From Desulfurobacterium thermolithotrophum DSM 11699 (GTDB lineage Bacteria > Aquificota > Aquificia > Desulfurobacteriales > Desulfurobacteriaceae), in contig NC_015185.1 of assembly GCF_000191045.1 (NCBI RefSeq), positions 124,001-188,000 of the forward strand: DNA of 64,000 nucleotides. Direction: 5' to 3'. Under the pieces are notes generated by a model. That model had not been told where the DNA came from. It made no database searches and saw only the letters and a program-made list of their open reading frames with translations. Positions 1-64,000 of the stretch are shown piece by piece (position 1 is the first letter of the stretch; every line of letters begins with the position of its first letter). Position numbers and translations under genes: made by a program.

Positions 1-84
1 CTTTAAATTACAAGACTCCCGCTGAGAAGTTTGAGGACTATATTAGAAGTCATCAAGGTGTCCACCATGTATTGAACTCGAACA
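1..84 (+). mobile_element. 3' end of an IS481-family insertion sequence (cut by window edge)
   Basis: These bases match, as far as I can compare by eye without a mismatch, the last part of the complete IS481-like element at 30746-31870 (there on the minus strand). They include the terminal motif GGTGTCCACC and the end CTCGAACA. The reading frame is the transposase C-terminus ([14 protein letters not shown]...). The rest of the element lies outside the window. The near-identity of the two copies suggests recent transposition. The end was set at ACA (base 84), the usual IS481 terminus; one base either way is possible. Confidence 0.9.
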
Positions 85-284
85 AACTAGTTGATAATCC
101 TGATGCTGTTTACGTTGTAGAGACAGAAGGAGAAAGAACAATTATTATTGAGCTTAAGGTAGATCCAAAAGATCTTGGAAAAGTAATTGGTAGACAAGGA
201 AGAACTGCAAAAGCTTTGAGAACTCTTCTTTCTGCAGCTGCAACAAAGATAGGAAAGAGAGCTGTTCTTGAGATAATTGAGTAG
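72..284 (+). pseudogene. khpA: KhpA-type KH-domain RNA-binding protein, 5' end replaced by IS481
   Basis: The protein body from KLVDNPDAV onward matches the small KH-domain protein KhpA (YlqC), which binds RNA, usually with KhpB/Jag. The KH signature [17 protein letters not shown] is intact, as is the end KRAVLEIIE. The usual first 8-10 residues (of about 75-80) are gone because an IS481 copy ends at base 84. The frame is open from the transposase straight into khpA, so the product may be a transposase-KhpA fusion. It could also be a 70-aa KhpA started at TTG 72, with a weak AAGGTG 11 bases upstream inside the IS. Function may survive because the KH core is complete. Calling it a pseudogene is an inference. 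Confidence 0.75.
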
Positions 285-312
285 CGGGTACCCGCTACTC
301 AAAGTTTTTTAA
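279..312. terminator. Bidirectional terminator between khpA and transaldolase
   Basis: A perfect 22-bp palindrome (279-300, arm GAGTAGCGGGT) is followed by AAAGTTTTTT on the plus strand. The khpA stop codon TAG lies inside the stem. The convergent transaldolase gene ends at 316, so the hairpin probably serves both genes, though the T-tract is better on the plus strand. Confidence 0.8.
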
Positions 313-315
313 TCT

Positions 316-978
316 TTATTCAAAAATAGAATCCTTTCCTGGTACTTTTGCCCAATCTTCCAAAAATCTTTCTAGTCCTATGTCTGTTAGTGGATGTTTT
401 GCTAACTGCTTTATTACTTTAAATGGTATTGTTGCAATATCTGCACCAAGAAGTGCTGCCTGAAGAACATGTTGAGGGTGTCTTATACTGGCAACGATAA
501 TTTCTGTATTAAATCCGTAGTTATCATAAATTTGAACAATCTGAGATATTAATTCCATTCCATCATGTCCAATGTCGTCAAGTCTTCCAACAAATGGAGA
601 AACGTAAGTAGCTCCAGCCTTTGCTGCAAGAAGTGCTTGAAGAGGTGAAAATACAAGAGTGACGTTTGTTTTTATTCCTTCCTTAGAAAGTGTTTTTACT
701 GCTTTTAAACCTTCTGTCGTCATTGGTATTTTTATGACAACGTTATCTCCAAACTTTGCAAGTTGTCTTGCTTCGTTTATCATTCCTTGAGCGTCTAAGC
801 TAACTACTTCTAAACTCACAGGACCAGGAACTGTTTCTACTATTTCCTTTGCAACCTCAAGGAATGGTCTTCCCGTTTTTGAAATGAGAGTTGGGTTAGT
901 TGTAACCCCGTCAACCATTCCCATTTCCATTGCAGCCTTTATTTCGTTTATGTCGGCAGTGTCTATGAAAAACTTCAT
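316..978 (-). CDS. tal: Transaldolase / fructose-6-phosphate aldolase-like (TalC type)
   Basis: This is a 220-aa protein of the short transaldolase family, which moves a dihydroxyacetone unit between sugar phosphates in the non-oxidative pentose phosphate pathway, or cleaves fructose 6-phosphate. Visible marks are [13 protein letters not shown] at the N-terminus, [10 protein letters not shown] near residue 24, the Schiff-base lysine K83 in VVIKIPMT, and the C-terminal [16 protein letters not shown]. Length fits the TalC/MipB group. The start ATG overlaps the upstream gene by 4 bases (ATGA), so it is the last gene of the minus-strand operon. The sequence does not separate transaldolase from F6P aldolase activity. 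Confidence 0.93.
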
Positions 979-1484
979 CCTCTAACCTCCTCTATTAACT
1001 TTTTTAGAACTTCGAGAATATCTTTGTCTATGAATCCTGCGTAGCTAAGTTTTCCTGAATCTACAAAATAAATCAGCATTACAACTAGCGTAAGTATAAC
1101 AAAAATTTCACCAAATTTTCCTGAACGAACAAGTTTTAAAGATAAACGAGGATAGTACTTAAAAGAGAATGGAACTCCAAGAGGATTTAGAATATCAAGA
1201 AGAATGTGAGAAGCGTAACCTATTGAAAAAGAAAGGAAGTAGCGTCCTATTTCGTAGCTGTAATGATCTCTAAGATATAGAGAAAGAAAAACTAAGACTA
1301 TTGGTATAGCAATATGATGTGTAATTCCTCTGTGAGAGTTAAAAAGGGTTCTATTTTGTCTAAATGGCAATCCCTTTTTCAAGTCAATATCTGGTAAAAC
1401 ACTTCCAAAAGCTGCCGGAATTATGGGTAATTGAAAAAACGCAGCAAGGAGAATTCCTCCTAAGATATGAGTACCTGCTGTCAT
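975..1484 (-). CDS. YdjM-like membrane-bound metal-dependent hydrolase (DUF457)
   Basis: This 169-aa membrane protein matches the YdjM/DUF457 family. The N-terminal [14 protein letters not shown], the GSVLPDIDL motif and SHRGITHH are the conserved acid/histidine motifs of that family. About three or four hydrophobic segments are visible (around residues 5-30, 55-75, 84-103 and 130-142). Members are annotated as metal-dependent phospholipase-like hydrolases, but the substrate is unknown and I assign none. It overlaps both neighbours by 4 bases (ATGA), which points to translational coupling with the MBL hydrolase and transaldolase. Confidence 0.85.
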
Positions 1485-2128
1485 CCTATAAACTCTCTTA
1501 TAAAAGGATTGTTATTTATTTCTTCTTTTACAGTTGTTCTAGGGCCGTGTCCTGGAATGATAAGCGTATCAGGATTTAGCTGATTTAAAACTTTTACTAC
1601 TGAACGTTTAAGTTCATGGCGATTACTCATAGGAAGATCGTATCTACCTATACTTCCCTTGAATATTAGGTCTCCAACAATTGCTACATCTGCTTTTGGA
1701 GAAAATAAGACAATACTTCCAGGAGAATGACCAGGAGAGTGAATAATTTTGAAATTAAAGTTTCCAAGTTTTAGCTCGTCTTCATCTTTTAAAGTTTTTT
1801 CTGGAGATGGAGAATACTCTGCACCTGCAAGTTCTCCGATTTCACTTTCAACCCAAAAGTTTAAATGCTTAGCTGCTTCTTCGTGCATTATTAAATCGGC
1901 CTTAGGAAATTTTAGCTTTGCCCATGCATTTGCAGCTATGTGATCAGGATGTTCATGAGTGTTTATTATGTACTTTACGTTAAGGTCTTTCCTAGAAAGT
2001 ATGTCCTCTATCTCTTCAATAGACTTTTTATCACCAGGATCAACTATAGCAGCACACTTACTTTCCTTATCCCAAACAAGTAAAGTGTTAACCAAAAAAG
2101 GACCGGCTGGAATTGCTAATATCTCCAT
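1481..2128 (-). CDS. Metallo-beta-lactamase-fold hydrolase (glyoxalase II-like)
   Basis: A 215-aa metallo-beta-lactamase-fold enzyme. The metal-binding motif THEHPDH (about residues 57-63), a downstream HSPGHSPGS, GDLIFKGSIGR and the final PGHGPRTT give the full His/Asp ligand set for a dinuclear centre. The layout resembles hydroxyacylglutathione hydrolase-like proteins of the short bacterial type, but it lacks the C-terminal substrate domain of true GloB. The substrate therefore stays open. The start ATG has an AGGAGAAGG site just upstream and overlaps the NYN gene by 41 bases, so translation is probably coupled. Confidence 0.9.
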   Translation of the reverse strand: MEILAIPAGPFLVNTLLVWDKESKCAAIVDPGDKKSIEEIEDILSRKDLNVKYIINTHEHPDHIAANAWAKLKFPKADLIMHEEAAKHLNFWVESEIGELAGAEYSPSPEKTLKDEDELKLGNFNFKIIHSPGHSPGSIVLFSPKADVAIVGDLIFKGSIGRYDLPMSNRHELKRSVVKVLNQLNPDTLIIPGHGPRTTVKEEINNNPFIREFIG

Positions 2129-2675
2129 TTTCCTTCTCCTCTAAAACGATGTAGTCTCCTATTTCACCAAGATCAATGTATTCATTAGCTGCGTGAATGA
2201 GTTCTTTTGCAGTTATAGATCTAAAAGAAATAACTTCCACCTTTATTCCCTTTGCTTTGAGAAAGTTTATTAAATCAACAAAATCACCATCTCCGCTCAT
2301 TAAAACAACAACGTCAATCTTTCCATTTTCTGCCATTGCAATAGCATCAATGGCTATTCCCATATCCCAATCAGCTTTATATTCTATCTTATCCCAGCTA
2401 TAAAACTTTTTAGGTTCTTTTAGCTTTACTTCGTAACCAAGACTTCTTAAAACATAGATAAAACTATCCTGATTTACCTTATCAAGATCAACAAGATAAG
2501 CAATTGCTCTATAAAGAGTTCTTCCTCTTACTCCTAGCTCCAATAATCTTTTAAAGTCAACTTTTTTCTTCAGAGTATTTTTAGCGCCGTAGTAAATATT
2601 TTGCATATCAACAAAAACAGCTACTCTTAAATGGGAAGTTATTTTATCTCTATCTATTAGCTCTTGTGCCTTCAC
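2088..2675 (-). CDS. NYN-domain (LabA/DUF88-like) putative nuclease
   Basis: About 195 aa with the NYN fold of PIN-like nucleases. The N-terminal strand RVAVFVDMQNIYYGAK, the internal KADWDMGIAIDAI and VVVLMSGDGDFVDLINFLKAKG carry the conserved acidic residues expected to bind metal in RNA-cleaving NYN proteins. I chose GTG at 2675 because GGAGG lies 5 bases upstream; the longer open frame would run 60 bases into the transporter gene. It overlaps that gene by 26 bases and the MBL gene by 41. The target RNA is unknown. Confidence 0.85.
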   Translation of the reverse strand: MKAQELIDRDKITSHLRVAVFVDMQNIYYGAKNTLKKKVDFKRLLELGVRGRTLYRAIAYLVDLDKVNQDSFIYVLRSLGYEVKLKEPKKFYSWDKIEYKADWDMGIAIDAIAMAENGKIDVVVLMSGDGDFVDLINFLKAKGIKVEVISFRSITAKELIHAANEYIDLGEIGDYIVLEEKENGDISNSSRSFFG

Positions 2676-3918
2676 TAGAACCTCCGTTAGAAATATCACA
2701 GACAAATCTATTCCATATAGCAAGAGGAGGCTCACAAGTTGGCTCTTGTTTTAGTTTTTCGATAAAAACAGATAAATCTTCTTCTGGTATTAACTTCATT
2801 CCTACTCCATAGTTTGATAGAGCAAAAATTACTCCCTTACCTAAGGGAAGTGAATTTACAGCTATGCAATTAACTCCTTTAGAAATTAAAAACTCTACTA
2901 ATTCGATACATTTGCCAAATTGCATATTGGAAGCAGGATTTCTAAAAATTGCTAATTTTTTCAGTTCATTTTTTTCTTTTTCTAATAGAAGAATCTTAGG
3001 ACATTCGCCAAACCTTCCGCACACTCTCTCTTCATTTTCTTCTATTGGAATAGCATAGATAAGTTTCTTTTTTTCTTCAGGTTCAAAATGGATAATTATC
3101 TTTTCTATAAATGGGATGTCTCTTTTTATTCTTTCTTCAATTTCATGTATGAGACTATGAGCTTTTTCAAGACTGTCTGTAGAAACACAGACTTCTGCTT
3201 CAATAAACTTATAGCTTCCAGAACTTCTTCCTGTTACTGACTTGACACGGGAGATTAGAGGATAAGAAAGCATTATTTTCTTTATTTTCTCAAGAGTTTC
3301 CCTATCTATAGAAGCATCAAGAATAACTTTTAAAGATTCTAACATTATTTCAAAACCTGAGTGAAAAATGAATAGTACAACTATAAGAACAGCTATTTTC
3401 TCAATTATTGGATAACCAAAGTAGTTTCCAAGAATACCGGTAAGAACGATAATAGAAGAGAGCATATCAGTCTTTATATGTTCAGAATCTGCAATAAGAC
3501 TAGGAGAATTCAGTTCTTCTCCTTTTTTTCTTTCGTATTTTGAGAATAAATAAGTAAGTGTAATCGTAGTAATAATAGCTCCGATAGCCACAGGAAGATT
3601 TTCTATTTCCATTTTGCTTTGGCTAAATAAAACGTCTCTTGCTATTTCATAGCCTGCAAAGAATATTGCAAAAGCACTAACTAAAGAAATTACATTTTCT
3701 ACTTTGTAAAGTCCATAAGGAAAACCATTTACTTTTTTATTAGCTATGACTATACCTGCATAAACTGATAAAGCAGCTGCAAAATCAGCTACAGAATGAA
3801 CTCCATCTGCAACTAGTGCCGCAGAACCAGAGATTATTCCGGCAATAATCTTTAAAAGAGATAAAAAAAGGTTTAGAAAAACAGAATAAAGGGCTATTTT
3901 CTTTTTCTCTTCTACCAT
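2650..3918 (-). CDS. Cation diffusion facilitator fused to a FeMo-cofactor-type domain
   Basis: About 422 aa. The N-terminal 210 residues are a cation diffusion facilitator (Zn/Fe/Mn export from the cytoplasm) with roughly six membrane segments and paired metal motifs VADGVHSVADF and SEHIKTD. A cytoplasmic regulatory domain typical of the family follows (about residues 210-290). The last roughly 120 residues, after RVCGRFGECPK, resemble the dinitrogenase iron-molybdenum cofactor (NifX/NafY) fold, with NPASNMQFGKCIELVEFLISKG and GVGMKLIPEEDL. I chose ATG 3918 because GGAG sits 6 bases upstream; a TTG 30 bases earlier is also in frame. First gene of the minus-strand operon. Confidence 0.87.
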   Translation of the reverse strand: MVEEKKKIALYSVFLNLFLSLLKIIAGIISGSAALVADGVHSVADFAAALSVYAGIVIANKKVNGFPYGLYKVENVISLVSAFAIFFAGYEIARDVLFSQSKMEIENLPVAIGAIITTITLTYLFSKYERKKGEELNSPSLIADSEHIKTDMLSSIIVLTGILGNYFGYPIIEKIAVLIVVLFIFHSGFEIMLESLKVILDASIDRETLEKIKKIMLSYPLISRVKSVTGRSSGSYKFIEAEVCVSTDSLEKAHSLIHEIEERIKRDIPFIEKIIIHFEPEEKKKLIYAIPIEENEERVCGRFGECPKILLLEKEKNELKKLAIFRNPASNMQFGKCIELVEFLISKGVNCIAVNSLPLGKGVIFALSNYGVGMKLIPEEDLSVFIEKLKQEPTCEPPLAIWNRFVCDISNGGSSEGTRANR

Positions 3919-4064
3919 CTTTAGCTCCGTAAATATTTCTTTAATCAAAATTTAAGCGTGAATGATATCAAAGGGTAGAAGAATTTTTAAAATACAAAGT
4001 CGAAATTATGAGTTTTACTGATTAGGTTTTAAGGATTATTAAATATTACCTTTTACTTATGAAG

Positions 4065-4093
4065 TTGACACTTTCTATTAATTTTTTTAGAAT
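4065..4093 (+). promoter_or_regulatory. Sigma70-type promoter for the hydrogenase operon
   Basis: TTGACA (4065-4070), a 17-base spacer and TAGAAT (4088-4093) lie 35 bases before the hydA start codon. The -35 is a perfect match to consensus. Nothing else in the 200-base gap to the divergent transporter gene competes with it. The call rests on consensus match only. Confidence 0.7.
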
Positions 4094-4127
4094 TTGTATT
4101 ATGAGAATTGATTATAAGGAGGAAGTA

Positions 4128-5480
4128 ATGGATAACAAGGTCTCAAGAGTAGCCACTTTTCCCCCACCTCCAGACGCAAGAGTAAAAGGACATTCACCGT
4201 TAGGTACTTATAGACCAGGAGAACTAAAAGGAATAGTAAGGATCAATCAAGATAAGTGTGTAGGATGTGATACTTGTAAAGGACACTGTCCTGCAGATGC
4301 TATAAAAGGAGGACTAGGTGTAGCTCATTCAGTAGATATCATGAGATGTATTAATTGTGGTCAGTGTTTAGTTAACTGTCCTTTTGGTGCTATTGAGCAA
4401 ATGAGTTTTGTTGATGAAGTGGCTAAAAAGCTTTCTGATCCAGAAGTAACTGTTGTAGCATTAATAGCTCCAGCAGTTCGTGTGGCAATAGCAGAAGAGT
4501 TTGGAGCTCCTCCTGGAACACTAACAGTTGGGCGTCTTCATAATGCGCTAAAGAAATTAGGTTTTAAGATTTATGAAACTAACCTAGCAGCTGACCAGAC
4601 AATAATGGAAGAAGGTTTTGAGTTTATAGCCAAGGTAAGATACTGGCTTCTTGGAGAAAGGGATGAAGAGCTAAAGGAAATAGCACATCATCCACTTCCT
4701 CACTTTACAAGTTGTTGTCCTGGATGGATCAGATATGCAGAAATATACTATCCACAGCTTCTTCCACATATATCCGGAGCAAAATCTCCTCAACAAATGG
4801 CAGGTGCTTCAGCAAAAACTTGGGCTGCCCTAAATATTTGGAATGTAGATCCAAGGAAGGTTTATACAGTTGGAATAATGCCTTGTACAGCTAAGATATT
4901 TGAAGCAAGCAGACCAGAATTTAAATCAGCTTGGGAGTTTTTGAAAGAAAAAGGTTCTATTCCAGAAGATACTCCTCCATTTCCAGATGTTGATGCAGTA
5001 CTTACAACAAGAGATTTAGCAACATTGTTCAAAATGAAAGGTATTAATCCTTTAGAGTTACCTGAGAAAGAAAAAGAGGAAGAACCAGGAGAAATTTACA
5101 CGGGAGCTGCAACCATATTTGGTAATAGCGGTGGAGTTATGGAAGCAGCTCTTAGAACAACTTATTATGTTCTTTCCGGAAAGAAGCCACCTAACTGGAA
5201 TATTTATGGAGTAAGAGGACATACAACAGGATTAAAGGAAATGGAAATTCCAATTCCTCTTAAGTCAGGTGAGACAATAAGGATAAGAGTAGCAGTGGTT
5301 AACGGAATAAAGAATCACCTAGATAAAATCGTTGAAGATGTAATAAAAGGAACATCGCCGTATCACTTTATAGAAGTAATGAACTGTCCAGGTGGTTGTA
5401 TAAACGGAGGAGGACAACCAATTAATCCAATGGGAACATCCTGGATAGACCCATTACTTCCTTTAAGATTGAAAGCTTAA
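4128..5480 (+). CDS. hydA: [FeFe] hydrogenase large (catalytic) subunit
   Basis: A 450-aa catalytic subunit that interconverts H2 with protons and electrons at the H-cluster. A two-cluster ferredoxin domain comes first (Cys pattern at 44-54 and 74-84). The H-cluster motifs follow: L1 TSCCPGW (C196, C197), L2 MPCTAKIFE (C253) and L3 MNCPGGCINGGGQP (C420, C424). All H-cluster ligands are present. There is no signal peptide; export probably relies on the Tat signal of HydB next door, as in periplasmic HydAB enzymes. Start ATG 4128 has AAGGAGG upstream; the longer open frame from 4059 has no such site and would overlap the promoter. Length fits the two-cluster periplasmic type. Confidence 0.96.
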   Translation: MDNKVSRVATFPPPPDARVKGHSPLGTYRPGELKGIVRINQDKCVGCDTCKGHCPADAIKGGLGVAHSVDIMRCINCGQCLVNCPFGAIEQMSFVDEVAKKLSDPEVTVVALIAPAVRVAIAEEFGAPPGTLTVGRLHNALKKLGFKIYETNLAADQTIMEEGFEFIAKVRYWLLGERDEELKEIAHHPLPHFTSCCPGWIRYAEIYYPQLLPHISGAKSPQQMAGASAKTWAALNIWNVDPRKVYTVGIMPCTAKIFEASRPEFKSAWEFLKEKGSIPEDTPPFPDVDAVLTTRDLATLFKMKGINPLELPEKEKEEEPGEIYTGAATIFGNSGGVMEAALRTTYYVLSGKKPPNWNIYGVRGHTTGLKEMEIPIPLKSGETIRIRVAVVNGIKNHLDKIVEDVIKGTSPYHFIEVMNCPGGCINGGGQPINPMGTSWIDPLLPLRLKA

Positions 5481-5505
5481 GAGAACTTAAGTAAGGAGGA
5501 ACAAA

Positions 5506-5871
5506 ATGAAAGAAGAAAGAACGCTCCCTTATCAGTATGAAGAAAAACCAGCTTCGACTTTAATAAGTAGAAGAACCTTCTTAAAAGTTACAGGAGCTAT
5601 AGTATCAGTTATAGCAATAAGTGGATACGCTATAACTGATCTTTTAAAGAAGAGAAATAAGTATATAAAGATGAGGCAGGCTGGCCTTTATAAAGATGAC
5701 CAAAGACTACAGAAAAAGGGATTAGCAGCATCATACGAAAACCCTGTAGTACAAAAGTTTTATAAAGAATTTGCAGGTCATCCTTTAAGTGAAGTTTCAG
5801 AACACCTTCTTCATACAAAGTATGTTGTGAGATCTAACCTCAAAATAGGTGGAGGAGAACATGGCTGCTAA
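5506..5871 (+). CDS. hydB: [FeFe] hydrogenase small subunit with Tat signal
   Basis: A 121-aa small subunit. It has a twin-arginine export signal SRRTFLK at residues 21-27, followed by a hydrophobic stretch (about 29-46). The C-terminal half (NKYIKMRQAGLYKDDQ...NPVVQKFYKEFAGHPLSEVSEHLLHTKYV) resembles the small subunit of periplasmic [FeFe] hydrogenases that wraps round the large subunit. The signal suggests that folded HydA is carried across the membrane with it. The gene sits 25 bases after hydA with its own GGAGG site and overlaps the cytochrome gene by 11 bases. The TM-like stretch could also remain as an anchor. Confidence 0.9.
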   Translation: MKEERTLPYQYEEKPASTLISRRTFLKVTGAIVSVIAISGYAITDLLKKRNKYIKMRQAGLYKDDQRLQKKGLAASYENPVVQKFYKEFAGHPLSEVSEHLLHTKYVVRSNLKIGGGEHGC

Positions 5872-6538
5872 AGAAGAAAGGGTACTAAGATTTCCGGCTT
5901 CTGAAAAAGTGTTTCATAACATCAATGCTATTACCTGGTACATTTTAGCTATAACAGGAATTCTTGCCTTTTTCAAACTAGTTCCTAAAAGTACAGCAGA
6001 AACTTTAATGCAAATTCATATTTGGGTAGGAGTGATTTTTACAGTAAACTTTATTGCCTTTGTTTTAATAGCTCCAGATAGGTTCTACATAATGCTTAAG
6101 AACCTTTTGGAGTGGGATAAAGATTCATTTGCTTGGTTTAAGAATTTAGGTGGTTATCCAAGAAAGTTTGGTATTCCTTTTGGTGCAAAAGAAACTGCTC
6201 CACAGGGTAAGTACAATGCAGGTCAGAAAATAGCATATCTTCTATTTATCTTTATGATATTCGGTTTAATTGTAACAGGATGGGTGCTTTATTTCCTTAA
6301 ACATGCACTTGGAAAAGAGCTCTTTCTTCTAATGTTTTACTTCCATGTATGGGGTTCAATAATTACTACTCTTCTTGTGACTTTTGTTCATTTACCTCTT
6401 TCTTTAATTAACATAGAAGACTTTAAGGCTATGTGGAGATTTGGTAGCGGATATATGCCTTTTGAAGCTGCTGAGCACCACTCACCTAAGTGGGTAGAGA
6501 GAGATTTAGTTCAGATTGAGCCCATGAAAAAACAGTAA
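5861..6538 (+). CDS. Cytochrome b membrane subunit of the hydrogenase (FdhC/b561-like)
   Basis: A 225-aa integral membrane protein with four clear membrane segments: NINAITWYILAITGILAFF, IHIWVGVIFTVNFIAFVLI, AYLLFIFMIFGLIVTGWVLYF and HVWGSIITTLLVTFVHLPLSL. Histidines in or beside these helices (VFHN, QIHIW, YFHVW, FVHLP) are the likely haem b ligands. The family (formate dehydrogenase gamma / cytochrome b561-like) passes electrons from a periplasmic oxidoreductase to quinone. Directly behind hydAB, with an 11-base overlap, it would link H2 oxidation to the quinone pool. I chose ATG 5861 with GGAGGAG 3 bases upstream over GTG 5849. Confidence 0.92.
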   Translation: MAAKEERVLRFPASEKVFHNINAITWYILAITGILAFFKLVPKSTAETLMQIHIWVGVIFTVNFIAFVLIAPDRFYIMLKNLLEWDKDSFAWFKNLGGYPRKFGIPFGAKETAPQGKYNAGQKIAYLLFIFMIFGLIVTGWVLYFLKHALGKELFLLMFYFHVWGSIITTLLVTFVHLPLSLINIEDFKAMWRFGSGYMPFEAAEHHSPKWVERDLVQIEPMKKQ

Positions 6539-6549
6539 AAAGTCTATTT

Positions 6550-6586
6550 AAGGAGGAGTTAGGCTTTTTCTGCTCCTCCTTTTTAT
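6550..6586 (+). terminator. Terminator or attenuator after hydABC
   Basis: AAGGAGGAG and CTCCTCCTT pair around a 14-base loop, followed by a T-run. It separates the structural genes from the maturation genes and may cause partial termination, because no strong promoter is visible before aspA. The GGAGGAG arm also looks like a Shine-Dalgarno, but no start codon follows. Confidence 0.75.
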
Positions 6587-6626
6587 TTTGGATTGATTAA
6601 GAGATAAATAGAGGTCAACACTAATA

Positions 6627-8030
6627 ATGTTTAGAGAAGAAAAAGATTTCCTTGGATCGTTGAAAATTCCAGCTGATAGTTACTACGGCATTCATACTGC
6701 ACGAGCACTAAAGAATTTTCCTCTTTCTGGATACAAAGTTCCAAAAGAACTTATAACTGCCTATGCGTTAGTAAAAAAAGCTTGTGCAATTGCTAATACA
6801 AGGCTTGGGTATATTGAAGAGAAAATTGGAAATGCAATAATAAAAGCGTGTGACGAAATATTGGAGGGGAAATTTCAAGAAGAATTTATAGTTGATGCTC
6901 TTCAAGGTGGAGCTGGTACTTCAACGAATATGAATATAAACGAAGTAATAGCAAATAGAGCAAATGAAATACTCGGATACAAAAAAGGACAGTATTATCC
7001 TGTACATCCGCTTGAGCATGTAAATCTTCATCAATCAACAAATGACACCTATCCAACAGCTTTAAAAATAGCAGCTCTTTTTATGCTTGAAGATTTAAGC
7101 GAAGCTATAGCAAGACTTCAAGGTGTTTTACAGGAGAAAGAGAAAGAGTTTGCCTTTATTTTAAAAATTGGAAGGACAGAGCTCCAAGAAGCTGTTCCTC
7201 TTACACTCGGAAGAGAGTTTTCCGGTTTTGCAGAAGCTATTTCAAGAGACAGATGGAGAGTTTGGAAGTGTAAAGAAAGAATAAGAGTTTTAAATATTGG
7301 TGGCACTGCAATAGGTACTGGTTTAACTGCTCCAAGAGACTACGTATTCTTTGTAATAGAAGTTTTAAGAGAACTTACAGGTCTTAATATTTCACGGGCA
7401 GAAAATCCAGTTGGTGTGACGGCATTTGCAGACGATATGGTTGAAGTTGTTGGAATTCTCGATGCTTATGCTTCAAACCTATTTAAAATCTCAAATGATC
7501 TTCGCCTTATGAACCTTTTAAAAGAAGTAAGATTAAAACCTGTACAACCTGGTTCTTCAATAATGCCTGGAAAGGTAAATCCTGTTGTACTTGAAGCTAC
7601 TATGCAAGTAGCTTTAAAAGTTAAAGCTAACTCTTATATAGTTAGAGAATGCGCATCCTCATCAACTTTCCAAATCGTTGAGTTTATGCCTTTAATAGCA
7701 TTTAGCTTTTTAGAGTCTTTAAGACTTTTGCTTAACGTAACTACTGTTTTGAAAGAACATCTTACAAAGCTCAAAGCCGATAAGGAGTTTTGCAAAAAAT
7801 ATTTTGAAGAAAGTTTTTCTATTATTACAGCCTTACTTCCTTTAATAGGTTACGAAAAAGCAGTAGAGATAGTACAAGAAATGAAGACAAAAGAGGTAAA
7901 AAACATAAAAGAATTTCTGCAACAAAAGTTTGGTAACAAAATTCTTAAGTTGTTATCCCCTGAAAGCCTCAATTCTCTTGGATATGATGAATATGAGTTA
8001 GAGGAGCTACGAAATGATAACAACTCCTAA
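6627..8030 (+). CDS. aspA: Aspartate ammonia-lyase (fumarase/aspartase superfamily)
   Basis: A 467-aa enzyme of the fumarase/aspartase superfamily, predicted to split L-aspartate into fumarate and ammonia. Visible marks are GGAGTSTNMNINEVIANRA, HQSTNDTYPTA, the TELQEAVPLTLG segment and the superfamily signature PGSSIMPGKVNPV with the catalytic serine loop. Argininosuccinate lyase and adenylosuccinate lyase are unlikely from these motifs; fumarase is the main alternative. It overlaps hydF by 17 bases, so it is co-translated with the hydrogenase maturation genes. A supply of ammonia or of a small ligand precursor to maturation has been suggested for such neighbours, but here that is inference. 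Confidence 0.9.
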   Translation: MFREEKDFLGSLKIPADSYYGIHTARALKNFPLSGYKVPKELITAYALVKKACAIANTRLGYIEEKIGNAIIKACDEILEGKFQEEFIVDALQGGAGTSTNMNINEVIANRANEILGYKKGQYYPVHPLEHVNLHQSTNDTYPTALKIAALFMLEDLSEAIARLQGVLQEKEKEFAFILKIGRTELQEAVPLTLGREFSGFAEAISRDRWRVWKCKERIRVLNIGGTAIGTGLTAPRDYVFFVIEVLRELTGLNISRAENPVGVTAFADDMVEVVGILDAYASNLFKISNDLRLMNLLKEVRLKPVQPGSSIMPGKVNPVVLEATMQVALKVKANSYIVRECASSSTFQIVEFMPLIAFSFLESLRLLLNVTTVLKEHLTKLKADKEFCKKYFEESFSIITALLPLIGYEKAVEIVQEMKTKEVKNIKEFLQQKFGNKILKLLSPESLNSLGYDEYELEELRNDNNS

Positions 8031-9306
8031 GGGTTTAAGACTCCACATTGGTGTCTTTGGAAGAACAAATGTTGGAAAATCAAGTTTTATAAATCTTGTA
8101 ACTGGTCAAGAGGTTTCTATTGTTTCAGACATTCCAGGAACAACTACAGATGTTGTTGAAAAAGCAATGGAAATTTTGCCGATAGGTCCTGTTCTTTTCC
8201 TTGATACAGCTGGAATTGATGACGAAACGCTTTTAGGTAAAGAAAGGGTTAGAAAAGCTTTTGAAGTTTTAAGACGTTGCGATGTTGCGCTGCTTATGCT
8301 TGAACCTAATGTTTTTACTGAATTTGAAAGCAGTCTTATTAAGCTTTTTGAAGAAAAGAAAATACCATACGTTGTAGTTATTAATAAAATTGACGTTCAA
8401 AAACCAGAAAAAGAGTTTTTGAAAAATTTTGAAGAAAAGAAAATTCCGGTAATAGAGATTTGTGCACTAAAGAATAAAAGGGAAGATATTCTTGCAAAAC
8501 TAAAAACGGCACTTTTAAAGGTTGTACCTGAAGAATTTTTAAGAGAACCTCAGCTTATAGGAGACCTTGTTCCTCCAGGTGGTATTGCTGTACTTGTTGT
8601 CCCTATAGATTTAGAAGCTCCTAAAGGTCGTCTAATACTACCTCAAGTTCAGACAATTAGAAATGTTCTTGATAGTGATGCAACAGCTATAGTTGTAAAA
8701 GAAAGAGAACTACCTTATCTTCTTTCTGTTCTTAACAGAAAATCTGATGTTATCGTCTGTGATTCTCAAGTTGTCTTAAAAGTGGCTGGAGATGTCCCTC
8801 AAGGTGTTAAATTTACAACATTTTCAATCCTTTTTTCCCGATATAAAGGAGATATTGTTGAATTTGCAAAAGGACTTCATGCTTTGAAAAACTTAAAAGA
8901 GGGAGCCAAAGTTTTAATAGCCGAAGCATGTACGCATCATCCTATAGAAGACGATATAGGAAGAGTAAAAATTCCTCGCTGGATAAGGCAGTATACTGGT
9001 TTAAAGGATATTAGTTTTTCTTTTCATTCAGGAAGAAGTTATCCTGAAGACCTTTCCGAGTACGATCTTGTTGTTCACTGTGGAGCTTGCACACTTAATA
9101 GAAGAGAAATGCTTTCAAGAATTGAGTTAGCAAAATCTAAAAATGTTCCTATTACAAATTACGGTATGTGTATTTCTCTTGTTCAAGGAGTTATTGAAAA
9201 AGTTTTAGAACCATTTCCAGCAGCCTTGCTTGCCTTTAGAAATCAGTTTGGGAGGAAAAAGTATGATTACCGTAACAGAAGAAGCTGTAAAATCTTGGAT
9301 GCATAA
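8014..9306 (+). CDS. hydF: [FeFe] hydrogenase maturation GTPase / scaffold
   Basis: A 430-aa maturation scaffold. The N-terminal GTPase domain has the P-loop GRTNVGKS (16-23), DIPGTT, DTAGI and NKID. The middle domain dimerises. The C-terminal domain carries the cluster motif C306-x-H308, x46, H355-C356-x2-C359, matching the CxHx(44-53)HCxxC pattern of HydF. HydF holds the 2Fe precursor of the H-cluster and hands it to HydA. The last 15 residues (after NQFGRKK) run over the hydG start by 44 bases and look like frame spill-over. The start ATG has GAGGAG upstream inside aspA. Confidence 0.96.
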   Translation: MITTPKGLRLHIGVFGRTNVGKSSFINLVTGQEVSIVSDIPGTTTDVVEKAMEILPIGPVLFLDTAGIDDETLLGKERVRKAFEVLRRCDVALLMLEPNVFTEFESSLIKLFEEKKIPYVVVINKIDVQKPEKEFLKNFEEKKIPVIEICALKNKREDILAKLKTALLKVVPEEFLREPQLIGDLVPPGGIAVLVVPIDLEAPKGRLILPQVQTIRNVLDSDATAIVVKERELPYLLSVLNRKSDVIVCDSQVVLKVAGDVPQGVKFTTFSILFSRYKGDIVEFAKGLHALKNLKEGAKVLIAEACTHHPIEDDIGRVKIPRWIRQYTGLKDISFSFHSGRSYPEDLSEYDLVVHCGACTLNRREMLSRIELAKSKNVPITNYGMCISLVQGVIEKVLEPFPAALLAFRNQFGRKKYDYRNRRSCKILDA

Positions 9307-10732
9307 TGTTATTAAAAGAGAGCAGTATGAAAAGTTTATGGAAGGAGGAAAAGATTTTATAAATGATGAAGAAATATGGGAAAAACTTAAAGAAAACTCA
9401 AAGCCTGAGCCTTCAAAGGTAAGAGACATTATAGCGAAAGCTCTTTCTCTTGAAAGACTAGAACCTGATGAAACTGCAACACTTCTTAATGTGGAAGACA
9501 AAGAGCTCTGGCAGGAAATTTTTGAAGCTGCAGGAAAGATTAAAGAAAAGGTTTATGGAAAGAGAATAGTAACATTTGCTCCTCTTTACGTTTCAAACTA
9601 CTGCGTAAATGATTGTGAATACTGCGGTTATAGGATATCAAATAAGCACATAAAGAGAAAACAACTTACAGAAGAAGAGTTAAAAGCAGAAGTAGAAGCA
9701 CTGGTAAAGCAGGGACATAAAAGGCTAATAATGGTTTATGGTGAACATCCTTCTTCTGATGCACGATTTATAGCTAAAACCTTGGAAATAACCTATGGAA
9801 TAAAAATAGAAGGCGGTGAAATAAGACGTGTAAACGTAAATGCAGCACCAATGAGTATTGAAGATCTTGAGTTACTAAGAGATATAGGCATTGGAACGTA
9901 TCAAGTATTTCAAGAAACCTATCATCACGAAACTTACAAAAGACTCCATAAGGGTATAAAGGCAGACTATCATTGGCGTCTTTATTCACTTCACAGAGCT
10001 ATGGAAGCTGGAGTTGATGATGTTGCAATAGGAGCTCTTTTTGGACTTTACGACTGGCGTTTTGAAGTAATGGGACTTCTTTACCATGCAATTGATTTAG
10101 AAAAAAGATTTGGAGGAGTTGGTCCTCATACAATTTCGTTCCCAAGGCTTGAACCAGCTGTTGGAACACCATTTTATGAAAAGAATAAAAAGTACATCGT
10201 AAGTGATGAAGATTTTATGAAACTAGTTGCAGTTATAAGGCTTTCTGTTCCTTACACTGGAATGATTCTTACTGCAAGAGAGCCGAAAGAAGTTAGAGAA
10301 AAAGTTTTACCACTTGGTGTTACGCAGCTTGACTTTGGAACAAACATAGGTGTTGGAGCTTATAGTAAAGGGGCTTATAGTCCCGAAAAGCAGCAGTTTC
10401 TAATTAATGATGAGCGTTCTCTTGACGAAGGAATAAGGTGGCTTGCTGAAAAAGGCTTAATTACAAGCTTCTGCACTGCAGGTTATAGGTGTGGTAGGAC
10501 AGGTAACTACTTTATGGACATAGCAAAGAAAGGGAAAGTACATAAACTCTGTATGCCTAATGCAATACTAACGTTTAAGGAATATCTTCTTGATTACGCA
10601 AGTGAAGAAACAAGGAAGGTAGGCGAAAAACTTATTGAAAAGGAACTTGAATCCTTAGATCCTAAGATTAAAGGAATTATTCAGGATTACCTAAAGAGAA
10701 TAGAAAAAGGAGAGAGAGATCTTTATGTGTAA
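9263..10732 (+). CDS. hydG: HydG: radical SAM tyrosine lyase for [FeFe] hydrogenase maturation
   Basis: A 489-aa radical SAM enzyme that cleaves tyrosine to make CO and cyanide for the H-cluster. The SAM cluster motif C114-x3-C118-x2-C121 (NYCVNDCEYCGY) is intact. The C-terminal auxiliary cluster motif is normally CX2CX22C within CTACYR. Here it reads C404-T-A-G407-Y-R-C410-GRTG, with the last Cys at 430. The second cysteine is thus glycine and a new cysteine lies three residues on. Spacing from C404 to C430 is normal. ATG 9263 follows GGGAGGA; an upstream in-frame start at 9230 is inside hydF and lacks a site. Rest of protein length and motifs are typical. Confidence 0.95.
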   Translation: MITVTEEAVKSWMHNVIKREQYEKFMEGGKDFINDEEIWEKLKENSKPEPSKVRDIIAKALSLERLEPDETATLLNVEDKELWQEIFEAAGKIKEKVYGKRIVTFAPLYVSNYCVNDCEYCGYRISNKHIKRKQLTEEELKAEVEALVKQGHKRLIMVYGEHPSSDARFIAKTLEITYGIKIEGGEIRRVNVNAAPMSIEDLELLRDIGIGTYQVFQETYHHETYKRLHKGIKADYHWRLYSLHRAMEAGVDDVAIGALFGLYDWRFEVMGLLYHAIDLEKRFGGVGPHTISFPRLEPAVGTPFYEKNKKYIVSDEDFMKLVAVIRLSVPYTGMILTAREPKEVREKVLPLGVTQLDFGTNIGVGAYSKGAYSPEKQQFLINDERSLDEGIRWLAEKGLITSFCTAGYRCGRTGNYFMDIAKKGKVHKLCMPNAILTFKEYLLDYASEETRKVGEKLIEKELESLDPKIKGIIQDYLKRIEKGERDLYV

Positions 10733-11006
10733 AGAGAAAGTTGTGGAAAGATTTAGAGAACTTCAAAGAAAGCTAAAAGAAGTATATCCAGATGTAGATG
10801 TTGCCCTCTGCGAGCTCCTTGGTAGAAGGTGGTCTTTCGTGGAGGGAGGTTCTTCTAATCTTTCTCCTTTTGTTAAAAGAATTAAGGTTATAGAACGTTT
10901 TGGTATTTCTATTTTTTATGAGAATTCCCAGGATAATTTAAAAGAAATTATTGACTTTATAAGAGGATATTTTAATGGAGATTTCTTCAAAGAAATTACT
11001 AAATGA
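10725..11006 (+). CDS. hydX: HydX-like small protein of the hydrogenase locus
   Basis: A 93-aa soluble protein rich in charged residues, with no membrane segment and only two cysteines (C2, C29), so no obvious cluster site. It overlaps hydG by 8 bases and hydE by 32, so it is certainly part of the operon. In Shewanella the same slot (hydA-hydB-fdhC-hydG-hydX-hydE-hydF) holds a small protein called HydX, and I use the symbol on position and size alone. Central features are VALCELLGRRWSFVEGG and a basic VKRIKVIERFGISIFYE. Function is unknown; a role in maturation or stability of the hydrogenase is inference. Confidence 0.7.
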   Translation: MCKEKVVERFRELQRKLKEVYPDVDVALCELLGRRWSFVEGGSSNLSPFVKRIKVIERFGISIFYENSQDNLKEIIDFIRGYFNGDFFKEITK

Positions 11007-12102
11007 ACTATTTTCCAATGGTATTAGCCGTTCTCTTCTTTCTTTAGCTGATTTAATAAGAAAACAAAAGGTAGGAAACTACGTTTACTTTAGAGGTCTT
11101 ATAGAAATATCAAATGTATGTCAGAAAAATTGCTATTACTGTGGCCTTAGAAAAGATAACAAAAACGTCAAAAGGTATACTCTAACTGAAGATGAAGTCG
11201 TTGAACTTGCTCTTTTAATTTATAAAAAGGGAATAAAATCTCTTGCTCTTCAATCAGGAGAAATGGAAAACGAAGCTTTTTTTGAAAAGCTTTTAAGGAT
11301 TATTCGTAAAATAAAAGAAAAAACAAAGAAGATAGACATTCAAAACGGAGAAGAACCAAAAGGTGCTGGAATAACCGGATCATTTGGAGAGTTAGAAAGA
11401 GAACACTATGAAGAGCTCTTTAAAGCAGGAGTTCATAGGTATCTTCTAAGGATTGAAACGTCCAAACGGGAGCTTTATGAAAAACTGCATCCTTCAGATC
11501 ATTCTTTTGAAAAAAGACTTAAATGTTTAAAGTGGTTGAAGGAAATAGGTTACCAAGTTGGTACTGGAGTTATTATTGGGATTCCCGGACAGACTTATGA
11601 GGATCTTGTGAATGATCTACTTTTCTTTAAAGATTTTGACATAGATATGATAGGAATGGGGCCTTACATTGAACACCGCGACACTCCAATTTTTTGTTGG
11701 TATAAAGACTTAATAACTTCTAACGGATTTTATAAAAAGGTCTTTGAGCTATCCATAAAGATGATTGCCTTTGCAAGGATTCTACTTGAAGATGTCAATA
11801 TTGTTGCTTCAACAGCTCTTCAGAGTGTTCCTGGATGTGAAAATGCACTTGAACTTGGCATAAAAGCTGGTGCTAATGTTGTAATGCCAGTTTTTACTCC
11901 TTATTCTGAAAGGAAAAACTATAGAATTTACGAAGGAAAGAAAAATCTTACTCCAGAGGAAATGAGTCAAAGAATAAAAAAAGCAGGATATGAACCTGTG
12001 TGGGATAAATGGGGAGATCCATTACATTTCTTTAAAAGAAATAAAATGTCAAATTCTCTTCTTTGCAATTTCGTAAACTTTTCTTCGATGAAGAATAGCT
12101 AA
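10975..12102 (+). CDS. hydE: HydE: radical SAM [FeFe] hydrogenase maturase
   Basis: A 375-aa radical SAM protein with C49-x3-C53-x2-C56 (NVCQKNCYYCG). The family acts on the Fe-CO-CN-cysteine product of HydG while the 2Fe precursor of the H-cluster is built. GEMENEAFFEKLLRI, GITGSFGELE, RIETSKRELYEKLHP and GIIIGIPGQTYEDL match HydE. The normal HydE end is near DKWGDPLHFF; the last roughly 18 residues after it run into the 3' end of the convergent toxin gene (54-base overlap). Start ATG lies inside hydX after AGAGGAT. Last gene of the hydrogenase operon. Confidence 0.94.
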   Translation: MEISSKKLLNELFSNGISRSLLSLADLIRKQKVGNYVYFRGLIEISNVCQKNCYYCGLRKDNKNVKRYTLTEDEVVELALLIYKKGIKSLALQSGEMENEAFFEKLLRIIRKIKEKTKKIDIQNGEEPKGAGITGSFGELEREHYEELFKAGVHRYLLRIETSKRELYEKLHPSDHSFEKRLKCLKWLKEIGYQVGTGVIIGIPGQTYEDLVNDLLFFKDFDIDMIGMGPYIEHRDTPIFCWYKDLITSNGFYKKVFELSIKMIAFARILLEDVNIVASTALQSVPGCENALELGIKAGANVVMPVFTPYSERKNYRIYEGKKNLTPEEMSQRIKKAGYEPVWDKWGDPLHFFKRNKMSNSLLCNFVNFSSMKNS

Positions 12103-12327
12103 GATATATATCTCTTTTTCAGCACAATTAATTTTAAAGACTATTCTATAATCTCCTACTCTTAGTTTCCAAAAACCTTTTAGATTTTTTCTAAGTGGAA
12201 TTCCATATTTTTCAGGAAAAGTCATTAGTTTATTTTCAATTGCAGATTTAATTCTCTTTTTTGTTTCTGATGATATTTCTCTTAAATCTTCCGGAATTTT
12301 GTGATGATAAAATACCTTATAATTCAT
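12049..12327 (-). CDS. RelE/ParE-family toxin
   Basis: A 92-aa basic protein of the RelE/ParE toxin fold: YKVFYHHKIPEDLREI at the start, PLRKNLKGFWKLRVGDYRIVFKI in the middle (a RelE-type core), and AILHRRKVYEIAKKR at the end. RelE members cleave mRNA on the ribosome and ParE members poison gyrase; the family alone does not decide which. ATG 12327 follows GAGG; an upstream ATG at 12342 is also in frame but lies inside the antitoxin. It overlaps the antitoxin by 11 bases. Its 3' end overlaps hydE in convergent orientation. Confidence 0.9.
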   Translation of the reverse strand: MNYKVFYHHKIPEDLREISSETKKRIKSAIENKLMTFPEKYGIPLRKNLKGFWKLRVGDYRIVFKINCAEKEIYILAILHRRKVYEIAKKRI

Positions 12328-12550
12328 TCCATATTTCCTCATGAGTTAGAGCTTTTTCTCTATCAAATGAGTAGTCTCTTTCTTCTGCTGTTTTTACAAG
12401 TACAACATCTTCTCTAAGCTCGAGAGCTTCTTTAATAAGTTCTCTAGCTGTTCTAGATAGAGAAAGTCCTGATTCTTTTGAAAGTTTTTTTAAAGCTTCA
12501 TATAAACTTTCTTCAAGAACGATATTAATTCGAGGGTTTTTTGTAGGCAT
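12317..12550 (-). CDS. RelB/CopG-like ribbon-helix-helix antitoxin
   Basis: A 77-aa protein. The N-terminal 45 residues (RINIVLEESLYEALKKLSKESGLSLSRTARELIKEAL) form a ribbon-helix-helix DNA-binding domain, and the acidic tail (DYSFDREKALTHEEIWNEL) would wrap the toxin. It starts with a GAGGTAAG site and comes first in the pair, the usual antitoxin-toxin order. Such antitoxins repress their own promoter, and a palindrome upstream (12583-12590) is a candidate operator. Confidence 0.9.
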   Translation of the reverse strand: MPTKNPRINIVLEESLYEALKKLSKESGLSLSRTARELIKEALELREDVVLVKTAEERDYSFDREKALTHEEIWNEL

Positions 12551-12582
12551 TTCTTACCTCACACGGATTAGGTTCATCATTT

Positions 12583-12616
12583 TTGTACAAATTATATAAG
12601 ATATATTAATTTTCAA
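12583..12616 (-). promoter_or_regulatory. Candidate promoter and operator of the toxin-antitoxin pair
   Basis: On the minus strand TTGAAA (12611-12616) and TATAAT (12591-12596) are separated by 14 bases, shorter than ideal. The palindrome TTGTACAA (12583-12590) directly follows the -10, where a ribbon-helix-helix repressor could sit. Consensus and position only. Confidence 0.4.
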
Positions 12617-12634
12617 GGTATTTGGTTCTTATAG

Positions 12635-14158
12635 TTAAAATTCTGTATCTCCGAGTTCAAGGAAATTGCTTAAATCTTTTTCAGAAATTTGAGTACTTTC
12701 TTTATACTTTTTCCATTCACTAACAGCACTTATGTCATTTCCACCTTTCTTTGATCTTGCAAGTTTAATCTTCACAAGTGCAGGAATGGGAATCATTTTT
12801 CCCATAATAAGAGCTTCTCCAACATTAAGAGATGGGAGCTGGTCTACAAGATCTGAGCTCAAAGATTCTGAAGCTTGTTGAACGTGCCTTTGATCTCCAG
12901 GTTCAACTAATCTAAGAATTATCATGTTGTTAGCCTGAGAAAGAGCATTTGAATCAAGAGCTTTGGGTCTTTGAGTAACTAAACAAAGTCCTAAACCAAA
13001 TTTTCTTCCTTCCCTTGCAATTCTTGAAATCCAGTATCTTGATTTTGTGTTAATTGTAGATGATGCTAAGATATGAGCTTCTTCTAAAATCATAAAAACT
13101 GGAAATTCAAGCCCCCCTGTTTCATTTCTAACATGAGCTTTCCTCTTTTCCAGAATATTCCTTAAAACGTGGCTTACGACAATGTCGGCTATTTTTTCAT
13201 CAACGTGGGATAGGTCTAGAACGTTGAGTTTTCCAAATTCAATTTGATCAACTATTGGAGTCTGGAGAAGATTAAAAAGATCTGAATAAAATTCTTGCAT
13301 ATCTTCAACTTTGTTTATTACACCTGTTATCGACTTCCAATCTTCTTTGTATGCTTCATCAGTTTTATAGGCTTGGAGCTCCCCTAAAAGCCTTCCCCAA
13401 AAGTTTGAAGCTGAAATCTGTCCGTTTTGAATTTCTTCTACTGTTATTTTAAAGGCTCTTCTTAAATATCTATCTTGGATGTAAGCACTATCATCAACGT
13501 TGGCAAAGAGTCTGAATTCATGGTAACTTAATCTTGTTGGATTAAGTTCAAGGTCTATTCTTCTTACACACGGTTTTCCATTTCTTTTATAATCAAAATT
13601 TACGTATTCTCCATGCATATCAAAAACCAAAATCGTTCCAAACTTATCAAGCATACCCTCAAGGATTACTGAAACTGTATTTGATTTACCTCCACCTGTA
13701 ACTGCAAGAATTGCAAGGTGTCTACTGACTATACTATCTATATCAATGAAGACATCCACATCTTCTCTTGTAAGTAAATGTCCTATGTGAATTTTTCTAT
13801 CGTCATTTTTTCCAAATACCTTTTGAAGAGTTTCCTTAGAAGCTCTAAATATGTTTGTTCCCGGTTCTGGAGGAATTCGCGGAATAAACATCTTCTTATC
13901 TACATCTCCAAGAAGGGATATTTTTCCCAAAAAGAAAGAGTTTTTACCTATTAATGTTTTAAGGTGTTCAACATCTTCAGGTTCAAGATCTTCAGTTAAA
14001 GATTTATTAACTCTCTTTATTTCCTTTACAAATCCTAAAACTTTATAGCCTTCATACTCAAGTTCTACATAATCTCCAAGTTGAATGATTTCTGAACTTA
14101 TAAAATCAACTTCTCTAGTGGAAGGTTCTCCTATACATACTCCTATTGGTTTGACCAT
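12635..14158 (-). CDS. HerA-like hexameric ATPase (DUF87/HAS-barrel)
   Basis: About 507 aa. An N-terminal HAS-barrel-like region (PIGVCIGEPSTREVDFI..., residues 1-80) precedes a FtsK/HerA-type ATPase with Walker A VTGGGKSNT, FDMHGEY, Walker B PVFMILEEAH and the arginine-finger region SRYWISRIAREGRKFGLGLCLVTQRP. HerA proteins translocate DNA, usually with the nuclease NurA in end resection. No NurA gene is present in the window. ATG 14158 follows GGAGG; an open extension of 17 codons runs into the tnpB right end. The nearest upstream DNA is the mobile-element remnant, so its promoter may have been replaced. Confidence 0.88.
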   Translation of the reverse strand: MVKPIGVCIGEPSTREVDFISSEIIQLGDYVELEYEGYKVLGFVKEIKRVNKSLTEDLEPEDVEHLKTLIGKNSFFLGKISLLGDVDKKMFIPRIPPEPGTNIFRASKETLQKVFGKNDDRKIHIGHLLTREDVDVFIDIDSIVSRHLAILAVTGGGKSNTVSVILEGMLDKFGTILVFDMHGEYVNFDYKRNGKPCVRRIDLELNPTRLSYHEFRLFANVDDSAYIQDRYLRRAFKITVEEIQNGQISASNFWGRLLGELQAYKTDEAYKEDWKSITGVINKVEDMQEFYSDLFNLLQTPIVDQIEFGKLNVLDLSHVDEKIADIVVSHVLRNILEKRKAHVRNETGGLEFPVFMILEEAHILASSTINTKSRYWISRIAREGRKFGLGLCLVTQRPKALDSNALSQANNMIILRLVEPGDQRHVQQASESLSSDLVDQLPSLNVGEALIMGKMIPIPALVKIKLARSKKGGNDISAVSEWKKYKESTQISEKDLSNFLELGDTEF

Positions 14159-14181
14159 AGAAGCCTCCGATTTAATTGCAA

Positions 14182-14364
14182 GTGAACTATTCCGCCCTAT
14201 TGGCCGCAAGAGGATTCCTGCTTCAACGAGGGATAGCTAACACTCTCTTTAGAGAGTGCCCCGCCATTGCCCTCTCCACGAGGCTTTAGTTCGGGTCTCC
14301 GCTATAAATATTATAGATATTATAGAACAACCAACGCCTCAACAGTTCGCTCTGTATCTCCTCC
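14182..14364 (-). mobile_element. Decayed tnpB 3' end and right end (omegaRNA region) of an IS200/IS605-type element
   Basis: On the minus strand 14301-14197 reads RRPELKPRGEGNGGALS, then SYPSLKQESSCGQ and stop, a typical TnpB C-terminus. It is followed by a hairpin with a short loop and the end TAGTTCAC (14182-14187), the usual right end of IS605-type tnpB elements, where the guide RNA scaffold (omegaRNA) ends. Just upstream DTERTVEALVVL is in the same frame but separated by stops in an AT repeat (14302-14322). CACTCTC-TTTA-GAGAGTG (about 14241-14258) forms a strong stem. The main body of tnpB is absent. Identification rests on remembered family ends. Confidence 0.72.
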
Positions 14365-14404
14365 CTTACGTAAAGGGACTTAGAGCGTATTTCAAAGTTA
14401 AATT

Positions 14405-14432
14405 TAAAAAAAAGGAGGTCCGAAGACCTCCT
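14405..14432 (-). terminator. Terminator of the TonB-dependent receptor gene
   Basis: On the minus strand AGGAGGTC, loop TTCG and GACCTCCT are followed by eight T residues. It stands 29 bases past the receptor stop codon. UUCG loops are typical of strong terminators. Confidence 0.9.
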
Positions 14433-14460
14433 AAAGAAGATGGGAAGGTTTAAAAGATGG

Positions 14461-16449
14461 CTAAAAGAGTGCTTTTATGGAAAGAGAATAGTTTCTTCCT
14501 GGCATTTCATAGTTTTCAACGTAGTAATATTTTTTGTCGAAAAGATTGTTTATTTGGAAGTTAAAAGTGATGTTTTTTACAGGAGATATAGAATAAGAGA
14601 CATCAATAACTCCCAAACCTGGAAGTTTTTCTGTATAGCCATTCCTTTTTGAGTAGAATGTACCTGTCAATTTTAGAGCATCTCTTTTAAGTAAGTTCTT
14701 CTTGGTTATTGCTGTTGTTAACTTATGTTTTGGAATTAAAACTGAAGGGTCAGGTGTTTTATCAGGAGTAAATTTAGACTTAGAAGTTTTTGTATCTTGG
14801 TAGGAATAAGCAGTATATACTGATAAATTCTCAAGGAGTTTCCAGTTACTACTTATTTCAAGCCCATTAAGCCTGTAGTAATCAAGATTTTCGATTATTC
14901 TATCGGGAAATGACTTATTTAAAACATCTTTTGCCGCTTCAAAGTTGCTTACAATGAAGTCTCTTATTTCATATCTATAAATTCTTGCAGTAAGTTTTAA
15001 GTTAGGAAACTTCTTTCTAATTCCAACCTCGTAGTCCCAACCTTTTTCTGCTTTTAAGTCGTAATCATAACCTTTACTTTTTATATCTGAATATTCTTTA
15101 CTGTACCAAAGGATTTCTTCTGCTCTTGGTGGTCTATAGACCCTACCTGTACCAGCAAAAAGTTCTACACTTCCTAATTTTTTGCTTAGGGTCAGAGAGG
15201 GAAGAATTTGTGTACCTTTGATGTTTGGCGCATCAGTAATGCTATTGCCTTTCCAGTTTTCCACTCTTAAGCCAGTTTTAATTGTTAACAAAGGTAATTC
15301 TTTTTTAAACTCTCCAAAAAGAGCAAATCTTCTTAGTGCATTGTGATTTTTGGCCACAAAAGGTTTTCCATTTTTATCTATTTGACCGTATCCAGAATTT
15401 TGAAACTCTATTCCTCCAATTCCTTCTCCATTTAAAATGGAAAGATTTTCGTAAGTTGTTCTAAAGCCATAGGTTCTATCATCTTGACCGTTAAACCTAA
15501 GATAAGTTAGTTTTATGCCTGCTGGTGTTTTGAAGAAACCGTAGTATCTTTCTTTTTTGTAACTTTTATTTGTATAAATTGCAAGGTTTAAAAGTCCAAT
15601 GTCAGTATCTTTTGATAGGGAAACTCCAAATCTATCGGTTGTTCTTTCTATATAGTTTTCACCTTCCTTTTCAATAAGTTTAAGCTTACAGTAAGGGGCA
15701 CAAGCTAAGCTAAAGTAGGTTTCTTTAACTACAGGATAATCACTATCGTAGTTTGTTTTAGCATTGTTAGGATCATTAAGAACGGGTATTCCGTCTTTTA
15801 TTCTGTATCTTCCAGCAAAAACTTTTATAACGGTAGAATCTCCTATTAAATGGTAAAAGGTTACTTTTCCATTTTTGCTATCCATGAAGTCGTTTCTTAG
15901 ATATCCATCGCTTTTCATTCCTCCAAAGGAGAGCTCTATTCCGTTAGTTTCCCAGCTTCCAAGATAATTCACACTGCCTTTAATAGTTCCAAAAGAACCG
16001 GTTAGAGAATTAATTTCCAAAGTATTTTTTGTAGGAAATCCTTTTGTTTTAATGATAATATTTCCTCCCGGATTTGAACCGTAAATGACAGAAGGTCCAT
16101 AGATAACTTCAAGCTTTTTTATTTTCTCAGGGTCTAATGTTGATAGGTCAATGTAAAAGTTACCTCTTATACCAGAACCATTTAAAGGAAATTCATCAAG
16201 GTATATGTACACTCTTTCAGGACTAAAGCTTCTAAGAAAGATTTTGTCTCTTGGAGATACAGAACTACTGAGACTTGCAAGATTTAGTCCAGGTAGTAAA
16301 TCGATATCTTTTTTTAGTGAAAGATATTGAGAAGTTATTTTCTGCTCAGTTTTATCTATTCCTACTGCTGAAGATGCTTCTATTACAACTTCTTGAGCCG
16401 TTGCTGGTAGACAAAAGAAAGTTGATAAAAGAAGAATCTTTCTTATCAC
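14461..16449 (-). CDS. TonB-dependent outer-membrane receptor
   Basis: A 662-aa outer-membrane receptor. A signal peptide (residues 1-18, ending ATAQ) is followed by a plug domain (DIDLLPGLNLASLSSSVSPRDKIFLRSFSPERVYIYLDEFPL..., PSVIYGSNPGGNIII, about 40-140) and a beta-barrel ending in SLSIKALF with the terminal Phe of barrel proteins. Such proteins import siderophores, cobalamin or metals with energy from TonB-ExbBD. No ExbB, ExbD, TonB or periplasmic carrier is nearby, so the substrate is unknown. GTG 16449 follows GGGAG. A promoter lies upstream and a terminator downstream, so it is a single-gene unit. Confidence 0.9.
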   Translation of the reverse strand: MIRKILLLSTFFCLPATAQEVVIEASSAVGIDKTEQKITSQYLSLKKDIDLLPGLNLASLSSSVSPRDKIFLRSFSPERVYIYLDEFPLNGSGIRGNFYIDLSTLDPEKIKKLEVIYGPSVIYGSNPGGNIIIKTKGFPTKNTLEINSLTGSFGTIKGSVNYLGSWETNGIELSFGGMKSDGYLRNDFMDSKNGKVTFYHLIGDSTVIKVFAGRYRIKDGIPVLNDPNNAKTNYDSDYPVVKETYFSLACAPYCKLKLIEKEGENYIERTTDRFGVSLSKDTDIGLLNLAIYTNKSYKKERYYGFFKTPAGIKLTYLRFNGQDDRTYGFRTTYENLSILNGEGIGGIEFQNSGYGQIDKNGKPFVAKNHNALRRFALFGEFKKELPLLTIKTGLRVENWKGNSITDAPNIKGTQILPSLTLSKKLGSVELFAGTGRVYRPPRAEEILWYSKEYSDIKSKGYDYDLKAEKGWDYEVGIRKKFPNLKLTARIYRYEIRDFIVSNFEAAKDVLNKSFPDRIIENLDYYRLNGLEISSNWKLLENLSVYTAYSYQDTKTSKSKFTPDKTPDPSVLIPKHKLTTAITKKNLLKRDALKLTGTFYSKRNGYTEKLPGLGVIDVSYSISPVKNITFNFQINNLFDKKYYYVENYEMPGRNYSLSIKALF

Positions 16450-16492
16450 TTTATTGCTCCCTACTCAAGTAGTATGAAAGTTTTATGTATAA

Positions 16493-16520
16493 ATCATATC
16501 AAATATTCTAAAAAAATCAA
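16493..16520 (-). promoter_or_regulatory. Candidate promoter of the TonB-dependent receptor
   Basis: On the minus strand TTGATT (16515-16520), a 16-base spacer and TATGAT (16493-16498) lie 43 bases before the GTG start, in an AT-rich gap after the rpoC terminator. I could not recognise a Fur box with confidence. Confidence 0.55.
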
Positions 16521-16533
16521 TAGTGAATAACAA

Positions 16534-16562
16534 ATAAAAAAGCCCCGCTTTTAGCGGGGCTT
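16534..16562 (-). terminator. Terminator of the rpoBC operon
   Basis: On the minus strand AAGCCCCGC, loop TAAAA and GCGGGGC are followed by TTTTTTATTTG, 25 bases after the rpoC stop. A strong GC stem in AT-rich DNA. It ends the long tRNA-Thr to rpoC transcript. Confidence 0.93.
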
Positions 16563-16587
16563 AAAGTTTTTTTTTAAGAATTACAAA

Positions 16588-19500
16588 TTACTGGTTTTCT
16601 TTTACTTTTTCACAATAATCCCATGTGACTTTTCTATACTCTTTTCTTCCCGTTCCAGCAGGAATGAGTCTTCCAATGATTACGTTTTCTTTGAGACCTC
16701 TTAAGTAATCTTTCTTACCGGCAATAGCAGCTTCTGATAGAACTCTTGTTGTTTCCTGGAAGGAAGCTGCTGAAATGAAGGAATCTGTAGACAGAGCAGC
16801 TTTTGTTATACCTGTGAGAACAGGCTTTGCTTTTGGTGGTTTCTTACCTTCTTTAAAGAGTTGCTCTCTAACTTTTTCAAACTCTTCTCTATCAACAACT
16901 TCTTCTACTAAGAAGTTACTATCTCCAGAGTCTTCAATTCTAACCTTAGAAAGCATCTTTTTAATAATTACTTCAAAGTGTTTGTCGTTAATATCTACAC
17001 CTTGAGCTCTATAAACGGATTGAATTTCATCAAGTAAAAATCTTGCAACTGCTCTTTCTCCAAGAATTGCGAGAATGTCGTGAGGATTTAGCTGACCATC
17101 TGTGAGAGGCTCTCCCGCCTTAACAAAATCTCCTGTTCTAACGTAAATATACTTTCCTTTTGGAACTTCGTATTCTCTCTTAACTCCTGTTTCAGGATCA
17201 AGTATTGTAATCTTTTTCTTGTTCTTTTCAGTCTCTACATACACTTTACCGCTAATTTCTGCAAGGATAGCAGTATCTTTTGGTCTCCTTGCTTCAAAGA
17301 GCTCTGCAACCCTTGGAAGACCACCTGTAATGTCCTTTGTACCTCCAATTCTTCGTGGAAGTCTTGCAAGCTGAGCTCCGATTTCAACCTTTTCACCTTC
17401 TTTAACCATTATTCTTGCACCAACTGGAAGAGGATAAAAGTCTATAACTTCTCCATTTTCATCAAGAAGTTCTATTGTTGGTTCGTATGGAAGTGTTCTG
17501 TATTCAAGAACAACAGGTTCAGTTTCAGAGACGGTAATTCCTGGAAGAATATCTTTGTACTTAACAGTACCATTTCTTAGAGCAAGAATAGGTATAGCGT
17601 GTGGATCCCACTCAGCAAGTATTTGACCTTTCTGAACTTTATCACCATCTTTTACTTTGAGAACAGCAGCATATGGAAGGTCATACCTTTCAAGATGCTT
17701 TCCGTTCTTTTCATCAACAACAGCAATTTTTCCAGCTCTGTTAATAACTATTATGTTTCCTTCCTTATCCGTAATTGTATTAACATCAAATATTCTTACG
17801 ATTCCATCGTGCTTAGCTCTGTATTCAGAAGCTTCAGCACCACGCATAGCGATACCACCGATGTGGAAGGTACGCATTGTTAGCTGAGTACCAGGTTCAC
17901 CAATAGACTGAGCAGCAATGATACCTACCGATTCTCCAATCTGAACCGGTCTTCTTCTTGCAAGGTCTCTTCCGTAGCACTTAGCACAAACGCCAAATGG
18001 TGCACGGCATGTGAGAACTGATCTTATTTTTACTGTATCTATTCCAAGATCTTCAATTCTCTCAGCAGTTTCATCTGTAATCTTTTCGTCTTTTTTAACT
18101 AGAATTTCACCTGTTACAGGATCAACGATATCTTCAGCAGCATATCTTCCGGCAATTCTCTTAGATAGAGGAATAACTATTTCACCAGCTTCAATAAGAG
18201 CAGAAACTTCTATTCCGTCATCACATCCACAGTCTTCCATTGTTACAATGACATCTTGAGCCACATCTGCAAGTCTTCTTGTAAGATATCCCGCATCAGC
18301 AGTTTTTAAAGCAGTATCGGCAAGACCTTTTCTTGCACCGTGGGTTGAGATGAAGTATTCAAGAACTGTCAGACCTTCACGGAAGTTTGAAATAATAGGC
18401 GTTTCAATAATTTCACCGGAAGGCTTGGCCATAAGACCTCTCATACCGGCAAGCTGTCTAATCTGTGTCTGACTACCACGAGCTCCAGATTGAAGCATCA
18501 TGAACACAGGGTTGAAAGTACCATCGTTTGGAAGTCTTCCACGAGAATTAAGGTCGTGACTTTTCATGTATTCCATCATGTCTTTTGTTAGCTGTTCTGT
18601 TACTCTGGTCCAAATATCAACGATCTTGTTGTAACGTTCGTCTTTGGAAAGGAGACCTTTTCTGTATCCTTCTTCAATTTCAGCAACTTCTTTCTTAGCT
18701 TTTTCAATAAGTTCTTTCTTAGAAGGTGGAATATGAAGGTCATCAATAGAAATTGAGAGTCCGCCAAGTGTTGCTTGAATAAATCCAGCTTCTTTGATTC
18801 TATCAAGCATATCAACAGTAACTTCATTACCAAGCTTTTTATGTATATCTCCAATAAGCTCGGCGACTGCTTTCTTTGTCATTACTTTATTTACAAATGG
18901 ATAATTTTCAGGAAGAAGAGTGTTGAATTTAACTCTTCCAACTGTAGTTGTGATTATTTCTGGCTTACCGGATTCTGTTTTATTTTCAGGTATTCTTACC
19001 TTGATTTTTGCATGGAGCTCTACTTCTCCAAGGTCAAGAGCTTTAAGAACTTCATCTATGGATGAAAATACTTTTCCTTCTCCTTTCGCTCCACTTTTTT
19101 CAAGAGTCATGTAGTAAAGACCTAAAACCATATCCTGAGATGGAACTGCAAGTGGCTTTCCGTGAGCTGGAGAGAGTATGTTTTGTGTAGAGAGCATGAG
19201 AGTATAAGCTTCAAGTTGGGCTTCTAAAGAAAGTGGAACGTGGACAGCCATCTGGTCGCCGTCAAAGTCTGCGTTAAACGCAGTACAGACAAGCGGATGG
19301 AGCTTAATAGCTTTACCTTCAACAAGAACCGGCTCAAAAGCTTGAATTGAAACTCTGTGAAGTGTTGGAGCACGGTTTAGAAGAACTGGATGCTCTTTAA
19401 TAACTTCTTCAAGACATTCCCAAACTTCTGGTTCTTGTCTTTCAACCATTTTCTTAGCTTGTTTTACAGTGTTAGCATAACCCTTTTCTTCTAGTCTCCT

Positions 19501-21000
19501 GTAAATAAATGGCTTGAAGAGTTCAAGTGCCATTACTTTTGGAAGACCGCACTGGTGCATTTTGAGTTCAGGACCTATAACGATAACAGCACGACCTGAG
19601 TAATCAACCCTTTTACCAAGAAGGTTCTGTCTAAATCTACCTTGTTTACCTCTTAAAACATCAGATAGAGACTTAAGAGGATGTCCTTTAGAACTCTTTA
19701 CAGGTCTTCCCCTTCTTCCGTTGTCGATAAGTGTGTCTACTGCTTCTTGGAGCATACGTTTTTCGTTTCTAATAATGATGTCTGGAGCATCAAGCTCTAT
19801 AAGTCTTTTTAGTCTGTTGTTTCTGTTGATAACTCTTCTATAAAGGTCATTAAGGTCAGAAGTTGCAAATCTTCCACCTTCAAGAGGAACAAGTGGACGG
19901 AGTTCTGGTGGAAGAACAGGAAGAACTTCAAGAACCATCCATTCAGGCTTGTTATCGGAATTGAGAAAAGATTCAACTACTCTTAACCTTCTTACAAGCT
20001 TTTTAAGCTTCGCTTCTGTTGTGTCTTTTCTTGTAGCTCTTCTTATTTCTTCTTTAAGGAGTTCTTTACTTTGAATTTTTCCTTGTTCAACTAAGAAATC
20101 AACATACCAATCAAGAGCTCTTCCACCTTTTTCTACTTCAATGTTTACTTTATCCTTTAAAACTTTGTATTCGTTGTACTCAATTATCTGTCCTTTCTCG
20201 AGGTTTGAATCACCTGGGTCTGTAACAACGACAAGGACATTTTTCACAATACCAACAATTGTGTCTTCAGAAAGTCCTGTGTAGTAGGAAAGTGTTTCAA
20301 CTGCAGTCTTAAATACGTTAGGAAGTCTTTTCTGAAGGTCTGCGTTGATAGAACTAATTTCTCCTGAGTACATTCTTATTTCTTCACGGAGCTCTTCTGC
20401 AAGCTCTTCAAGGTCAACTCTTTTTAAGGCTTCTTTTATTCCATCAGCACCAATTCCAACTTCGAAAGCATCTTCTCCAAGTTCTTCTACTTTTTCTCTA
20501 TACTCCTCTTCTGTAAGAATTTGGAACTTTTTAAGACCTGTTTCTTCTTCATCACCTGGATCTAATACAATGTAGCTTTCAAAGTAAACAACTCTTTCAA
20601 CTTCTCTAACAGAAAGTCCTAAGAGAGCTCCTATCTTACTTGGAACAGACTTTACGTACCAGATATGTGTACATGGAGCAGCGAGCTCTATGTGTCCAAA
20701 TCTTTTTCTTCTTTCTTTTGAAAGGGTTACCTCAACTCCACATCTATCACAAACAACACCTGCATATTTTGAACCTCTATACTTTCCACAAAGACATTCC
20801 CAATCTCTAATAGGACCAAATATTCTTGCACAGAAAAGGCCATCTCTTTCAGGTTTTAATGTTCTATAGTTTAGAGTTTCAGGAAGCTTTACCTCACCGT
20901 GAGACCATTCTCTTATTTTCTCTGGAGAAGCAAGTCCAATTTCTATTGCATCAAAGTCAAAAGTTTTAGGCTCTTCAGAGAAGACAATTTCTTTCTTCAC
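16588..21000 (-). CDS. rpoC: DNA-directed RNA polymerase subunit beta'
   Basis: A 1470-aa beta' subunit. The N-terminal zinc site CLCGKYRG...CDRCGVEV, the active-site [15 protein letters not shown] (catalytic Mg-binding aspartates), bridge helix region [19 protein letters not shown], second zinc site [13 protein letters not shown] and the C-terminal [15 protein letters not shown] are all visible. The GTG start has AGGAGG upstream. It lies 54 bases behind rpoB with a hairpin between. Length is near the Aquificota/Proteobacteria type, not the very long form of Thermus. Confidence 0.98.
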
Positions 21001-21028
21001 TACTGAATCCTCCTGATGGGGTTTAAAT

Positions 21029-21047
21029 GCCCCCTGGAAACGGGGGC
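21029..21047 (-). other. Hairpin between rpoB and rpoC
   Basis: GCCCCC and GGGGGC pair around a 7-base loop in the 54-base rpoB-rpoC gap. No T-run follows on the minus strand, so it is more likely an mRNA processing or stability element than a terminator. Confidence 0.5.
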
Positions 21048-21054
21048 AGAAAGA

Positions 21055-24000
21055 TTATTCTTCCTCTTCAACGTTTTTGATGAACTTAACATCAAGAGCA
21101 AGTGCTTTAAGTTCTCTTACAAGAACGTTAAAGGACTCAGGGAGTCCTGGTTCAAATGAATATTTACCTTTAACGATAGCTTCATATACTCTTGATCTAC
21201 CTTCAACGTCGTCAGACTTAACAGTTAGCATCTCCTGGAGCGTATAGGCAGCGCCGTAAGCTTCAAGCGCCCATACTTCCATCTCACCAAATCTCTGTCC
21301 ACCAAACTGCGCCTTTCCACCAAGAGGCTGTTGAGTGATGAGAGAGTAAGGACCAGTAGAACGAGCGTGAATTTTATCGTCAGCAAGGTGAATGAGTTTT
21401 AGCATGTACATATAACCAACTGTTACATCTTGGTCAAAAGGTTCACCAGTAAGACCGTCGTAAACTTTAAGTCTTCCAGTTTCAGGAAGACCAGCACGTT
21501 TTAAGAGTTCTTTGATTTCTTCTTCTTTTGCACCATTAAAGATTGGAGACTCAAACTTTATTCCTTTGCTAAGTTTTTTGGCAACTTCTTTAAGTTCATT
21601 ATCAGATAGAGAATCAATGAGCTTACTTATTCTTTCGTCGTTGTAGATAGCCTTAATTTCTTCTCTAACTTGCTTGAGTCCAGCTTTCATTAGCTTTTCA
21701 ATCTTTTCACCAAGAGCTTTTGCAGCAAGTCCAAGGTGAACCTCAAGTATCTGTCCGACGTTCATACGGGATGGAACACCAAGTGGGTTAAGAACTATAT
21801 CGATAGGTGTACCATCTTCAAGGAATGGCATGTCTTCAACAGGTCTAATCTGGGAAATAACACCTTTGTTACCGTGGCGACCTGACATCTTGTCGCCGAT
21901 TGTGAGCTTTCTCTTTGTAGCTATGTAAACCTTAACCTTCTTATTAACTCCTGCTGGGAGGTCATGTCCCATTTCAAGAGCAGCTTTTTTCTCTTCATAG
22001 ATGTTTTCAACAAGAGCGATCTTGTCAACAGCTCTAAGTCTTATCTTCTTGAGTTCTTCAGTTGCTTTTTCATCGTCAATAACAGATGGCTTTCTAAGAG
22101 CAAAGAAAACCATTTGCTCTACTTTGTCTTCTGTAATTGTCTCTCCTGCAGAAAGAACAAGGTTTCCAGCTGCATCGTAAACATCTTCCCTAACTTTCTT
22201 TCCAAGAATAACCTCAGCAGCCTTTCTGTCTCTATCTTTCTTAATAAGAGCAATCTCCTCTTGTTTTTCTCTTTCAAGTCTTGCTTTTTCTTCAGCTTCT
22301 ATAAGTTGAGTTCTTGGATCTTTCTTTTCACCTTTTCTTGAAAGTATCTTGACGTCTATTACAACTCCTTCAACACCGTGAGGAACATATAGGGAAGAAT
22401 CCTTAACTCCCTTAGCTTTTTCACCAAAGATTGCTTGAAGGAGTTTTTCTTCTGGAGTTAATACTTGTTCTCCTTTAGGAGTAACTTTACCAACAAGTAT
22501 ATCTCCAGGTTTAACGTAAGTACCAATTCTTACAATTCCAGATTCATCAAGATTTCTAAGGAGAGATTCAGAAACATTAGGAATATCTCTTGTAATTTCT
22601 TCTCTACCAAGTTTTGTTTCTACAGCCTCACACTCAAATTCCTGTATGTGAATAGACGTATAGACATCATCCTTTAAGAGTCTTTCACTAACAAGGATAG
22701 CGTCTTCAAAGTTGTAACCTCTCCATGGCATAAAGGCAACAAGTACGTTCTTTCCAAGGGCAAGTTCTCCGTTTTCCATAGAAGGACCATCGGCAATAAT
22801 CTGTCCCCTCTTAACTCTGTCACCCTTTCTAACAATAGGTCTTTGATTAATACAAGTTTTCTGGTTGGATTTCTGGAACTTCTTGAGTTCATAAACATCA
22901 AATCCTGTATCTACAGAAATTCCCCCTTCTTCTATCTCTTCAGGATCAACTCTTACAATAATTTTATCTGCAGTTACGCTCTCTACAATTCCAGATCTTT
23001 TAGCAACTACTGCACTACGGCTATAAAGTGCCACTTCTTTTTCCATTCCGGTTCCAACAAATGGTGCCTCTGTCTTAATAAGAGGCACAGCTTGACGCTG
23101 CATGTTTGAACCCATGAGGGCACGGTTAGCGTCATCGTGCTCAAGGAATGGAATTAAAGATGAAGAAACAGAGAATACCTGCTTTGGAGAAACGTCCATG
23201 AACTGAACTTCTTCTCTCTTTACGAGTTTAAATTCGGCCTTATGCCTTGCCATTACAGTGTCGGCGGCAATGTAGCCGTTTTCATCAACAGGAGCGTTAG
23301 CCTGAGCAATTACGTAGTTTTCTTCTTCCTCTGCTGTCATGTAGACTATTTCATCTGTAACTTTTCCGTTTACAACTTTTCTATAAGGCGTTTCAAGGAA
23401 TCCAAGCCAGTTTATCCTTCCATAAGTTGTTAAGGAGTTAATAAGACCAATGTTTTGACCTTCTGGAGTTTCAATTGGACAGATACGACCGTAATGGGAT
23501 GGGTGAACGTCACGAACTTCAAATCCAGCTCTCTCTCTTGTAAGACCTCCAGGACCAAGAGCAGATAGTCTTCTCTTATGTGTTGTTTCAGCAAGTGGGT
23601 TTGTCTGATCCATAAACTGACAAAGAGAAGTGAGTGTGAAGAATTCCTTAAGTGGATTTAAAGCAGTTCTTGGATTGATTAAGTCTTGTGGCATTACAGA
23701 ATCAACATCGGCAACGGCAAGTTTTTCCTTTACTGCTTTTTCAAGTTTAAATAGACCTGATTTAAATGCAATTTCTGCAAGCTCTCCAACACCTCTAACT
23801 CTTCTATTTCCGAGGTGATCAATGTCATCGTATTCTCTTAAACCTGCGTGAACTTCAAGTAAAGCTTTAACCGCACCTATAATGTCGGCTTTATGAAGAA
23901 TTCTTCCTGCATCGTCATAATCTGGTTCAACAGGAATCTCTTCTATGTTAAGAGAAGCTAATTTCAAAGCAACTTCGCTATTGATAAGTGTTCCTTTTGG

Positions 24001-25395
24001 AACAACGATATCTCCTTCTTCGTTATAAATATCTTCAGCTACTCTTAAAGGAGGTAGCCATTCTATCGATTTTAAGTCTTCTTTAGTAAGTTTTGAAAGT
24101 TTTTCTTTAGGATAAACTTTCTCGTTTATTTTTGCTCTACCAACTCTTGAAAGGTCATAGTTTTTGGTACTAAAGAACATGCTTTCAAATAGTTTTTTAG
24201 CCCCTTCTACAGTAGCAGTATCTCCAGGCCTTACTTTTCTAAAAATTTCAACGTAAGCAGCGATAAGAGGATCGTCTATTTTCTCTCTTACCCTGTCTCT
24301 TTTTTCTTTTCTAAGAGTATTAACTATGACTGCACCATAAGGAGTTGCTTTGCTGTGAATTGCTTTAAACTCAGCACCTTCAGGAAGTTTTCTAGAACTT
24401 GTAGAAAGTTCTTCGTAAGCTTCTTGTACAATCTCTCCTGTTTCTGGATCTATGACATCACTTACAAGGTAGTAACCTGTAAGTTCTTCTTGTGTTTTGA
24501 TTTCTCCTGTTTTAATATTTACAACTTCTCCATTTTCTACTTTTACAACTTCTCCATTTTCTACTTTGAAAGTTTCGATAGCATCGCCGTAGAAAAGATT
24601 GAGGATTTCTTCATCAGTTCTTATTCCAAAAGCTCTTAATAGATAAGTTCCAATAAATCTTCTTTTTCTATCTATCTTAGCATAGAGAATTTCGTTGTAG
24701 GGAATTTCAAATTCAAGCCATGATCCCATTGCAGGGATTATGCTTGCAATATCAATAATTCTTGCAACTTGAGTTGTTTTTGATACTTCACTTTTAAAGA
24801 AAAGTCCTGGGGATCTATGAAGCTGACTAACAACTACCTTTTCGGTTCCATTTATGATAAAAGTTCCCCTTTCTGTCATAAGGGGAATTTCACCAAAGTA
24901 CATTTTGTTTTCTTTAATAATTGGAGCTATTTTTTCTCCTGTTTTTGGATCTTTTTGCCATATATGGAGCTCAAAAAGAACTCTTAAAGGTGCGCTATAG
25001 TCAATACCTCTTTCTTTACATTCATCTGGAGAATATTTTGGTCTAAATACTACTTCCATTCCACACTTTGGACATACAACTCCCTTTCCGCCGAGCCCTT
25101 GAAACTTTCCACACTTACAATACCAATCTCCTATTTCATAACCTTTATAATGAATCTCAACTCCTGAAGATTCGTCAACGATGGGAAAAGCCTGTCTGAA
25201 AGCAGATTCAAGACCAACATTTTCTCTTTTATCTGGAGCTTTGTTTAACTGTAAGAATCTTTCATAAGATTCAAATGGAAATTGGAGTAGATCTGGAATA
25301 GGGAATGTCTCTTTTCTCTTTGCAAAACTTTTTCTTGGAAGAGAGGTTATTTTTTTAGTTTCTACGGAAGGGGCTGCTTTTTGGATTTTTCCCAT
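21055..25395 (-). CDS. rpoB: DNA-directed RNA polymerase subunit beta
   Basis: A 1446-aa beta subunit. The rifampicin region [65 protein letters not shown] and the C-terminal [38 protein letters not shown] are all present. The N-terminal half contains a zinc-finger-like insertion (YCKCGKFQG...CPKCGME) at about residues 70-90 and a lobe insertion with a tandem repeat of KVENGEVV (24521-24567). ATG 25395 follows GAGGT. Its 5' gap to rplL carries a hairpin that may reduce polymerase expression relative to L7/L12. Confidence 0.97.
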
Positions 25396-25467
25396 ACTGA
25401 CCTCTTCTCTAAGGATTATTTTGGGTTCAAAGGAACTTAAAAATTACCTATTCCTCAAATGCGATAA

Positions 25468-25494
25468 GGGAGACTACCCCATTGGCAGTCTCCC
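25468..25494 (-). promoter_or_regulatory. Attenuator-like hairpin between rplL and rpoB
   Basis: GGGAGACT and AGTCTCCC pair around an 11-base loop 38 bases after the rplL stop. There is no T-run, so it is either a leaky terminator or an RNase III-type processing site. In E. coli the same gap carries an attenuator and a processing site; the parallel is inference. Confidence 0.55.
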
Positions 25495-25532
25495 AGCAGA
25501 AATTATATACCTTTAGGATAAACTTTCAAGAG

Positions 25533-25919
25533 TTACTTAACTTCTACTTCAGCACCAGCTTCTTCAAGTTTCTTCTTAATTTCTTCAGCTTCTTCTTTAG
25601 AAACACCTTCCTTAACTGGCTTTGGAGCATTGTCTACAAGTTCCTTAGCTTCCTTAAGACCTAATCCTGTAACTTCTCTTACAACTTTAATAACGTTGAT
25701 TTTCTTAGCACCTGGAGACTTAAGAATAACATCAAATTCTGTCTTTTCTTCAGCAGCAGCACCTGCAGCAGCACCTGGAGCAGCAACAGCACCTGCAGCA
25801 ACTACAGGCATATCAGATACGTCAAACTCTTCCTTGATAGCGTTGATGAGGTCAACAAGCTCAAGAACTGTCATGTTTTTGATAGCTTCGATGATTTGTT
25901 CTTTTGTGATTTCTGCCAT
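25533..25919 (-). CDS. rplL: 50S ribosomal protein L7/L12
   Basis: A 128-aa stalk protein. N-terminal dimer domain ([24 protein letters not shown]), an Ala/Gly/Pro-rich hinge (about residues 39-57) and the factor-binding C-terminal domain [40 protein letters not shown]. It recruits EF-Tu and EF-G to the ribosome. It lies 23 bases after rplJ in the rplKAJL-rpoBC operon with its own GGAGG site. Confidence 0.98.
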
Positions 25920-25942
25920 TTCTTTAAACCTCCTTTTTTACT

Positions 25943-26470
25943 TTATGCTGATTCTTTTTCAGCTTTAACATTTTCAAGAACTGTAACAAGCTTTTGGAAT
26001 AGATTGTCAAGAGACCATGCAACAGCATTAACAGGATACTTAAGAGTAAATGCGAGCTGACCAAGGAGTTCTTCTCTTCCAGGAAGAGAAGCAAGTTGTT
26101 TGATCATTTCAACATCAGCAACTTTTCCTTCTACAACAGCTGCTTTAAACTTAAGCTTGGAGTCTTTTTCCTCAAAGAACTCCTTAAGAGCTTTTGCAGC
26201 TGCTACTATGTCATCAAAGGCAAAAACAATTCCAGTTGGTCCAGTAAAAGCATCTTTAATTTGCTCTACAGGTGTGCCTGGATAAGCATACCTCATAAGA
26301 GTATTCTTAACAACTTTGTATTCTGCTCCTACTTCTTTAAGAGACCTTCTAAGTTTGTTGCTTTCTGCAACTGTCATTCCGTCAAAATTTGTAAGAATAA
26401 CAAGAGAAGCTTTTTCAAACTTCTCTTTAAGTTCTTTTACTATCTGTTCTTTAGCTTTTCTCGTTTTCAA
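25943..26470 (-). CDS. rplJ: 50S ribosomal protein L10
   Basis: A 175-aa stalk base protein that anchors L7/L12 dimers. TRKAKEQIVKELKEKFEKASLVILTNFDGMTV, EVGAEYKVVKNTLMRYA and the C-terminal SLPGREELLGQLAFTLKYPVNAVAWSLDNLFQKLVTVLENVK are typical. The 189-base gap to rplA holds an L10 leader through which L10-L12 can repress its own mRNA. Confidence 0.98.
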   Translation of the reverse strand: MKTRKAKEQIVKELKEKFEKASLVILTNFDGMTVAESNKLRRSLKEVGAEYKVVKNTLMRYAYPGTPVEQIKDAFTGPTGIVFAFDDIVAAAKALKEFFEEKDSKLKFKAAVVEGKVADVEMIKQLASLPGREELLGQLAFTLKYPVNAVAWSLDNLFQKLVTVLENVKAEKESA

Positions 26471-26498
26471 AGGAGTTACCTCCTAAATAATTAATTTC

Positions 26499-26626
26499 CG
26501 GCGGGAGTGTAGAGGGAAGGGCATAGTGGAGGGAGAGAAAAATTACGCTCTCTGGTCTCAGTAGGCTGCCTTTTTCAGGCATTTAAGCTATGCACCTACC
26601 CTCTACGACCACCGCAAACTGCAACG
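26499..26626 (-). ncRNA. Ribosomal protein L10 mRNA leader
   Basis: On the minus strand, GTAGAGGG near 26601 pairs with CCCTCTAC near 26510 to close a multi-helix leader that contains GTAGGTGCATAGCTTAA, ATGCCTGAAAAAGGCAG and CCTACTGAGACCAGAGAGC. The last two hairpins and the GGUGC / GCCUACUGAG pattern are those of the L10 leader family, which binds the L10-(L12)4 complex. It ends just before the rplJ Shine-Dalgarno. Based on recalled family features, not a covariance search. Confidence 0.85.
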
Positions 26627-26659
26627 GTAATTCTATTCAAAATTCTTTTATTGTCAACC

Positions 26660-27382
26660 TTATTCTGCTGATTGAGCTCTGTTTATTGCATCAAAAATGT
26701 CAACCTTAACACCAGGATCCATTGTAGCTGAAACAGCAATGCTCTTTACATACTGCCCTTTAGCTCCTGATGGTTTGACAGCTAAAATAGCCTTTAAAAG
26801 AGCAACTGCGTTTTCAAGAAGCTTTTGTTCATCAAAGGATACTTTTCCTATTGGAGCATGGACAATACCAGCTTTTTCAACTTTAAAGTCTACCTTACCG
26901 CTTTTAGCCTCTTTAACTGCCTTTGCAATATCAAAAGTTACAGTACCTGTTTTAGGGTTAGGCATAAGACCTCTTGGACCTAAAATCCTTCCGAGCCTTC
27001 CCACCTTACTCATCATGTCTGGAGTAGCAATTAAAATATCAAAATCTAGCCATCCTTGCTGAATCTTCTGTATAAGATCATCTCCACCGACAAAATCTGC
27101 TCCTGCTTCCTGAGCTTCTTGAAGCTTTTCACCTTGAGCTATTACTGCAACTTTTCTTTCTTTACCAAGACCGTGAGGTAAAACAACACTACCCCTTACC
27201 ATTTGATCTTGGTATTTTGGATCAACGTTGAGCCTTACTGCCATCTCTACTGTTTGATCAAAGTTTCTCTTTGTCACATCAGCCATTTTCTTTACAAGGC
27301 CGATAGCTTCATCAAGTGGATAAAGTTTGCCCCTTTCAATAAGGGCTAGAGCGTTCATATACTTCTTTCCGTGCTTTGGCAT
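26660..27382 (-). CDS. rplA: 50S ribosomal protein L1
   Basis: A 240-aa L1 stalk protein, binding 23S rRNA and helping E-site tRNA release. [83 protein letters not shown] and [21 protein letters not shown] are family marks. Start follows GGAGG. It lies 85 bases after rplK. Confidence 0.98.
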
Positions 27383-27420
27383 TTTCTCCTCCTATCGGCA
27401 CAGTTTTCTCAAAATGCCTC

Positions 27421-27434
27421 CCACCGCTCGGTGG
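27421..27434 (-). promoter_or_regulatory. Hairpin in the rplK-rplA gap, possible L1 mRNA site
   Basis: CCACCG and CGGTGG pair around CT, followed on the minus strand by GAGGCATTTTGAG before the rplA start. L1 often represses its operon by binding such a site. I cannot confirm the L1 loop motif by eye, so this is tentative. Confidence 0.35.
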
Positions 27435-27467
27435 TTAGTTAATTGGTTGAATCGTTAAGTAGTTCAA

Positions 27468-27893
27468 CTATTCAACTACTTTTACTCCCATGTTCTCAGC
27501 TGTTCCAGCTATGATTTTCATAGCTGACTCAATGTCATAGCAGTTAAGATCCTGCATCTTCTGTTCAGCTATTTGTCTTAACTGTTCCTTAGTAATCTGT
27601 CCAACCCATTCTTTCTTTGGTTGGTGAGCTCCCTTTTCTATACCTGCAGCTTTCTTAATAAGAACAGATGCAGGAGGTGTCTTGAGAACAAAAGTAAATG
27701 ACCTGTCTGCATAGATGGTAATAACTACCGGAATAACGAGTCCTTTCTTATCAGCTGTAGCTGCGTTAAATGCCTTTACAAACTCCATGATGTTTACACC
27801 ATGTTGTCCCAATGCTGGTCCAACAGGAGGTGCAGGAGTTGCCTCACCGGCAGGCAGCTGCAGCTTCACTTCAGCTACAACTTTTTTTGCCAT
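27468..27893 (-). CDS. rplK: 50S ribosomal protein L11
   Basis: A 141-aa protein of the GTPase-associated centre. [36 protein letters not shown] and [34 protein letters not shown], with [25 protein letters not shown] at the end, match L11. It lies 20 bases after nusG. Confidence 0.98.
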
Positions 27894-27913
27894 TTCTTCC
27901 TCCGTTTAAGTCC

Positions 27914-28651
27914 TTAGCTTATTTTCTCAATCTGGTCAAACTCCAGCTCGACCGGAGTTTGTCTATCAAAAATGTTAACCAAAACTATAATCTTTTCACG
28001 CTCTGGGTCAATCTCTGAAATGCTACCTTCGAAGCCAATAAATGGTCCTTCTTTAATTTTTACCTTATCTCCAATATCAAACTTAAGTTTCTTGATTTTT
28101 GGAACTCCTTTTTTGAGTCTTTCTCTCATAGCTTGAATTTCTGCTTCTGGAACAACAACAGGTTTCCCCCCCGCACTTACAAATCCAAGTACTCTTGGAA
28201 CACGTCTTATTGTACTTTGAACATTCTTATCAAGATCTGCTTTGATAAATATATATCCAGGATATAGTTTATCTCTTAATTCTATTTTTGCCTCTACTTT
28301 ATTTTCTGGACATTTTATTTTTTGACCAATTTTTTCTATTGGTTTATCAGGAATACACTTTTTCTTTTCGCATTCGCAAGATTCTACCCATACTTTTCCG
28401 TCTTCTATTTTAAATACGACTTTTTTTCCTTCTTCTCCTTCTATTTCATGAATTCGAGGTTCACCTCTTAAAGGAATTTCCCCCTTTTCTTTTCCTGCTA
28501 CTTTAAAAATAACTTTTTCTACCGCTGGAATAAATATTTCTTCTACTTTATTTTCTAGTCCTTCTTCTTTTAGAGCTTTAAGAATGTTAGCTTTAACTCT
28601 GTTTTCAAATCCAGACTGAACATGGAGTGAATACCACTTTTTCTCTTCCAT
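27914..28651 (-). CDS. nusG: Transcription termination/antitermination factor NusG with insertion domain
   Basis: A 245-aa NusG. The NGN domain is split: WYSLHVQSGFENRVKANILKALKEEGLENKVEEIFIP, an insertion (about 51-125), then LYPGYIFIKADLDKNVQSTIRRVPRVLGFVS. The KOW domain FDIGDKVKIKEGPFIGFEGSISEIDPEREKIIVLVNIFDRQTPVELEFDQIEKI ends the protein. The insertion position recalls the extra domain of NusG in Aquifex and Thermotoga, and here it holds C92, C94, C99 and C114, a possible metal site. NusG binds RNA polymerase and couples it to the ribosome. Confidence 0.96.
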   Translation of the reverse strand: MEEKKWYSLHVQSGFENRVKANILKALKEEGLENKVEEIFIPAVEKVIFKVAGKEKGEIPLRGEPRIHEIEGEEGKKVVFKIEDGKVWVESCECEKKKCIPDKPIEKIGQKIKCPENKVEAKIELRDKLYPGYIFIKADLDKNVQSTIRRVPRVLGFVSAGGKPVVVPEAEIQAMRERLKKGVPKIKKLKFDIGDKVKIKEGPFIGFEGSISEIDPEREKIIVLVNIFDRQTPVELEFDQIEKIS

Positions 28652-28664
28652 TGAATCTACTCCC

Positions 28665-28847
28665 TTATTTCTCTATTATCAGTTTAAGTAGTTCGGAGAA
28701 TACAAAATCTAAAGCCCAAAAGTAAACGGCAACAACTATGCAAAAAATAACAATACCAGCAGTTGCTTCTATGACCTCTTCTTTAGAAGGCCATGTTACT
28801 CTACTGAGCTCTTCCCTTACCTCTTTTAAAAATGTTATGGGTGACAT
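28665..28847 (-). CDS. secE: Preprotein translocase subunit SecE
   Basis: A 60-aa single-span SecE: cytoplasmic amphipathic part FLKEVREELSRVTWPSKEEVIEAT (the RVTWPSKEE signature) and one membrane helix GIVIFCIVVAVYFWALDFVF. It stabilises SecY in the Sec channel. Gene order tRNA-Trp, secE, nusG is the classical one. Confidence 0.96.
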   Translation of the reverse strand: MSPITFLKEVREELSRVTWPSKEEVIEATAGIVIFCIVVAVYFWALDFVFSELLKLIIEK

Positions 28848-28943
28848 ATCTGCTCCGCTTTTTTATTTAGCGTCAAAAATTAAAATAAGTTTATTATAAA
28901 ATTTTTGGGATTTTAATTAAAACGAAAAGATAAAAATAATAAA

Positions 28944-29019
28944 TGGCAGGCCAGGAGGGACTCGAACCCCCAACCGCCGGATTTGGAGTCCGGAGCCCTG
29001 CCAATTGGGCTACTGGCCT
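28944..29019 (-). tRNA. trnW: tRNA-Trp (anticodon CCA)
   Basis: On the minus strand AGGCCAG pairs with CTGGCCT in the acceptor stem, discriminator G and an encoded CCA follow. The D-arm contains GCCCAATTGGCAGGGC, the anticodon loop is CTCCAAA with CCA, and the T-arm reads GGGGGTTCGAGTCCC. It sits between rpmG and secE in the tuf-secE-nusG transcript. Confidence 0.97.
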
Positions 29020-29045
29020 ACCAAAATTGCAGAGAACAATATAGT

Positions 29046-29210
29046 CTATTTTACCTCTTTGTGCAAGGTATGTTTATTGCACCATGGACAGTATTTCTTT
29101 AGCTCAAGTCTATCTGGAGTGTTTCTTTTGTTTTTAGTAGTAGAATAATTTCTTCTCTTACACTCTGTACATGCAAGCTGTATTATCTCGCGAGGTCCTT
29201 TTTTAGCCAT
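29046..29210 (-). CDS. rpmG: 50S ribosomal protein L33
   Basis: A 54-aa protein: [18 protein letters not shown], then [20 protein letters not shown] and [14 protein letters not shown]. The two CxxC pairs form the zinc site of C+ type L33, and the size is right. It lies 29 bases after tuf and 26 before tRNA-Trp, and starts with a GGAGAT site. Placement beside secE/nusG is common in bacteria. Confidence 0.96.
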
Positions 29211-29239
29211 TTCTATCTCCTCATTATTTTGTAATTTAC

Positions 29240-30436
29240 TTAGTCAAGAATTTCCGTAACAACGCCAGCACCTACAGTTTTTCCACCTTCACGAATAGCA
29301 AATCTAAGCCCTTCTTCAATAGCTACTGGTTTTAGAAGTTCTACTTCAAATGTAACGTTATCTCCAGGCATTACCATCTCTACGCCTTCCGGAAGCTTTA
29401 CCTTTCCTGTTACATCTGTTGTTCTAAAGTAAAACTGTGGCTGATATCCATTAAAAAATGGTGTGTGTCTTCCTCCTTCTTCCTTGGAGAGAATGTAAAC
29501 TTCTGCCTTAAACTTCTTGTGTGGATTAATTGAGCCAGGCTTTGCTACTACCATTCCTCTCTCTACTTCGTCCTTTCCTACACCTCTTAAAAGAATTCCT
29601 ACGTTGTCTCCTGGAAGTGCTTCGTCAAGTACTTTCCTAAACATCTCTATTCCTGTTGCTACTGTCTTGATTGGTTCTTCTCTTAGTCCTACTATCTCTA
29701 CTTCTTCTCCTACTGTGAGCTTTCCTCTTTCTACTCTTCCTGTTACTACTGTTCCCCTACCAGAAATGGAGAATACGTCTTCTATTGGCATGAGGAATGG
29801 CTTGTCTACTTCTCTTACTGGCTCAGGTACATATTCATCTAATGCGTTTACTAATTCATAAATTGGCTGGCAGTCAGGACAGTCTGGAGATGTACATTCA
29901 AGAGCTTTAAGAGCTGATCCTTTAATTACTGGTACTTCGTCTCCTGGGAAGTCGTATTCGTTAAGTAGTTCTCTTACTTCAAGCTCAACGAGTTCAAGAA
30001 GTTCTTCGTCATCTACCATGTCTACTTTGTTTAAGAATACTACGATGTATGGAACGTTAACCTGTCTTGCAAGAAGAACGTGTTCTCTTGTTTGTGGCAT
30101 TGGACCGTCTGCTGCTGATACAACAAGGATAGCTCCGTCCATCTGAGCAGCACCAGTAATCATGTTCTTGATGTAGTCTGCGTGTCCTGGGCAGTCTACG
30201 TGAGCGTAGTGGTACTTGTCAGATTCGTACTCAACGTGAGCAGTAGCGATTGTAATTCCTCTTTCTCTTTCTTCTGGAGCTTTGTCAATTTGGTCGTAGG
30301 CTACTTCTTGAGCCTTTCCTTGGAGAGCAAGACAGTGTGTGATTGCTGCTGTGAGAGTTGTTTTTCCGTGGTCAACGTGTCCGATTGTTCCCACGTTCTT
30401 GTGGGGTTTTGTCCTTTCAAACTTTTGCTTCGCCAT
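29240..30436 (-). CDS. tuf: Elongation factor Tu (copy 1)
   Basis: A 398-aa EF-Tu, delivering aminoacyl-tRNA to the ribosome. P-loop GHVDHGKT (19-26), [15 protein letters not shown] (81-88), NKVD and GSALKALE are present, then domains 2 and 3. The protein is identical to copy 2 at 61152-62348; at least one synonymous base difference is seen (Ser TCC here, TCT there). Residues C181, C186 and C189 form an unusual cysteine cluster in the G domain. It follows tRNA-Thr, matching the thrT-tufB order of E. coli. Confidence 0.98.
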
Positions 30437-30491
30437 AGCTATTCCTCCATAACTATTAAATAGTTAAATATTTTGTGAATTTTTAGGCAAA

Positions 30492-30520
30492 AATTTAACA
30501 ACATCTAAACGGAAATTCAA
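30492..30520 (-). promoter_or_regulatory. Candidate promoter of tuf copy 1
   Basis: On the minus strand TTGAAT (30515-30520), a 17-base spacer and TAAATT (30492-30497) lie between tRNA-Thr and tuf, 56 bases before the start codon. It would keep tuf expressed even if the IS upstream of tRNA-Thr blocked transcription from further away. Confidence 0.55.
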
Positions 30521-30593
30521 GATACGTTAAGAGGAAGTTAAAGAAAACTTTAATTTTTTGTTTTTTTAACTACTTTTCACTATTTACAGTTCA

Positions 30594-31802
30594 CTATTCA
30601 CTCTTTATCGTATGAGCAATGGTGCCCACGGGCGGAGTCGAACCGCCGACCTCACCCTTACCAAGGGTGCGCTCTAACCTCCTGAGCCACGTGGGCAAAT
30701 TTTTAGATGAAAAATATAGGATAAAAAAACTTACTTGCAAGAAGTTGTTCGAGTTCAATACATGGTGGACACCTTGATGACTTCTAATATAGTCCTCAAA
30801 CTTCTCAGCGGGAGTCTTGTAATTTAAAGAGTGATGGGGTCTAAGAAAGTTGTAAATCTTTAAATACTCAAAAAGTTTTTTATTCATCTCATCAACAGTC
30901 GGTTCTGTTCCTTCTATCATCCATAGTTCACTTTCTGTCGTTTGAATAAACCTTTCTACATGCGCATTAGTCTTGGGAGATTTCGGATAACTAAAGTAGT
31001 GTTCTATCCCTTTTCTTTTAAGATATTCGTCTAACTCCCCTAAAAATTCGCTCCCGTTATCCGTTTGAACTTTCTCTATCTTGAAGGGAAGAAATTTTTC
31101 AAGTTCTTCAAAAAACCTTCTTCCGCTCCTGCTGCTTTTTGTAGAATAAACCTTGGCAAATGCTATTCGGGTGAACTTGTCTATTGCCGTGAACTGGTAA
31201 AAGGTTTTACCGCACCAGTAGAGGTATTTAACGTCCATGAGGATTGTTCCTGGTTTGTCTGCTCTTAGTCCTTTTCTGGTGCGGTTCTTTTTCCCTTTCT
31301 GTTTCTTCCTCTTGTAGGTACTTTTTAGTTTCCAGGTTCTTTCTATTAGTCCGTGTCTTTTGAGAACCCTGTAAACTGTAGAGGATGATATTTTTACATT
31401 TAGGTATCTTTCCATGAAGGCTGCTATCTTTTCTTTGCTCCAGGTTGGGAATTTTTCCCTTATTGTGACGATGATGTGTTCTATTTCTGGTTCTGTTTGG
31501 GGTTGTCTTACTTTATGAGGTCTTTTGTTTCTGTCTTGGAGTCCTTCTATCCCGTACTTGTCGTATCTTTTTTTCCACTTGTAGAAGGTTGTTGGACTGA
31601 TGCCAAAGTATCTGCATGTTTTTCTGGCGTTGCCTGTTTTGTGGTAATACTCTATCCATTTGAGTCTCCTTTTAACATTTCTGTCTTTTGTTAGGTCAAG
31701 CTTCTTTTTTACTCTTCTTCCTTCTTTCAGGGTTTCTTTGAATGCTGTATTTGTGCTTGATATATGGAGGGATGTTCCTTTGAATCTTTTCAATTGTTTC
31801 AT
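30594..31802 (-). CDS. IS481-family DDE transposase, reading out through the IS end
   Basis: About 402 aa. An N-terminal helix-turn-helix region (KTGNARKTCRYFGISPTTFYKWKKRYDKYG, then an HTH with WSKEKIAAFM) is followed by an rve/DDE integrase core: D of MDVKYLYWCG, D of VQTDNGSEF and E of NAHVERFIQTTESEL. The frame has no stop inside the element; it continues past the IS end (30746) through tRNA-Thr and stops at 30594, adding about 50 foreign residues. ATG 31802 follows AAGGAGGTG; an upstream ATG 31829 lacks a site. The catalytic core is complete, so the element may be active. Confidence 0.9.
   Translation of the reverse strand: MKQLKRFKGTSLHISSTNTAFKETLKEGRRVKKKLDLTKDRNVKRRLKWIEYYHKTGNARKTCRYFGISPTTFYKWKKRYDKYGIEGLQDRNKRPHKVRQPQTEPEIEHIIVTIREKFPTWSKEKIAAFMERYLNVKISSSTVYRVLKRHGLIERTWKLKSTYKRKKQKGKKNRTRKGLRADKPGTILMDVKYLYWCGKTFYQFTAIDKFTRIAFAKVYSTKSSRSGRRFFEELEKFLPFKIEKVQTDNGSEFLGELDEYLKRKGIEHYFSYPKSPKTNAHVERFIQTTESELWMIEGTEPTVDEMNKKLFEYLKIYNFLRPHHSLNYKTPAEKFEDYIRSHQGVHHVLNSNNFLQVSFFILYFSSKNLPTWLRRLERTLGKGEVGGSTPPVGTIAHTIKSE
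30620..30697 (-). tRNA. trnT: tRNA-Thr (anticodon GGT)
   Basis: On the minus strand TGCCCACG pairs with CGTGGGCA, with an encoded CCA at the 3' end. Anticodon stem CACCC/GGGTG holds the loop TTGGTAA with anticodon GGT (reads ACC/ACU). T-arm is CGGCGGTTCGACTCCGCCC. It lies 49 bases downstream of the IS481-like element, whose transposase frame runs through this tRNA on the same strand. Confidence 0.96.
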
Positions 31803-31870
31803 CGGTGGACACCTCCTTGTGGTATTCAAAGGTTATTGTAGGGTGTCCACCTTCTATCTGAACTTCAACA
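30746..31870 (-). mobile_element. Complete IS481-family insertion sequence
   Basis: A 1125-bp element with ends TGTT...AACA. The two ends are imperfect inverted repeats of about 28 bases sharing GTTCA and GGTGGACACC. Flanks carry a 5-base direct repeat GAAGT (30741-30745 and 31871-31875; the boundary could shift to give 7 bases, AGAAGTT). Removing the element and one repeat restores the perfect hairpin ACTTGCAA-GAAG-TTGCAAGT, so the insertion was into the loop of that hairpin. A second copy ends at base 84. One transposase gene fills the element. Confidence 0.92.
31804..31851 (-). promoter_or_regulatory. Hairpin covering the transposase ribosome-binding site
   Basis: In RNA read from outside the element, GGUGGACACC of the terminal repeat (31842-31851) can pair with GGUGUCCACC (31804-31813). 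That second arm overlaps the Shine-Dalgarno (31812-31817) and touches the start codon. A -10-like TACAAT (31835-31840) with TTCAGA 16 bases upstream (31857-31862) would start RNA inside the loop and leave the site free. This is the arrangement known from IS10/IS50 for shielding transposase from read-through transcription. Pairing is seen; function is inferred. Confidence 0.65.
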
Positions 31871-31972
31871 GAAGTTGCAAGTTTATATAAAATACTCTAT
31901 ATATAGCATGATATTATTTTAACTATTTTTGCAAATTTGCAAAATTTGAGCTTGGTAGAGCAGTTGGAAGAC

Positions 31973-32002
31973 TTGACACTTTTTTAAAAAAGGTATTAAA
32001 TT
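31973..32002 (+). promoter_or_regulatory. Candidate promoter of the porin gene
   Basis: TTGACA (31973-31978) is a perfect -35; TAAATT (31997-32002) follows after 18 bases, about 50 bases before the start codon. The gap between the IS and the porin (31871-32053) holds no other gene. Confidence 0.65.
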
Positions 32003-32053
32003 AGCTGGTGTAAAGTTAAAGTTTAGAAAAAATTTCATGGGGAGGTCCCGAAG

Positions 32054-33400
32054 ATGAGAAAAGCACTAAAAGTAGCGACCTTAATGGGTCTCGCAGCAGC
32101 ACTTATAGTACCTAGTACACCTTCAAAAGCTGCCGATGATATGGAAATGGGTAACACGAAGGTAACTATCGGCGGTGAGTTAAGAGAAAGAATTGAATGG
32201 TATGCAAACGATGTAGGAACAGGAGAGGGAAGAGACATTTATATTCCTATGAGAGCAAAGCTTAAACTTAAAGCTGAGCTCTCTGATGGTGTAAGTGCAG
32301 TATTTGTTCCAGAAGCAGCATTTAATGCTGGAAGCCATTTTCATGGAGTAGGAACAAATGGATTAGATCTAAATAAGGAAGTAGCTCAAGACTCTATTAA
32401 CATCCATGAAGCTTACTTCCTTTTATCAAATCCATTTGGAATCAACAATGTAATTGTTAAAGCTGGTCGTCAGGAAGTTAACCTTGGAAACGAAAGACTT
32501 GTATCTTCTAACGATTGGTTCCAGGAAGATAGATCTCTTGATGGTATTTTACTTGGCTATGTAGCAGGTGATTACGGACTTGCTGGATTTTTCTATGGAA
32601 AGCTTGAGGATACAAAGGGTAAGGTAGGTACTGATAAAAATGGAGAGCCAATTTATGATATAGATCTCTATGTAGCCACATGGCAAGGTTCATTTAAGCC
32701 ATTTGGATTTGGTGGAACTTACGAGTTAACAGATGTATATATTAATCCAACTGTTGCAAACTTTGATCTTAACACTATTTATGCAAGAGTAACTCCAGAA
32801 GTTGATGTTGAGTTTGGTAAAGTAAAAGCAAATGTTGAAGGCGCATGGCAAAGCGGTAATGCTGATCAAGTAGCAGTTGCTGGAGCTAACTTTAAGGGTT
32901 ACATGTACAGCGTTGGAGCTGGTGCTGACCTTAACTATGCATGGAATCCAAGTGTATTTGTAGGATATGATGTATACTCTGGAGATGATGGAAAGGGAGA
33001 TTTTAATGCTTTCCTTGCTCCAGTTCCAAACGTTGATAAGTTCTTAGGTGCTTACAACCAGTTTGATCAGTCTCTAGGAGCTTATTTAGGAATGTCAGAT
33101 GCTAAGTTTGTAAAGGAAGGTATCAAAGATCTTTACTTTAAAGTTGGTGCTAATCCAACAGAAAAGATCGGACTTTCATTTGGTTATCACTACCTTAAGT
33201 CTGATAAAGACTTCTCAAATGGTGGAAACAACATAGGATGGGAAGTAGACCTTGGTGCTTTTTATGAGTACAGCAAGAACCTTTGCTTTGAGGCTGGATG
33301 GTCTCACCTTGATCCAGATAAGGACTATGCAAACGACTATCTAAATGGTGAAGATAAAGCTGGAGACTGGATCTATACTCAAGCTACAGTTAAGTTCTAA
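32054..33400 (+). CDS. Outer-membrane porin (alginate-export/OprB-like beta barrel)
   Basis: A 448-aa outer-membrane protein. A signal peptide (residues 1-27, cut after SKA) precedes an all-beta sequence of alternating polar and aromatic strands, ending in QATVKF with the terminal Phe of barrel proteins. VTIGGELRERIEWYAND near the start resembles the alginate-export/OprB-type porins common in Aquificota. The specificity is unknown. It stands alone between a strong promoter and a terminator, as expected for an abundant porin. RBS is GGGGAGG. Confidence 0.85.
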   Translation: MRKALKVATLMGLAAALIVPSTPSKAADDMEMGNTKVTIGGELRERIEWYANDVGTGEGRDIYIPMRAKLKLKAELSDGVSAVFVPEAAFNAGSHFHGVGTNGLDLNKEVAQDSINIHEAYFLLSNPFGINNVIVKAGRQEVNLGNERLVSSNDWFQEDRSLDGILLGYVAGDYGLAGFFYGKLEDTKGKVGTDKNGEPIYDIDLYVATWQGSFKPFGFGGTYELTDVYINPTVANFDLNTIYARVTPEVDVEFGKVKANVEGAWQSGNADQVAVAGANFKGYMYSVGAGADLNYAWNPSVFVGYDVYSGDDGKGDFNAFLAPVPNVDKFLGAYNQFDQSLGAYLGMSDAKFVKEGIKDLYFKVGANPTEKIGLSFGYHYLKSDKDFSNGGNNIGWEVDLGAFYEYSKNLCFEAGWSHLDPDKDYANDYLNGEDKAGDWIYTQATVKF

Positions 33401-33422
33401 CGAAGTAATTAAGATTGTCAAT

Positions 33423-33452
33423 AAAAGGGAGGCTTCACGCCTCCCTTTTTTA
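33423..33452 (+). terminator. Terminator of the porin gene
   Basis: GGGAGGC, loop TTCAC and GCCTCCC are followed by TTTTTTATTTT, 27 bases past the porin stop. A strong stem with a clean T-run. Confidence 0.93.
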
Positions 33453-33480
33453 TTTTGGATAAGAGAAAATTTAGAGCTAT

Positions 33481-33514
33481 AAAGAAGGGACTTCCATGAA
33501 AGGAAGTCCTTCTT
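33481..33514 (-). terminator. Terminator of hpf
   Basis: On the minus strand AAGAAGGACTTCC and GGAAGTCCCTTCTT pair around TTTCAT, and the hpf stop codon sits in the first arm. A T-run is short, so termination may be partial. Confidence 0.65.
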
Positions 33515-34082
33515 ACTTACAGGAAGGCATTTCTATTAGTCCTACGTTTCCATCTTTTCTTTTATATACAACTGCTGCATTCCCTGTTTCTACGTTACAG
33601 AAGACAACAAATTCTCTATTTGAACCTAAAAGTTTAATTACAGCATCTTCTACGGAAATAGGTTTGTAGAGCTCAGGTTCTACCTCAATTATTTCAACAG
33701 GCTTTTCTACAACTTCTTCCTCTACAAAGGTAATACTTCTTTTAAAAGAATTCTTTTGAGCATCTCTTTTAGCTTCAGTTACAACTTTGTCTTTTAGTCT
33801 TCTTAGCTGTTTTTCAGCTGCATCTACAACGTAGTCAATAGCAGTATAAAGATCGTCTGTCTCTTTCTTTATTCTGAGTGTATGGTCGAAAACGTGATAT
33901 ATAACGATTTCTACAGAAGCACGATACTTTTCTTTTTTTACAACTATATCAGCAGAGATTTCTCTTTCTTCATCATCTCCAAGATATTTTTCAAGTTTCT
34001 TGAACTTTTCCTCCAACGTGTTTTTTATAGCTCCTGTTAAATCAATACCGTCGCCTGTTAGATGTAGTTTTAGGGTTGCCAT
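33513..34082 (-). CDS. hpf: Long-form ribosome hibernation promoting factor
   Basis: A 189-aa long HPF. The N-terminal domain (MATLKLHLTGDGIDLTGAIKNTLEEKFKKLEKYLGD... to TEAKRDAQKN, about 1-110) binds the decoding centre. The C-terminal domain (PISVEDAVIKLLGSNREFVVFCNVETGNAAVVYKRKDGNVGLIE) mediates 100S dimer formation. A Glu/Val-rich linker separates them. It starts after GGAGG and is divergent from the PP-loop gene, so both probably have promoters in the 61-base gap. Confidence 0.96.
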   Translation of the reverse strand: MATLKLHLTGDGIDLTGAIKNTLEEKFKKLEKYLGDDEEREISADIVVKKEKYRASVEIVIYHVFDHTLRIKKETDDLYTAIDYVVDAAEKQLRRLKDKVVTEAKRDAQKNSFKRSITFVEEEVVEKPVEIIEVEPELYKPISVEDAVIKLLGSNREFVVFCNVETGNAAVVYKRKDGNVGLIEMPSCK

Positions 34083-34143
34083 CCCTTCCTCCTTTTTCTC
34101 TTGTCTCTTATCTTTAAATTAAACCAAAATAGGGGTTGTGTCT

Positions 34144-35127
34144 ATGGAAAGAAAAAAAGTTTATCTGCTTTTCTCAGGAGGACTTGATAGTATTATTGCG
34201 GCAAAACTCTTGAAAGATTTAGGATTTGAAGTTATAGGAGTTCATATTACATCTCCCTTTTTTCAAAAAAACTTAGAAGATTTAAAAAACTTAGCTAAAG
34301 AGCTTGGAATAAACTTAGAATTTATAGAAGCGGGAGATGATTACCTTGAAATGTTGAAAAATCCCGTTTATGGATATGGAAAGAACATAAACCCTTGTAT
34401 TGACTGCAAAGCTTACATGCTAAGAAAGATTAAAGAGTTAGCTAAGGGTAATATTATTGCTACAGGAGAAGTTCTTGGACAAAGGCCTATGTCTCAACAT
34501 TTAGATGCTTTTAGAAAGATAGAAAAGCTTTCAGGATTAAAAGGAAAAGTTCTAAGACCTTTATCTGCCAAGTTACTTCCTCAAACAGTTTATGAAGAAG
34601 AAGGAATAGTAAAAAAAGAAGAACTTTTGGATTTGAAGGGACGTTCAAGAAAGAGGTATCCCGAAATCTTAGAAAAACTAAAGATAAACCTTGAAAATCT
34701 TCCAACTCCTGCAGGAGGATGTCTCTTAACAGAACCTATTTACGCAAAGAAAGTAAAGGATTTGATGGCACATGATGAATTAACATGGGAAAATGTGAAA
34801 CTTTTAAAAATAGGAAGACATTTTAGAATTGGAGACTGTAAGCTTATTATTGGTAGAAATAGAGAAGAAAATAGGTTCTTACGAAAACATAAAAAAGAAG
34901 AAGACTGCGTTTTATGGACTCCTTCTATTCCTGGTCCAACTGCTCTTTTAAGGTGTAAAAAAACGCCCGAATCTTCCTTTCTTAAGATAGCAGCAGAAAT
35001 TGTTGCAAGGTATTCTGATGCGAAAGATAGACCAAGTGTTGAAGTAGCGGTTGAAAAAAATGATAAACTAATAGATAGATTAACTGTAAAACCAAACTTT
35101 AATACGGAAGAGTTTTCTATCCGTTAG
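34144..35127 (+). CDS. PP-loop ATPase, ThiI-like tRNA-thiolation-type protein
   Basis: About 327 aa. The PP-loop SGGLDSIIAAKLL at the N-terminus, the CIDCKAYML motif and GEVLGQRPMSQH, then PAGGCLLTEPIYAKKVKDLM, match the ThiI-like PP-loop family often labelled tRNA 2-thiouridine or 4-thiouridine synthase-related. The C-terminal 100 residues (LLKIGRHFRIGDCKLIIGRNREEN...) resemble the small NFACT-R-like domain joined to it in many thermophiles. Exact tRNA target is unknown. ATG 34144 follows AGGGG at 8 bases; GTG 34138 is too close to the site. Confidence 0.8.
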   Translation: MERKKVYLLFSGGLDSIIAAKLLKDLGFEVIGVHITSPFFQKNLEDLKNLAKELGINLEFIEAGDDYLEMLKNPVYGYGKNINPCIDCKAYMLRKIKELAKGNIIATGEVLGQRPMSQHLDAFRKIEKLSGLKGKVLRPLSAKLLPQTVYEEEGIVKKEELLDLKGRSRKRYPEILEKLKINLENLPTPAGGCLLTEPIYAKKVKDLMAHDELTWENVKLLKIGRHFRIGDCKLIIGRNREENRFLRKHKKEEDCVLWTPSIPGPTALLRCKKTPESSFLKIAAEIVARYSDAKDRPSVEVAVEKNDKLIDRLTVKPNFNTEEFSIR

Positions 35128-35136
35128 GGGGGAGAA

Positions 35137-35607
35137 ATGCCGTTATTTGAAAAAATTCTTTATTCAACAGACTTTTCTCCACTTGCAGAGTATGCTCTTG
35201 ATTATGTTAGAAAGCTAAAAAATGCTGGAACGAAAGAAGTAATAGTTGTTCATGTAGTTGATGATGTATCAATTGAGCTTCCAGAGGGAGCAGATCTTAT
35301 TAAAGAGAAAGAACTTTTTAAGATTCTTCCGGACCTTGATCAGGAGTACGTAACTACATTACTTCAAAAACTTGAAACTATTAAAAATAAGTTAGAAAGG
35401 GAAGGTCTATCTGCTAAAATCTATCTTAAGTACGGAAACGTTTCTAAGCAAATAGTAAACATAGCAGAAAGCGAAAAAGTCAGATTAATTATTATGGGAG
35501 CTCACGGTAAAGGTTTACTTACGGAGATACTTTTAGGAAGTGTGTCAACCGATGTAATAAGAAATGCAAAATGTCCAGTTTTAATTATTAAAAAGGAGGA
35601 GGGATAA
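35137..35607 (+). CDS. Universal stress protein, ATP-binding type
   Basis: A 156-aa UspA-like protein: LYSTDFSPLAEYALDYVRKL at the start and the ATP-binding pattern G-x2-G-x9-G-S in MGAHGKGLLTEILLGSVS at the end. GGGGGAG lies before the ATG. It is followed by a second Usp gene with the stop and start overlapping as TAATG. Physiological role is not readable from sequence. Confidence 0.9.
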   Translation: MPLFEKILYSTDFSPLAEYALDYVRKLKNAGTKEVIVVHVVDDVSIELPEGADLIKEKELFKILPDLDQEYVTTLLQKLETIKNKLEREGLSAKIYLKYGNVSKQIVNIAESEKVRLIIMGAHGKGLLTEILLGSVSTDVIRNAKCPVLIIKKEEG

Positions 35608-36080
35608 TGCTATTTCAGAAAATTCTTTATCCAATAGATTTAGAAGAAGCAAGTTTAGAGGTTAAACCTTATATATTCAAGTTAAAAAATGCAGGTTGTA
35701 TGGAAGTACATCTTTTATATGTTATGCTTCACTCTGAATGGGGATTAATTTCAAAGGAAAATTATAATTCTGAGGAGAAGATAGAAGCTCTAAAAGCCTC
35801 TTTAAGTGAAGGCTACGTAGATGGTCTAAAGAGGAGATTTTTAAAACTAAAAGAAATTGCTAAAGAATTTGAAGAAAAAGGAATAAAAACGGTTATTTCT
35901 TTAATTCCGGGAGAACTTGAGGAAGTTATAGCTTCTTATGCTGAAGAAAATGATATAAAGCTCATAGCCTTGGGAATTTCTGCTGAATCCCTTTCTTTCT
36001 TCAATGTTGGTGAGATTTTGGGTATTATAAAAGCTTCAACTAAACCTATTTTAATAGTCAAAAGTAAGAAAAAAGAATAA
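35607..36080 (+). CDS. Universal stress protein-like, ATP motif lost
   Basis: A 157-aa protein of the same fold (LYPIDLEEASLEVKPYIFKLKNAG; LIPGELEEVIASYAEENDIKLIALG). In place of the G-x2-G-x9-GS ATP motif it has GISAESLSFFNVGEILGIIK, so nucleotide binding is unlikely. Probably arose by duplication of the gene before it, which shares LKNAG and the local order. Overlaps it by one base. It may form heterodimers with the first Usp; that is inference. Confidence 0.85.
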   Translation: MLFQKILYPIDLEEASLEVKPYIFKLKNAGCMEVHLLYVMLHSEWGLISKENYNSEEKIEALKASLSEGYVDGLKRRFLKLKEIAKEFEEKGIKTVISLIPGELEEVIASYAEENDIKLIALGISAESLSFFNVGEILGIIKASTKPILIVKSKKKE

Positions 36081-36090
36081 AGGATTAAGA

Positions 36091-36117
36091 AAAAAAGGGG
36101 GATTTTTCCCCCTTTTT
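36091..36117. terminator. Bidirectional terminator between usp and korC
   Basis: AAAAAAGGGGG, loop ATTTTT and CCCCCTTTTT give a G/C stem with A- and T-tracts on both sides. It closes the convergent usp (plus) and kor (minus) units; the korC stop TAA lies in the T-tract. Confidence 0.85.
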
Positions 36118-36742
36118 ATGCTTTTTGAAGAGCAGCTTTTCCTAATTTTACTCCTTCCATAAAGGCTTTCTTATTAAGTTCAACAAATCTTGAAGGAACG
36201 TTTTTCTCAATTGCTCTAAGGAAACTTTCTTCAGAGATTAGAGATTTTCCATCAAAGTGGAGAGAGCTTGCAACCTGGAAAACTCCAAGAGCTAAAATGT
36301 TCATTACTTGTCTTTTCCCAAGAACTTCTGTTGCTGTTCTTGCAATAGGAGCGGAAACAATTCTATACATGTTGCAATCAGCATTACACTGAACGAGGTC
36401 TTCATCAACTATGACGAGACCTCCAGGCTTTACATTTACAAGAATATCTGCATCCTGCTCGCCACACTCTGGATCAAACTTTACAGGGTTTCTTTTAACC
36501 ATATCGTCGTAAGCTTCCTGGGATTGAATGATCACAGCATCGAGGTTAATAGTTTTAGGAAAGTCTATAGGCTCAGTAGAAATAACTACATCTCCCAAGG
36601 AAACACCGCTTCTCATTGCAGCGCCGTATGTAGCTGTTTGAGTTGCATTTAGCCCTTCTTCTGCTGCAGCATTTGCAAGAACTACAGCAGCAAGAATAGA
36701 ACCCTGTCCTGCTGATCCTATAACTCTAACCTCGTATCTCAT
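36116..36742 (-). CDS. korC: 2-oxoglutarate:ferredoxin oxidoreductase, gamma subunit
   Basis: A 208-aa gamma subunit of the 2-oxoacid:ferredoxin oxidoreductase family. YEVRVIGSAGQGSILAAVVLANAAAEEG at the start and ATQTATYGAAMRSGVSLGDVVIS are family marks. In the complex it helps form the CoA-binding and electron-transfer core. It overlaps korB by 4 bases. The four-gene order is D-A-B-C. Substrate assignment to 2-oxoglutarate rests on the adjoining sucCD. Confidence 0.93.
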   Translation of the reverse strand: MRYEVRVIGSAGQGSILAAVVLANAAAEEGLNATQTATYGAAMRSGVSLGDVVISTEPIDFPKTINLDAVIIQSQEAYDDMVKRNPVKFDPECGEQDADILVNVKPGGLVIVDEDLVQCNADCNMYRIVSAPIARTATEVLGKRQVMNILALGVFQVASSLHFDGKSLISEESFLRAIEKNVPSRFVELNKKAFMEGVKLGKAALQKA

Positions 36743-37587
36743 TTTTGACCTCCAGATAGCGCTTTGACCTGATTCCAGTAAACTTCTGTGTATTCTGGTC
36801 TTGAAGTGTCATGGTAGAGTACACCTCTTGGTATCTTTCCTGCTCTTTTTTCTTCAGGGAGTTTTTCCCAAGCCTTTACAGGAAGAGTATTTTCCTTGAA
36901 CCAGAAGTACATTTCCTCAATAGACATTCTGTTCTTTCTTCCGTAGATAATCGTACATGGAGAAAGAACTTCAATGAGAGAGAAACCTTTGTGCTTAATT
37001 CCATCAGCTATGAGTTTTGCTAATTCTGTTGCGTGGTAGGCTGTTCCCCTTGCCACGTAGGTGGCTCCTGCAGCAATTGCCATTTTTGCAATATCAAAGT
37101 TAGGTTCATAGTTACCGTAAGGAGTTGTAGTTGCATAAGAACCTTTAGGAGTTGTAGGAGAAACCTGTCCACCTGTCATACCGTAAATCCAATTATTAAT
37201 AAGAACAAGTGTTATATCAATGTTCCTTCTTGCAGCGTGGATAAAGTGGTTTCCTCCAATGGCAAGGGAATCACCGTCTCCTGAAAAGACTATTGTTGTA
37301 AGTTCAGGTTTATAGAGCTTTAATCCTGTTGCTGCTGTTAGAGCTCTACCGTGTGTTGTATGGAGGGTAAATCCATCAAAGTATCCTGGGGTTCTAGAAG
37401 AACAACCGATACCGGAAACCATTGCTACTTTATCATTAGGAATTCCAAGTTCATGAAGAGCCATACATGTAGCTCTAAACGCTTGACCAATACCACAACC
37501 AGGACACCAGATAGTTGGCATTTTGTTAAGTCTTAGATATTTAAAGTAAGGCTTTTTTTCTACTATTTTTTCCATAGGAATATTCAT
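36739..37587 (-). CDS. korB: 2-oxoglutarate:ferredoxin oxidoreductase, beta subunit
   Basis: A 282-aa TPP-binding subunit. WCPGCGIGQAFRA near the start supplies cluster-type cysteines; GIGCSSRTPGYF, THGRALTAATG and SGDGDSLAIGGNHFIHAARRN (Mg-TPP motif, GDGD) are all intact. It catalyses reversible oxidative decarboxylation of the 2-oxoacid, here probably the carboxylation of succinyl-CoA. Followed by korC with a 4-base overlap. Confidence 0.95.
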   Translation of the reverse strand: MNIPMEKIVEKKPYFKYLRLNKMPTIWCPGCGIGQAFRATCMALHELGIPNDKVAMVSGIGCSSRTPGYFDGFTLHTTHGRALTAATGLKLYKPELTTIVFSGDGDSLAIGGNHFIHAARRNIDITLVLINNWIYGMTGGQVSPTTPKGSYATTTPYGNYEPNFDIAKMAIAAGATYVARGTAYHATELAKLIADGIKHKGFSLIEVLSPCTIIYGRKNRMSIEEMYFWFKENTLPVKAWEKLPEEKRAGKIPRGVLYHDTSRPEYTEVYWNQVKALSGGQK

Positions 37588-37597
37588 TTTTTACCTC

Positions 37598-38740
37598 CTA
37601 CTTAGCGATTTCCTCTAACTTTTCAAGGATTTCGTGAGGATAGATAACATGTCCATTAGCTCTATTCATTCTAAAGACTTCACATTCTCCTTTCGCACAC
37701 CTTTCAACTTCAAGGACATACTGTCCCATGTTTAGTTCTGGAACTAAGATTGCTTTTACATGTTTTGCAAGTTTGTTGAGAGTCTCCTCTGGAGATGGCC
37801 AAATTGTAATAGGTCTAAATAGTCCTGCTTTTATTCCTTTCTCTCTTGCAAGTTGAACAGCTGTTCTTGCAGATCTTGCAGTAGTTCCAAAAGCAACAAT
37901 TGCGATTTCTGCATCGTCAAGCATATATTCTTCGTTCTTTTCCATTTCAGGTTGGCATCTTTTTACTTTTCTTATGAGTCTTTCAATTAACTCTTGACAC
38001 ATTTCAGGGTTTGTTGTTGGGAAACCTGTATAGTCATGATGAAGACCTGTAGCGTGTCCTCTGTAGCCTGGTGTTCCATAATCTGCTATTGCAGGAACAT
38101 CATCTTCAAGAGCTTTATATGGAAGGTATTCTTCAGGTGGGACTGCTGGTTGCTTTCTTTTCCAAACTTCTATCTTATCAGGAGTGAATCTGTCTACGTC
38201 AACTGTTTCTCTCATGTGTCCAAGAACTTCGTCAAGTAAGAGAACTACAGGTGTTCTTAATTTTTCTGCCCAGTTGAAAGCTCTGATGGTTTCTTCCATG
38301 ATTTCTTGAACATTTCCAGGATAAAAGACTGGAATAAGCTTGTCTCCGTGTGTTCCCCAAAGAGATTGCATAATTTCTTGCTGACCAATTTGAGTTGGAA
38401 GACCTGTAGATGGACCACCTCTTTGAACGTTAACAATAACGCAAGGAGCTTCTACCATAAAAGCAAGTCCTATGTTCTCTTGCTTTAGAGAAAAACCAGG
38501 ACCGGAAGTAGCTGTCATTGCTTTTGCTCCAGCCATAGAAGCACCAACAACTGCTCCCATTGCAGCAATTTCATCTTCCATCTGAATAAAAGTACCGTTA
38601 TTTTTTGGGAGGAGTTCAGACATTTTTTCAGCAATCTCAGAAGATGGAGTGATTGGATAACCTGCATAAAAATCACAACCTACAAGGATTGCAGCTTCCG
38701 CACAGGCATGGTTCCCGTACTTTAATTCCAATTTCGCCAT
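37598..38740 (-). CDS. korA: 2-oxoglutarate:ferredoxin oxidoreductase, alpha subunit
   Basis: A 380-aa alpha subunit. LELKYGNHACAEAAILVGCDFYAGYPITPSSEIAEKMSELL and ATSGPGFSLKQENIGLAFMVEAPCVIVNVQRGGPSTGLPTQIGQQEIMQSLWGTHGD are the family hallmarks. ATG 38740 follows AAGGAGG; an open extension of 11 codons overlaps korD and is unlikely to be used. It makes the substrate-binding core with korB. Confidence 0.95.
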   Translation of the reverse strand: MAKLELKYGNHACAEAAILVGCDFYAGYPITPSSEIAEKMSELLPKNNGTFIQMEDEIAAMGAVVGASMAGAKAMTATSGPGFSLKQENIGLAFMVEAPCVIVNVQRGGPSTGLPTQIGQQEIMQSLWGTHGDKLIPVFYPGNVQEIMEETIRAFNWAEKLRTPVVLLLDEVLGHMRETVDVDRFTPDKIEVWKRKQPAVPPEEYLPYKALEDDVPAIADYGTPGYRGHATGLHHDYTGFPTTNPEMCQELIERLIRKVKRCQPEMEKNEEYMLDDAEIAIVAFGTTARSARTAVQLAREKGIKAGLFRPITIWPSPEETLNKLAKHVKAILVPELNMGQYVLEVERCAKGECEVFRMNRANGHVIYPHEILEKLEEIAK

Positions 38741-38750
38741 TTTTTCCTCC

Positions 38751-38978
38751 TTAAGCGCTTTGAATTTCTTCATATTCTTCTGGAGTGAAGACGTAAATGC
38801 AGAAATCTGGACAAATCATTTCACATTGCTTACAGCCAATGCACTTTTCAGGAGCAACTACTTTCATTACAGCTTTTACCTTATCAAGCTCAAGAACTTT
38901 TGTAGGACAAACAGCTGCACATATGTTACATCCTTTGCACCATTCTTCTTTAACTACAACCACTGCTTTTGCTGCCAT
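38751..38978 (-). CDS. korD: 2-oxoglutarate:ferredoxin oxidoreductase, ferredoxin-like delta subunit
   Basis: A 75-aa two-cluster ferredoxin: CKGCNICAAVCP and CIGCKQCEMICP each provide ligands for a [4Fe-4S] cluster. It carries electrons between the kor core and soluble ferredoxin. Short gap (10 bases) to korA, 14 to sucD. Confidence 0.95.
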   Translation of the reverse strand: MAAKAVVVVKEEWCKGCNICAAVCPTKVLELDKVKAVMKVVAPEKCIGCKQCEMICPDFCIYVFTPEEYEEIQSA

Positions 38979-38992
38979 TTTTTCCTCCTTAC

Positions 38993-39895
38993 TTAGATTA
39001 AGCCTCTTTCTTTTAAAGCTTTCTCTACAGTCTCTCCAATTACTGCAGGGGTTTCGCAGACATAAGCTCCTGCAGCCCTTAGAGCGTCCATTTTACTCTT
39101 AGCATCTCCCTTACCACCAGAAATAATAGCACCAGCGTGTCCCATCCTTCTTCCAGGAGGTGCAGTTACACCAGCGATGTATGCAATTACAGGTTTTTCA
39201 ACATTTTCTTTTATGTACTCAGCAGCTTCTTCTTCCATTGTTCCACCAATTTCTCCAATAAGAACAATTGCATCGGTTTCAGGATCGTTATTAAACATTT
39301 CGATAGCTTCTTTGTGAGTTGTTCCTGGAACTGGGTCTCCACCAATTCCAATAACTGTTGACTGACCTATTCCCCTTTGAGTTAGCTGGTATGCAGCCTC
39401 GTAAGTTAAAGTTCCACTACGAGAAACAATACCTACTTTTCCTTTTTTGAAAATATGTCCAGGCATAATTCCCATTTTACACTCTTCTGGAGTAATAACA
39501 CCTGGACAGTTTGGTCCTACGTATCTTACGCCTGTTCCTTCTAAAGCTCTCTTAACTTTCACCATGTCATTTACAGGAATTCCTTCTGTAATACAGATGA
39601 TGATCTTTATTCCTGCATCAGCTGCTTCCATAATTGCATCTGCAGCAAAAGCTGGAGGAACAAAAATTAAAGATGCATTAGCTCCTGTTTCTTTTACAGC
39701 TTCTTCTACTGTGTTGAAGACTGGAACCTTATGTCTCTTTTCATCGTCTTCCCAAATCATTCCACCTTTACCAGGCGTAACACCTGCAACAACTTGTGTT
39801 CCATAATCAAGACACTGCTTAGCATGGAATGAACCTTCTTTTCCTGTAAGTCCCTGAACAACTACTTTCGTATCTTTATTTATAAGTACGCTCAT
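38993..39895 (-). CDS. sucD: Succinyl-CoA synthetase, alpha subunit
   Basis: A 300-aa alpha subunit. The CoA-binding fold [83 protein letters not shown] and the phosphohistidine site [16 protein letters not shown] are intact. It activates succinate to succinyl-CoA with ATP or GTP, feeding KorABCD in the reductive TCA cycle. It lies 18 bases after sucC. Confidence 0.97.
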
Positions 39896-39913
39896 TTCTA
39901 TCCTCCCCTTATT

Positions 39914-41083
39914 TTATAGTTTACCTTTGGCAGCTTTTACAGCTTTTTGTGCACCGTCAGCCATGTCTTTTGCTGGAATGATGTTTAAACCACTTTCTTC
40001 AAGCATTTTTCTACCAAGTTCAACGTTTGTTCCTTCAAGTCTTACGATGAGAGGTCTATCGAGTTCAACCTGCTTTGCAGCTTCAATAATTCCTCCTGCA
40101 ATCCTATCGCACCTTACGATTCCACCGAAGATGTTTACAAAAATTGCCTTAACGTTTGGATCGGAAAGAAGGAGCTTAAATGCTGCTGCTACTCTTTCAA
40201 CTGTTGCAGTACCACCAACGTCTAAGAAGTTTGCAGGTTCTCCGCCGTAGTACTTGATTGTATCCATAGTAGCCATTGCAAGACCTGCACCGTTAACCAT
40301 ACAACCGATGTTTCCATCAAGCTTAACGTAGTTGAGATCCCACTTTTTAGCTTCAAGCTCAAGAGGATCGATTTGAGTTGTATCTTCAAGCTCTTGTATG
40401 TCTTTATGCCTAAAGAGTGCATTGTCGTCAAAGTCAATTTTTGCATCAAGACATATAAACTCTCCCTCTTTTGTCTGAACAAGCGGGTTAATTTCAATTA
40501 ATGATGCGTCAAGTTCAAAGTACATTTTGCTTAAAGTCATTGCTATCTTTACAAACTGGGAAAGAAGATTCTTGTCTGTAATTCCAACCTTATAAGCGAT
40601 TTTCCTTGCCTGATATGGAAGAAGACCAATTGCAGGATCAATGTGTTCTTTAATAATGAGCTCTGGATTTGTTTTTGCTATTTCTTCAATTTCCATTCCA
40701 CCAGCAGCAGAAACCATTAAAACAGGTCTTGAAACTTCTCTATCAAGAGTAAGACCTACGTAAAATTCTTTGTCTATATTTACTCCGGCTTCAACTAATA
40801 CACAATTTATTGGAAGACCTTCTGGATTTTGATAAGTTCTAAGGCGGTTGCCTATCATTTCGGAAGCAATTTTTCCAGCTTCCTCTGGAGACTTTGCAAG
40901 TTTGACTCCTCCAGCCTTTCCTCTTCCTCCAGCGTGGACCTGAGCTTTTACAACAACTACAGGTGTTCCTAATTCTTTAGCAGCTTCTTCAGCTTCTTGA
41001 GCGTTGTAAACAACTATTCCATTAGGAACAGGTAGTTTATACTTTTTGAAAATTTCTTTTGCCTGATATTCGTGTATCTTCAT
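39914..41083 (-). CDS. sucC: Succinyl-CoA synthetase, beta subunit
   Basis: A 389-aa ATP-grasp beta subunit: [71 protein letters not shown] and [28 protein letters not shown] are intact. First gene of the operon. GGGAGG precedes the start. The 158-base gap upstream (41084-41241) shows only AT-rich sequence with weak -35/-10-like pieces and no clear gene. Confidence 0.97.
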
Positions 41084-41241
41084 TCTTTTCCTCCCGCCTT
41101 TGAATTGACAATTATTTTAACAAAACTTTTACAACTTTTTAACAATAATGAAAAAGATAAAAAGACTCTCAGAAACTTGAAAAACAAAAGCTGTCTTTAG
41201 CAATGATGATGAAAAAACTTTCAAGTGCAAATATCCTTAAT

Positions 41242-43347
41242 TTATAATTCTATTCTTGTAAGTTCTTTTTTTAGATCTTCTATATTTTCTACGTTATGGA
41301 GCTCTACAAAGCTTAATTGAATGTCAAGTTCTTTTTCTATCTCTTCTATTCTTTTTCTTACTACAGGTTCTTCTACAGTTTCATTTATAAAGAATACAAA
41401 GTTGTCTCCTGCATATCTTACAATATAGCTTGGCTTAAATTTTTCTTCAATCATAGAAACGACTCTCTTAAGGATTTCATCACCTTTTTTCCAACCTTGG
41501 GAAATATTTATTTCTCTCAGCTTAGCAATATCTACTACGTAGACAGAAAATGCTTCTTTTTTATCTTTCATGAGATTGTAAACATACTCAAGAGCATTCC
41601 TATTAAAGACACCAGTTAGAGAATCTCTAAGGAAGTAGTCTAGCCTCCTTTCTTCTATTTCTCGAATTATAGATAAATCTAAATACTCTTCTGTTAGTCC
41701 TACTGGTTCTTCATACATAAGTATAGGTAAAGCTACTTCTACAATTTCAGGATCGTAGAAAATTCCTGCTTTTTCTTTAATTTCTTTTATAGCCTTCTTT
41801 TTATCAATAGCTTTTCTATAAATTCTGTTGCTGGTCATGGCATCAAATGAATCAGCAATTGCTATAATTCTAGCCTCAATAGGTATTTCTTTTTCTTTCA
41901 ATCCTTTTGGATAACCACTTCCGTTCCATCTTTCGTGGTGGTACCTAATTCCATCAAGAGCTCCTTCTAAAAGTTCTATATGTTTAAGTAACTCATAACT
42001 GAGGATAGGGTGTAACTTGATTATCTCGTATTCTTTATCTGTTAACTTTGAAGGTTTTAGAAGAATGCTATCTGGTATTCCTATTTTACCGATATCATGG
42101 AGTATAGCAGCCATATATATATTGTTGATTTTTTCTTTTGAAAGATTTATTTCTTCGGCAATGCGTTTTGAATAAAAAGCTACTCTTTCAGAATGTCCTC
42201 GTGTATAGGAGTCTCTAATTTCAATACCTCGTACAAGTGTCTTAATTATAGTTTCTGTTAGTTTTTCTTCTTTCTTTAATTTTTCTTGTAATTCTGATAT
42301 TAACTTCCTTGTTTCTACAGAAATTGCTATAGATTTTGCTATATTTCTTATATAGTTCTTATCTTCCTGAGGAAGAGCTTTAGGACTTTCTTTAAAAAAG
42401 AGACAAAAACCGAGTTTATGAGAGAATACTTTCATTGGTAACCCAAAAACATACTGAATACCTAATTCTTTTTCTTTTTCTGATAAAATATCTTTTTTTG
42501 TAGTTTCTACTTCTTTTTCTAATTCAAGAATATAAGGTTCTATTCCTTCTAGCTCATTTAATTTTTTCTCTAATTCGAACTTATCGCTTTTGGTAATAGT
42601 TTTTAAGTTTATATTTTCGTTATCTTGAATAATTCCTATTATTATGCCATCAGTTTCTGTTATTTCCAATACTTTTCTCATAAGAGAAACAAATTCATCA
42701 TTAAATCCTTTTCCCACTGTTAAAAGAGAAATAAACTGAGATATTATATCTGCTCTAGTATCTTTTTCTTTAATACTGTCGATCATTTTATTTATGCTTT
42801 TTCTTATTCTTCCAAATTCATCACTTCCTTTTTCAGAAAGTTTTTTTAGTTTACCTTCATAAATGTCTTTAATATCTCTTTTTATTTCTTTTAGAGGAGA
42901 TAAATAAAGCTTTCTTATCAAAAGAAGTAAAACAATTTGAAAGAAAGTAGAAATAAAGAAAACGATTACTGCTATTAACTGAGTTAAAGATTTTGCCTTT
43001 CTTGATATTTCTTTTTTATTTAATGTAACAGTAATTTCTGAAGTTCCATCGGGAAACAAAAGTTCTTTTTTTAGCTGAAACTTTCCAATGGGATTTGTAG
43101 ACGAAAAAGAAACTTTTTCTATATATGGAGCTCTTTCTAGAATCTCTTTTAACTCTTTCTTTTTCTTTGAAGAACCTATTGATGTAGCAACTACTTCTAT
43201 GTAGTTTTGAGCATTCTTAATACTATCCTTTAAGAAATAGTCTTTTGCTATTGACATTGTTGAAAAGTAACTGAGAGTAGTTACCAGTCCTGATATTAGT
43301 AACGATAGAACTGATAAAATCCAATATTTATCAGTATTTTTTAACAT
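41242..43347 (-). CDS. Membrane HD-GYP phosphodiesterase with C-terminal degenerate GGDEF domain
   Basis: A 701-aa sensor. One N-terminal membrane helix (about 11-32), a short periplasmic part (about 33-120), a second helix (about 121-145), HAMP (about 146-200) and a GAF-like region (about 210-355). Then HD-GYP (about 380-550) with RGHSERVAFYSKRI, AAILHDIGKIG and HHERWNGSGYP. The C-terminus (about 570-700) has RDSLTGVFNRNALEYV, but the GGDEF signature reads RYAGDNF, so cyclase activity is unlikely. It probably degrades c-di-GMP. It lies 4 bases after the lipoprotein gene, which may supply its input. Confidence 0.88.
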   Translation of the reverse strand: MLKNTDKYWILSVLSLLISGLVTTLSYFSTMSIAKDYFLKDSIKNAQNYIEVVATSIGSSKKKKELKEILERAPYIEKVSFSSTNPIGKFQLKKELLFPDGTSEITVTLNKKEISRKAKSLTQLIAVIVFFISTFFQIVLLLLIRKLYLSPLKEIKRDIKDIYEGKLKKLSEKGSDEFGRIRKSINKMIDSIKEKDTRADIISQFISLLTVGKGFNDEFVSLMRKVLEITETDGIIIGIIQDNENINLKTITKSDKFELEKKLNELEGIEPYILELEKEVETTKKDILSEKEKELGIQYVFGLPMKVFSHKLGFCLFFKESPKALPQEDKNYIRNIAKSIAISVETRKLISELQEKLKKEEKLTETIIKTLVRGIEIRDSYTRGHSERVAFYSKRIAEEINLSKEKINNIYMAAILHDIGKIGIPDSILLKPSKLTDKEYEIIKLHPILSYELLKHIELLEGALDGIRYHHERWNGSGYPKGLKEKEIPIEARIIAIADSFDAMTSNRIYRKAIDKKKAIKEIKEKAGIFYDPEIVEVALPILMYEEPVGLTEEYLDLSIIREIEERRLDYFLRDSLTGVFNRNALEYVYNLMKDKKEAFSVYVVDIAKLREINISQGWKKGDEILKRVVSMIEEKFKPSYIVRYAGDNFVFFINETVEEPVVRKRIEEIEKELDIQLSFVELHNVENIEDLKKELTRIEL

Positions 43348-43351
43348 TATT

Positions 43352-43873
43352 CTACCTTTCTATGCATAGAATAAACTTTTTATTTCGAGAATATTTTAAT
43401 CCTTCTTCCTTTAAGAGAAAATCGTAAAAAAAAGGATCTTTTAATAAATAAACTCCTTGATTCCAACCTTTAATTAATGTTACTATCTTTTTTTTATTAT
43501 TTAGCAGAGTTTTTTTCACTAATAAGTAAAATTTCGTTTTAATTTCTGGAGTATTAGGTGTTTTCTCTATAGCAATCATACAAAGCTTTATCCAGCTTTT
43601 TGAATTGGATAAAATGTAGTTTGTTGTTTTTTTATCTGTTATTATAGAATTGTACTTACTAAAATTTATAAATCTTACCAGTGCTTTTTCATTTTCTACT
43701 GAATCCATTTGAATTCCAATTTTATTCTTCTGAAAATAACCACAAAAGTTAGCAGCTTTTAGAGGGATTAATAAATACTTGTCGTTTGTAATAAGTGTTA
43801 TATCGTCATTAGAGTTACATCCGCAAATTATAAAAATCGAAAATAAGCTTAAAATAAAATATTTTATTGTCAT
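43352..43873 (-). CDS. Small lipoprotein, substrate-binding-protein-like
   Basis: A 173-aa protein with a signal sequence (residues 1-16) and lipobox-like IICGC, so probably lipid-anchored through C19. The rest (NDKYLLIPLKAANFCGYFQKNKIGIQMDSVENEKALVRFINFSKYNSIITDK) faintly recalls periplasmic solute-binding proteins of the ThiY/NMT1 type but is shorter than those (usually about 300 aa). Function unknown. Its 4-base gap to the HD-GYP sensor suggests it reports a ligand to that sensor, which is inference. More AT-rich and Lys/Asn-rich than its neighbours. Confidence 0.7.
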   Translation of the reverse strand: MTIKYFILSLFSIFIICGCNSNDDITLITNDKYLLIPLKAANFCGYFQKNKIGIQMDSVENEKALVRFINFSKYNSIITDKKTTNYILSNSKSWIKLCMIAIEKTPNTPEIKTKFYLLVKKTLLNNKKKIVTLIKGWNQGVYLLKDPFFYDFLLKEEGLKYSRNKKFILCIER

Positions 43874-43904
43874 GAAGTAATTTTATAAAAATTGCAACTT
43901 AATT

Positions 43905-45146
43905 TCAATCTATACATGTTGCTAAAATGTCAGCAATGTGTAAAGACTTAATATTGGAATTAATCCTTTCTAATCCTTCAGCAATATTCATGACACATCC
44001 AGGACATTCAGTAAGAACAAAATTACTTTTTGTCTTTTCTATATTTCTTACTTTTTTAAGTTGAATTTCTTTTGAAATTTCTGGATGAGAAAGCTTGAAT
44101 GAACCTCCCATTCCACAGCAATTGTCTGCCTCTTCTAGATTTACAAATTCGATGTTTTCAATGACCTTTAAAACATCTAACGGATAATTTTTTGGAATTT
44201 TCTGTCCCCTAACAATGTGACATGGATGATGCCATGTAACTATTACTTTTTGCGGAAACTTCCACTTTCTTAATTCTTCAAGATTTTCAAAAAGTACTTC
44301 TATTAATTCTTTTGTTTTGAAGCTTGGTTCATTGTATTCTTTTTTCAGAATGTGTCCACAAGTGGCACAAGCTGTTACTACAAAATCAACGTTTAAGTTT
44401 TGGAATGTTTTAAGGTTTTTTTCCTTCATTTTTTCAAAGGTTTTAAGATCTCCTGCAAAAAATGCTGGAGCTCCACAGCAATATTGATCACGAGGAACAA
44501 AAACAGAGTATCCAAGGGCATTTAAAACTTTTACGACGTTTTGGGCAGTTTCAGTATAAAAATTATTAAGCATGCAACCTGAAAAAAAGGCTACTTTTCC
44601 TTTTTCTTTTCCCTTTGCACTGTACCATCTATCTTTATCGTTAAAAGGCGTTGATTTTATTTCAGGAAGAAGAACTTTTCCAATTTTAGGAATATCTATT
44701 GGAAAGAGTCTATTTTGAGGACTTTTGGAACTCTTGGTAAAAATCTTTGTTAGTGGTGCTGCAACTTTTCCAAGTGCTTTGAGTAATTCTCTGTTTGAAA
44801 ATAGAAAAACAGCTGCTTTTTTTTCAGGTGACAAACCAAACTTTTCCACACAGAGAGCTCTTGCAGAAATAATTATTTTTTCATAGTCAACTTTCAAAGG
44901 ACAAATTTCAGCACATCTAAGACAAGTTGCACAGAGATTAAAAATTCCAGCAGCTTCTTTGTCAAGTTTGATATTCCCTTTATTTATCATGTTGGCAAGG
45001 AAAATTTTACCTCTGGCAACAGAAGGTTCTTCGTGAGTAACGTTAAATACGGGACAGACAGTTCTACAGGAACCACAGCGAACGCACTTTTCTATAACTT
45101 CGTCGCTGATACCAAGTATTTTCTTCTTACTTTCTTTTTCCGTCAT
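43905..45146 (-). CDS. GlcF/HdrB-like Fe-S oxidoreductase (two 4Fe-4S clusters, CCG domains)
   Basis: A 413-aa protein. Two [4Fe-4S] motifs (CVRCGSCRTVCP and CATCLRCAEICP) are followed by two cysteine-rich CCG domains (SGCMLNNF...QYCCGAPAFFAGD...ACATCGH and HHPCHIVRG...DNCCGMGGSFKL...ECPGCVMN). This matches GlcF/GlpC/LldE-type subunits that carry electrons from a flavin dehydrogenase to a carrier. No flavin subunit is adjacent, so the partner is unknown. ATG 45146 follows GGAG; TTG 45158 is the longer choice. It lies 38 bases after pyrK. Confidence 0.85.
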   Translation of the reverse strand: MTEKESKKKILGISDEVIEKCVRCGSCRTVCPVFNVTHEEPSVARGKIFLANMINKGNIKLDKEAAGIFNLCATCLRCAEICPLKVDYEKIIISARALCVEKFGLSPEKKAAVFLFSNRELLKALGKVAAPLTKIFTKSSKSPQNRLFPIDIPKIGKVLLPEIKSTPFNDKDRWYSAKGKEKGKVAFFSGCMLNNFYTETAQNVVKVLNALGYSVFVPRDQYCCGAPAFFAGDLKTFEKMKEKNLKTFQNLNVDFVVTACATCGHILKKEYNEPSFKTKELIEVLFENLEELRKWKFPQKVIVTWHHPCHIVRGQKIPKNYPLDVLKVIENIEFVNLEEADNCCGMGGSFKLSHPEISKEIQLKKVRNIEKTKSNFVLTECPGCVMNIAEGLERINSNIKSLHIADILATCID

Positions 45147-45184
45147 TAAGTTCTCCAATAAGTTACTAAGAACTAATGAAATGA

Positions 45185-45934
45185 CTAGTCAAATAAAACT
45201 ATCTTAGAGTTAAATATAGGACCTTCTACACAACACCTTTGGTAGCCTTTGGTTGTTTTTACAGTACAACCAAGGCAAGCACCAACTCCACAGGCCATTC
45301 TTCTATCAAGAGAAAGAAGACAATTGACATCAAGTTTTTCAGCTAACTCCTTGATAGCTTTAAGCATTGGAGTTGGTCCACAGGCAAGCCATTTATAATC
45401 TCTATACCTTTCAAGATCGGCAGTTACAAGTCCTTTTTTTCCATAGCTTCCATCTTCGGTATAGACCTCAAAGTCGATGTTGTATTTTTTCAAGAATTCA
45501 AGTCCTGATAGGTTTTCTCTATTTCTTTCTCCATAGAGAAACTTAACTTCTCTTCCTTTTTCTGAAAAGAGCCTTGCAGTGTAAAATAATCCTCCGATAC
45601 CAATTCCACCTGCAATGAAAAGATATTTTTCACTATCGTCTTCAAAGTAATTTCCAAGTGGAAGGAGAATAGAAATCTCTTCTTTAACTTCTGTGAGAAG
45701 TTCTGTTCCTCTTCCATATACTCTATACAAGAAAGAAACTTCGTTCCTTTCAACATTAAAGATTCCTAGGGGTCTTCTTAGAAGAGGATCAAGTTGCCTT
45801 TTGTCCCTTACCTGAACCATAGCAAACTGACCAGGCTTTATTTTCTCCACAATATTTTTGTCAACTTCAACAGTTAGAAGATAATCTTTACCAGTAACAC
45901 GTTTATTTTCAACTATTCTAAATACGAACTCCAT
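45185..45934 (-). CDS. pyrK: Dihydroorotate dehydrogenase electron-transfer subunit PyrK
   Basis: A 249-aa FAD/[2Fe-2S] protein of the ferredoxin-reductase type: PLLRRPLGIFNVE (FAD), FIAGGIGIGGLFYTARLF (NAD/FAD binding) and the Cys pattern DRRMACGVGACLGCTVKTTKGYQRCCVEGP. It passes electrons from PyrD to NAD in pyrimidine synthesis. The gene for PyrD is not in the window. ATG 45934 follows AGAGAG; the longer frame would overlap rpoZ. Similar proteins also act in other oxidoreductases, so PyrK is the likeliest but not the only call. Confidence 0.85.
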   Translation of the reverse strand: MEFVFRIVENKRVTGKDYLLTVEVDKNIVEKIKPGQFAMVQVRDKRQLDPLLRRPLGIFNVERNEVSFLYRVYGRGTELLTEVKEEISILLPLGNYFEDDSEKYLFIAGGIGIGGLFYTARLFSEKGREVKFLYGERNRENLSGLEFLKKYNIDFEVYTEDGSYGKKGLVTADLERYRDYKWLACGPTPMLKAIKELAEKLDVNCLLSLDRRMACGVGACLGCTVKTTKGYQRCCVEGPIFNSKIVLFD

Positions 45935-45935
45935 C

Positions 45936-46142
45936 TTAATCTCTCTTTGGACAGATTTTTCCTTCTGATATTTCCATAAGAGCAATAACAGTTTTTTTGT
46001 GTTCTTCTCCTTTTTCGTCTTTTTCGAAAGTGTATGAATCAACAGTGTAAAGATGTCTTGCTCTTTTTGCTGCTACGTGAACAGTTTCATAGTAATTCCC
46101 TACTTTTTCAACAACCGGTTCTAGAGGAATTCTTTTAGCCAT
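45936..46142 (-). CDS. rpoZ: RNA polymerase omega subunit
   Basis: A 68-aa protein: RIPLEPVVEKVGNYYETVHVAAKRARHLY is the conserved omega core (RarL-type helix), and TVIALMEISEGKI matches the C-terminal helix region. It overlaps gmk by 8 bases, in the yicC-gmk-rpoZ order found in many bacteria. Short but convincing by sequence and context. Confidence 0.92.
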   Translation of the reverse strand: MAKRIPLEPVVEKVGNYYETVHVAAKRARHLYTVDSYTFEKDEKGEEHKKTVIALMEISEGKICPKRD

Positions 46143-46788
46143 TTTCAGCCTCCTTTAAAAGCAATACTATTTCCTTATCTTTTACTACCTTTTCTACTTG
46201 ACTTTTAAGTCTTTTAACCTGACACTTTTCAGCCGTAATGATAGACCTTAATTTTTCAAAAGCAACCTCAAGATCATCATTTATTAGCAGATAATCATAA
46301 AAGAATGCTTTCTTAATTTCTTCTCTTGCAATTCTTAATCTTTTCTTTATTGTTTCTTCATCGTCAGTTCCTCTTTTCCTTAGTCTTTTTTCCAGTTCTC
46401 TTAAAGAAGGTGGTAAAATGAAAATTAGAACAGCTTCTGGAAAGTTCTTTTTTACCTGAAGAGCTCCTTGGGTATCTATATCAAGAAGAATGTCTTTTCC
46501 TTTCTCAAGAGCTTTCATAACCTGACTTTTTGAAGTTCCATAAAGATTTCCGTAAACTTCAGCCCATTCTAAGAAGTCTCCTTCTTTTATCATACTTTCA
46601 AAAGTTTCCTTATCAACAAAGAAGTAGTCCCTTCCATTAACTTCACCTTTTCTTGGCTTTCTTGTTGTATACGAAACAGAAAACTCCATACTTGGAAAAG
46701 TTTTCAAAAGTTTATGGCTTAGTGTTGTCTTTCCTGTGCCTGAAGGAGCAGATATAACTATGAGAAGTCCTTTCAAGTTCTCCGACAA
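46135..46788 (-). CDS. gmk: Guanylate kinase
   Basis: A 217-aa enzyme, GMP + ATP to GDP + ADP. P-loop SAPSGTGKTTLSHKLL, SVSYTTRKPRKGEVNGRDYFFVDKETFESM (GMP site), FLEWAEVYGNLYGTS and DIDTQGALQVKKNFPEAVLIFILPPSLRELEKRLRKRGTDDEE are intact. Start is uncertain: TTG 46788 has GGAGG 5 bases upstream and is chosen; TTG 46800 and TTG 46776 are the alternatives. It overlaps rpoZ by 8 bases and lies 15 bases after yicC. Confidence 0.94.
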   Translation of the reverse strand: MSENLKGLLIVISAPSGTGKTTLSHKLLKTFPSMEFSVSYTTRKPRKGEVNGRDYFFVDKETFESMIKEGDFLEWAEVYGNLYGTSKSQVMKALEKGKDILLDIDTQGALQVKKNFPEAVLIFILPPSLRELEKRLRKRGTDDEETIKKRLRIAREEIKKAFFYDYLLINDDLEVAFEKLRSIITAEKCQVKRLKSQVEKVVKDKEIVLLLKEAENG

Positions 46789-46803
46789 AGCTTCCTCCAA
46801 TTC

Positions 46804-47682
46804 TTACTCAATGTTTTGGACTTGTTCTTTCAACTTTGCTACTTCCGTTTTTATCTTTAGCACAGGCTCTGTGATGTCTACTTCTTTTATTTTATTTCCA
46901 AGAGTATTTATTTCTCTATGTATTTCCTGACAGAGAAAATCTAAGGTTTTTCCTACAGGTTCATTAAATTCTAAAAGTTCTCTAAATCTTGCAATATGAG
47001 TGTGTAACCTTGATATTTCTTCTGAAACATCCTGCTTTTCTGCAAGAAGAGCCACTTCAAGTTCAATTCTTTTTTGAAAATCTTCAGAAAATTCTTCTAT
47101 AGATAAAAGTTTTTCAACTTTTTCTTTTAATCTTTCAAAAAGCCTTTTTTCTATGTCTTTTATTTGTGATTGGAGCTCTTTTAAGACTTCTTCTATAACC
47201 TTAAGTCTTTCTTCACAGTAGGCTTTAAGTTTTTCTCCTTCTTTTCTTCTTGCTTCTTCAACTTCTTCAAGAGCTCCTTTTAAGGCTTCAAAAAGGATTT
47301 CACTATGAGAAGTAAGATCAATTTCTTCTTTCATAAATAGGTCTGGAATTGATAAAAGATCTCTTAAAGAAACTTCTATCTTTCTTCCAGAAAGAGCGCC
47401 AATTCTGTCAGAAGCTTGAATGTATTTTAATGCTTCCTTGTAGTTTATCGTCACAGGGACTGTAGTATTAGGAGAAAGTCTATAGCGAATATGAAGATCT
47501 ACTTCTCCTCTTTTAATGTAATCCCTAATAATGTTGTTAATTTCATTTAAAAAAGGATTAAAGGCTCTTGGTAAAGAGTATCTGACCCTTAGCGACTTTC
47601 CGTTTAGTGTTCTGATTTCTACTGAAACCTCTATTTCTTCATTTGCTTTTGTGCACTTACCAAATCCTGTCATGCTTTTCAA
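46804..47682 (-). CDS. yicC: YicC/YloC-family endoribonuclease
   Basis: A 292-aa protein. MKSMTGFGKCTKANEEIEVSVEIRTLNGKSLRVRYSLPR at the start and ELEVALLAEKQDVSEEISRLHTHIARFRELL near the C-terminus, followed by GKTLDFLCQEIHREINTLGNKIKE, match the family. YicC is an endoribonuclease in E. coli. It lies 9 bases after the SurA-like gene and before gmk. Confidence 0.94.
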   Translation of the reverse strand: MKSMTGFGKCTKANEEIEVSVEIRTLNGKSLRVRYSLPRAFNPFLNEINNIIRDYIKRGEVDLHIRYRLSPNTTVPVTINYKEALKYIQASDRIGALSGRKIEVSLRDLLSIPDLFMKEEIDLTSHSEILFEALKGALEEVEEARRKEGEKLKAYCEERLKVIEEVLKELQSQIKDIEKRLFERLKEKVEKLLSIEEFSEDFQKRIELEVALLAEKQDVSEEISRLHTHIARFRELLEFNEPVGKTLDFLCQEIHREINTLGNKIKEVDITEPVLKIKTEVAKLKEQVQNIE

Positions 47683-47691
47683 GTTTCACCT

Positions 47692-49014
47692 CTACTTGAA
47701 AAACTTCTCATTTACCTTGATGTTTGCTTTCTGTCTTAAAAGATTTAAAAAGTTTTGGTAATCACTTTGTTTCTTGGCATCCAATATAAACTGTTTAAGT
47801 TTTTCTATTTTTTCCTTTTCCATCTTTTCAACTTTTAAGTCAGTAATAGGCTCAAAAATTCCATAACCGTTTGTAAGAACTAGTAAAAATCTTTTTCCTT
47901 TTTTACTACTGAAAATATTTTCGATTTCTTGAGGGTTAATAGGTTTAAACATCTCAAAGAATTGATCTCTATCTAAAGGTTTGGTTTTTTCCTTAGGTTC
48001 AAGCCCTTTCTTTAAAAATTCTTCGGCAGACTTCTTTGCTAGTTCAACAGCTTTTTTCTCTTTAAGAGTTTTTTCTATGTCTTTTTTAACCGTTTCAAAT
48101 GGTTTAGCCTTTTCTCCTTCTTTTTTAAAGAAGACATAATAGTTACTTTCGTCGCTATAAAAACCAAAATTTTTATCTTTGAATTTTTCAGAAATAAGTT
48201 TTTTATCGTTTACCTGTTGGGGATGAAAATCGTTTAGTTTTTCTACTTTTCCTAATTTTGCAAGATTATATACCTTTCTTGCTAGTCCTTCAGAATCTTT
48301 TTGGCTCTTAGGAATTTTTATAAGAAAGTATTTTTTACCAGTTTTTTCCTTGAATTGACTGATATTTTCTCTATAAAATTCTCTTAATTCCTTCTCTGAA
48401 ATGGAAGGTTTATAATCTTTTTTTAGAAAGAGTTTGTACTTAAATTCTCTTTTTCCAAAGGTCTTTCTATAAAGATTTTGAAGTTCAAAAGTAGTTACTG
48501 AAGGAGCTTTATCAATAACAGCCATAATCTTTTCAATTAAAAGATCTTCTCTTATTTTATCTTCAAAAACTTTAGGAGAGAGTCTATTTGCTTTTAAAAA
48601 CTCTTTGTAGAGTTCTTCAGAAAATTTTCCATCCTTTTGCAAGAACGGAAACGATCTTATTCTTTTTGCAACTGCCCAGTCACTTACCTGTATTCCTTCT
48701 TTTTTTGCCTCTTCGAGTACAAGTTTTCTGTTTATCAACCTTTGAAGAGCGGCAATTTTTATTTCTTTATCGGGAAAGAGCTTTCTATAATTTTCTCCAA
48801 ACTGCTGTTGAAGTTGGTTAGTTAGTTGGTTATATTCCCTATTAAATTCTATAAGGTCTATTGGTTCTCCATTGACTGTTGCTACTTCGCTTCCAGAAGG
48901 TCCTGTTAGCGAACCTTTTCCCCAAACAAGAAAAATAGTACCAACAAAGGAAGCAGCCACTATCCATAAGGGAAGGCTAAAAGCTCTCATGTTTTTCCTT
49001 ATCTTTGAAAGCAT
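47692..49014 (-). CDS. SurA/PpiD-like periplasmic chaperone, membrane-anchored
   Basis: A 440-aa protein with one N-terminal membrane helix (about 15-32, LPLWIVAASFVGTIFLVW) and a large periplasmic part. ATVNGEPIDLIEFNREYNQLTNQLQQQ and IAALQRLINRKLVLEEAKKEGIQVSDWAVAKRIRSFPFLQKDGKFSEELYKEFL are the SurA_N/PpiD chaperone region. The middle (about 220-320), where PpiD has a parvulin domain, is weakly conserved and I see no clear isomerase motif. It probably helps outer-membrane proteins fold. First gene of the minus-strand operon. Confidence 0.85.
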   Translation of the reverse strand: MLSKIRKNMRAFSLPLWIVAASFVGTIFLVWGKGSLTGPSGSEVATVNGEPIDLIEFNREYNQLTNQLQQQFGENYRKLFPDKEIKIAALQRLINRKLVLEEAKKEGIQVSDWAVAKRIRSFPFLQKDGKFSEELYKEFLKANRLSPKVFEDKIREDLLIEKIMAVIDKAPSVTTFELQNLYRKTFGKREFKYKLFLKKDYKPSISEKELREFYRENISQFKEKTGKKYFLIKIPKSQKDSEGLARKVYNLAKLGKVEKLNDFHPQQVNDKKLISEKFKDKNFGFYSDESNYYVFFKKEGEKAKPFETVKKDIEKTLKEKKAVELAKKSAEEFLKKGLEPKEKTKPLDRDQFFEMFKPINPQEIENIFSSKKGKRFLLVLTNGYGIFEPITDLKVEKMEKEKIEKLKQFILDAKKQSDYQNFLNLLRQKANIKVNEKFFK

Positions 49015-49099
49015 GAATCCTCCAGTTGAAATTTTATAAGAGTGATTTATACTTAAAATTAAAGTTTATCTCAACCTTTTAGTCAAAGGAGAGTTTTTT

Positions 49100-50359
49100 G
49101 TGAAGAAGAGCTTTAAGGAAAGTAGATTAGAAGTAAAATCAATTTTAAAAAAAGCTGAAAATCTTATCAAATCAAAAAACTTCAAAAAAGCAGTTGAAGA
49201 ACTTGAAAAATATAAAAGTAGTATAAGAAATGTAGATTTTTATCTTCTCCTTGCTGAAGCTTATGAAGGTCTTGGAAATAAGGAAAAAGCAGAGACTTAC
49301 TTTGAGGAAGCAAGATTCTTGGATACAGAACTTCGCTCAAAGGAAAAACTAAAAAGGGGCGTTTCTTTTGTTGCTTCAAAAAACTTTAGAGCTGCAGAAA
49401 AAGAGCTTCTTGAGTCTGTGAGATTAAATCCTTTTGAGAAAGATGCTTACTTAGAGCTCTATAGACTTTACAGAGAGATGGGCAATTATAAAGGAATGGT
49501 TAGAGCTCTTGAAAATCTTATAACCATAGATCCATATAGTGTTTTTCCTTATCTTGAACTTTCAAGAATTTATGGAATAAGAAGACAGTTCAAAAAGGCT
49601 GAACAGGTTCTTATTTCAGGAATTTCAGTAGTAGATTCTCCAGAACTTCGCTTTGAGCTTGGAAAACTTTATGCTGATATGGGTAAGTTGGAAGAAGCAA
49701 AGGAAGAACTTTCAAAAGCTTGTAGAATGGACTTTAAAAATATTGAATACAGGCAAAAGCTTGCTGAAGTTATGGTAAATAACGAAGAGTATGAAGATGC
49801 TTTAAAAGTTGTAATGTCAACTTTAGAACTTTACCCTGATGCGGTTTATGTTATCCAAAGTGCTGCTGCTCTTTACGATCTTCTTGGAAAGGAGGAGATT
49901 GCCGAATATTACTATAGACTTGCAATTTCAAAGTCAGAAGGTTTTGTAAAAGAAGATGCAAAAAAGCTTTTTGTTGAGTTTCTTATTGAAAAAGGAAAGT
50001 TTGACCAGGCAGAAGAAATTCTAAAGGAACTAATTGAAAGTACCGATAACGTTTGGATTCTCATAGATTCCTTTTCAGAATTAGCAATTCTTTTGATTGA
50101 TCAAGAAAGGTTTAGAGATATAGCTGAGTTAGGAAGTTTTGTACTTAAGAATCCTGAGCTTTCAGAAGAAGAATACTGTGAAATTGCTGAAATAGTTGCA
50201 GATGCTCTTTTTGAAGAAGGAGATTATGAAGAAGCTATAGAGTATTATAGAGAAATAATAAATTATTCAAAGGACGAAAAACTGATAAAAAGAGCTTATA
50301 ATAAACTTAAAGAAGTTGAGGAAATAGAATCTTTAGAAAGAATGCTAAAATTATCGTGA
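49100..50359 (+). CDS. TPR-repeat protein
   Basis: A 419-aa protein made almost wholly of tetratricopeptide repeats, from about residue 18 to the end; repeats such as FYLLLAEAYEGLGNKEKAETYFEEAR, PYLELSRIYGIRRQFKKAEQVL and ALYDLLGKEEIAEYYYRLAI are clear. No signal peptide or membrane segment, so cytoplasmic. GTG 49100 follows AAAGGAGAG. Such proteins hold others together; the partners are unknown. Divergent from the SurA-like gene. Confidence 0.88.
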   Translation: MKKSFKESRLEVKSILKKAENLIKSKNFKKAVEELEKYKSSIRNVDFYLLLAEAYEGLGNKEKAETYFEEARFLDTELRSKEKLKRGVSFVASKNFRAAEKELLESVRLNPFEKDAYLELYRLYREMGNYKGMVRALENLITIDPYSVFPYLELSRIYGIRRQFKKAEQVLISGISVVDSPELRFELGKLYADMGKLEEAKEELSKACRMDFKNIEYRQKLAEVMVNNEEYEDALKVVMSTLELYPDAVYVIQSAAALYDLLGKEEIAEYYYRLAISKSEGFVKEDAKKLFVEFLIEKGKFDQAEEILKELIESTDNVWILIDSFSELAILLIDQERFRDIAELGSFVLKNPELSEEEYCEIAEIVADALFEEGDYEEAIEYYREIINYSKDEKLIKRAYNKLKEVEEIESLERMLKLS

Positions 50360-50442
50360 GGTACTTTACAATTTAATTTCTCTTTGTTAAATTTCCTTTT
50401 GCCTTTTGCCACCGGTGAAAAGTTTTTAAGGAGGTTGTTTTA

Positions 50443-50712
50443 ATGCCAGTAGATAAGGATATTAAGCAAGAAATTGTCAAGAAGTATGGGTTTCACGAAA
50501 AGGATACAGGTTCTCCAGAAGTTCAAATTGCAATTCTTACAGAAAGAATTAGAAACTTAACAGAGCACTTTAAAGTTCACAAGCACGACAACAACAACAA
50601 GAGAGCTCTTCAAAGACTTGTTGGTAGAAGAAAGAAGCTTCTTAGATATCTTAGGGAAAAGGACTTTAACAGATATCAGAACATTGTTCTAAAGCTTGGT
50701 CTTAGAAAGTAA
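50443..50712 (+). CDS. rpsO: 30S ribosomal protein S15
   Basis: An 89-aa S15: [67 protein letters not shown] is diagnostic. It binds 16S rRNA near the central domain. AAGGAGG precedes the ATG. The 83-base leader holds a short hairpin-like CCACCGGTG. Followed by its own terminator, then pnp, the common rpsO-pnp order. Confidence 0.97.
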
Positions 50713-50717
50713 CATCT

Positions 50718-50745
50718 GGAGGCGTTCTGCCTCCTTCTTTATTTC
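50718..50745 (+). terminator. Terminator after rpsO
   Basis: GGAGGC, loop GTTCT and GCCTCC are followed by TTCTTTATTTCTTTTC. The T-run is interrupted, so read-through to pnp is possible. Confidence 0.8.
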
Positions 50746-50800
50746 TTTTCTACTGCCTTAATCCTTCCTTTCCTTTATGTTATCATTTTGTCAAATTGAT

Positions 50801-50832
50801 TTAATTTCTTAATTTTGGTAATTAAGAATTAA
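50801..50832 (+). promoter_or_regulatory. Hairpin in the pnp leader
   Basis: TTAATTTCTTAATT and AATTAAGAATTAA pair around TTGGT, ending 5 bases before the pnp Shine-Dalgarno. In E. coli a leader duplex cleaved by RNase III lets PNPase repress its own mRNA. Pairing is seen; the role here is inference. Confidence 0.5.
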
Positions 50833-50846
50833 TTTTGGAGGTAAGA

Positions 50847-52985
50847 ATGTCAATATCAGAAGTAGCAGTGGAGGTCGGGGGAAGGCCTTTGCGTTTTCAA
50901 ACTGGAAAACTAGCAAAGCAAGCTGATGGTGCTGTTATTGTTTCTCAAGGCGATACTATGGTTTTAGTTACAGCTGTAATGAGTGATGAACCAAGGGAAG
51001 GAATAGACTTTTTTCCTCTTTTAGTTGAATATAGGGAAAGAGCTTATGCAGCTGGAAAAATTCCAGGAGGTTTTGTAAAGAGAGAGGGAAAACCAACCGA
51101 TGAAGAAGTTTTAAAGTCAAGGGTAATTGATAGATCGATAAGGCCAATATTTCCAAAAGGTTTTAGGAATGATGTTCAGGTTGTAGCTTTTGTTATTTCT
51201 GCTGATCAGGAAAACGATCCAGCAGTTTTAGCGATAAATGGCGCTTCGGCAGCTTTGCACATTTCAAGGATTCCCTTCGAAAAGCCTGTTGGTGCTGTAA
51301 GGGTTGTAAGAGTAAATGGAAAACTTGTTGTAAATCCTTCTTATGAGCAACAGCAAAATGCTGATATAAATCTTGTTGTTTCAGGTACAGAAGATGCTGT
51401 TGTCATGGTTGAAGGAGGTGCAAAAGAGGTTCCTGAAGAAGAGATTCTTGATGCTATAGAGCTTGCCCATGAAGAGATAAAAAAGTCTATAAGAGCACAA
51501 CAAGAACTCAGAGATCTTGCTGGTAAGGAAAAGTACGAATTTATAGCTCCTTCTCTTGACGAAGAAACAAAGGCAAAGATAGAAAAATGGGTATTTGAAA
51601 GAATAGAACCAGTTATTACTATTTCGGATAAACATGAAAGAAGAGAAAAACTTAGAGAGCTTAGAGAGCTCATGTTTATTGAGTTAAATATTCCTGAAGA
51701 AGAACAATCTCTTGCTAAGGAAGCTTTCGCAGAAGCTGAGAAGAAGTTTGTAAGGCAGTTAGTTCTTGAAAGAGGAATTAGAATTGATGGTAGAAAGCCT
51801 AATGAAATAAGGCCAATTACTATAGAAGTTGGACTTCTTCCAAGAGTTCATGGTTCAGCTCTTTTTACAAGAGGTCAAACTCAAGCTCTTGTTACTACGA
51901 CTCTTGGAACTCCAGAAGAGTATCAACTTGTTGAAGGTTTAATGCCTGAAGAGCAAAAGAGATTTATGCTTCATTACAACTTCCCACCTTTCTGTGTTGG
52001 TGAGGTAGCTCCTTTAAGGGGACCTGGAAGAAGAGAGATAGGGCATGGAGCTCTTGCTGAGAGGGCTTTAGCTCCTGTTATTCCGGAAGAAGATGAATTC
52101 CCTTACGTTATAAGAGTGGTTTCCGATATTTTAGAGTCAAATGGTTCTTCCTCAATGGCAACTGTTTGTGGTGGTAGCTTGTCTTTGATGGATGCTGGTG
52201 TTCCAATAAAGGCACAAGTTGCCGGTATTGCTATGGGATTAATTCTTGAAGGAGACAAGTTTGTTGTTCTTTCAGACATTCTTGGTGATGAAGATCATCT
52301 TGGAGATATGGACTTTAAGGTTGCTGGAACAAGAAAAGGTGTTACAGCAATACAGATGGATTTGAAAGTAAAAGGAATAAGCCGTGATATTCTCATGACA
52401 GCCTTAAAACAGGCAAGAGAAGGAAGAATGTACATACTTGATAAGATGGATGCTGTAATTTCTTCCCCAAGAGAAGGAATTTCTCCTTACGCTCCAAGGA
52501 TAGTTTCAACGAAAATAGATCCAGAGAAAACAAGGGATCTCATTGGACCTTCTGGAAAAACAATAAAAGCAATTATAGATAAAGCAGGAGTTAAGATAAC
52601 AATAAAAGAAGATGGAACTGTTTTAGTTTCAGCTCCATCTGAAGATGCAGCTGCTCAAGCAATAAAAATGATTGAAGATGTTACAAAAGACCTTGAAATA
52701 GGAAATACCTACTTAGGAAAGGTTACAAGAGTAGAAAACTACGGTGCATTTGTAGAACTTGCTCCAGGAAAAATTGGACTTATTCACATTTCAAAACTTC
52801 CACCAGAGATGAGAGAAAACATTTTTGAAAGTATTAAAGTTTCAGATATTATTCCAGTTAAGATTATTGAATTCGATCAAATGGGAAGACCAAAGCTTAG
52901 TCGCATAGATGTTACTCCAGAAGAAGAAAGAAAACTGAGAGAACATGGTGGATTTTACGCTGAACCGGAGAAGAACAATGAGTAA
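50847..52985 (+). CDS. pnp: Polyribonucleotide nucleotidyltransferase (PNPase)
   Basis: A 712-aa 3'-5' exoribonuclease and RNA polymerase. Two RNase PH-like domains (EGIDFFPLLVEYRERAYAAGKIPGGFVKREGKPTD; VHGSALFTRGQTQALVTTTLGT), then a KH domain (TRDLIGPSGKTIKAIIDKAGVKITI) and an S1 domain (YLGKVTRVENYGAFVELAPGKIGLIHISKL). ATG 50847 follows GGAGG; the frame is open 12 bases earlier. Its end overlaps the dUTPase gene by 8 bases (ATGAGTAA). Confidence 0.97.
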   Translation: MSISEVAVEVGGRPLRFQTGKLAKQADGAVIVSQGDTMVLVTAVMSDEPREGIDFFPLLVEYRERAYAAGKIPGGFVKREGKPTDEEVLKSRVIDRSIRPIFPKGFRNDVQVVAFVISADQENDPAVLAINGASAALHISRIPFEKPVGAVRVVRVNGKLVVNPSYEQQQNADINLVVSGTEDAVVMVEGGAKEVPEEEILDAIELAHEEIKKSIRAQQELRDLAGKEKYEFIAPSLDEETKAKIEKWVFERIEPVITISDKHERREKLRELRELMFIELNIPEEEQSLAKEAFAEAEKKFVRQLVLERGIRIDGRKPNEIRPITIEVGLLPRVHGSALFTRGQTQALVTTTLGTPEEYQLVEGLMPEEQKRFMLHYNFPPFCVGEVAPLRGPGRREIGHGALAERALAPVIPEEDEFPYVIRVVSDILESNGSSSMATVCGGSLSLMDAGVPIKAQVAGIAMGLILEGDKFVVLSDILGDEDHLGDMDFKVAGTRKGVTAIQMDLKVKGISRDILMTALKQAREGRMYILDKMDAVISSPREGISPYAPRIVSTKIDPEKTRDLIGPSGKTIKAIIDKAGVKITIKEDGTVLVSAPSEDAAAQAIKMIEDVTKDLEIGNTYLGKVTRVENYGAFVELAPGKIGLIHISKLPPEMRENIFESIKVSDIIPVKIIEFDQMGRPKLSRIDVTPEEERKLREHGGFYAEPEKNNE

Positions 52986-53832
52986 TTGGGCTGCTGGATG
53001 GATCTATGCAAGAGGTTTAAATATTGAATTTAGTGATAGATTTTTAGACGTTGCTGTAAAAATTTATAATTACTTTGGTGGAAAACTTGAAAGGAGAGAG
53101 AACAGTTTCTTTCTCTCTCTTCCTTTCTATCCAGAAGTTAATAGTATTGATCTTTCTTTTATAAGGGGAGTTTTTGAGTCTTCAGGAAGTTGGGGAAGTA
53201 AAACTGTCTTTATTCCGTTTATTGAAAAGTTTAAAAAAGAAATGACATCCCTTCTTTCTAACTTTTCTCCCACCTTTACTCAAGAAGGAATTTTTATTAC
53301 CGGTGAGAATGCCGATCTTTTTGTCCATTCTCTTTACGATGAAGATACAGAAGATAGGTCTGAGTTCTTTTTTGAAAGATATTTATCAATACTTACTGGA
53401 GAAGCTTGGGAAAGGAAATTTTTTAAAGTTTCCTTAGAAGAGGGAGCTCTTCCTCCATACAAAAAAAGAATTTCCGATAGTGGTTGGGATCTTCACTTAA
53501 TAAAGCTTATAAAAAAGGAAGGAAATCTTTACTTTTTTGATACGGGAGTGAGGGTAGCCCCACCTCCTGGTTTTTACTTTGATCTTGTTCCAAGATCTTC
53601 AATCTATAAAAGCGGTTTTATTCTTGCTAATTCTGTTGGAATAATAGATATGACTTACAGAGGAACAATAAAAGTTCCTCTTATCAAAGTTGATGCTTCA
53701 AAACCGGATCCAGAGCTTCCTTGGAGAGCAGTTCAACTAATTCCAAGAAAATTTTTCCCGATTGAAATTGAACTTACAACTTCCCTTGATAAAACGATCA
53801 GAGGGGAAGGAGGATTTGGAAGTACAGGTTAG
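52978..53832 (+). CDS. dut: dUTPase domain fused to an N-terminal LAGLIDADG-like region
   Basis: A 284-aa protein. The C-terminal half is a trimeric-type dUTPase: motif 1 SDSGWDL (167-172), motif 2 PRSS (205-208), motif 3 GIIDMTYRG (221-229) with catalytic Asp, motif 4 RAVQL (250-254) and motif 5 RGEGGFGSTG (275-284). It hydrolyses dUTP to dUMP. The first 150 residues are extra. WAAGWIYARGLNIEF (4-18) and LSFIRGVFESSGSW (59-72) look like two LAGLIDADG helices with changed acidic residues, so a degenerate homing-endonuclease-like domain is suspected. ATG 52978 follows GGAG and overlaps pnp. Confidence 0.85.
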   Translation: MSNWAAGWIYARGLNIEFSDRFLDVAVKIYNYFGGKLERRENSFFLSLPFYPEVNSIDLSFIRGVFESSGSWGSKTVFIPFIEKFKKEMTSLLSNFSPTFTQEGIFITGENADLFVHSLYDEDTEDRSEFFFERYLSILTGEAWERKFFKVSLEEGALPPYKKRISDSGWDLHLIKLIKKEGNLYFFDTGVRVAPPPGFYFDLVPRSSIYKSGFILANSVGIIDMTYRGTIKVPLIKVDASKPDPELPWRAVQLIPRKFFPIEIELTTSLDKTIRGEGGFGSTG

Positions 53833-53841
53833 AGGTGAAAG

Positions 53842-54549
53842 TTGATACCAATAAAAGACATCAATCCAAGTAGTTCTACTCCTATAGTTACAGTTTCTAT
53901 TATCATTATATGTGTTTTGGTTTTCATTTATGAACTCTTTCTTGGTCCTTATAATGAAATTTTTATTCGAATGTTTGGAGTTGTACCTTACGAGATTACG
54001 CATGGAGTTGATGTTCCTCCACCTAATCCACTTACCCCGTACGGTAATTTAATTTCTTATCAATACCTTCACGGAGGTTTTCTTCATATCATTGGTAATA
54101 TGCTTTTTCTGTGGGTTTTTGGAGATAACGTCGAGGACTATTTTGGAAGGTTAAAATATTTTCTCTTTTATACTCTCTGTGGCATTATAGCTGCTCTCAT
54201 ACAAGTTTCTGTCTATCCTGAAGCAACTATTCCTTTAATTGGGGCATCTGGTTCTATAAGTGGTGTTTTGGGAGCTTATATGTTGCTCTTTCCAAGAGCT
54301 AAGATTGTTACTCTTATTTTCATTTTCATCTTCATAAGTATTGTTGTCATTCCTGCAGCTATTTGGATAGCTATTTGGTTCTTTATCCAGTTTACAAGCG
54401 CTCTCATCTCTATGGATAGTTTGTCGATGGGAGGAGTTGCCTGGTTTGCTCATGTCGGTGGTTTTTTAGCAGGAATTATTCTTACTATACTATTTGGTCC
54501 GCGTAAAGGAAGAAAAAGAGAAAGAGAAATTTTTGGATTGAAATATTAA
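53842..54549 (+). CDS. Rhomboid-family intramembrane serine protease
   Basis: A 235-aa protein with six or seven membrane segments. HGGFLHIIGNMLFLWVFGDNVED, IGASGSISGVLGAYM (catalytic Ser in GASGS) and AWFAHVGGFLAGI (catalytic His in AHVGG) give the Ser-His dyad. It cuts single-pass membrane proteins inside the bilayer. Start is TTG 53842 after AGAGGTG, 10 bases after the dUTPase stop. Substrates are unknown. Confidence 0.94.
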   Translation: MIPIKDINPSSSTPIVTVSIIIICVLVFIYELFLGPYNEIFIRMFGVVPYEITHGVDVPPPNPLTPYGNLISYQYLHGGFLHIIGNMLFLWVFGDNVEDYFGRLKYFLFYTLCGIIAALIQVSVYPEATIPLIGASGSISGVLGAYMLLFPRAKIVTLIFIFIFISIVVIPAAIWIAIWFFIQFTSALISMDSLSMGGVAWFAHVGGFLAGIILTILFGPRKGRKREREIFGLKY

Positions 54550-54604
54550 GTATATATGATTAGTTTTAATATAGTTGCAAATAGTTTGCAATAAGGAGGA
54601 GGCT

Positions 54605-56152
54605 TTGACAAGAGAGAAACTTTACATATTTGATACTACTTTAAGAGATGGTGAGCAAACTGCTGGTGTTAATTTAACAATTGAAGAAAAGGTACAAATA
54701 GCAAAACAACTTGAAAGGCTTGGAGTCGACGTAATAGAAGCCGGTTTTGCAATAAGTTCTCCAGCAGACTTTGAAGCTATTCAGCAAATAGCAAAAGAAG
54801 TCAAAAACTCAGCTGTTTGTTCTCTTGCAAGAGCTGTTGAGGCTGATATTAAAGCTGCTTGGGAAGCGTTGAAAGAGGCTAAAAAACCAAGAATTCATAC
54901 TTTTATTGCTACTTCTGATATTCATCTTAAGTACAAGCTCAAAATGTCTAAAGAAGAAGCTTTAAAAAGAGCTGTTAGTGCTGTAAAGCTTATTCAAGAT
55001 ATAAGTGAAGGAAAGGCAGAAGTTGAGTTTTCAGCTGAAGATGCAGGAAGGACAGATCTTAAATATCTCTATGAAATTCTTGAAGCTGTTATTGAAGCAG
55101 GAGCTAAAGTTGTAAATATTCCTGATACTGTTGGTTATGCAGTTCCTGATGAATGGTATGAAAAAATTCTTTCAATTAAGGAAAATGTTCCAAACATAGA
55201 TAAGGCGATAATCAGTGTCCATTGCCATAATGATCTTGGACTTGCAACTGCAAATTCTTTGATGGCTGTTAAAGCCGGGGCGAGACAGGTTGAGTGTACT
55301 GTTAACGGCATCGGCGAAAGAGCTGGGAATGCTGCGATGGAAGAGATTGTTATGGCAATAAATGTAAGACCTGATCAGTTTTCAGTCTATACAGATATAG
55401 ATACAACTCAGATCTATAGGACTTCTCAGCTTGTAAGCAGATTAACCGGAATGATGATTGCAAGGAACAAGCCAATTGTTGGTGAGAATGCTTTTGCTCA
55501 TGAATCTGGAATTCATCAGCACGGGGTTCTTGCAAAGAGAGAAACCTATGAAATCATGAAGCCTGAGGATATTGGTCTTAAAGAATCAAAAATTGTTCTT
55601 GGAAAACACTCTGGAAGACATGCCTTTAAGAAGAAGCTTGAGGAAATGGGAATTTTACTTCCGGAAGAAAAAGTTGAAGAAGCTTTTAGAAGGTTTAAAG
55701 AATTGGCTTCCCGTAAGAAAGAAATCTATGATATTGATATTGAACTTATCGTTGAAGGTCTTGAAGGAGAAAAAGAGAGGAAGTTTGAGCTCATTTACAA
55801 TCAAGCTGTTAGTGGGGAAGGAATCATTCCTTCTGCAACCGTAAAAATAAAAACTCCTGAAGGAGAAAAACTTGGTCTTGCAGTTGGAAATGGTCCAGTA
55901 GATGCAACATACAGAGCTATTAAAAATGCTTTAGGTTATGATAAGGAGATAAAACTAAAAGATTTTAAGATAAGAGCTTTAACAGCTGGAACAGATGCTC
56001 TTGCAGAAGTATTTCTTACCATAGAGAGTGAAGGTATAAAGGTAAGTGGAAGAGGCGTTGATCCTGATATAGTTAGAGCTTCGGCTTTAGCGTTTCTTGA
56101 GGTTCTTGATAGGCTTGAAAGAAGAAAATATAGAAAAAAGCCGTTAGAATAG
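54605..56152 (+). CDS. leuA: 2-Isopropylmalate synthase
   Basis: A 515-aa enzyme of leucine synthesis (acetyl-CoA + 2-ketoisovalerate). The TIM barrel starts [63 protein letters not shown] and [23 protein letters not shown] follow. [11 protein letters not shown] and the LeuA regulatory C-terminal domain (about 390-510) are present. TTG 54605 with AAGGAGGAGG is chosen over ORF start 54575. An IS110-type element sits 19 bases after its stop. Confidence 0.95.
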
Positions 56153-56179
56153 TTTAGGAGATGATATAAAAGATGTCAC

Positions 56180-56379
56180 CCCCTGAAATTCGGGACTATA
56201 GTAAAGAGGCAACCTTTAAAGGCAGGAGGCTGGATTTTTCCCTGGGGAATAAGCCCCGTGCGTGGAGATTAGCCGATGCCTCCTGCCGGCTAATTATAGT
56301 GGCGGGAAGCGCCGTATTGGAGTATGGGAATAGTTCCGAAGCAGAGGTTGCAAAACACAAAACATATCAGGGGGTAGAG
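56180..56379 (+). ncRNA. Candidate IS110 bridge RNA (non-coding left end)
   Basis: The 200 bases before the transposase are clearly more GC-rich than the neighbourhood and hold a perfect 10-bp stem GGCAGGAGGC / GCCTCCTGCC (56221-56230 and 56278-56287), enclosing a loop, then GGCGGGAAGCGCC (56301-56313), a small stem. In IS110 elements this left-end segment encodes the bridge RNA whose two loops pair with target and donor DNA. The segment is open as an in-frame extension of the transposase but has no Shine-Dalgarno, so it is probably not coding. Expression and guide sequences are not proven. Confidence 0.65.
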
Positions 56380-57480
56380 ATGAAGGAGAAGGTAGAGAAA
56401 ACACTGTATGTCGGAGTGGACTACCACAAAAACAGCTTTACAGCAGCTTATTTAGATTGTCTGACAGGGATACTTAATACCAAGAAGTACGAAGCAGAAG
56501 AGTTAGAGAAATTTAAAAATCACCTAACAACTTTTAGGAAAAAAGGATATTCAGTAAAAGTTGCGGTAGAAACCTTAACAGGAGTAACATTTTTTACGGA
56601 GGAGATAAGGAACTGCGTTGATGAAATAACTTACGTTAACACTAACAAATTTAAGAACATTCTAAAAGGTGTTAACAGTGCTAAAAACGACAGGATAGAT
56701 GCAGAAACGATAGCCATTTACTATGAAATGGGCTTACTTCCGACAGTTTACGTCCCGACGAGAAAAGAAAAAGAGCTAAGGATAAAGATGAAAGAGAGAG
56801 ATAGCTTTGTAGATATGAGAAAAGGGGTAATTAACAGACTTCATAGCCTATTGCTTGAATATGGGATAAAGACAAACAAGAGAGAACTCACCACGAAGAA
56901 AGGGATGGAAAGGATAAAGGAAGAAACGAAGAAGAAAGTGCCTCCGTCATTACGAGAAACGATATGGAGGCAAATAGAAACAATAGAATACTTAACAGAT
57001 AAGATAAGAGAGACAGAAGAAGATATCAAGAGTTTTATAGGAGAAGATGAGGAGCTTAAGGGAAAAGTAGAACTTCTAAAAAGCATACCTGGAGTAGGAG
57101 ATATAGTAGCTATAGCCTTTATATCTGCCGTATGTAACGAAGAGAGGTTTGAAAACGGAGACAAGGTAGCGGCTTATTTTGGACTTGTTCCTCGTGCTAA
57201 TAGCAGTGGAGACGAAGTTAGAAATGGAAGGATAACAAAGAAAGGGGACAGCAGAACGAGGAACAAGATTATCCAGGCTACGAGAGCGTTATTGAACAGC
57301 AAGTTAGACAATTCAGTTAAAAGATTTTACGAAGGGTTAGTTAAGAAAGGTTTAGAGAAGAAGAAAGCGCTGATAGCTGCGGCGAGGAAATTGGTTAAAG
57401 TAATGTTCGCAGTTTTGAGAGAGAGAAGGCAATTTATGGATTTTGTTGAAAATAAATGCAACCTCTGTGTTGGGGGTTGA
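56380..57480 (+). CDS. IS110-family transposase (bridge-RNA recombinase type)
   Basis: A 366-aa protein. RuvC-like DEDD domain: D14 (GVDYHKN), E64 (AVETLTG), D104 and D107 (AKNDRIDAET). A coiled-coil region (about 140-230) precedes the C-terminal Tnp domain with LKSIPGVGDIVAIAFISAV and PRANSSGDEVRNG, which has the conserved serine (S275/S276) thought to attack DNA. ATG 56380 follows GGGGG; an upstream in-frame ORF from 56173 spans the non-coding left end and is rejected. All key residues are present, so it may be active. Confidence 0.9.
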   Translation: MKEKVEKTLYVGVDYHKNSFTAAYLDCLTGILNTKKYEAEELEKFKNHLTTFRKKGYSVKVAVETLTGVTFFTEEIRNCVDEITYVNTNKFKNILKGVNSAKNDRIDAETIAIYYEMGLLPTVYVPTRKEKELRIKMKERDSFVDMRKGVINRLHSLLLEYGIKTNKRELTTKKGMERIKEETKKKVPPSLRETIWRQIETIEYLTDKIRETEEDIKSFIGEDEELKGKVELLKSIPGVGDIVAIAFISAVCNEERFENGDKVAAYFGLVPRANSSGDEVRNGRITKKGDSRTRNKIIQATRALLNSKLDNSVKRFYEGLVKKGLEKKKALIAAARKLVKVMFAVLRERRQFMDFVENKCNLCVGG

Positions 57481-57501
57481 CATCTTTCATAGGAGGAAAT
57501 A

Positions 57502-57930
57502 ATGAAAATAAATTTTTTAAGAAAATTTTTCCTTTCGGATTTGCCCATTCGTGTTTCATATCCTTTAAGAATGGGTATTTTTTATTACACTACTGCGCTC
57601 ATCTTCCTAGTTGCTTCCTATGTGATAATAACAGAAAGTATTCATAATTCTGAATTGGCAAAAGAAGTTTTTTTTAAATTACTCGTTGCTATTTTAGCTG
57701 TTGGAGCAGTCTTTTTTATTATTACTTACATGTATGCAAAGATTTCTGCTGAAGATTATAAAAAGGTTGAACAATTTGCAGAAGAAATTAGCAAAGGAAA
57801 TTTTGATTATAAGGTAGAGCTTAGTCCTATAGCTGATGTTGATTTGATAAGAATTTATCAACGTTTAGAGAAACTGAGAGCAAGTTTAATATTATCCAGA
57901 GAACTTCTTAAGAGGAAGAAGACAAAGTAG
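57502..57930 (+). CDS. Small membrane protein with HAMP-like domain
   Basis: A 142-aa protein. Two membrane segments (about 26-45 and 58-80) are followed by a HAMP-like coiled region (YAKISAEDYKKVEQFAEEISKGNFDYKVELSPIADVDLIRIYQRLEKLRASLILSRELL). There is no kinase or methyl-accepting domain after it. It could be a stub of a larger sensor or a partner of one. GGAGG precedes the ATG. The IS110 element lies directly upstream, so any earlier gene context has been cut. Function unknown. Confidence 0.65.
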   Translation: MKINFLRKFFLSDLPIRVSYPLRMGIFYYTTALIFLVASYVIITESIHNSELAKEVFFKLLVAILAVGAVFFIITYMYAKISAEDYKKVEQFAEEISKGNFDYKVELSPIADVDLIRIYQRLEKLRASLILSRELLKRKKTK

Positions 57931-57970
57931 ACTTCCCTTGACTTTCTTTTTTTTCTGCATATCCTCTTTC

Positions 57971-57999
57971 TTGACAAACCCTTTTCTGTTTGCTTATAT
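57971..57999 (+). promoter_or_regulatory. Promoter of the str/S10 ribosomal operon
   Basis: TTGACA (57971-57976), a 17-base spacer and TTATAT (57994-57999) lie 32 bases before rpsL. Near-consensus; the window shows no terminator between the HAMP-like gene and this promoter. Confidence 0.75.
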
Positions 58000-58030
58000 T
58001 CAACCGCCAAACTAAAGTAGGAGGAGTAGT

Positions 58031-58411
58031 ATGCCCACAATTAACCAGCTTGTTAGAAAGGGGCGTGAGAAGAAGGTAAAGCGCTCCAAAGCACCGGCTC
58101 TTCAGGGTAACCCTCAAAAGCGAGGTGTCTGTGTAAGGGTTTTCACAACTACACCTAAGAAGCCAAACTCTGCTCTTCGTAAAGTTGCAAGGGTAAGGCT
58201 CTCTAACGGTATTGAGGTGACTGCCTATATTCCAGGAATTGGACACAACCTTCAGGAACACTCTGTAGTTCTTGTAAGGGGTGGAAGGGTTAAAGACCTT
58301 CCAGGTGTTCGTTATAAGATTATCCGTGGAGCTCTTGATGCTGCTGGTGTTGAAGGTAGAAAACAGTCAAGATCTAAGTACGGAACAAAAAGACCTAAAG
58401 AGAAAAAATAA
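58031..58411 (+). CDS. rpsL: 30S ribosomal protein S12
   Basis: A 126-aa S12: [59 protein letters not shown] and [35 protein letters not shown] are diagnostic. It sits by the decoding centre. [12 protein letters not shown] and [12 protein letters not shown] carry the usual streptomycin-resistance positions. The lysines K42/K43 region is wild type as far as I can see. GGAGGAG precedes the start. Confidence 0.98.
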
Positions 58412-58415
58412 TTAG

Positions 58416-58898
<483 letters not shown>

Positions 58899-58922
58899 GC
58901 AACATGATTGTAGGAGGCTAAG

Positions 58923-61022
58923 TTGAGTAAACAAATAGCTATAAAGCAGATTAAGGTTCCTCTTGAAAGAGTTAGGAACATTGGAATTATTGCTCATATT
59001 GACGCTGGTAAAACAACAACTACTGAGCGTATTCTCTACTATACAGGTAGGATTCATAAAATTGGAGAGGTCCACGAAGGCGCTGCCGAAATGGACTGGA
59101 TGGAGCAAGAAAAGGAAAGAGGTATTACAATTACCTCTGCTACAACAACATGTTTTTGGAGAGATCACAGGATTAACATTGTTGATACTCCTGGGCACGT
59201 TGACTTTACAATCGAAGTTGAGCGTTCTTTAAGAGTTCTTGATGGTGCTGTAACAATTCTTTGTTCTGTTGGTGGTGTTCAGCCTCAGACAGAGACTGTT
59301 TGGAGACAGGCTGATAAGTACGGTGTTCCAAGAATTATCTTCGTTAACAAAATGGACAGAATTGGGGCGGACTTCTTCAAAGTTGTAGCCGACGTTGAGG
59401 AGAAGCTTGGAGCAAAACCTGTTCCTCTTCAGATTCCAGTAGGTGCCGAAGATGAGTTTAAGGGTGTTGTTGACCTTATTACTATGAAAGCAATCATCTG
59501 GGAAGAGGAAACCCTTGGTGCCAAGTTCCACTACGAGGAGATTCCAGAGGATCTCAAGGATCTGGCTGAAGAATACAGAGAGAAGATGATTGAGGCGCTT
59601 GCTGATGTTGATGAAGAAATTATGATGAAATACCTTGAAGGTGAGGAAATTTCTGAAGAAGAGATTAAGCAAGCTATTAGAAAAGGTACAATCGAACTCA
59701 AATTCTTCCCAATGCTCTGCGGTTCAGCATTTAAAAACAAAGGTGTTCAACCACTCCTTGATGCAGTAGTTGATTATCTTCCATCACCTCTTGATGTTCC
59801 TCCAATTAAGGGAATTAATCCAAAAACTGGAGAAGAAGAAGAAAGACCAGCATCTTACGATGAGCCATTTGCTGCTCTTGCATTTAAGATTCTTACAGAC
59901 CCATACGTTGGTCAGTTAACTTTCATTAGAGTTTATTCAGGTTTAATGGAATCTGGTTCTTATGTTTACAACGCTACAAGAGACAAGAAGGAAAGACTTG
60001 CAAGAATCCTTCGTATGCATGCTAATAAGAGAGAGGAAATTCCAGTTCTTGGTGCTGGGGACATTGCAGCAGCTGTTGGCTTAAGAGAAACTTACACAGG
60101 TGATACACTTTGTGATCCAAACCATCCAATTCTCCTTGAAGCTATGGAATTCCCAGAACCTGTTATCTCTGTTGCTGTAGAACCAAAGACAAAAGCAGAT
60201 CAGGAAAAACTTTCTCTTGCTCTTCAAAAGCTTGCAAAGGAAGATCCATCTTTCAGAGTTTCAACAGACCATGAGACCGGACAGACAATCATTTCCGGTA
60301 TGGGTGAACTTCACCTTGAAATCATTGTAGATAGACTTAAGAGAGAATTTAAAGTAGACGTTAACGTCGGAAGACCTCAGGTTGCTTATAGGGAAACAAT
60401 TAGAAAAGAAGTTACTTCTGAAGGTAAGTTTATTAAGCAGACAGGTGGTAGAGGTCAGTACGGTCACGTATGGCTCAAGATTGAACCTCTTGAACCAGGT
60501 AAGGGATTTGAATTCTACGAAACAATTAAAGGTGGTGTTGTTCCAAAAGAGTACATTCCAGCTGTTGAGGCTGGTGTAAGGGAAGCTATGGAAACTGGTG
60601 TTGTTGCTGGTTATCCAATGACAGACATCAAAGTTACTCTATTTGATGGTTCATACCACGAAGTTGACTCTTCAGAAATGGCATTCAAAATTGCTGGTTC
60701 CATAGCCTTCAAAGAAGGTGCTAAGAAGGCTAATCCTGTTCTCCTTGAACCTATCATGGAAGTTGAGGTTACAACTCCTGAAGAGTTCATGGGAGACGTT
60801 ATTGGTGACCTAAATAAACGTCGTGGTAGAGTTCAGGGAATGGAAGCAAGAGGTAACGCTCAGGTGATCAGAGCTCTTGTTCCTCTTGCAGAAATGTTTG
60901 GTTATGCTACAGATCTTCGTTCTATGACTCAGGGTAGAGCTACATACATTATGAAGTTTAGTCACTATGAAGAAGTTCCACCACAAGTAGCTGAGCAAAT
61001 TATTGGTGAAAGAACAAAATAG
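58923..61022 (+). CDS. fusA: Elongation factor G
   Basis: A 699-aa translocase: [19 protein letters not shown] (P-loop), [26 protein letters not shown], then domains II-V with [14 protein letters not shown] and [23 protein letters not shown] at the end. TTG 58923 follows AGGAGG and is the only good start. It moves tRNA and mRNA through the ribosome. Confidence 0.98.
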
Positions 61023-61040
61023 TAACCTAGGTTTTTTAAA

Positions 61041-61073
61041 AAAAAGGGAAAGCTTATTGGGGCTTTCCCCTTT
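61041..61073 (+). terminator. Terminator or attenuator between fusA and tuf
   Basis: GGGAAAGC and GCTTTCCC pair around an 8-base loop, then CTTTACATTTT. The T-run is weak and overlaps the -35 of the tuf promoter, so it is probably a partial terminator that lets tuf be controlled on its own. Confidence 0.65.
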
Positions 61074-61098
61074 ACATTTTGATGATTTGGAATATAAT
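61071..61098 (+). promoter_or_regulatory. Internal promoter of tuf copy 2
   Basis: TTTACA (61071-61076), a 16-base spacer and TATAAT (61093-61098) lie 53 bases before tuf. The -10 is a perfect consensus. Confidence 0.7.
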
Positions 61099-61151
61099 TT
61101 AGGCCGCTTGATCTTTTACAAACCAATAAGGAATCTTTAGGAGGAATAGCT

Positions 61152-62348
61152 ATGGCGAAGCAAAAGTTTGAAAGGACAAAACCCCACAAGAACGTGGGAA
61201 CAATCGGACACGTTGACCACGGAAAAACAACTCTCACAGCAGCAATCACACACTGTCTTGCTCTCCAAGGAAAGGCTCAAGAAGTAGCCTACGACCAAAT
61301 TGACAAAGCTCCAGAAGAAAGAGAAAGAGGAATTACAATCGCTACTGCTCACGTTGAGTACGAATCTGACAAGTACCACTACGCTCACGTAGACTGCCCA
61401 GGACACGCAGACTACATCAAGAACATGATTACTGGTGCTGCTCAGATGGACGGAGCTATCCTTGTTGTATCAGCAGCAGACGGTCCAATGCCACAAACAA
61501 GAGAACACGTTCTTCTTGCAAGACAGGTTAACGTTCCATACATCGTAGTATTCTTAAACAAAGTAGACATGGTAGATGACGAAGAACTTCTTGAACTCGT
61601 TGAGCTTGAAGTAAGAGAACTACTTAACGAATACGACTTCCCAGGAGACGAAGTACCAGTAATTAAAGGATCAGCTCTTAAAGCTCTTGAATGTACATCT
61701 CCAGACTGTCCTGACTGCCAGCCAATTTATGAATTAGTAAACGCATTAGATGAATATGTACCTGAGCCAGTAAGAGAAGTAGACAAGCCATTCCTCATGC
61801 CAATAGAAGACGTATTCTCTATTTCTGGTAGAGGAACAGTAGTAACAGGAAGAGTAGAGAGAGGAAAGCTCACAGTAGGAGAAGAAGTAGAGATAGTAGG
61901 ACTAAGAGAAGAACCAATCAAGACAGTAGCAACAGGAATAGAGATGTTTAGGAAAGTACTTGACGAAGCACTTCCAGGAGACAACGTAGGAATTCTTTTA
62001 AGAGGTGTAGGAAAGGACGAAGTAGAGAGAGGAATGGTAGTAGCAAAGCCTGGCTCAATTAATCCACACAAGAAGTTTAAGGCAGAAGTTTACATTCTCT
62101 CTAAAGAAGAAGGTGGAAGACACACACCATTTTTTAATGGATATCAGCCACAGTTTTACTTTAGAACAACAGACGTAACAGGGAAGGTAAAGCTTCCGGA
62201 AGGCGTAGAGATGGTAATGCCTGGAGATAACGTTACATTTGAAGTAGAACTTCTAAAACCAGTAGCTATTGAAGAAGGGCTTAGATTTGCTATTCGTGAA
62301 GGTGGAAAAACTGTAGGTGCTGGCGTTGTTACGGAAATTCTTGACTAA
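61152..62348 (+). CDS. tuf: Elongation factor Tu (copy 2)
   Basis: A 398-aa EF-Tu with the same protein sequence as copy 1 at 29240-30436, including C181, C186 and C189. The nucleotide sequences differ in at least one silent place. Even the leader GGAGGAATAGCT before the start is shared, whereas the DNA beyond differs, so gene conversion is likely. It lies in the usual fusA-tuf-rpsJ place of the str/S10 operon and has its own promoter. Confidence 0.98.
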
Positions 62349-62362
62349 TAGAGGGGTAGGTA

Positions 62363-62674
62363 ATGGCTCAGGATCGTATAAGAATAAAGTTAACGGCTTA
62401 TGATCACAGACTTCTTGATAGATCTGTTCAGGAAATTATAGATACAGTTAAGAGGACTGGTGCTATTGTCGCCGGTCCTATTCCTCTTCCAACAAAGCGT
62501 TCTGTTTGGAGTGTAATTAGGTCTCCACACAAGTATAAGTATTCGCAAGAACAGTTTGAAATTAGAAAACATAGAAGACTTCTTGATATTAAAAATCCTA
62601 AGCCACAAACCGTGGAAGCTTTAATGGATCTTAAGCTTCCCGCCGGTGTTGATGTAGAGATAAAGCTTGATTAA
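62363..62674 (+). CDS. rpsJ: 30S ribosomal protein S10
   Basis: A 103-aa S10 (NusE): [52 protein letters not shown] and [40 protein letters not shown] are diagnostic. It also joins NusG and RNA polymerase in antitermination. First gene of the S10 part. Confidence 0.98.
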
Positions 62675-62685
62675 GAGGTGAAGTG

Positions 62686-63309
62686 ATGAAAGGTATCCTC
62701 GGTAGAAAAGTTGGAATGACACAGATTTTTACTGAAGATGGTAAAGCCATTGCTGTTACTGTTATAGAAGCAGGTCCATGTACAGTAGTTCAGAAAAGAA
62801 CTCCAGAGAGAGATGGTTATTCTGCGCTTCAGCTTGGATTTATGGAAAAGAATAAGCACGAAAGTAAGTTTCCAAAGCCGCTCCTTGGCCACTTTAAAAA
62901 GGCTGGAATTAAGCCAACAAGATGGCTTAAAGAAGTTAAGTTCGATAACATAGATCAGTACAACGTAGGTGACAAAATAACTGTTGAGATTTTCCAGCCT
63001 GGAGAGAAAGTCGATATTACTGGAACTTCAAAAGGTAGAGGATTTGCTGGTTACCATAAAAGACATGGTTTTGGTGGTGGTAGAAAGTCCCACGGTTCAG
63101 ATTTCCATGAAGGTCCAGGTTCTATTGGTGCTTGTGCTTTTCCTGGTAGAGTACACAAAGGTAAGAGGATGGCAGGACACTACGGAAATGAAACTGTAAC
63201 AATTAGAAATCTTGAAATTGTTGATGTTATTCCTGAGAAAAACCTTATTCTCGTTAAGGGTTCAGTTCCTGGACATAAAGGCGGACTTGTTATAGTCAAA
63301 GGAAAGTAA
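62686..63309 (+). CDS. rplC: 50S ribosomal protein L3
   Basis: A 207-aa L3: [99 protein letters not shown] are diagnostic. ATG 62686 at 5 bases from AGAGGTG is chosen over GTG 62683. It binds near the peptidyl-transferase centre. Confidence 0.97.
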
Positions 63310-63319
63310 GGGGTGAAAA

Positions 63320-63946
63320 ATGGAGATCAAGGTAGTAAATGCAGCTAATCAAGAAGTAGGAACAGTTACTATAAAAGATGAAATTGCTAATGCTCCTATA
63401 AAAAAGCATGCTGTTTGGGAAACTGTTAAGTGGCAGCTTGCTAAGCGCAGAAGAGGTACTCATTCCACAAAAACTCGTGGTGAAGTAAGAGGTGGTGGTA
63501 AGAAGCCTTGGCCACAAAAACATACAGGTAGAGCTCGCCAAGGTTCTATCAGAGCTCCACAGTGGGTTGGTGGTGGAGTAGTTCACGGTCCAAAGCCAAG
63601 AGACTACTACTACCCACTTCCAAAAAAAGTTAGAAAGGTAGCTCTCAGGAGCGTTGTTGCTGGAAGACTTCAAGAAGGAAATTTAATTGTTGTTGAAGAC
63701 TTTACTTTTGAAAAGCCAAAGACAAAACAAGCAATAGAGTTTCTCAGGAATCTTGGACTTGAGAACGAAAAAGTTCTCATCGTTGTTCCTGAACTTGAGG
63801 AAAATACTTATAAATCTTTCAGGAATCTGCCAAACGTTAAACTACTTGAGATTGAAGGACTTAACGTTTACGATATGCTTTGTTATGACAAATGCATTTT
63901 CTTTAAGTCAACTCTACCTAAACTAGAGGAGAGGTTATCGCTATGA
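63320..63946 (+). CDS. rplD: 50S ribosomal protein L4
   Basis: A 208-aa L4: WETVKWQLAKRRRGTHSTKTRGEVRGGGKKPWPQKHTGRARQGSIRAPQWVGGGVVHGPKPRDY is the tunnel-loop signature. L4 lines the exit tunnel and in many bacteria represses the S10 operon. Its stop overlaps the rplW start by 4 bases (ATGA). Confidence 0.97.
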   Translation: MEIKVVNAANQEVGTVTIKDEIANAPIKKHAVWETVKWQLAKRRRGTHSTKTRGEVRGGGKKPWPQKHTGRARQGSIRAPQWVGGGVVHGPKPRDYYYPLPKKVRKVALRSVVAGRLQEGNLIVVEDFTFEKPKTKQAIEFLRNLGLENEKVLIVVPELEENTYKSFRNLPNVKLLEIEGLNVYDMLCYDKCIFFKSTLPKLEERLSL

Positions 63947-64000
63947 GGACTCCCTATGATATAATCCTGCGCCCTGTTATTACGGAAAAGAGCGTAAAGC
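63943..64000 (+). CDS. rplW: 50S ribosomal protein L23 (cut by window edge)
   Basis: The first 19 codons are visible: MRTPYDIILRPVITEKSVK, the usual start of L23 (the RPVITEKS motif). It follows rplD with a 4-base overlap, as in the S10 operon. GGAGAGG precedes the start. The rest is outside the window. Confidence 0.93.
   Translation, partial: MRTPYDIILRPVITEKSVK

Follow-up and report, generated by a model that had tools for sequence, protein, structure and literature searches.

The analyzed window is a 64,000-nucleotide stretch of the genome of Desulfurobacterium thermolithotrophum DSM 11699 (contig NC_015185.1, positions 124,001 to 188,000), a thermophile from the deep sea. Two adjacent genes on its minus strand, coding for a small lipoprotein and a membrane HD-GYP sensor, were found as located in the preliminary description, with the lipoprotein gene upstream and 4 bases between its stop codon and the ATG of the sensor gene (Table 1).

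Table 1. Features of the lipoprotein-sensor locus; positions are those of the window.
Feature	Position	Strand	Evidence
Fe-S/CCG protein gene, upstream of the pair	43905..45158	-	Pfam CCG, neighborhoods
Lipoprotein gene, one-lobed, similar to solute-binding proteins (SBPs), 173 aa	43352..43873	-	ORF, lipobox, homologs, AF2 model, fold matches
Predicted signal peptide, lipoprotein residues 1-18	43820..43873	-	Lipobox, hydropathy
Lipid-anchor Cys19, invariant (19/19)	43817..43819	-	Alignment
Cys98 of lipoprotein, invariant (19/19)	43580..43582	-	Alignment
Hairpin loop, lipoprotein residues 105-111, at the position of SBP lobe 2	43541..43561	-	Model secondary structure, alignment
Cys170 of lipoprotein, invariant (19/19)	43364..43366	-	Alignment
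Membrane HD-GYP sensor gene, 701 aa	41242..43347	-	ORF, Pfam, ortholog alignment
Sensor transmembrane segment 1, residues 10-28	43264..43320	-	Hydropathy
Sensor small periplasmic domain, residues 35-118	42994..43245	-	AF2 model
Sensor transmembrane segment 2, residues 124-142	42922..42978	-	Hydropathy
Sensor HAMP-like linker, residues 149-193	42769..42903	-	Pfam HAMP, below cut-off
Sensor conserved cytoplasmic region, putatively GAF-like, residues 196-350	42298..42762	-	Position, partial PmGH alignment
Sensor HD-GYP domain, residues 371-535	41743..42237	-	Pfam HD_5, ligand residues
Sensor degenerate GGDEF domain, C-terminally shortened, residues 574-677	41317..41628	-	Pfam, comparison with 10 other GGDEF domains of the genome
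AGDNF signature, sensor residues 646-650	41398..41412	-	Sequence

The HD-GYP domain of the sensor is matched by Pfam HD_5 with an E-value of 1.2e-43 (149.3 bits against a cut-off of 27.2). Conserved residues were counted over 18 family sequences, the one from the window included and two of them partial. Seven of the eight metal ligands of PmGH, the GAF-HD-GYP protein of Persephonella marina, are present: six in all 18 sequences and Asp305 in 17. The eighth, Glu185, is replaced by Tyr381 in 18/18 sequences, which places the domain outside the trinuclear E/D-T-G subgroup and in the Y/F subgroup, whose members are expected to be binuclear (PMC4159591). The HD-GYP domain is intact, as had been proposed, with this one substitution as a precision, and the sensor is a predicted c-di-GMP phosphodiesterase. 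It shares the domain and seven ligands with PmGH (PMC4159591) and differs from it in being membrane-bound, in the Tyr and in the GGDEF tail.

The other sensor parts are less clearly assigned. The Pfam HAMP match reaches 21.2 bits, below the 25-bit cut-off. The cytoplasmic region behind it gave no match when searched alone in Pfam; it contains a conserved GKGFNGEF-type stretch, and by its position and by an alignment to PmGH that begins at residue 293 it may be GAF-like. The periplasmic domain was modeled by AF2 as helix-helix-three strands-helix (pLDDT 85.8, pTM 0.67). At E 0.001, a fold search with this domain found nothing, and its top structural similarity (WalK, Z 6.3, 91 residues aligned, rmsd 3.6) may reflect only a common arrangement.

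The GGDEF domain is matched by Pfam with an E-value of 1.5e-11, over profile positions 3-113 of 161 only. The AGDNF signature, previously described as that of a dead domain, was found in the window sequence alone; 16 of the 18 family sequences have SGDNF, which is therefore the family signature, and one has SNSLF. Ser in the first position is not fatal by itself, because MbaA, with the signature SGDEF, is reported to synthesize c-di-GMP (PMC8079147). Relative to the other GGDEF domains of the genome, the Glu in position 4 is replaced by Asn, the Asp of the 'IND' motif is lost and the C-terminal stretch is missing; judged by these three features, the domain is predicted to be non-catalytic. Such degeneration is ordinary here, because all four degenerate GGDEF domains of the genome are joined with phosphodiesterase domains. 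FimX likewise combines a non-canonical GGDEF domain with a phosphodiesterase domain, and its GTP-dependent activation is reported (PMC8846402); its motif is GDSIF and its partner domain EAL.

The lipoprotein has the lipobox IICGC, hydrophobic residues at 1-19 and no linker after the lipid-anchor Cys. Database comparisons gave little: none of the 19 family members matches an SBP family in Pfam, and the lipoprotein of the window matches no Pfam family at all; the sequences of solved structures yielded no real match, and the four long lipoproteins of genus g7 and that of G009 had no match in NCBIfam at E 0.1. The genome itself contains no NMT1 match at E 0.001 and no NMT1_2 match at 1e-6. The five AF2 models conflict (mean pLDDT 88.6, 78.6, 55.3, 49.2, and 37.1), and the best of them (pTM 0.84) was used for fold comparison. 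The alignment to Thi5 (chain 4esx_A) takes in 154 of the 155 residues at Z 14.3 and rmsd 2.9; on the target it spans residues 1-272 and thus skips about 118 of them; the best Foldseek E-value was 2.4e-6. The model shares with Thi5, TauA, SsuA, and CmpA, all NMT1/THI5-type SBPs, the fold of lobe 1 and the return to lobe 1. It differs from them in having no lobe 2, no Pfam match and no adjoining ABC transporter gene. In genus g7 (4 of 19 genomes), about 60 extra residues are present at the hairpin site.

Mature sequences were also compared as profiles. The 19 lipoproteins against 12 SBPs of family f3 gave two collinear matches, one pairing residues 100-144 with 180-227 (P 1.4e-4) and the other residues 19-35 with 14-30 (P 0.023), the best of 60 column-shuffled decoys reaching P 0.038. 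When only the 15 short forms were used, the top alignment (28-142 to 116-227) passed through the lobe 2 region, not around it, and the long g7 forms by themselves matched nothing (best P 0.11). In a comparison with a mixed set of 15 SBPs, where a similar course of the alignment was seen, the match at the N-terminus (P 0.015) was surpassed by the best decoy (0.0087). The NMT1 matches of the g7 genomes (L105, L106, L124, and L126) did not match the lipoprotein either (P 0.067 or worse). The model and a partial profile match support a lipoprotein that consists of one NMT1/Thi5-type lobe, with a hairpin in place of lobe 2. The faint likeness to SBPs noticed earlier is borne out by the modeled fold and in part by the profiles, for one lobe only. 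A tree of the Fe-S protein, intended to polarize the loss of lobe 2, had an unresolved backbone; the term 'lost' therefore relies on the general two-lobed build of SBPs and not on the tree. With a single lobe, the classical ligand-trapping cleft is absent, and delivery of a ligand, suggested in the preliminary description, is doubtful for the short form.

The lipoprotein was found in 19 of the 22 family genomes, and in all 19 loci the sensor, or at least its N-terminal frame, lies directly downstream. The nearest sensor start is located -14 to +22 nt from the lipoprotein stop in 18 loci; in G006 the sensor frame has no in-frame ATG, GTG, or TTG start. Neither the lipoprotein nor a full-length sensor ortholog was found in the remaining three genomes (G001, G002, and G011), of which the first two retain the upstream Fe-S gene and the third is 62% complete. 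The pair occurs in three gene neighborhoods. Its upstream neighbor is the Fe-S/CCG protein in 16 of 19 genomes, SfsA in G005, an SfsA-like protein in G010, and a DNA-polymerase-like ORF, recognized by eye, in G007. Linkage survives the change of the upstream gene; unlinked genes in relatives, named beforehand as evidence against a partnership, were not observed.

The lipoprotein gene and the GGDEF part of the sensor gene are under purifying selection. Of four genome pairs tried, two gave dN/dS values (about 0.10 for the lipoprotein, with dS saturated for this gene in one pair, and 0.07-0.10 for the GGDEF part), and in the other two the ratio was not computable for either. A chance ORF was considered for the lipoprotein and is ruled out by its conservation in 19 genomes and a dN/dS of about 0.1. 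A profile search of 136 genomes of the phylum gave only three weak matches among the 114 outside the family, including L079, which by eye we take to resemble YidC, and another with five in-frame stops. In a mirror-tree comparison of distance matrices, the lipoprotein correlated with the Fe-S neighbor at rho 0.90 (78 genome pairs) and with the periplasmic part of the sensor at a lower rho of 0.75 (120 pairs), a pattern uninformative about partnership. G008 and G019, with broken or cut sensors, were excluded from this comparison; in the sensor alignment, G008 was excluded and G006 was represented only by the part behind its first ATG. G014 was retained despite its drifted sensor.

Similar gene orders were found elsewhere in Aquificota. 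In family f3, a full-length NMT1-type SBP is encoded directly upstream of a membrane sensor in 12/12 loci examined (from 14 genomes with an NMT1 match, leaving out G111 and G057), and a GGDEF motif was seen in the sensors of 11 of these loci. Two of the five f4 loci (L123 and L128) were left out. The periplasmic domain of the sensor was compared with that of the f3 sensors and scored P 0.023, hardly different from the best decoy (0.026). In the sister family f2, an ABC_sub_bind SBP precedes a protein with HD-GYP and degenerate GGDEF domains in G022; among three f2 HD-GYP loci, an SBP was found upstream in this one and none in L166, and one locus is cut by the contig start. The L166 protein, also of G022, has GDDEF, hence a motif is not missing from every f2 tail. 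The f3 loci and the one f2 locus with an SBP suggest a recurrent use of SBP-gated c-di-GMP sensing in Aquificota, with changing sensor and output.

NspS is two-lobed and not known to be a lipoprotein, and YfiN is a cyclase. In the NspS-MbaA system of Vibrio cholerae, the SBP gene lies immediately upstream, NspS binds the periplasmic domain of MbaA, and its norspermidine-bound form reportedly acts on the enzyme (PMC8079147). In the locus studied here, an SBP-like gene likewise comes right before the gene of a membrane c-di-GMP enzyme that has a periplasmic domain (19/19). The locus differs in that MbaA combines GGDEF with EAL domains whereas the sensor has HD-GYP, and in that the modeled lipoprotein has no two lobes to close on a ligand. 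The action of SBPs on membrane c-di-GMP enzymes encoded by adjoining genes is also stated in general terms (PMC9602780). Therefore, a pathway from outer input to c-di-GMP cannot be called undescribed: its kind is published (PMC8079147; PMC9602780). In the literature, covered mostly at the level of search results, no such pair was found whose output is HD-GYP or whose SBP has a single lobe; as far as these searches show, the combination of a one-lobed SBP with HD-GYP output is new. No publication joining Desulfurobacteriaceae with c-di-GMP was found, nor does the main text of the HR11 paper (PMC12724263) appear to link the pair to H2 physiology. Separate periplasmic proteins also control membrane c-di-GMP enzymes in YfiBNR and HmsC-HmsD (PMC4887326; PMC8846402), where HmsD, unlike the sensor, is a cyclase (PMC8846402). 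No YfiR/HmsC-type likeness was found by Pfam comparison in the lipoprotein of the window or in the 19 members.

The constant adjacency of the two genes suggests that the lipoprotein is the outside sensor part of the enzyme. Probably, then, it is a dedicated periplasmic subunit of an inner-membrane HD-GYP sensor, derived from an NMT1/Thi5-type SBP minus lobe 2. Because no linker follows the Cys, the lipoprotein would have to be anchored in the inner membrane to reach the small sensor domain. The lipid-anchored lobe would dock on this domain and set its conformation, and the change would reach the HD-GYP domain by way of transmembrane segment 2, the HAMP-like linker and the GAF-like region, so that hydrolysis of c-di-GMP in response to some stimulus might be raised or lowered. 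The GGDEF tail could have a regulatory function or help in dimer formation, perhaps by binding GTP as in FimX. More tentatively, an SBP permanently reduced to one lobe may complete its ligand site or signaling state only with its receptor, as a dedicated subunit of an HD-GYP phosphodiesterase, and may have evolved within a wider tendency of Aquificota to couple SBPs to c-di-GMP enzymes, in which SBP families and outputs are exchangeable.

The pair may instead respond to a ligand as NspS-MbaA does, if the single lobe and the periplasmic domain of the sensor form a composite pocket that still senses a small molecule. Anions are often bound by SBP lobes where strand 3 ends and the following helix begins, and at this place the lipoprotein has an invariant Asp80 and a near-invariant Thr83. 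This reading agrees with the SBP origin of the lipoprotein and with genus g7, whose lipoproteins retain extra residues and whose sensors carry extra periplasmic residues too (12-13 in G013 and G016, the two readable g7 rows of the sensor alignment, against 0/13 other readable rows; seen also in G019). It is somewhat unlikely, as the sensor domain is modeled with three strands and resembles no known fold closely, the conserved residues of the lipoprotein occur elsewhere too, and the co-variation is confined to one clade and therefore counts as one event. A regulator of redox or envelope stress that senses no solute, acting by a Cys98-Cys170 disulfide or by its abundance as in HmsC-HmsD (PMC8846402) and YfiR-YfiN, is unlikely. 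Both Cys residues are invariant and may pair, but such a disulfide may be purely structural in a thermophile, and Pfam shows no likeness to the known periplasmic regulators.

The two genes might also share an operon while their products do not interact, the lipoprotein having an unrelated envelope role. The mirror-tree comparison did not set the sensor apart from the Fe-S neighbor, and the contact between the two proteins is itself proposed; the 19/19 linkage in three neighborhoods, the joint absence and the recurrence of the SBP-sensor order in other Aquificota make it decidedly unlikely. An active cyclase, which would render the sensor bifunctional, is highly improbable: Asp606, Asn614, and the Asp of the GD pair (623) are retained in 17/18 sequences and MbaA tolerates a non-canonical first signature residue, but Asn stands for the second acidic residue and both the 'IND' Asp and the C-terminal stretch are missing.

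For most c-di-GMP enzymes, no input is known. Among the domains of the SBP clan, a single family is named as studied in c-di-GMP networks in a 2022 review (PMC8846402). If the lone lobe is indeed a regulator, an SBP can drop its ligand-trapping half and persist as a signaling subunit. The pair, with a lobe of 155 residues and a receptor domain of 84, would then be compact, presumably heat-stable, and suited to structural work.

Homologues of the lipoprotein were found in 19 of the 61 relatives searched, all belonging to Desulfurobacteriaceae, which contributed 22 of the genomes searched. A profile search of 136 genomes of the phylum returned the identical 19 genomes. In every one of them, the N-terminal frame of the sensor lies directly downstream of the lipoprotein gene. 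The preliminary description had placed a lipoprotein gene and an HD-GYP/GGDEF gene here as a pair, and both are borne out by open reading frames, the latter also by Pfam matches; the linkage in relatives on which it had made the pairing depend was found in all 19 genomes. Two of the 19 sensors (G003 and G019) are cut at contig ends and one (G008) is disrupted by stop codons or frameshifts; in G006 (locus L021), the frame is open, yet no in-frame ATG, GTG, or TTG was found near its start. The remaining three family genomes (G001, G002, and G011), where no lipoprotein homologue was found, likewise gave no full-length orthologue of the sensor. A mirror-tree test did not separate partnership from common descent.

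In the source genome (a single contig of 1,541,968 bases), genes for an Fe-S/CCG protein and a DHODB-type protein lie upstream of the pair, and genes for 2-oxoacid oxidoreductase subunits and a succinyl-CoA-ligase-type pair lie downstream (Pfam). These flanking genes are of reductive-TCA type. The Fe-S/CCG gene is found upstream of the pair in 16 of the 19 genomes. An SfsA gene is present there in G005 (Pfam), with an SfsA-like gene in G010, and a DNA-polymerase-like open reading frame, recognized by eye, in G007.

Coordinates of the gene pair and of related features and loci
Feature	Sequence	Position	Strand	Observation
Lipoprotein gene (173 aa)	window	43352-43873	-	4 bases from the sensor gene
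Sensor gene (701 aa)	window	41242-43347	-	
Transmembrane segments	sensor	residues 10-28 and 124-142		two segments
Lipoprotein Cys98 and Cys170	window	43364-43582		invariant in 19 of 19 lipoproteins, long forms included
SBP-sensor loci of family f3 (L154-L165)	L159 (example)	502-3529		
ABC_sub_bind locus of G022	L167	2160-7249		ABC_sub_bind gene follows an intact GGDEF gene and overlaps an HD-GYP/degenerate-GGDEF gene
Split degenerate GGDEF/EAL gene (L171)	G000:C1 (source genome)	929000-933000		split by the transposase gene of an insertion sequence (Pfam matches: integrase core and IS481 type)

The sensor contains a periplasmic part of 84 residues, a HAMP-like stretch scoring below the Pfam cut-off, a 155-residue region with no Pfam match, and an HD-GYP domain followed by GGDEF (Pfam). 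In the AlphaFold2 model, the periplasmic domain is small and three-stranded, and its fold only weakly resembles those of WalK, RisS, and chemoreceptor ligand domains. Compared with the metal ligands listed for PmGH, the GAF-HD-GYP protein of Persephonella marina (PMC4159591), the sensor retains seven: His385, His417, Asp418, His446, His470, His471, and Asp499. Tyr381 occupies the position of PmGH Glu185, so the HD-GYP domain, intact as previously described but for this position, belongs to the Y/F subgroup, expected in that work to be binuclear (PMC4159591). In G014 (L035), the sensor GGDEF reads SNSLF with one block missing, and Glu is found at the positions of PmGH Asp183, Asp305, and Asp308, so both domains drift.

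The GGDEF profile match of the sensor ends at position 113 of 161 (Pfam). In total, 11 GGDEF domains were found in the source genome: seven read GGEEF, GGDEF, or GGEEI, and four are degenerate (VSDQF, RGDRF, DSNEF, and AGDNF, the last in the window). A phosphodiesterase domain accompanies all four degenerate domains, being EAL in one open frame (two cases), an insertion-interrupted EAL (one), or HD-GYP (the window's sensor). None of the seven others coincides with an EAL match in the genome or with the three HD-GYP matches, which come from the sensor-orthologue search rather than an HD_5 family search. Pairing of a degenerate GGDEF with a phosphodiesterase is therefore the rule in this genome. 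The "dead" GGDEF of the preliminary description is indeed degenerate and, judged from sequence, is an ordinary feature. The signature SGDNF was found in 16 of 18 family sensors, and Asp606, Asn614, and Asp623 are retained in 17. Because the motif is steady and under purifying selection, a non-catalytic role of this tail is suggested, such as GTP binding or dimerization; a precedent is FimX (PMC8846402). Three HD-GYP proteins of the sister family f2 likewise have a short GGDEF-like C-terminal tail, two without a recognizable motif and one (L166) reading GDDEF.

Plain searches with the 19 lipoproteins against Pfam and the sequences of solved structures gave no solute-binding protein (SBP) identity; one member matches an NCBIfam SBP model (E 8.3e-4). 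The best of five AlphaFold2 models, built from nine sequences (pLDDT 88.6, pTM 0.84; the five span 88.6 to 37.1), arranges its strands and helices in the succession seen in SBP lobe 1, followed by a hairpin (strands 76-86 and 94-102) and returning helices. In Foldseek, 24 of 25 matches at E <= 0.001 are named as Thi5, its relative CA3427, or SBPs; the remaining one carries no function name. In the VIA alignment, 154 of 155 residues align with residues 1-272 of the Thi5 chain 4esx_A (Z 14.3, rmsd 2.9), and about 118 target residues are therefore skipped.

Profile comparison, which does not depend on this model, gave two collinear matches between the 19 lipoproteins and 12 SBPs of family f3, one at the start (P 0.023) and one where the chain re-enters lobe 1 (P 1.4e-4), compared with 0.038 for the best of 60 decoys. 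Both recurred against a mixed set of 15 SBPs (P 0.015 and 7.7e-4; best decoy 0.0087). The 15 short lipoproteins alone aligned best through the lobe-2 region. The four long ones alone matched nothing in the SBP profiles (P 0.11 or worse); retaining the signal peptide gave P 0.0091 for them. All members with it gave P 1.8e-5, a value that signal peptides may inflate; in this comparison P for unrelated profiles was no better than 0.059. The faint SBP likeness noted earlier thus gains a modelled fold and profile matches, but extends to lobe 1 and not to a whole SBP, and the picture is not uniform. The four long lipoproteins, all from genus g7, carry about 60 extra residues exactly in the hairpin, likely what is left of lobe 2 or a reduced form of it. 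Sensors of g7 have 12-13 extra periplasmic residues (two alignment rows; a third seen separately).

In f3, another family of Aquificota, 12 loci were examined, from 14 genomes with a match to NMT1. In all 12, an SBP gene (308-320 aa) lies directly 5' of a membrane-protein gene with a similar N-terminus, at a gap of -14 to +9 nt. A lipobox-like Cys was found in 11 of the SBPs, the GGDEF motif in 11 of the sensors, and the EAL motif in 10; L160 and L165 have shorter open reading frames. Pfam found HAMP, GGDEF, and EAL in each of five sensors analyzed, and NMT1 across nearly the whole profile in three SBPs. These loci are candidates for a system of the NspS-MbaA type that uses a different SBP family. 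In all three loci of family f4 examined, out of five, the NMT1 protein adjoins ABC permease- and ATPase-like genes (by eye), the usual transport setting. In G022, belonging to f2, of the same order, the ABC_sub_bind match (E 4.4e-11) lies upstream of the HD-GYP gene, and L167 is a possible three-gene module; no SBP was found upstream at another HD-GYP locus of this genome, L166. The HD-GYP locus of G023 is cut by the contig start. The f3 and G022 loci indicate, at the level of gene content, that SBPs are repeatedly coupled to c-di-GMP enzymes within the phylum, the SBP families and the outputs differing.

In the model, the mature lobe starts no more than about six residues after the lipid anchor, and therefore sits on the membrane bearing it. 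To touch the periplasmic sensor domain, the lipoprotein would have to stay in the inner membrane. Since the lobe lies at the membrane and the sensor domain is small with little fold likeness, we favor the lipoprotein as a docking subunit that would set the sensor state, over two rivals: a composite ligand site formed by lobe and sensor, and a redox role of the lipoprotein.

The literature already describes SBP-driven c-di-GMP enzymes as a kind (PMC8079147, PMC9602780), and to that extent the pathway proposed as undescribed is not new; in the literature searched, no published pair was found whose output is HD-GYP or whose SBP has a single lobe. The lipoprotein-sensor pair is real, and its novelty, as far as this search extends, is the half-SBP partner. 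A periplasmic disulfide between Cys98 and Cys170, if present, would be of interest in an anaerobe.
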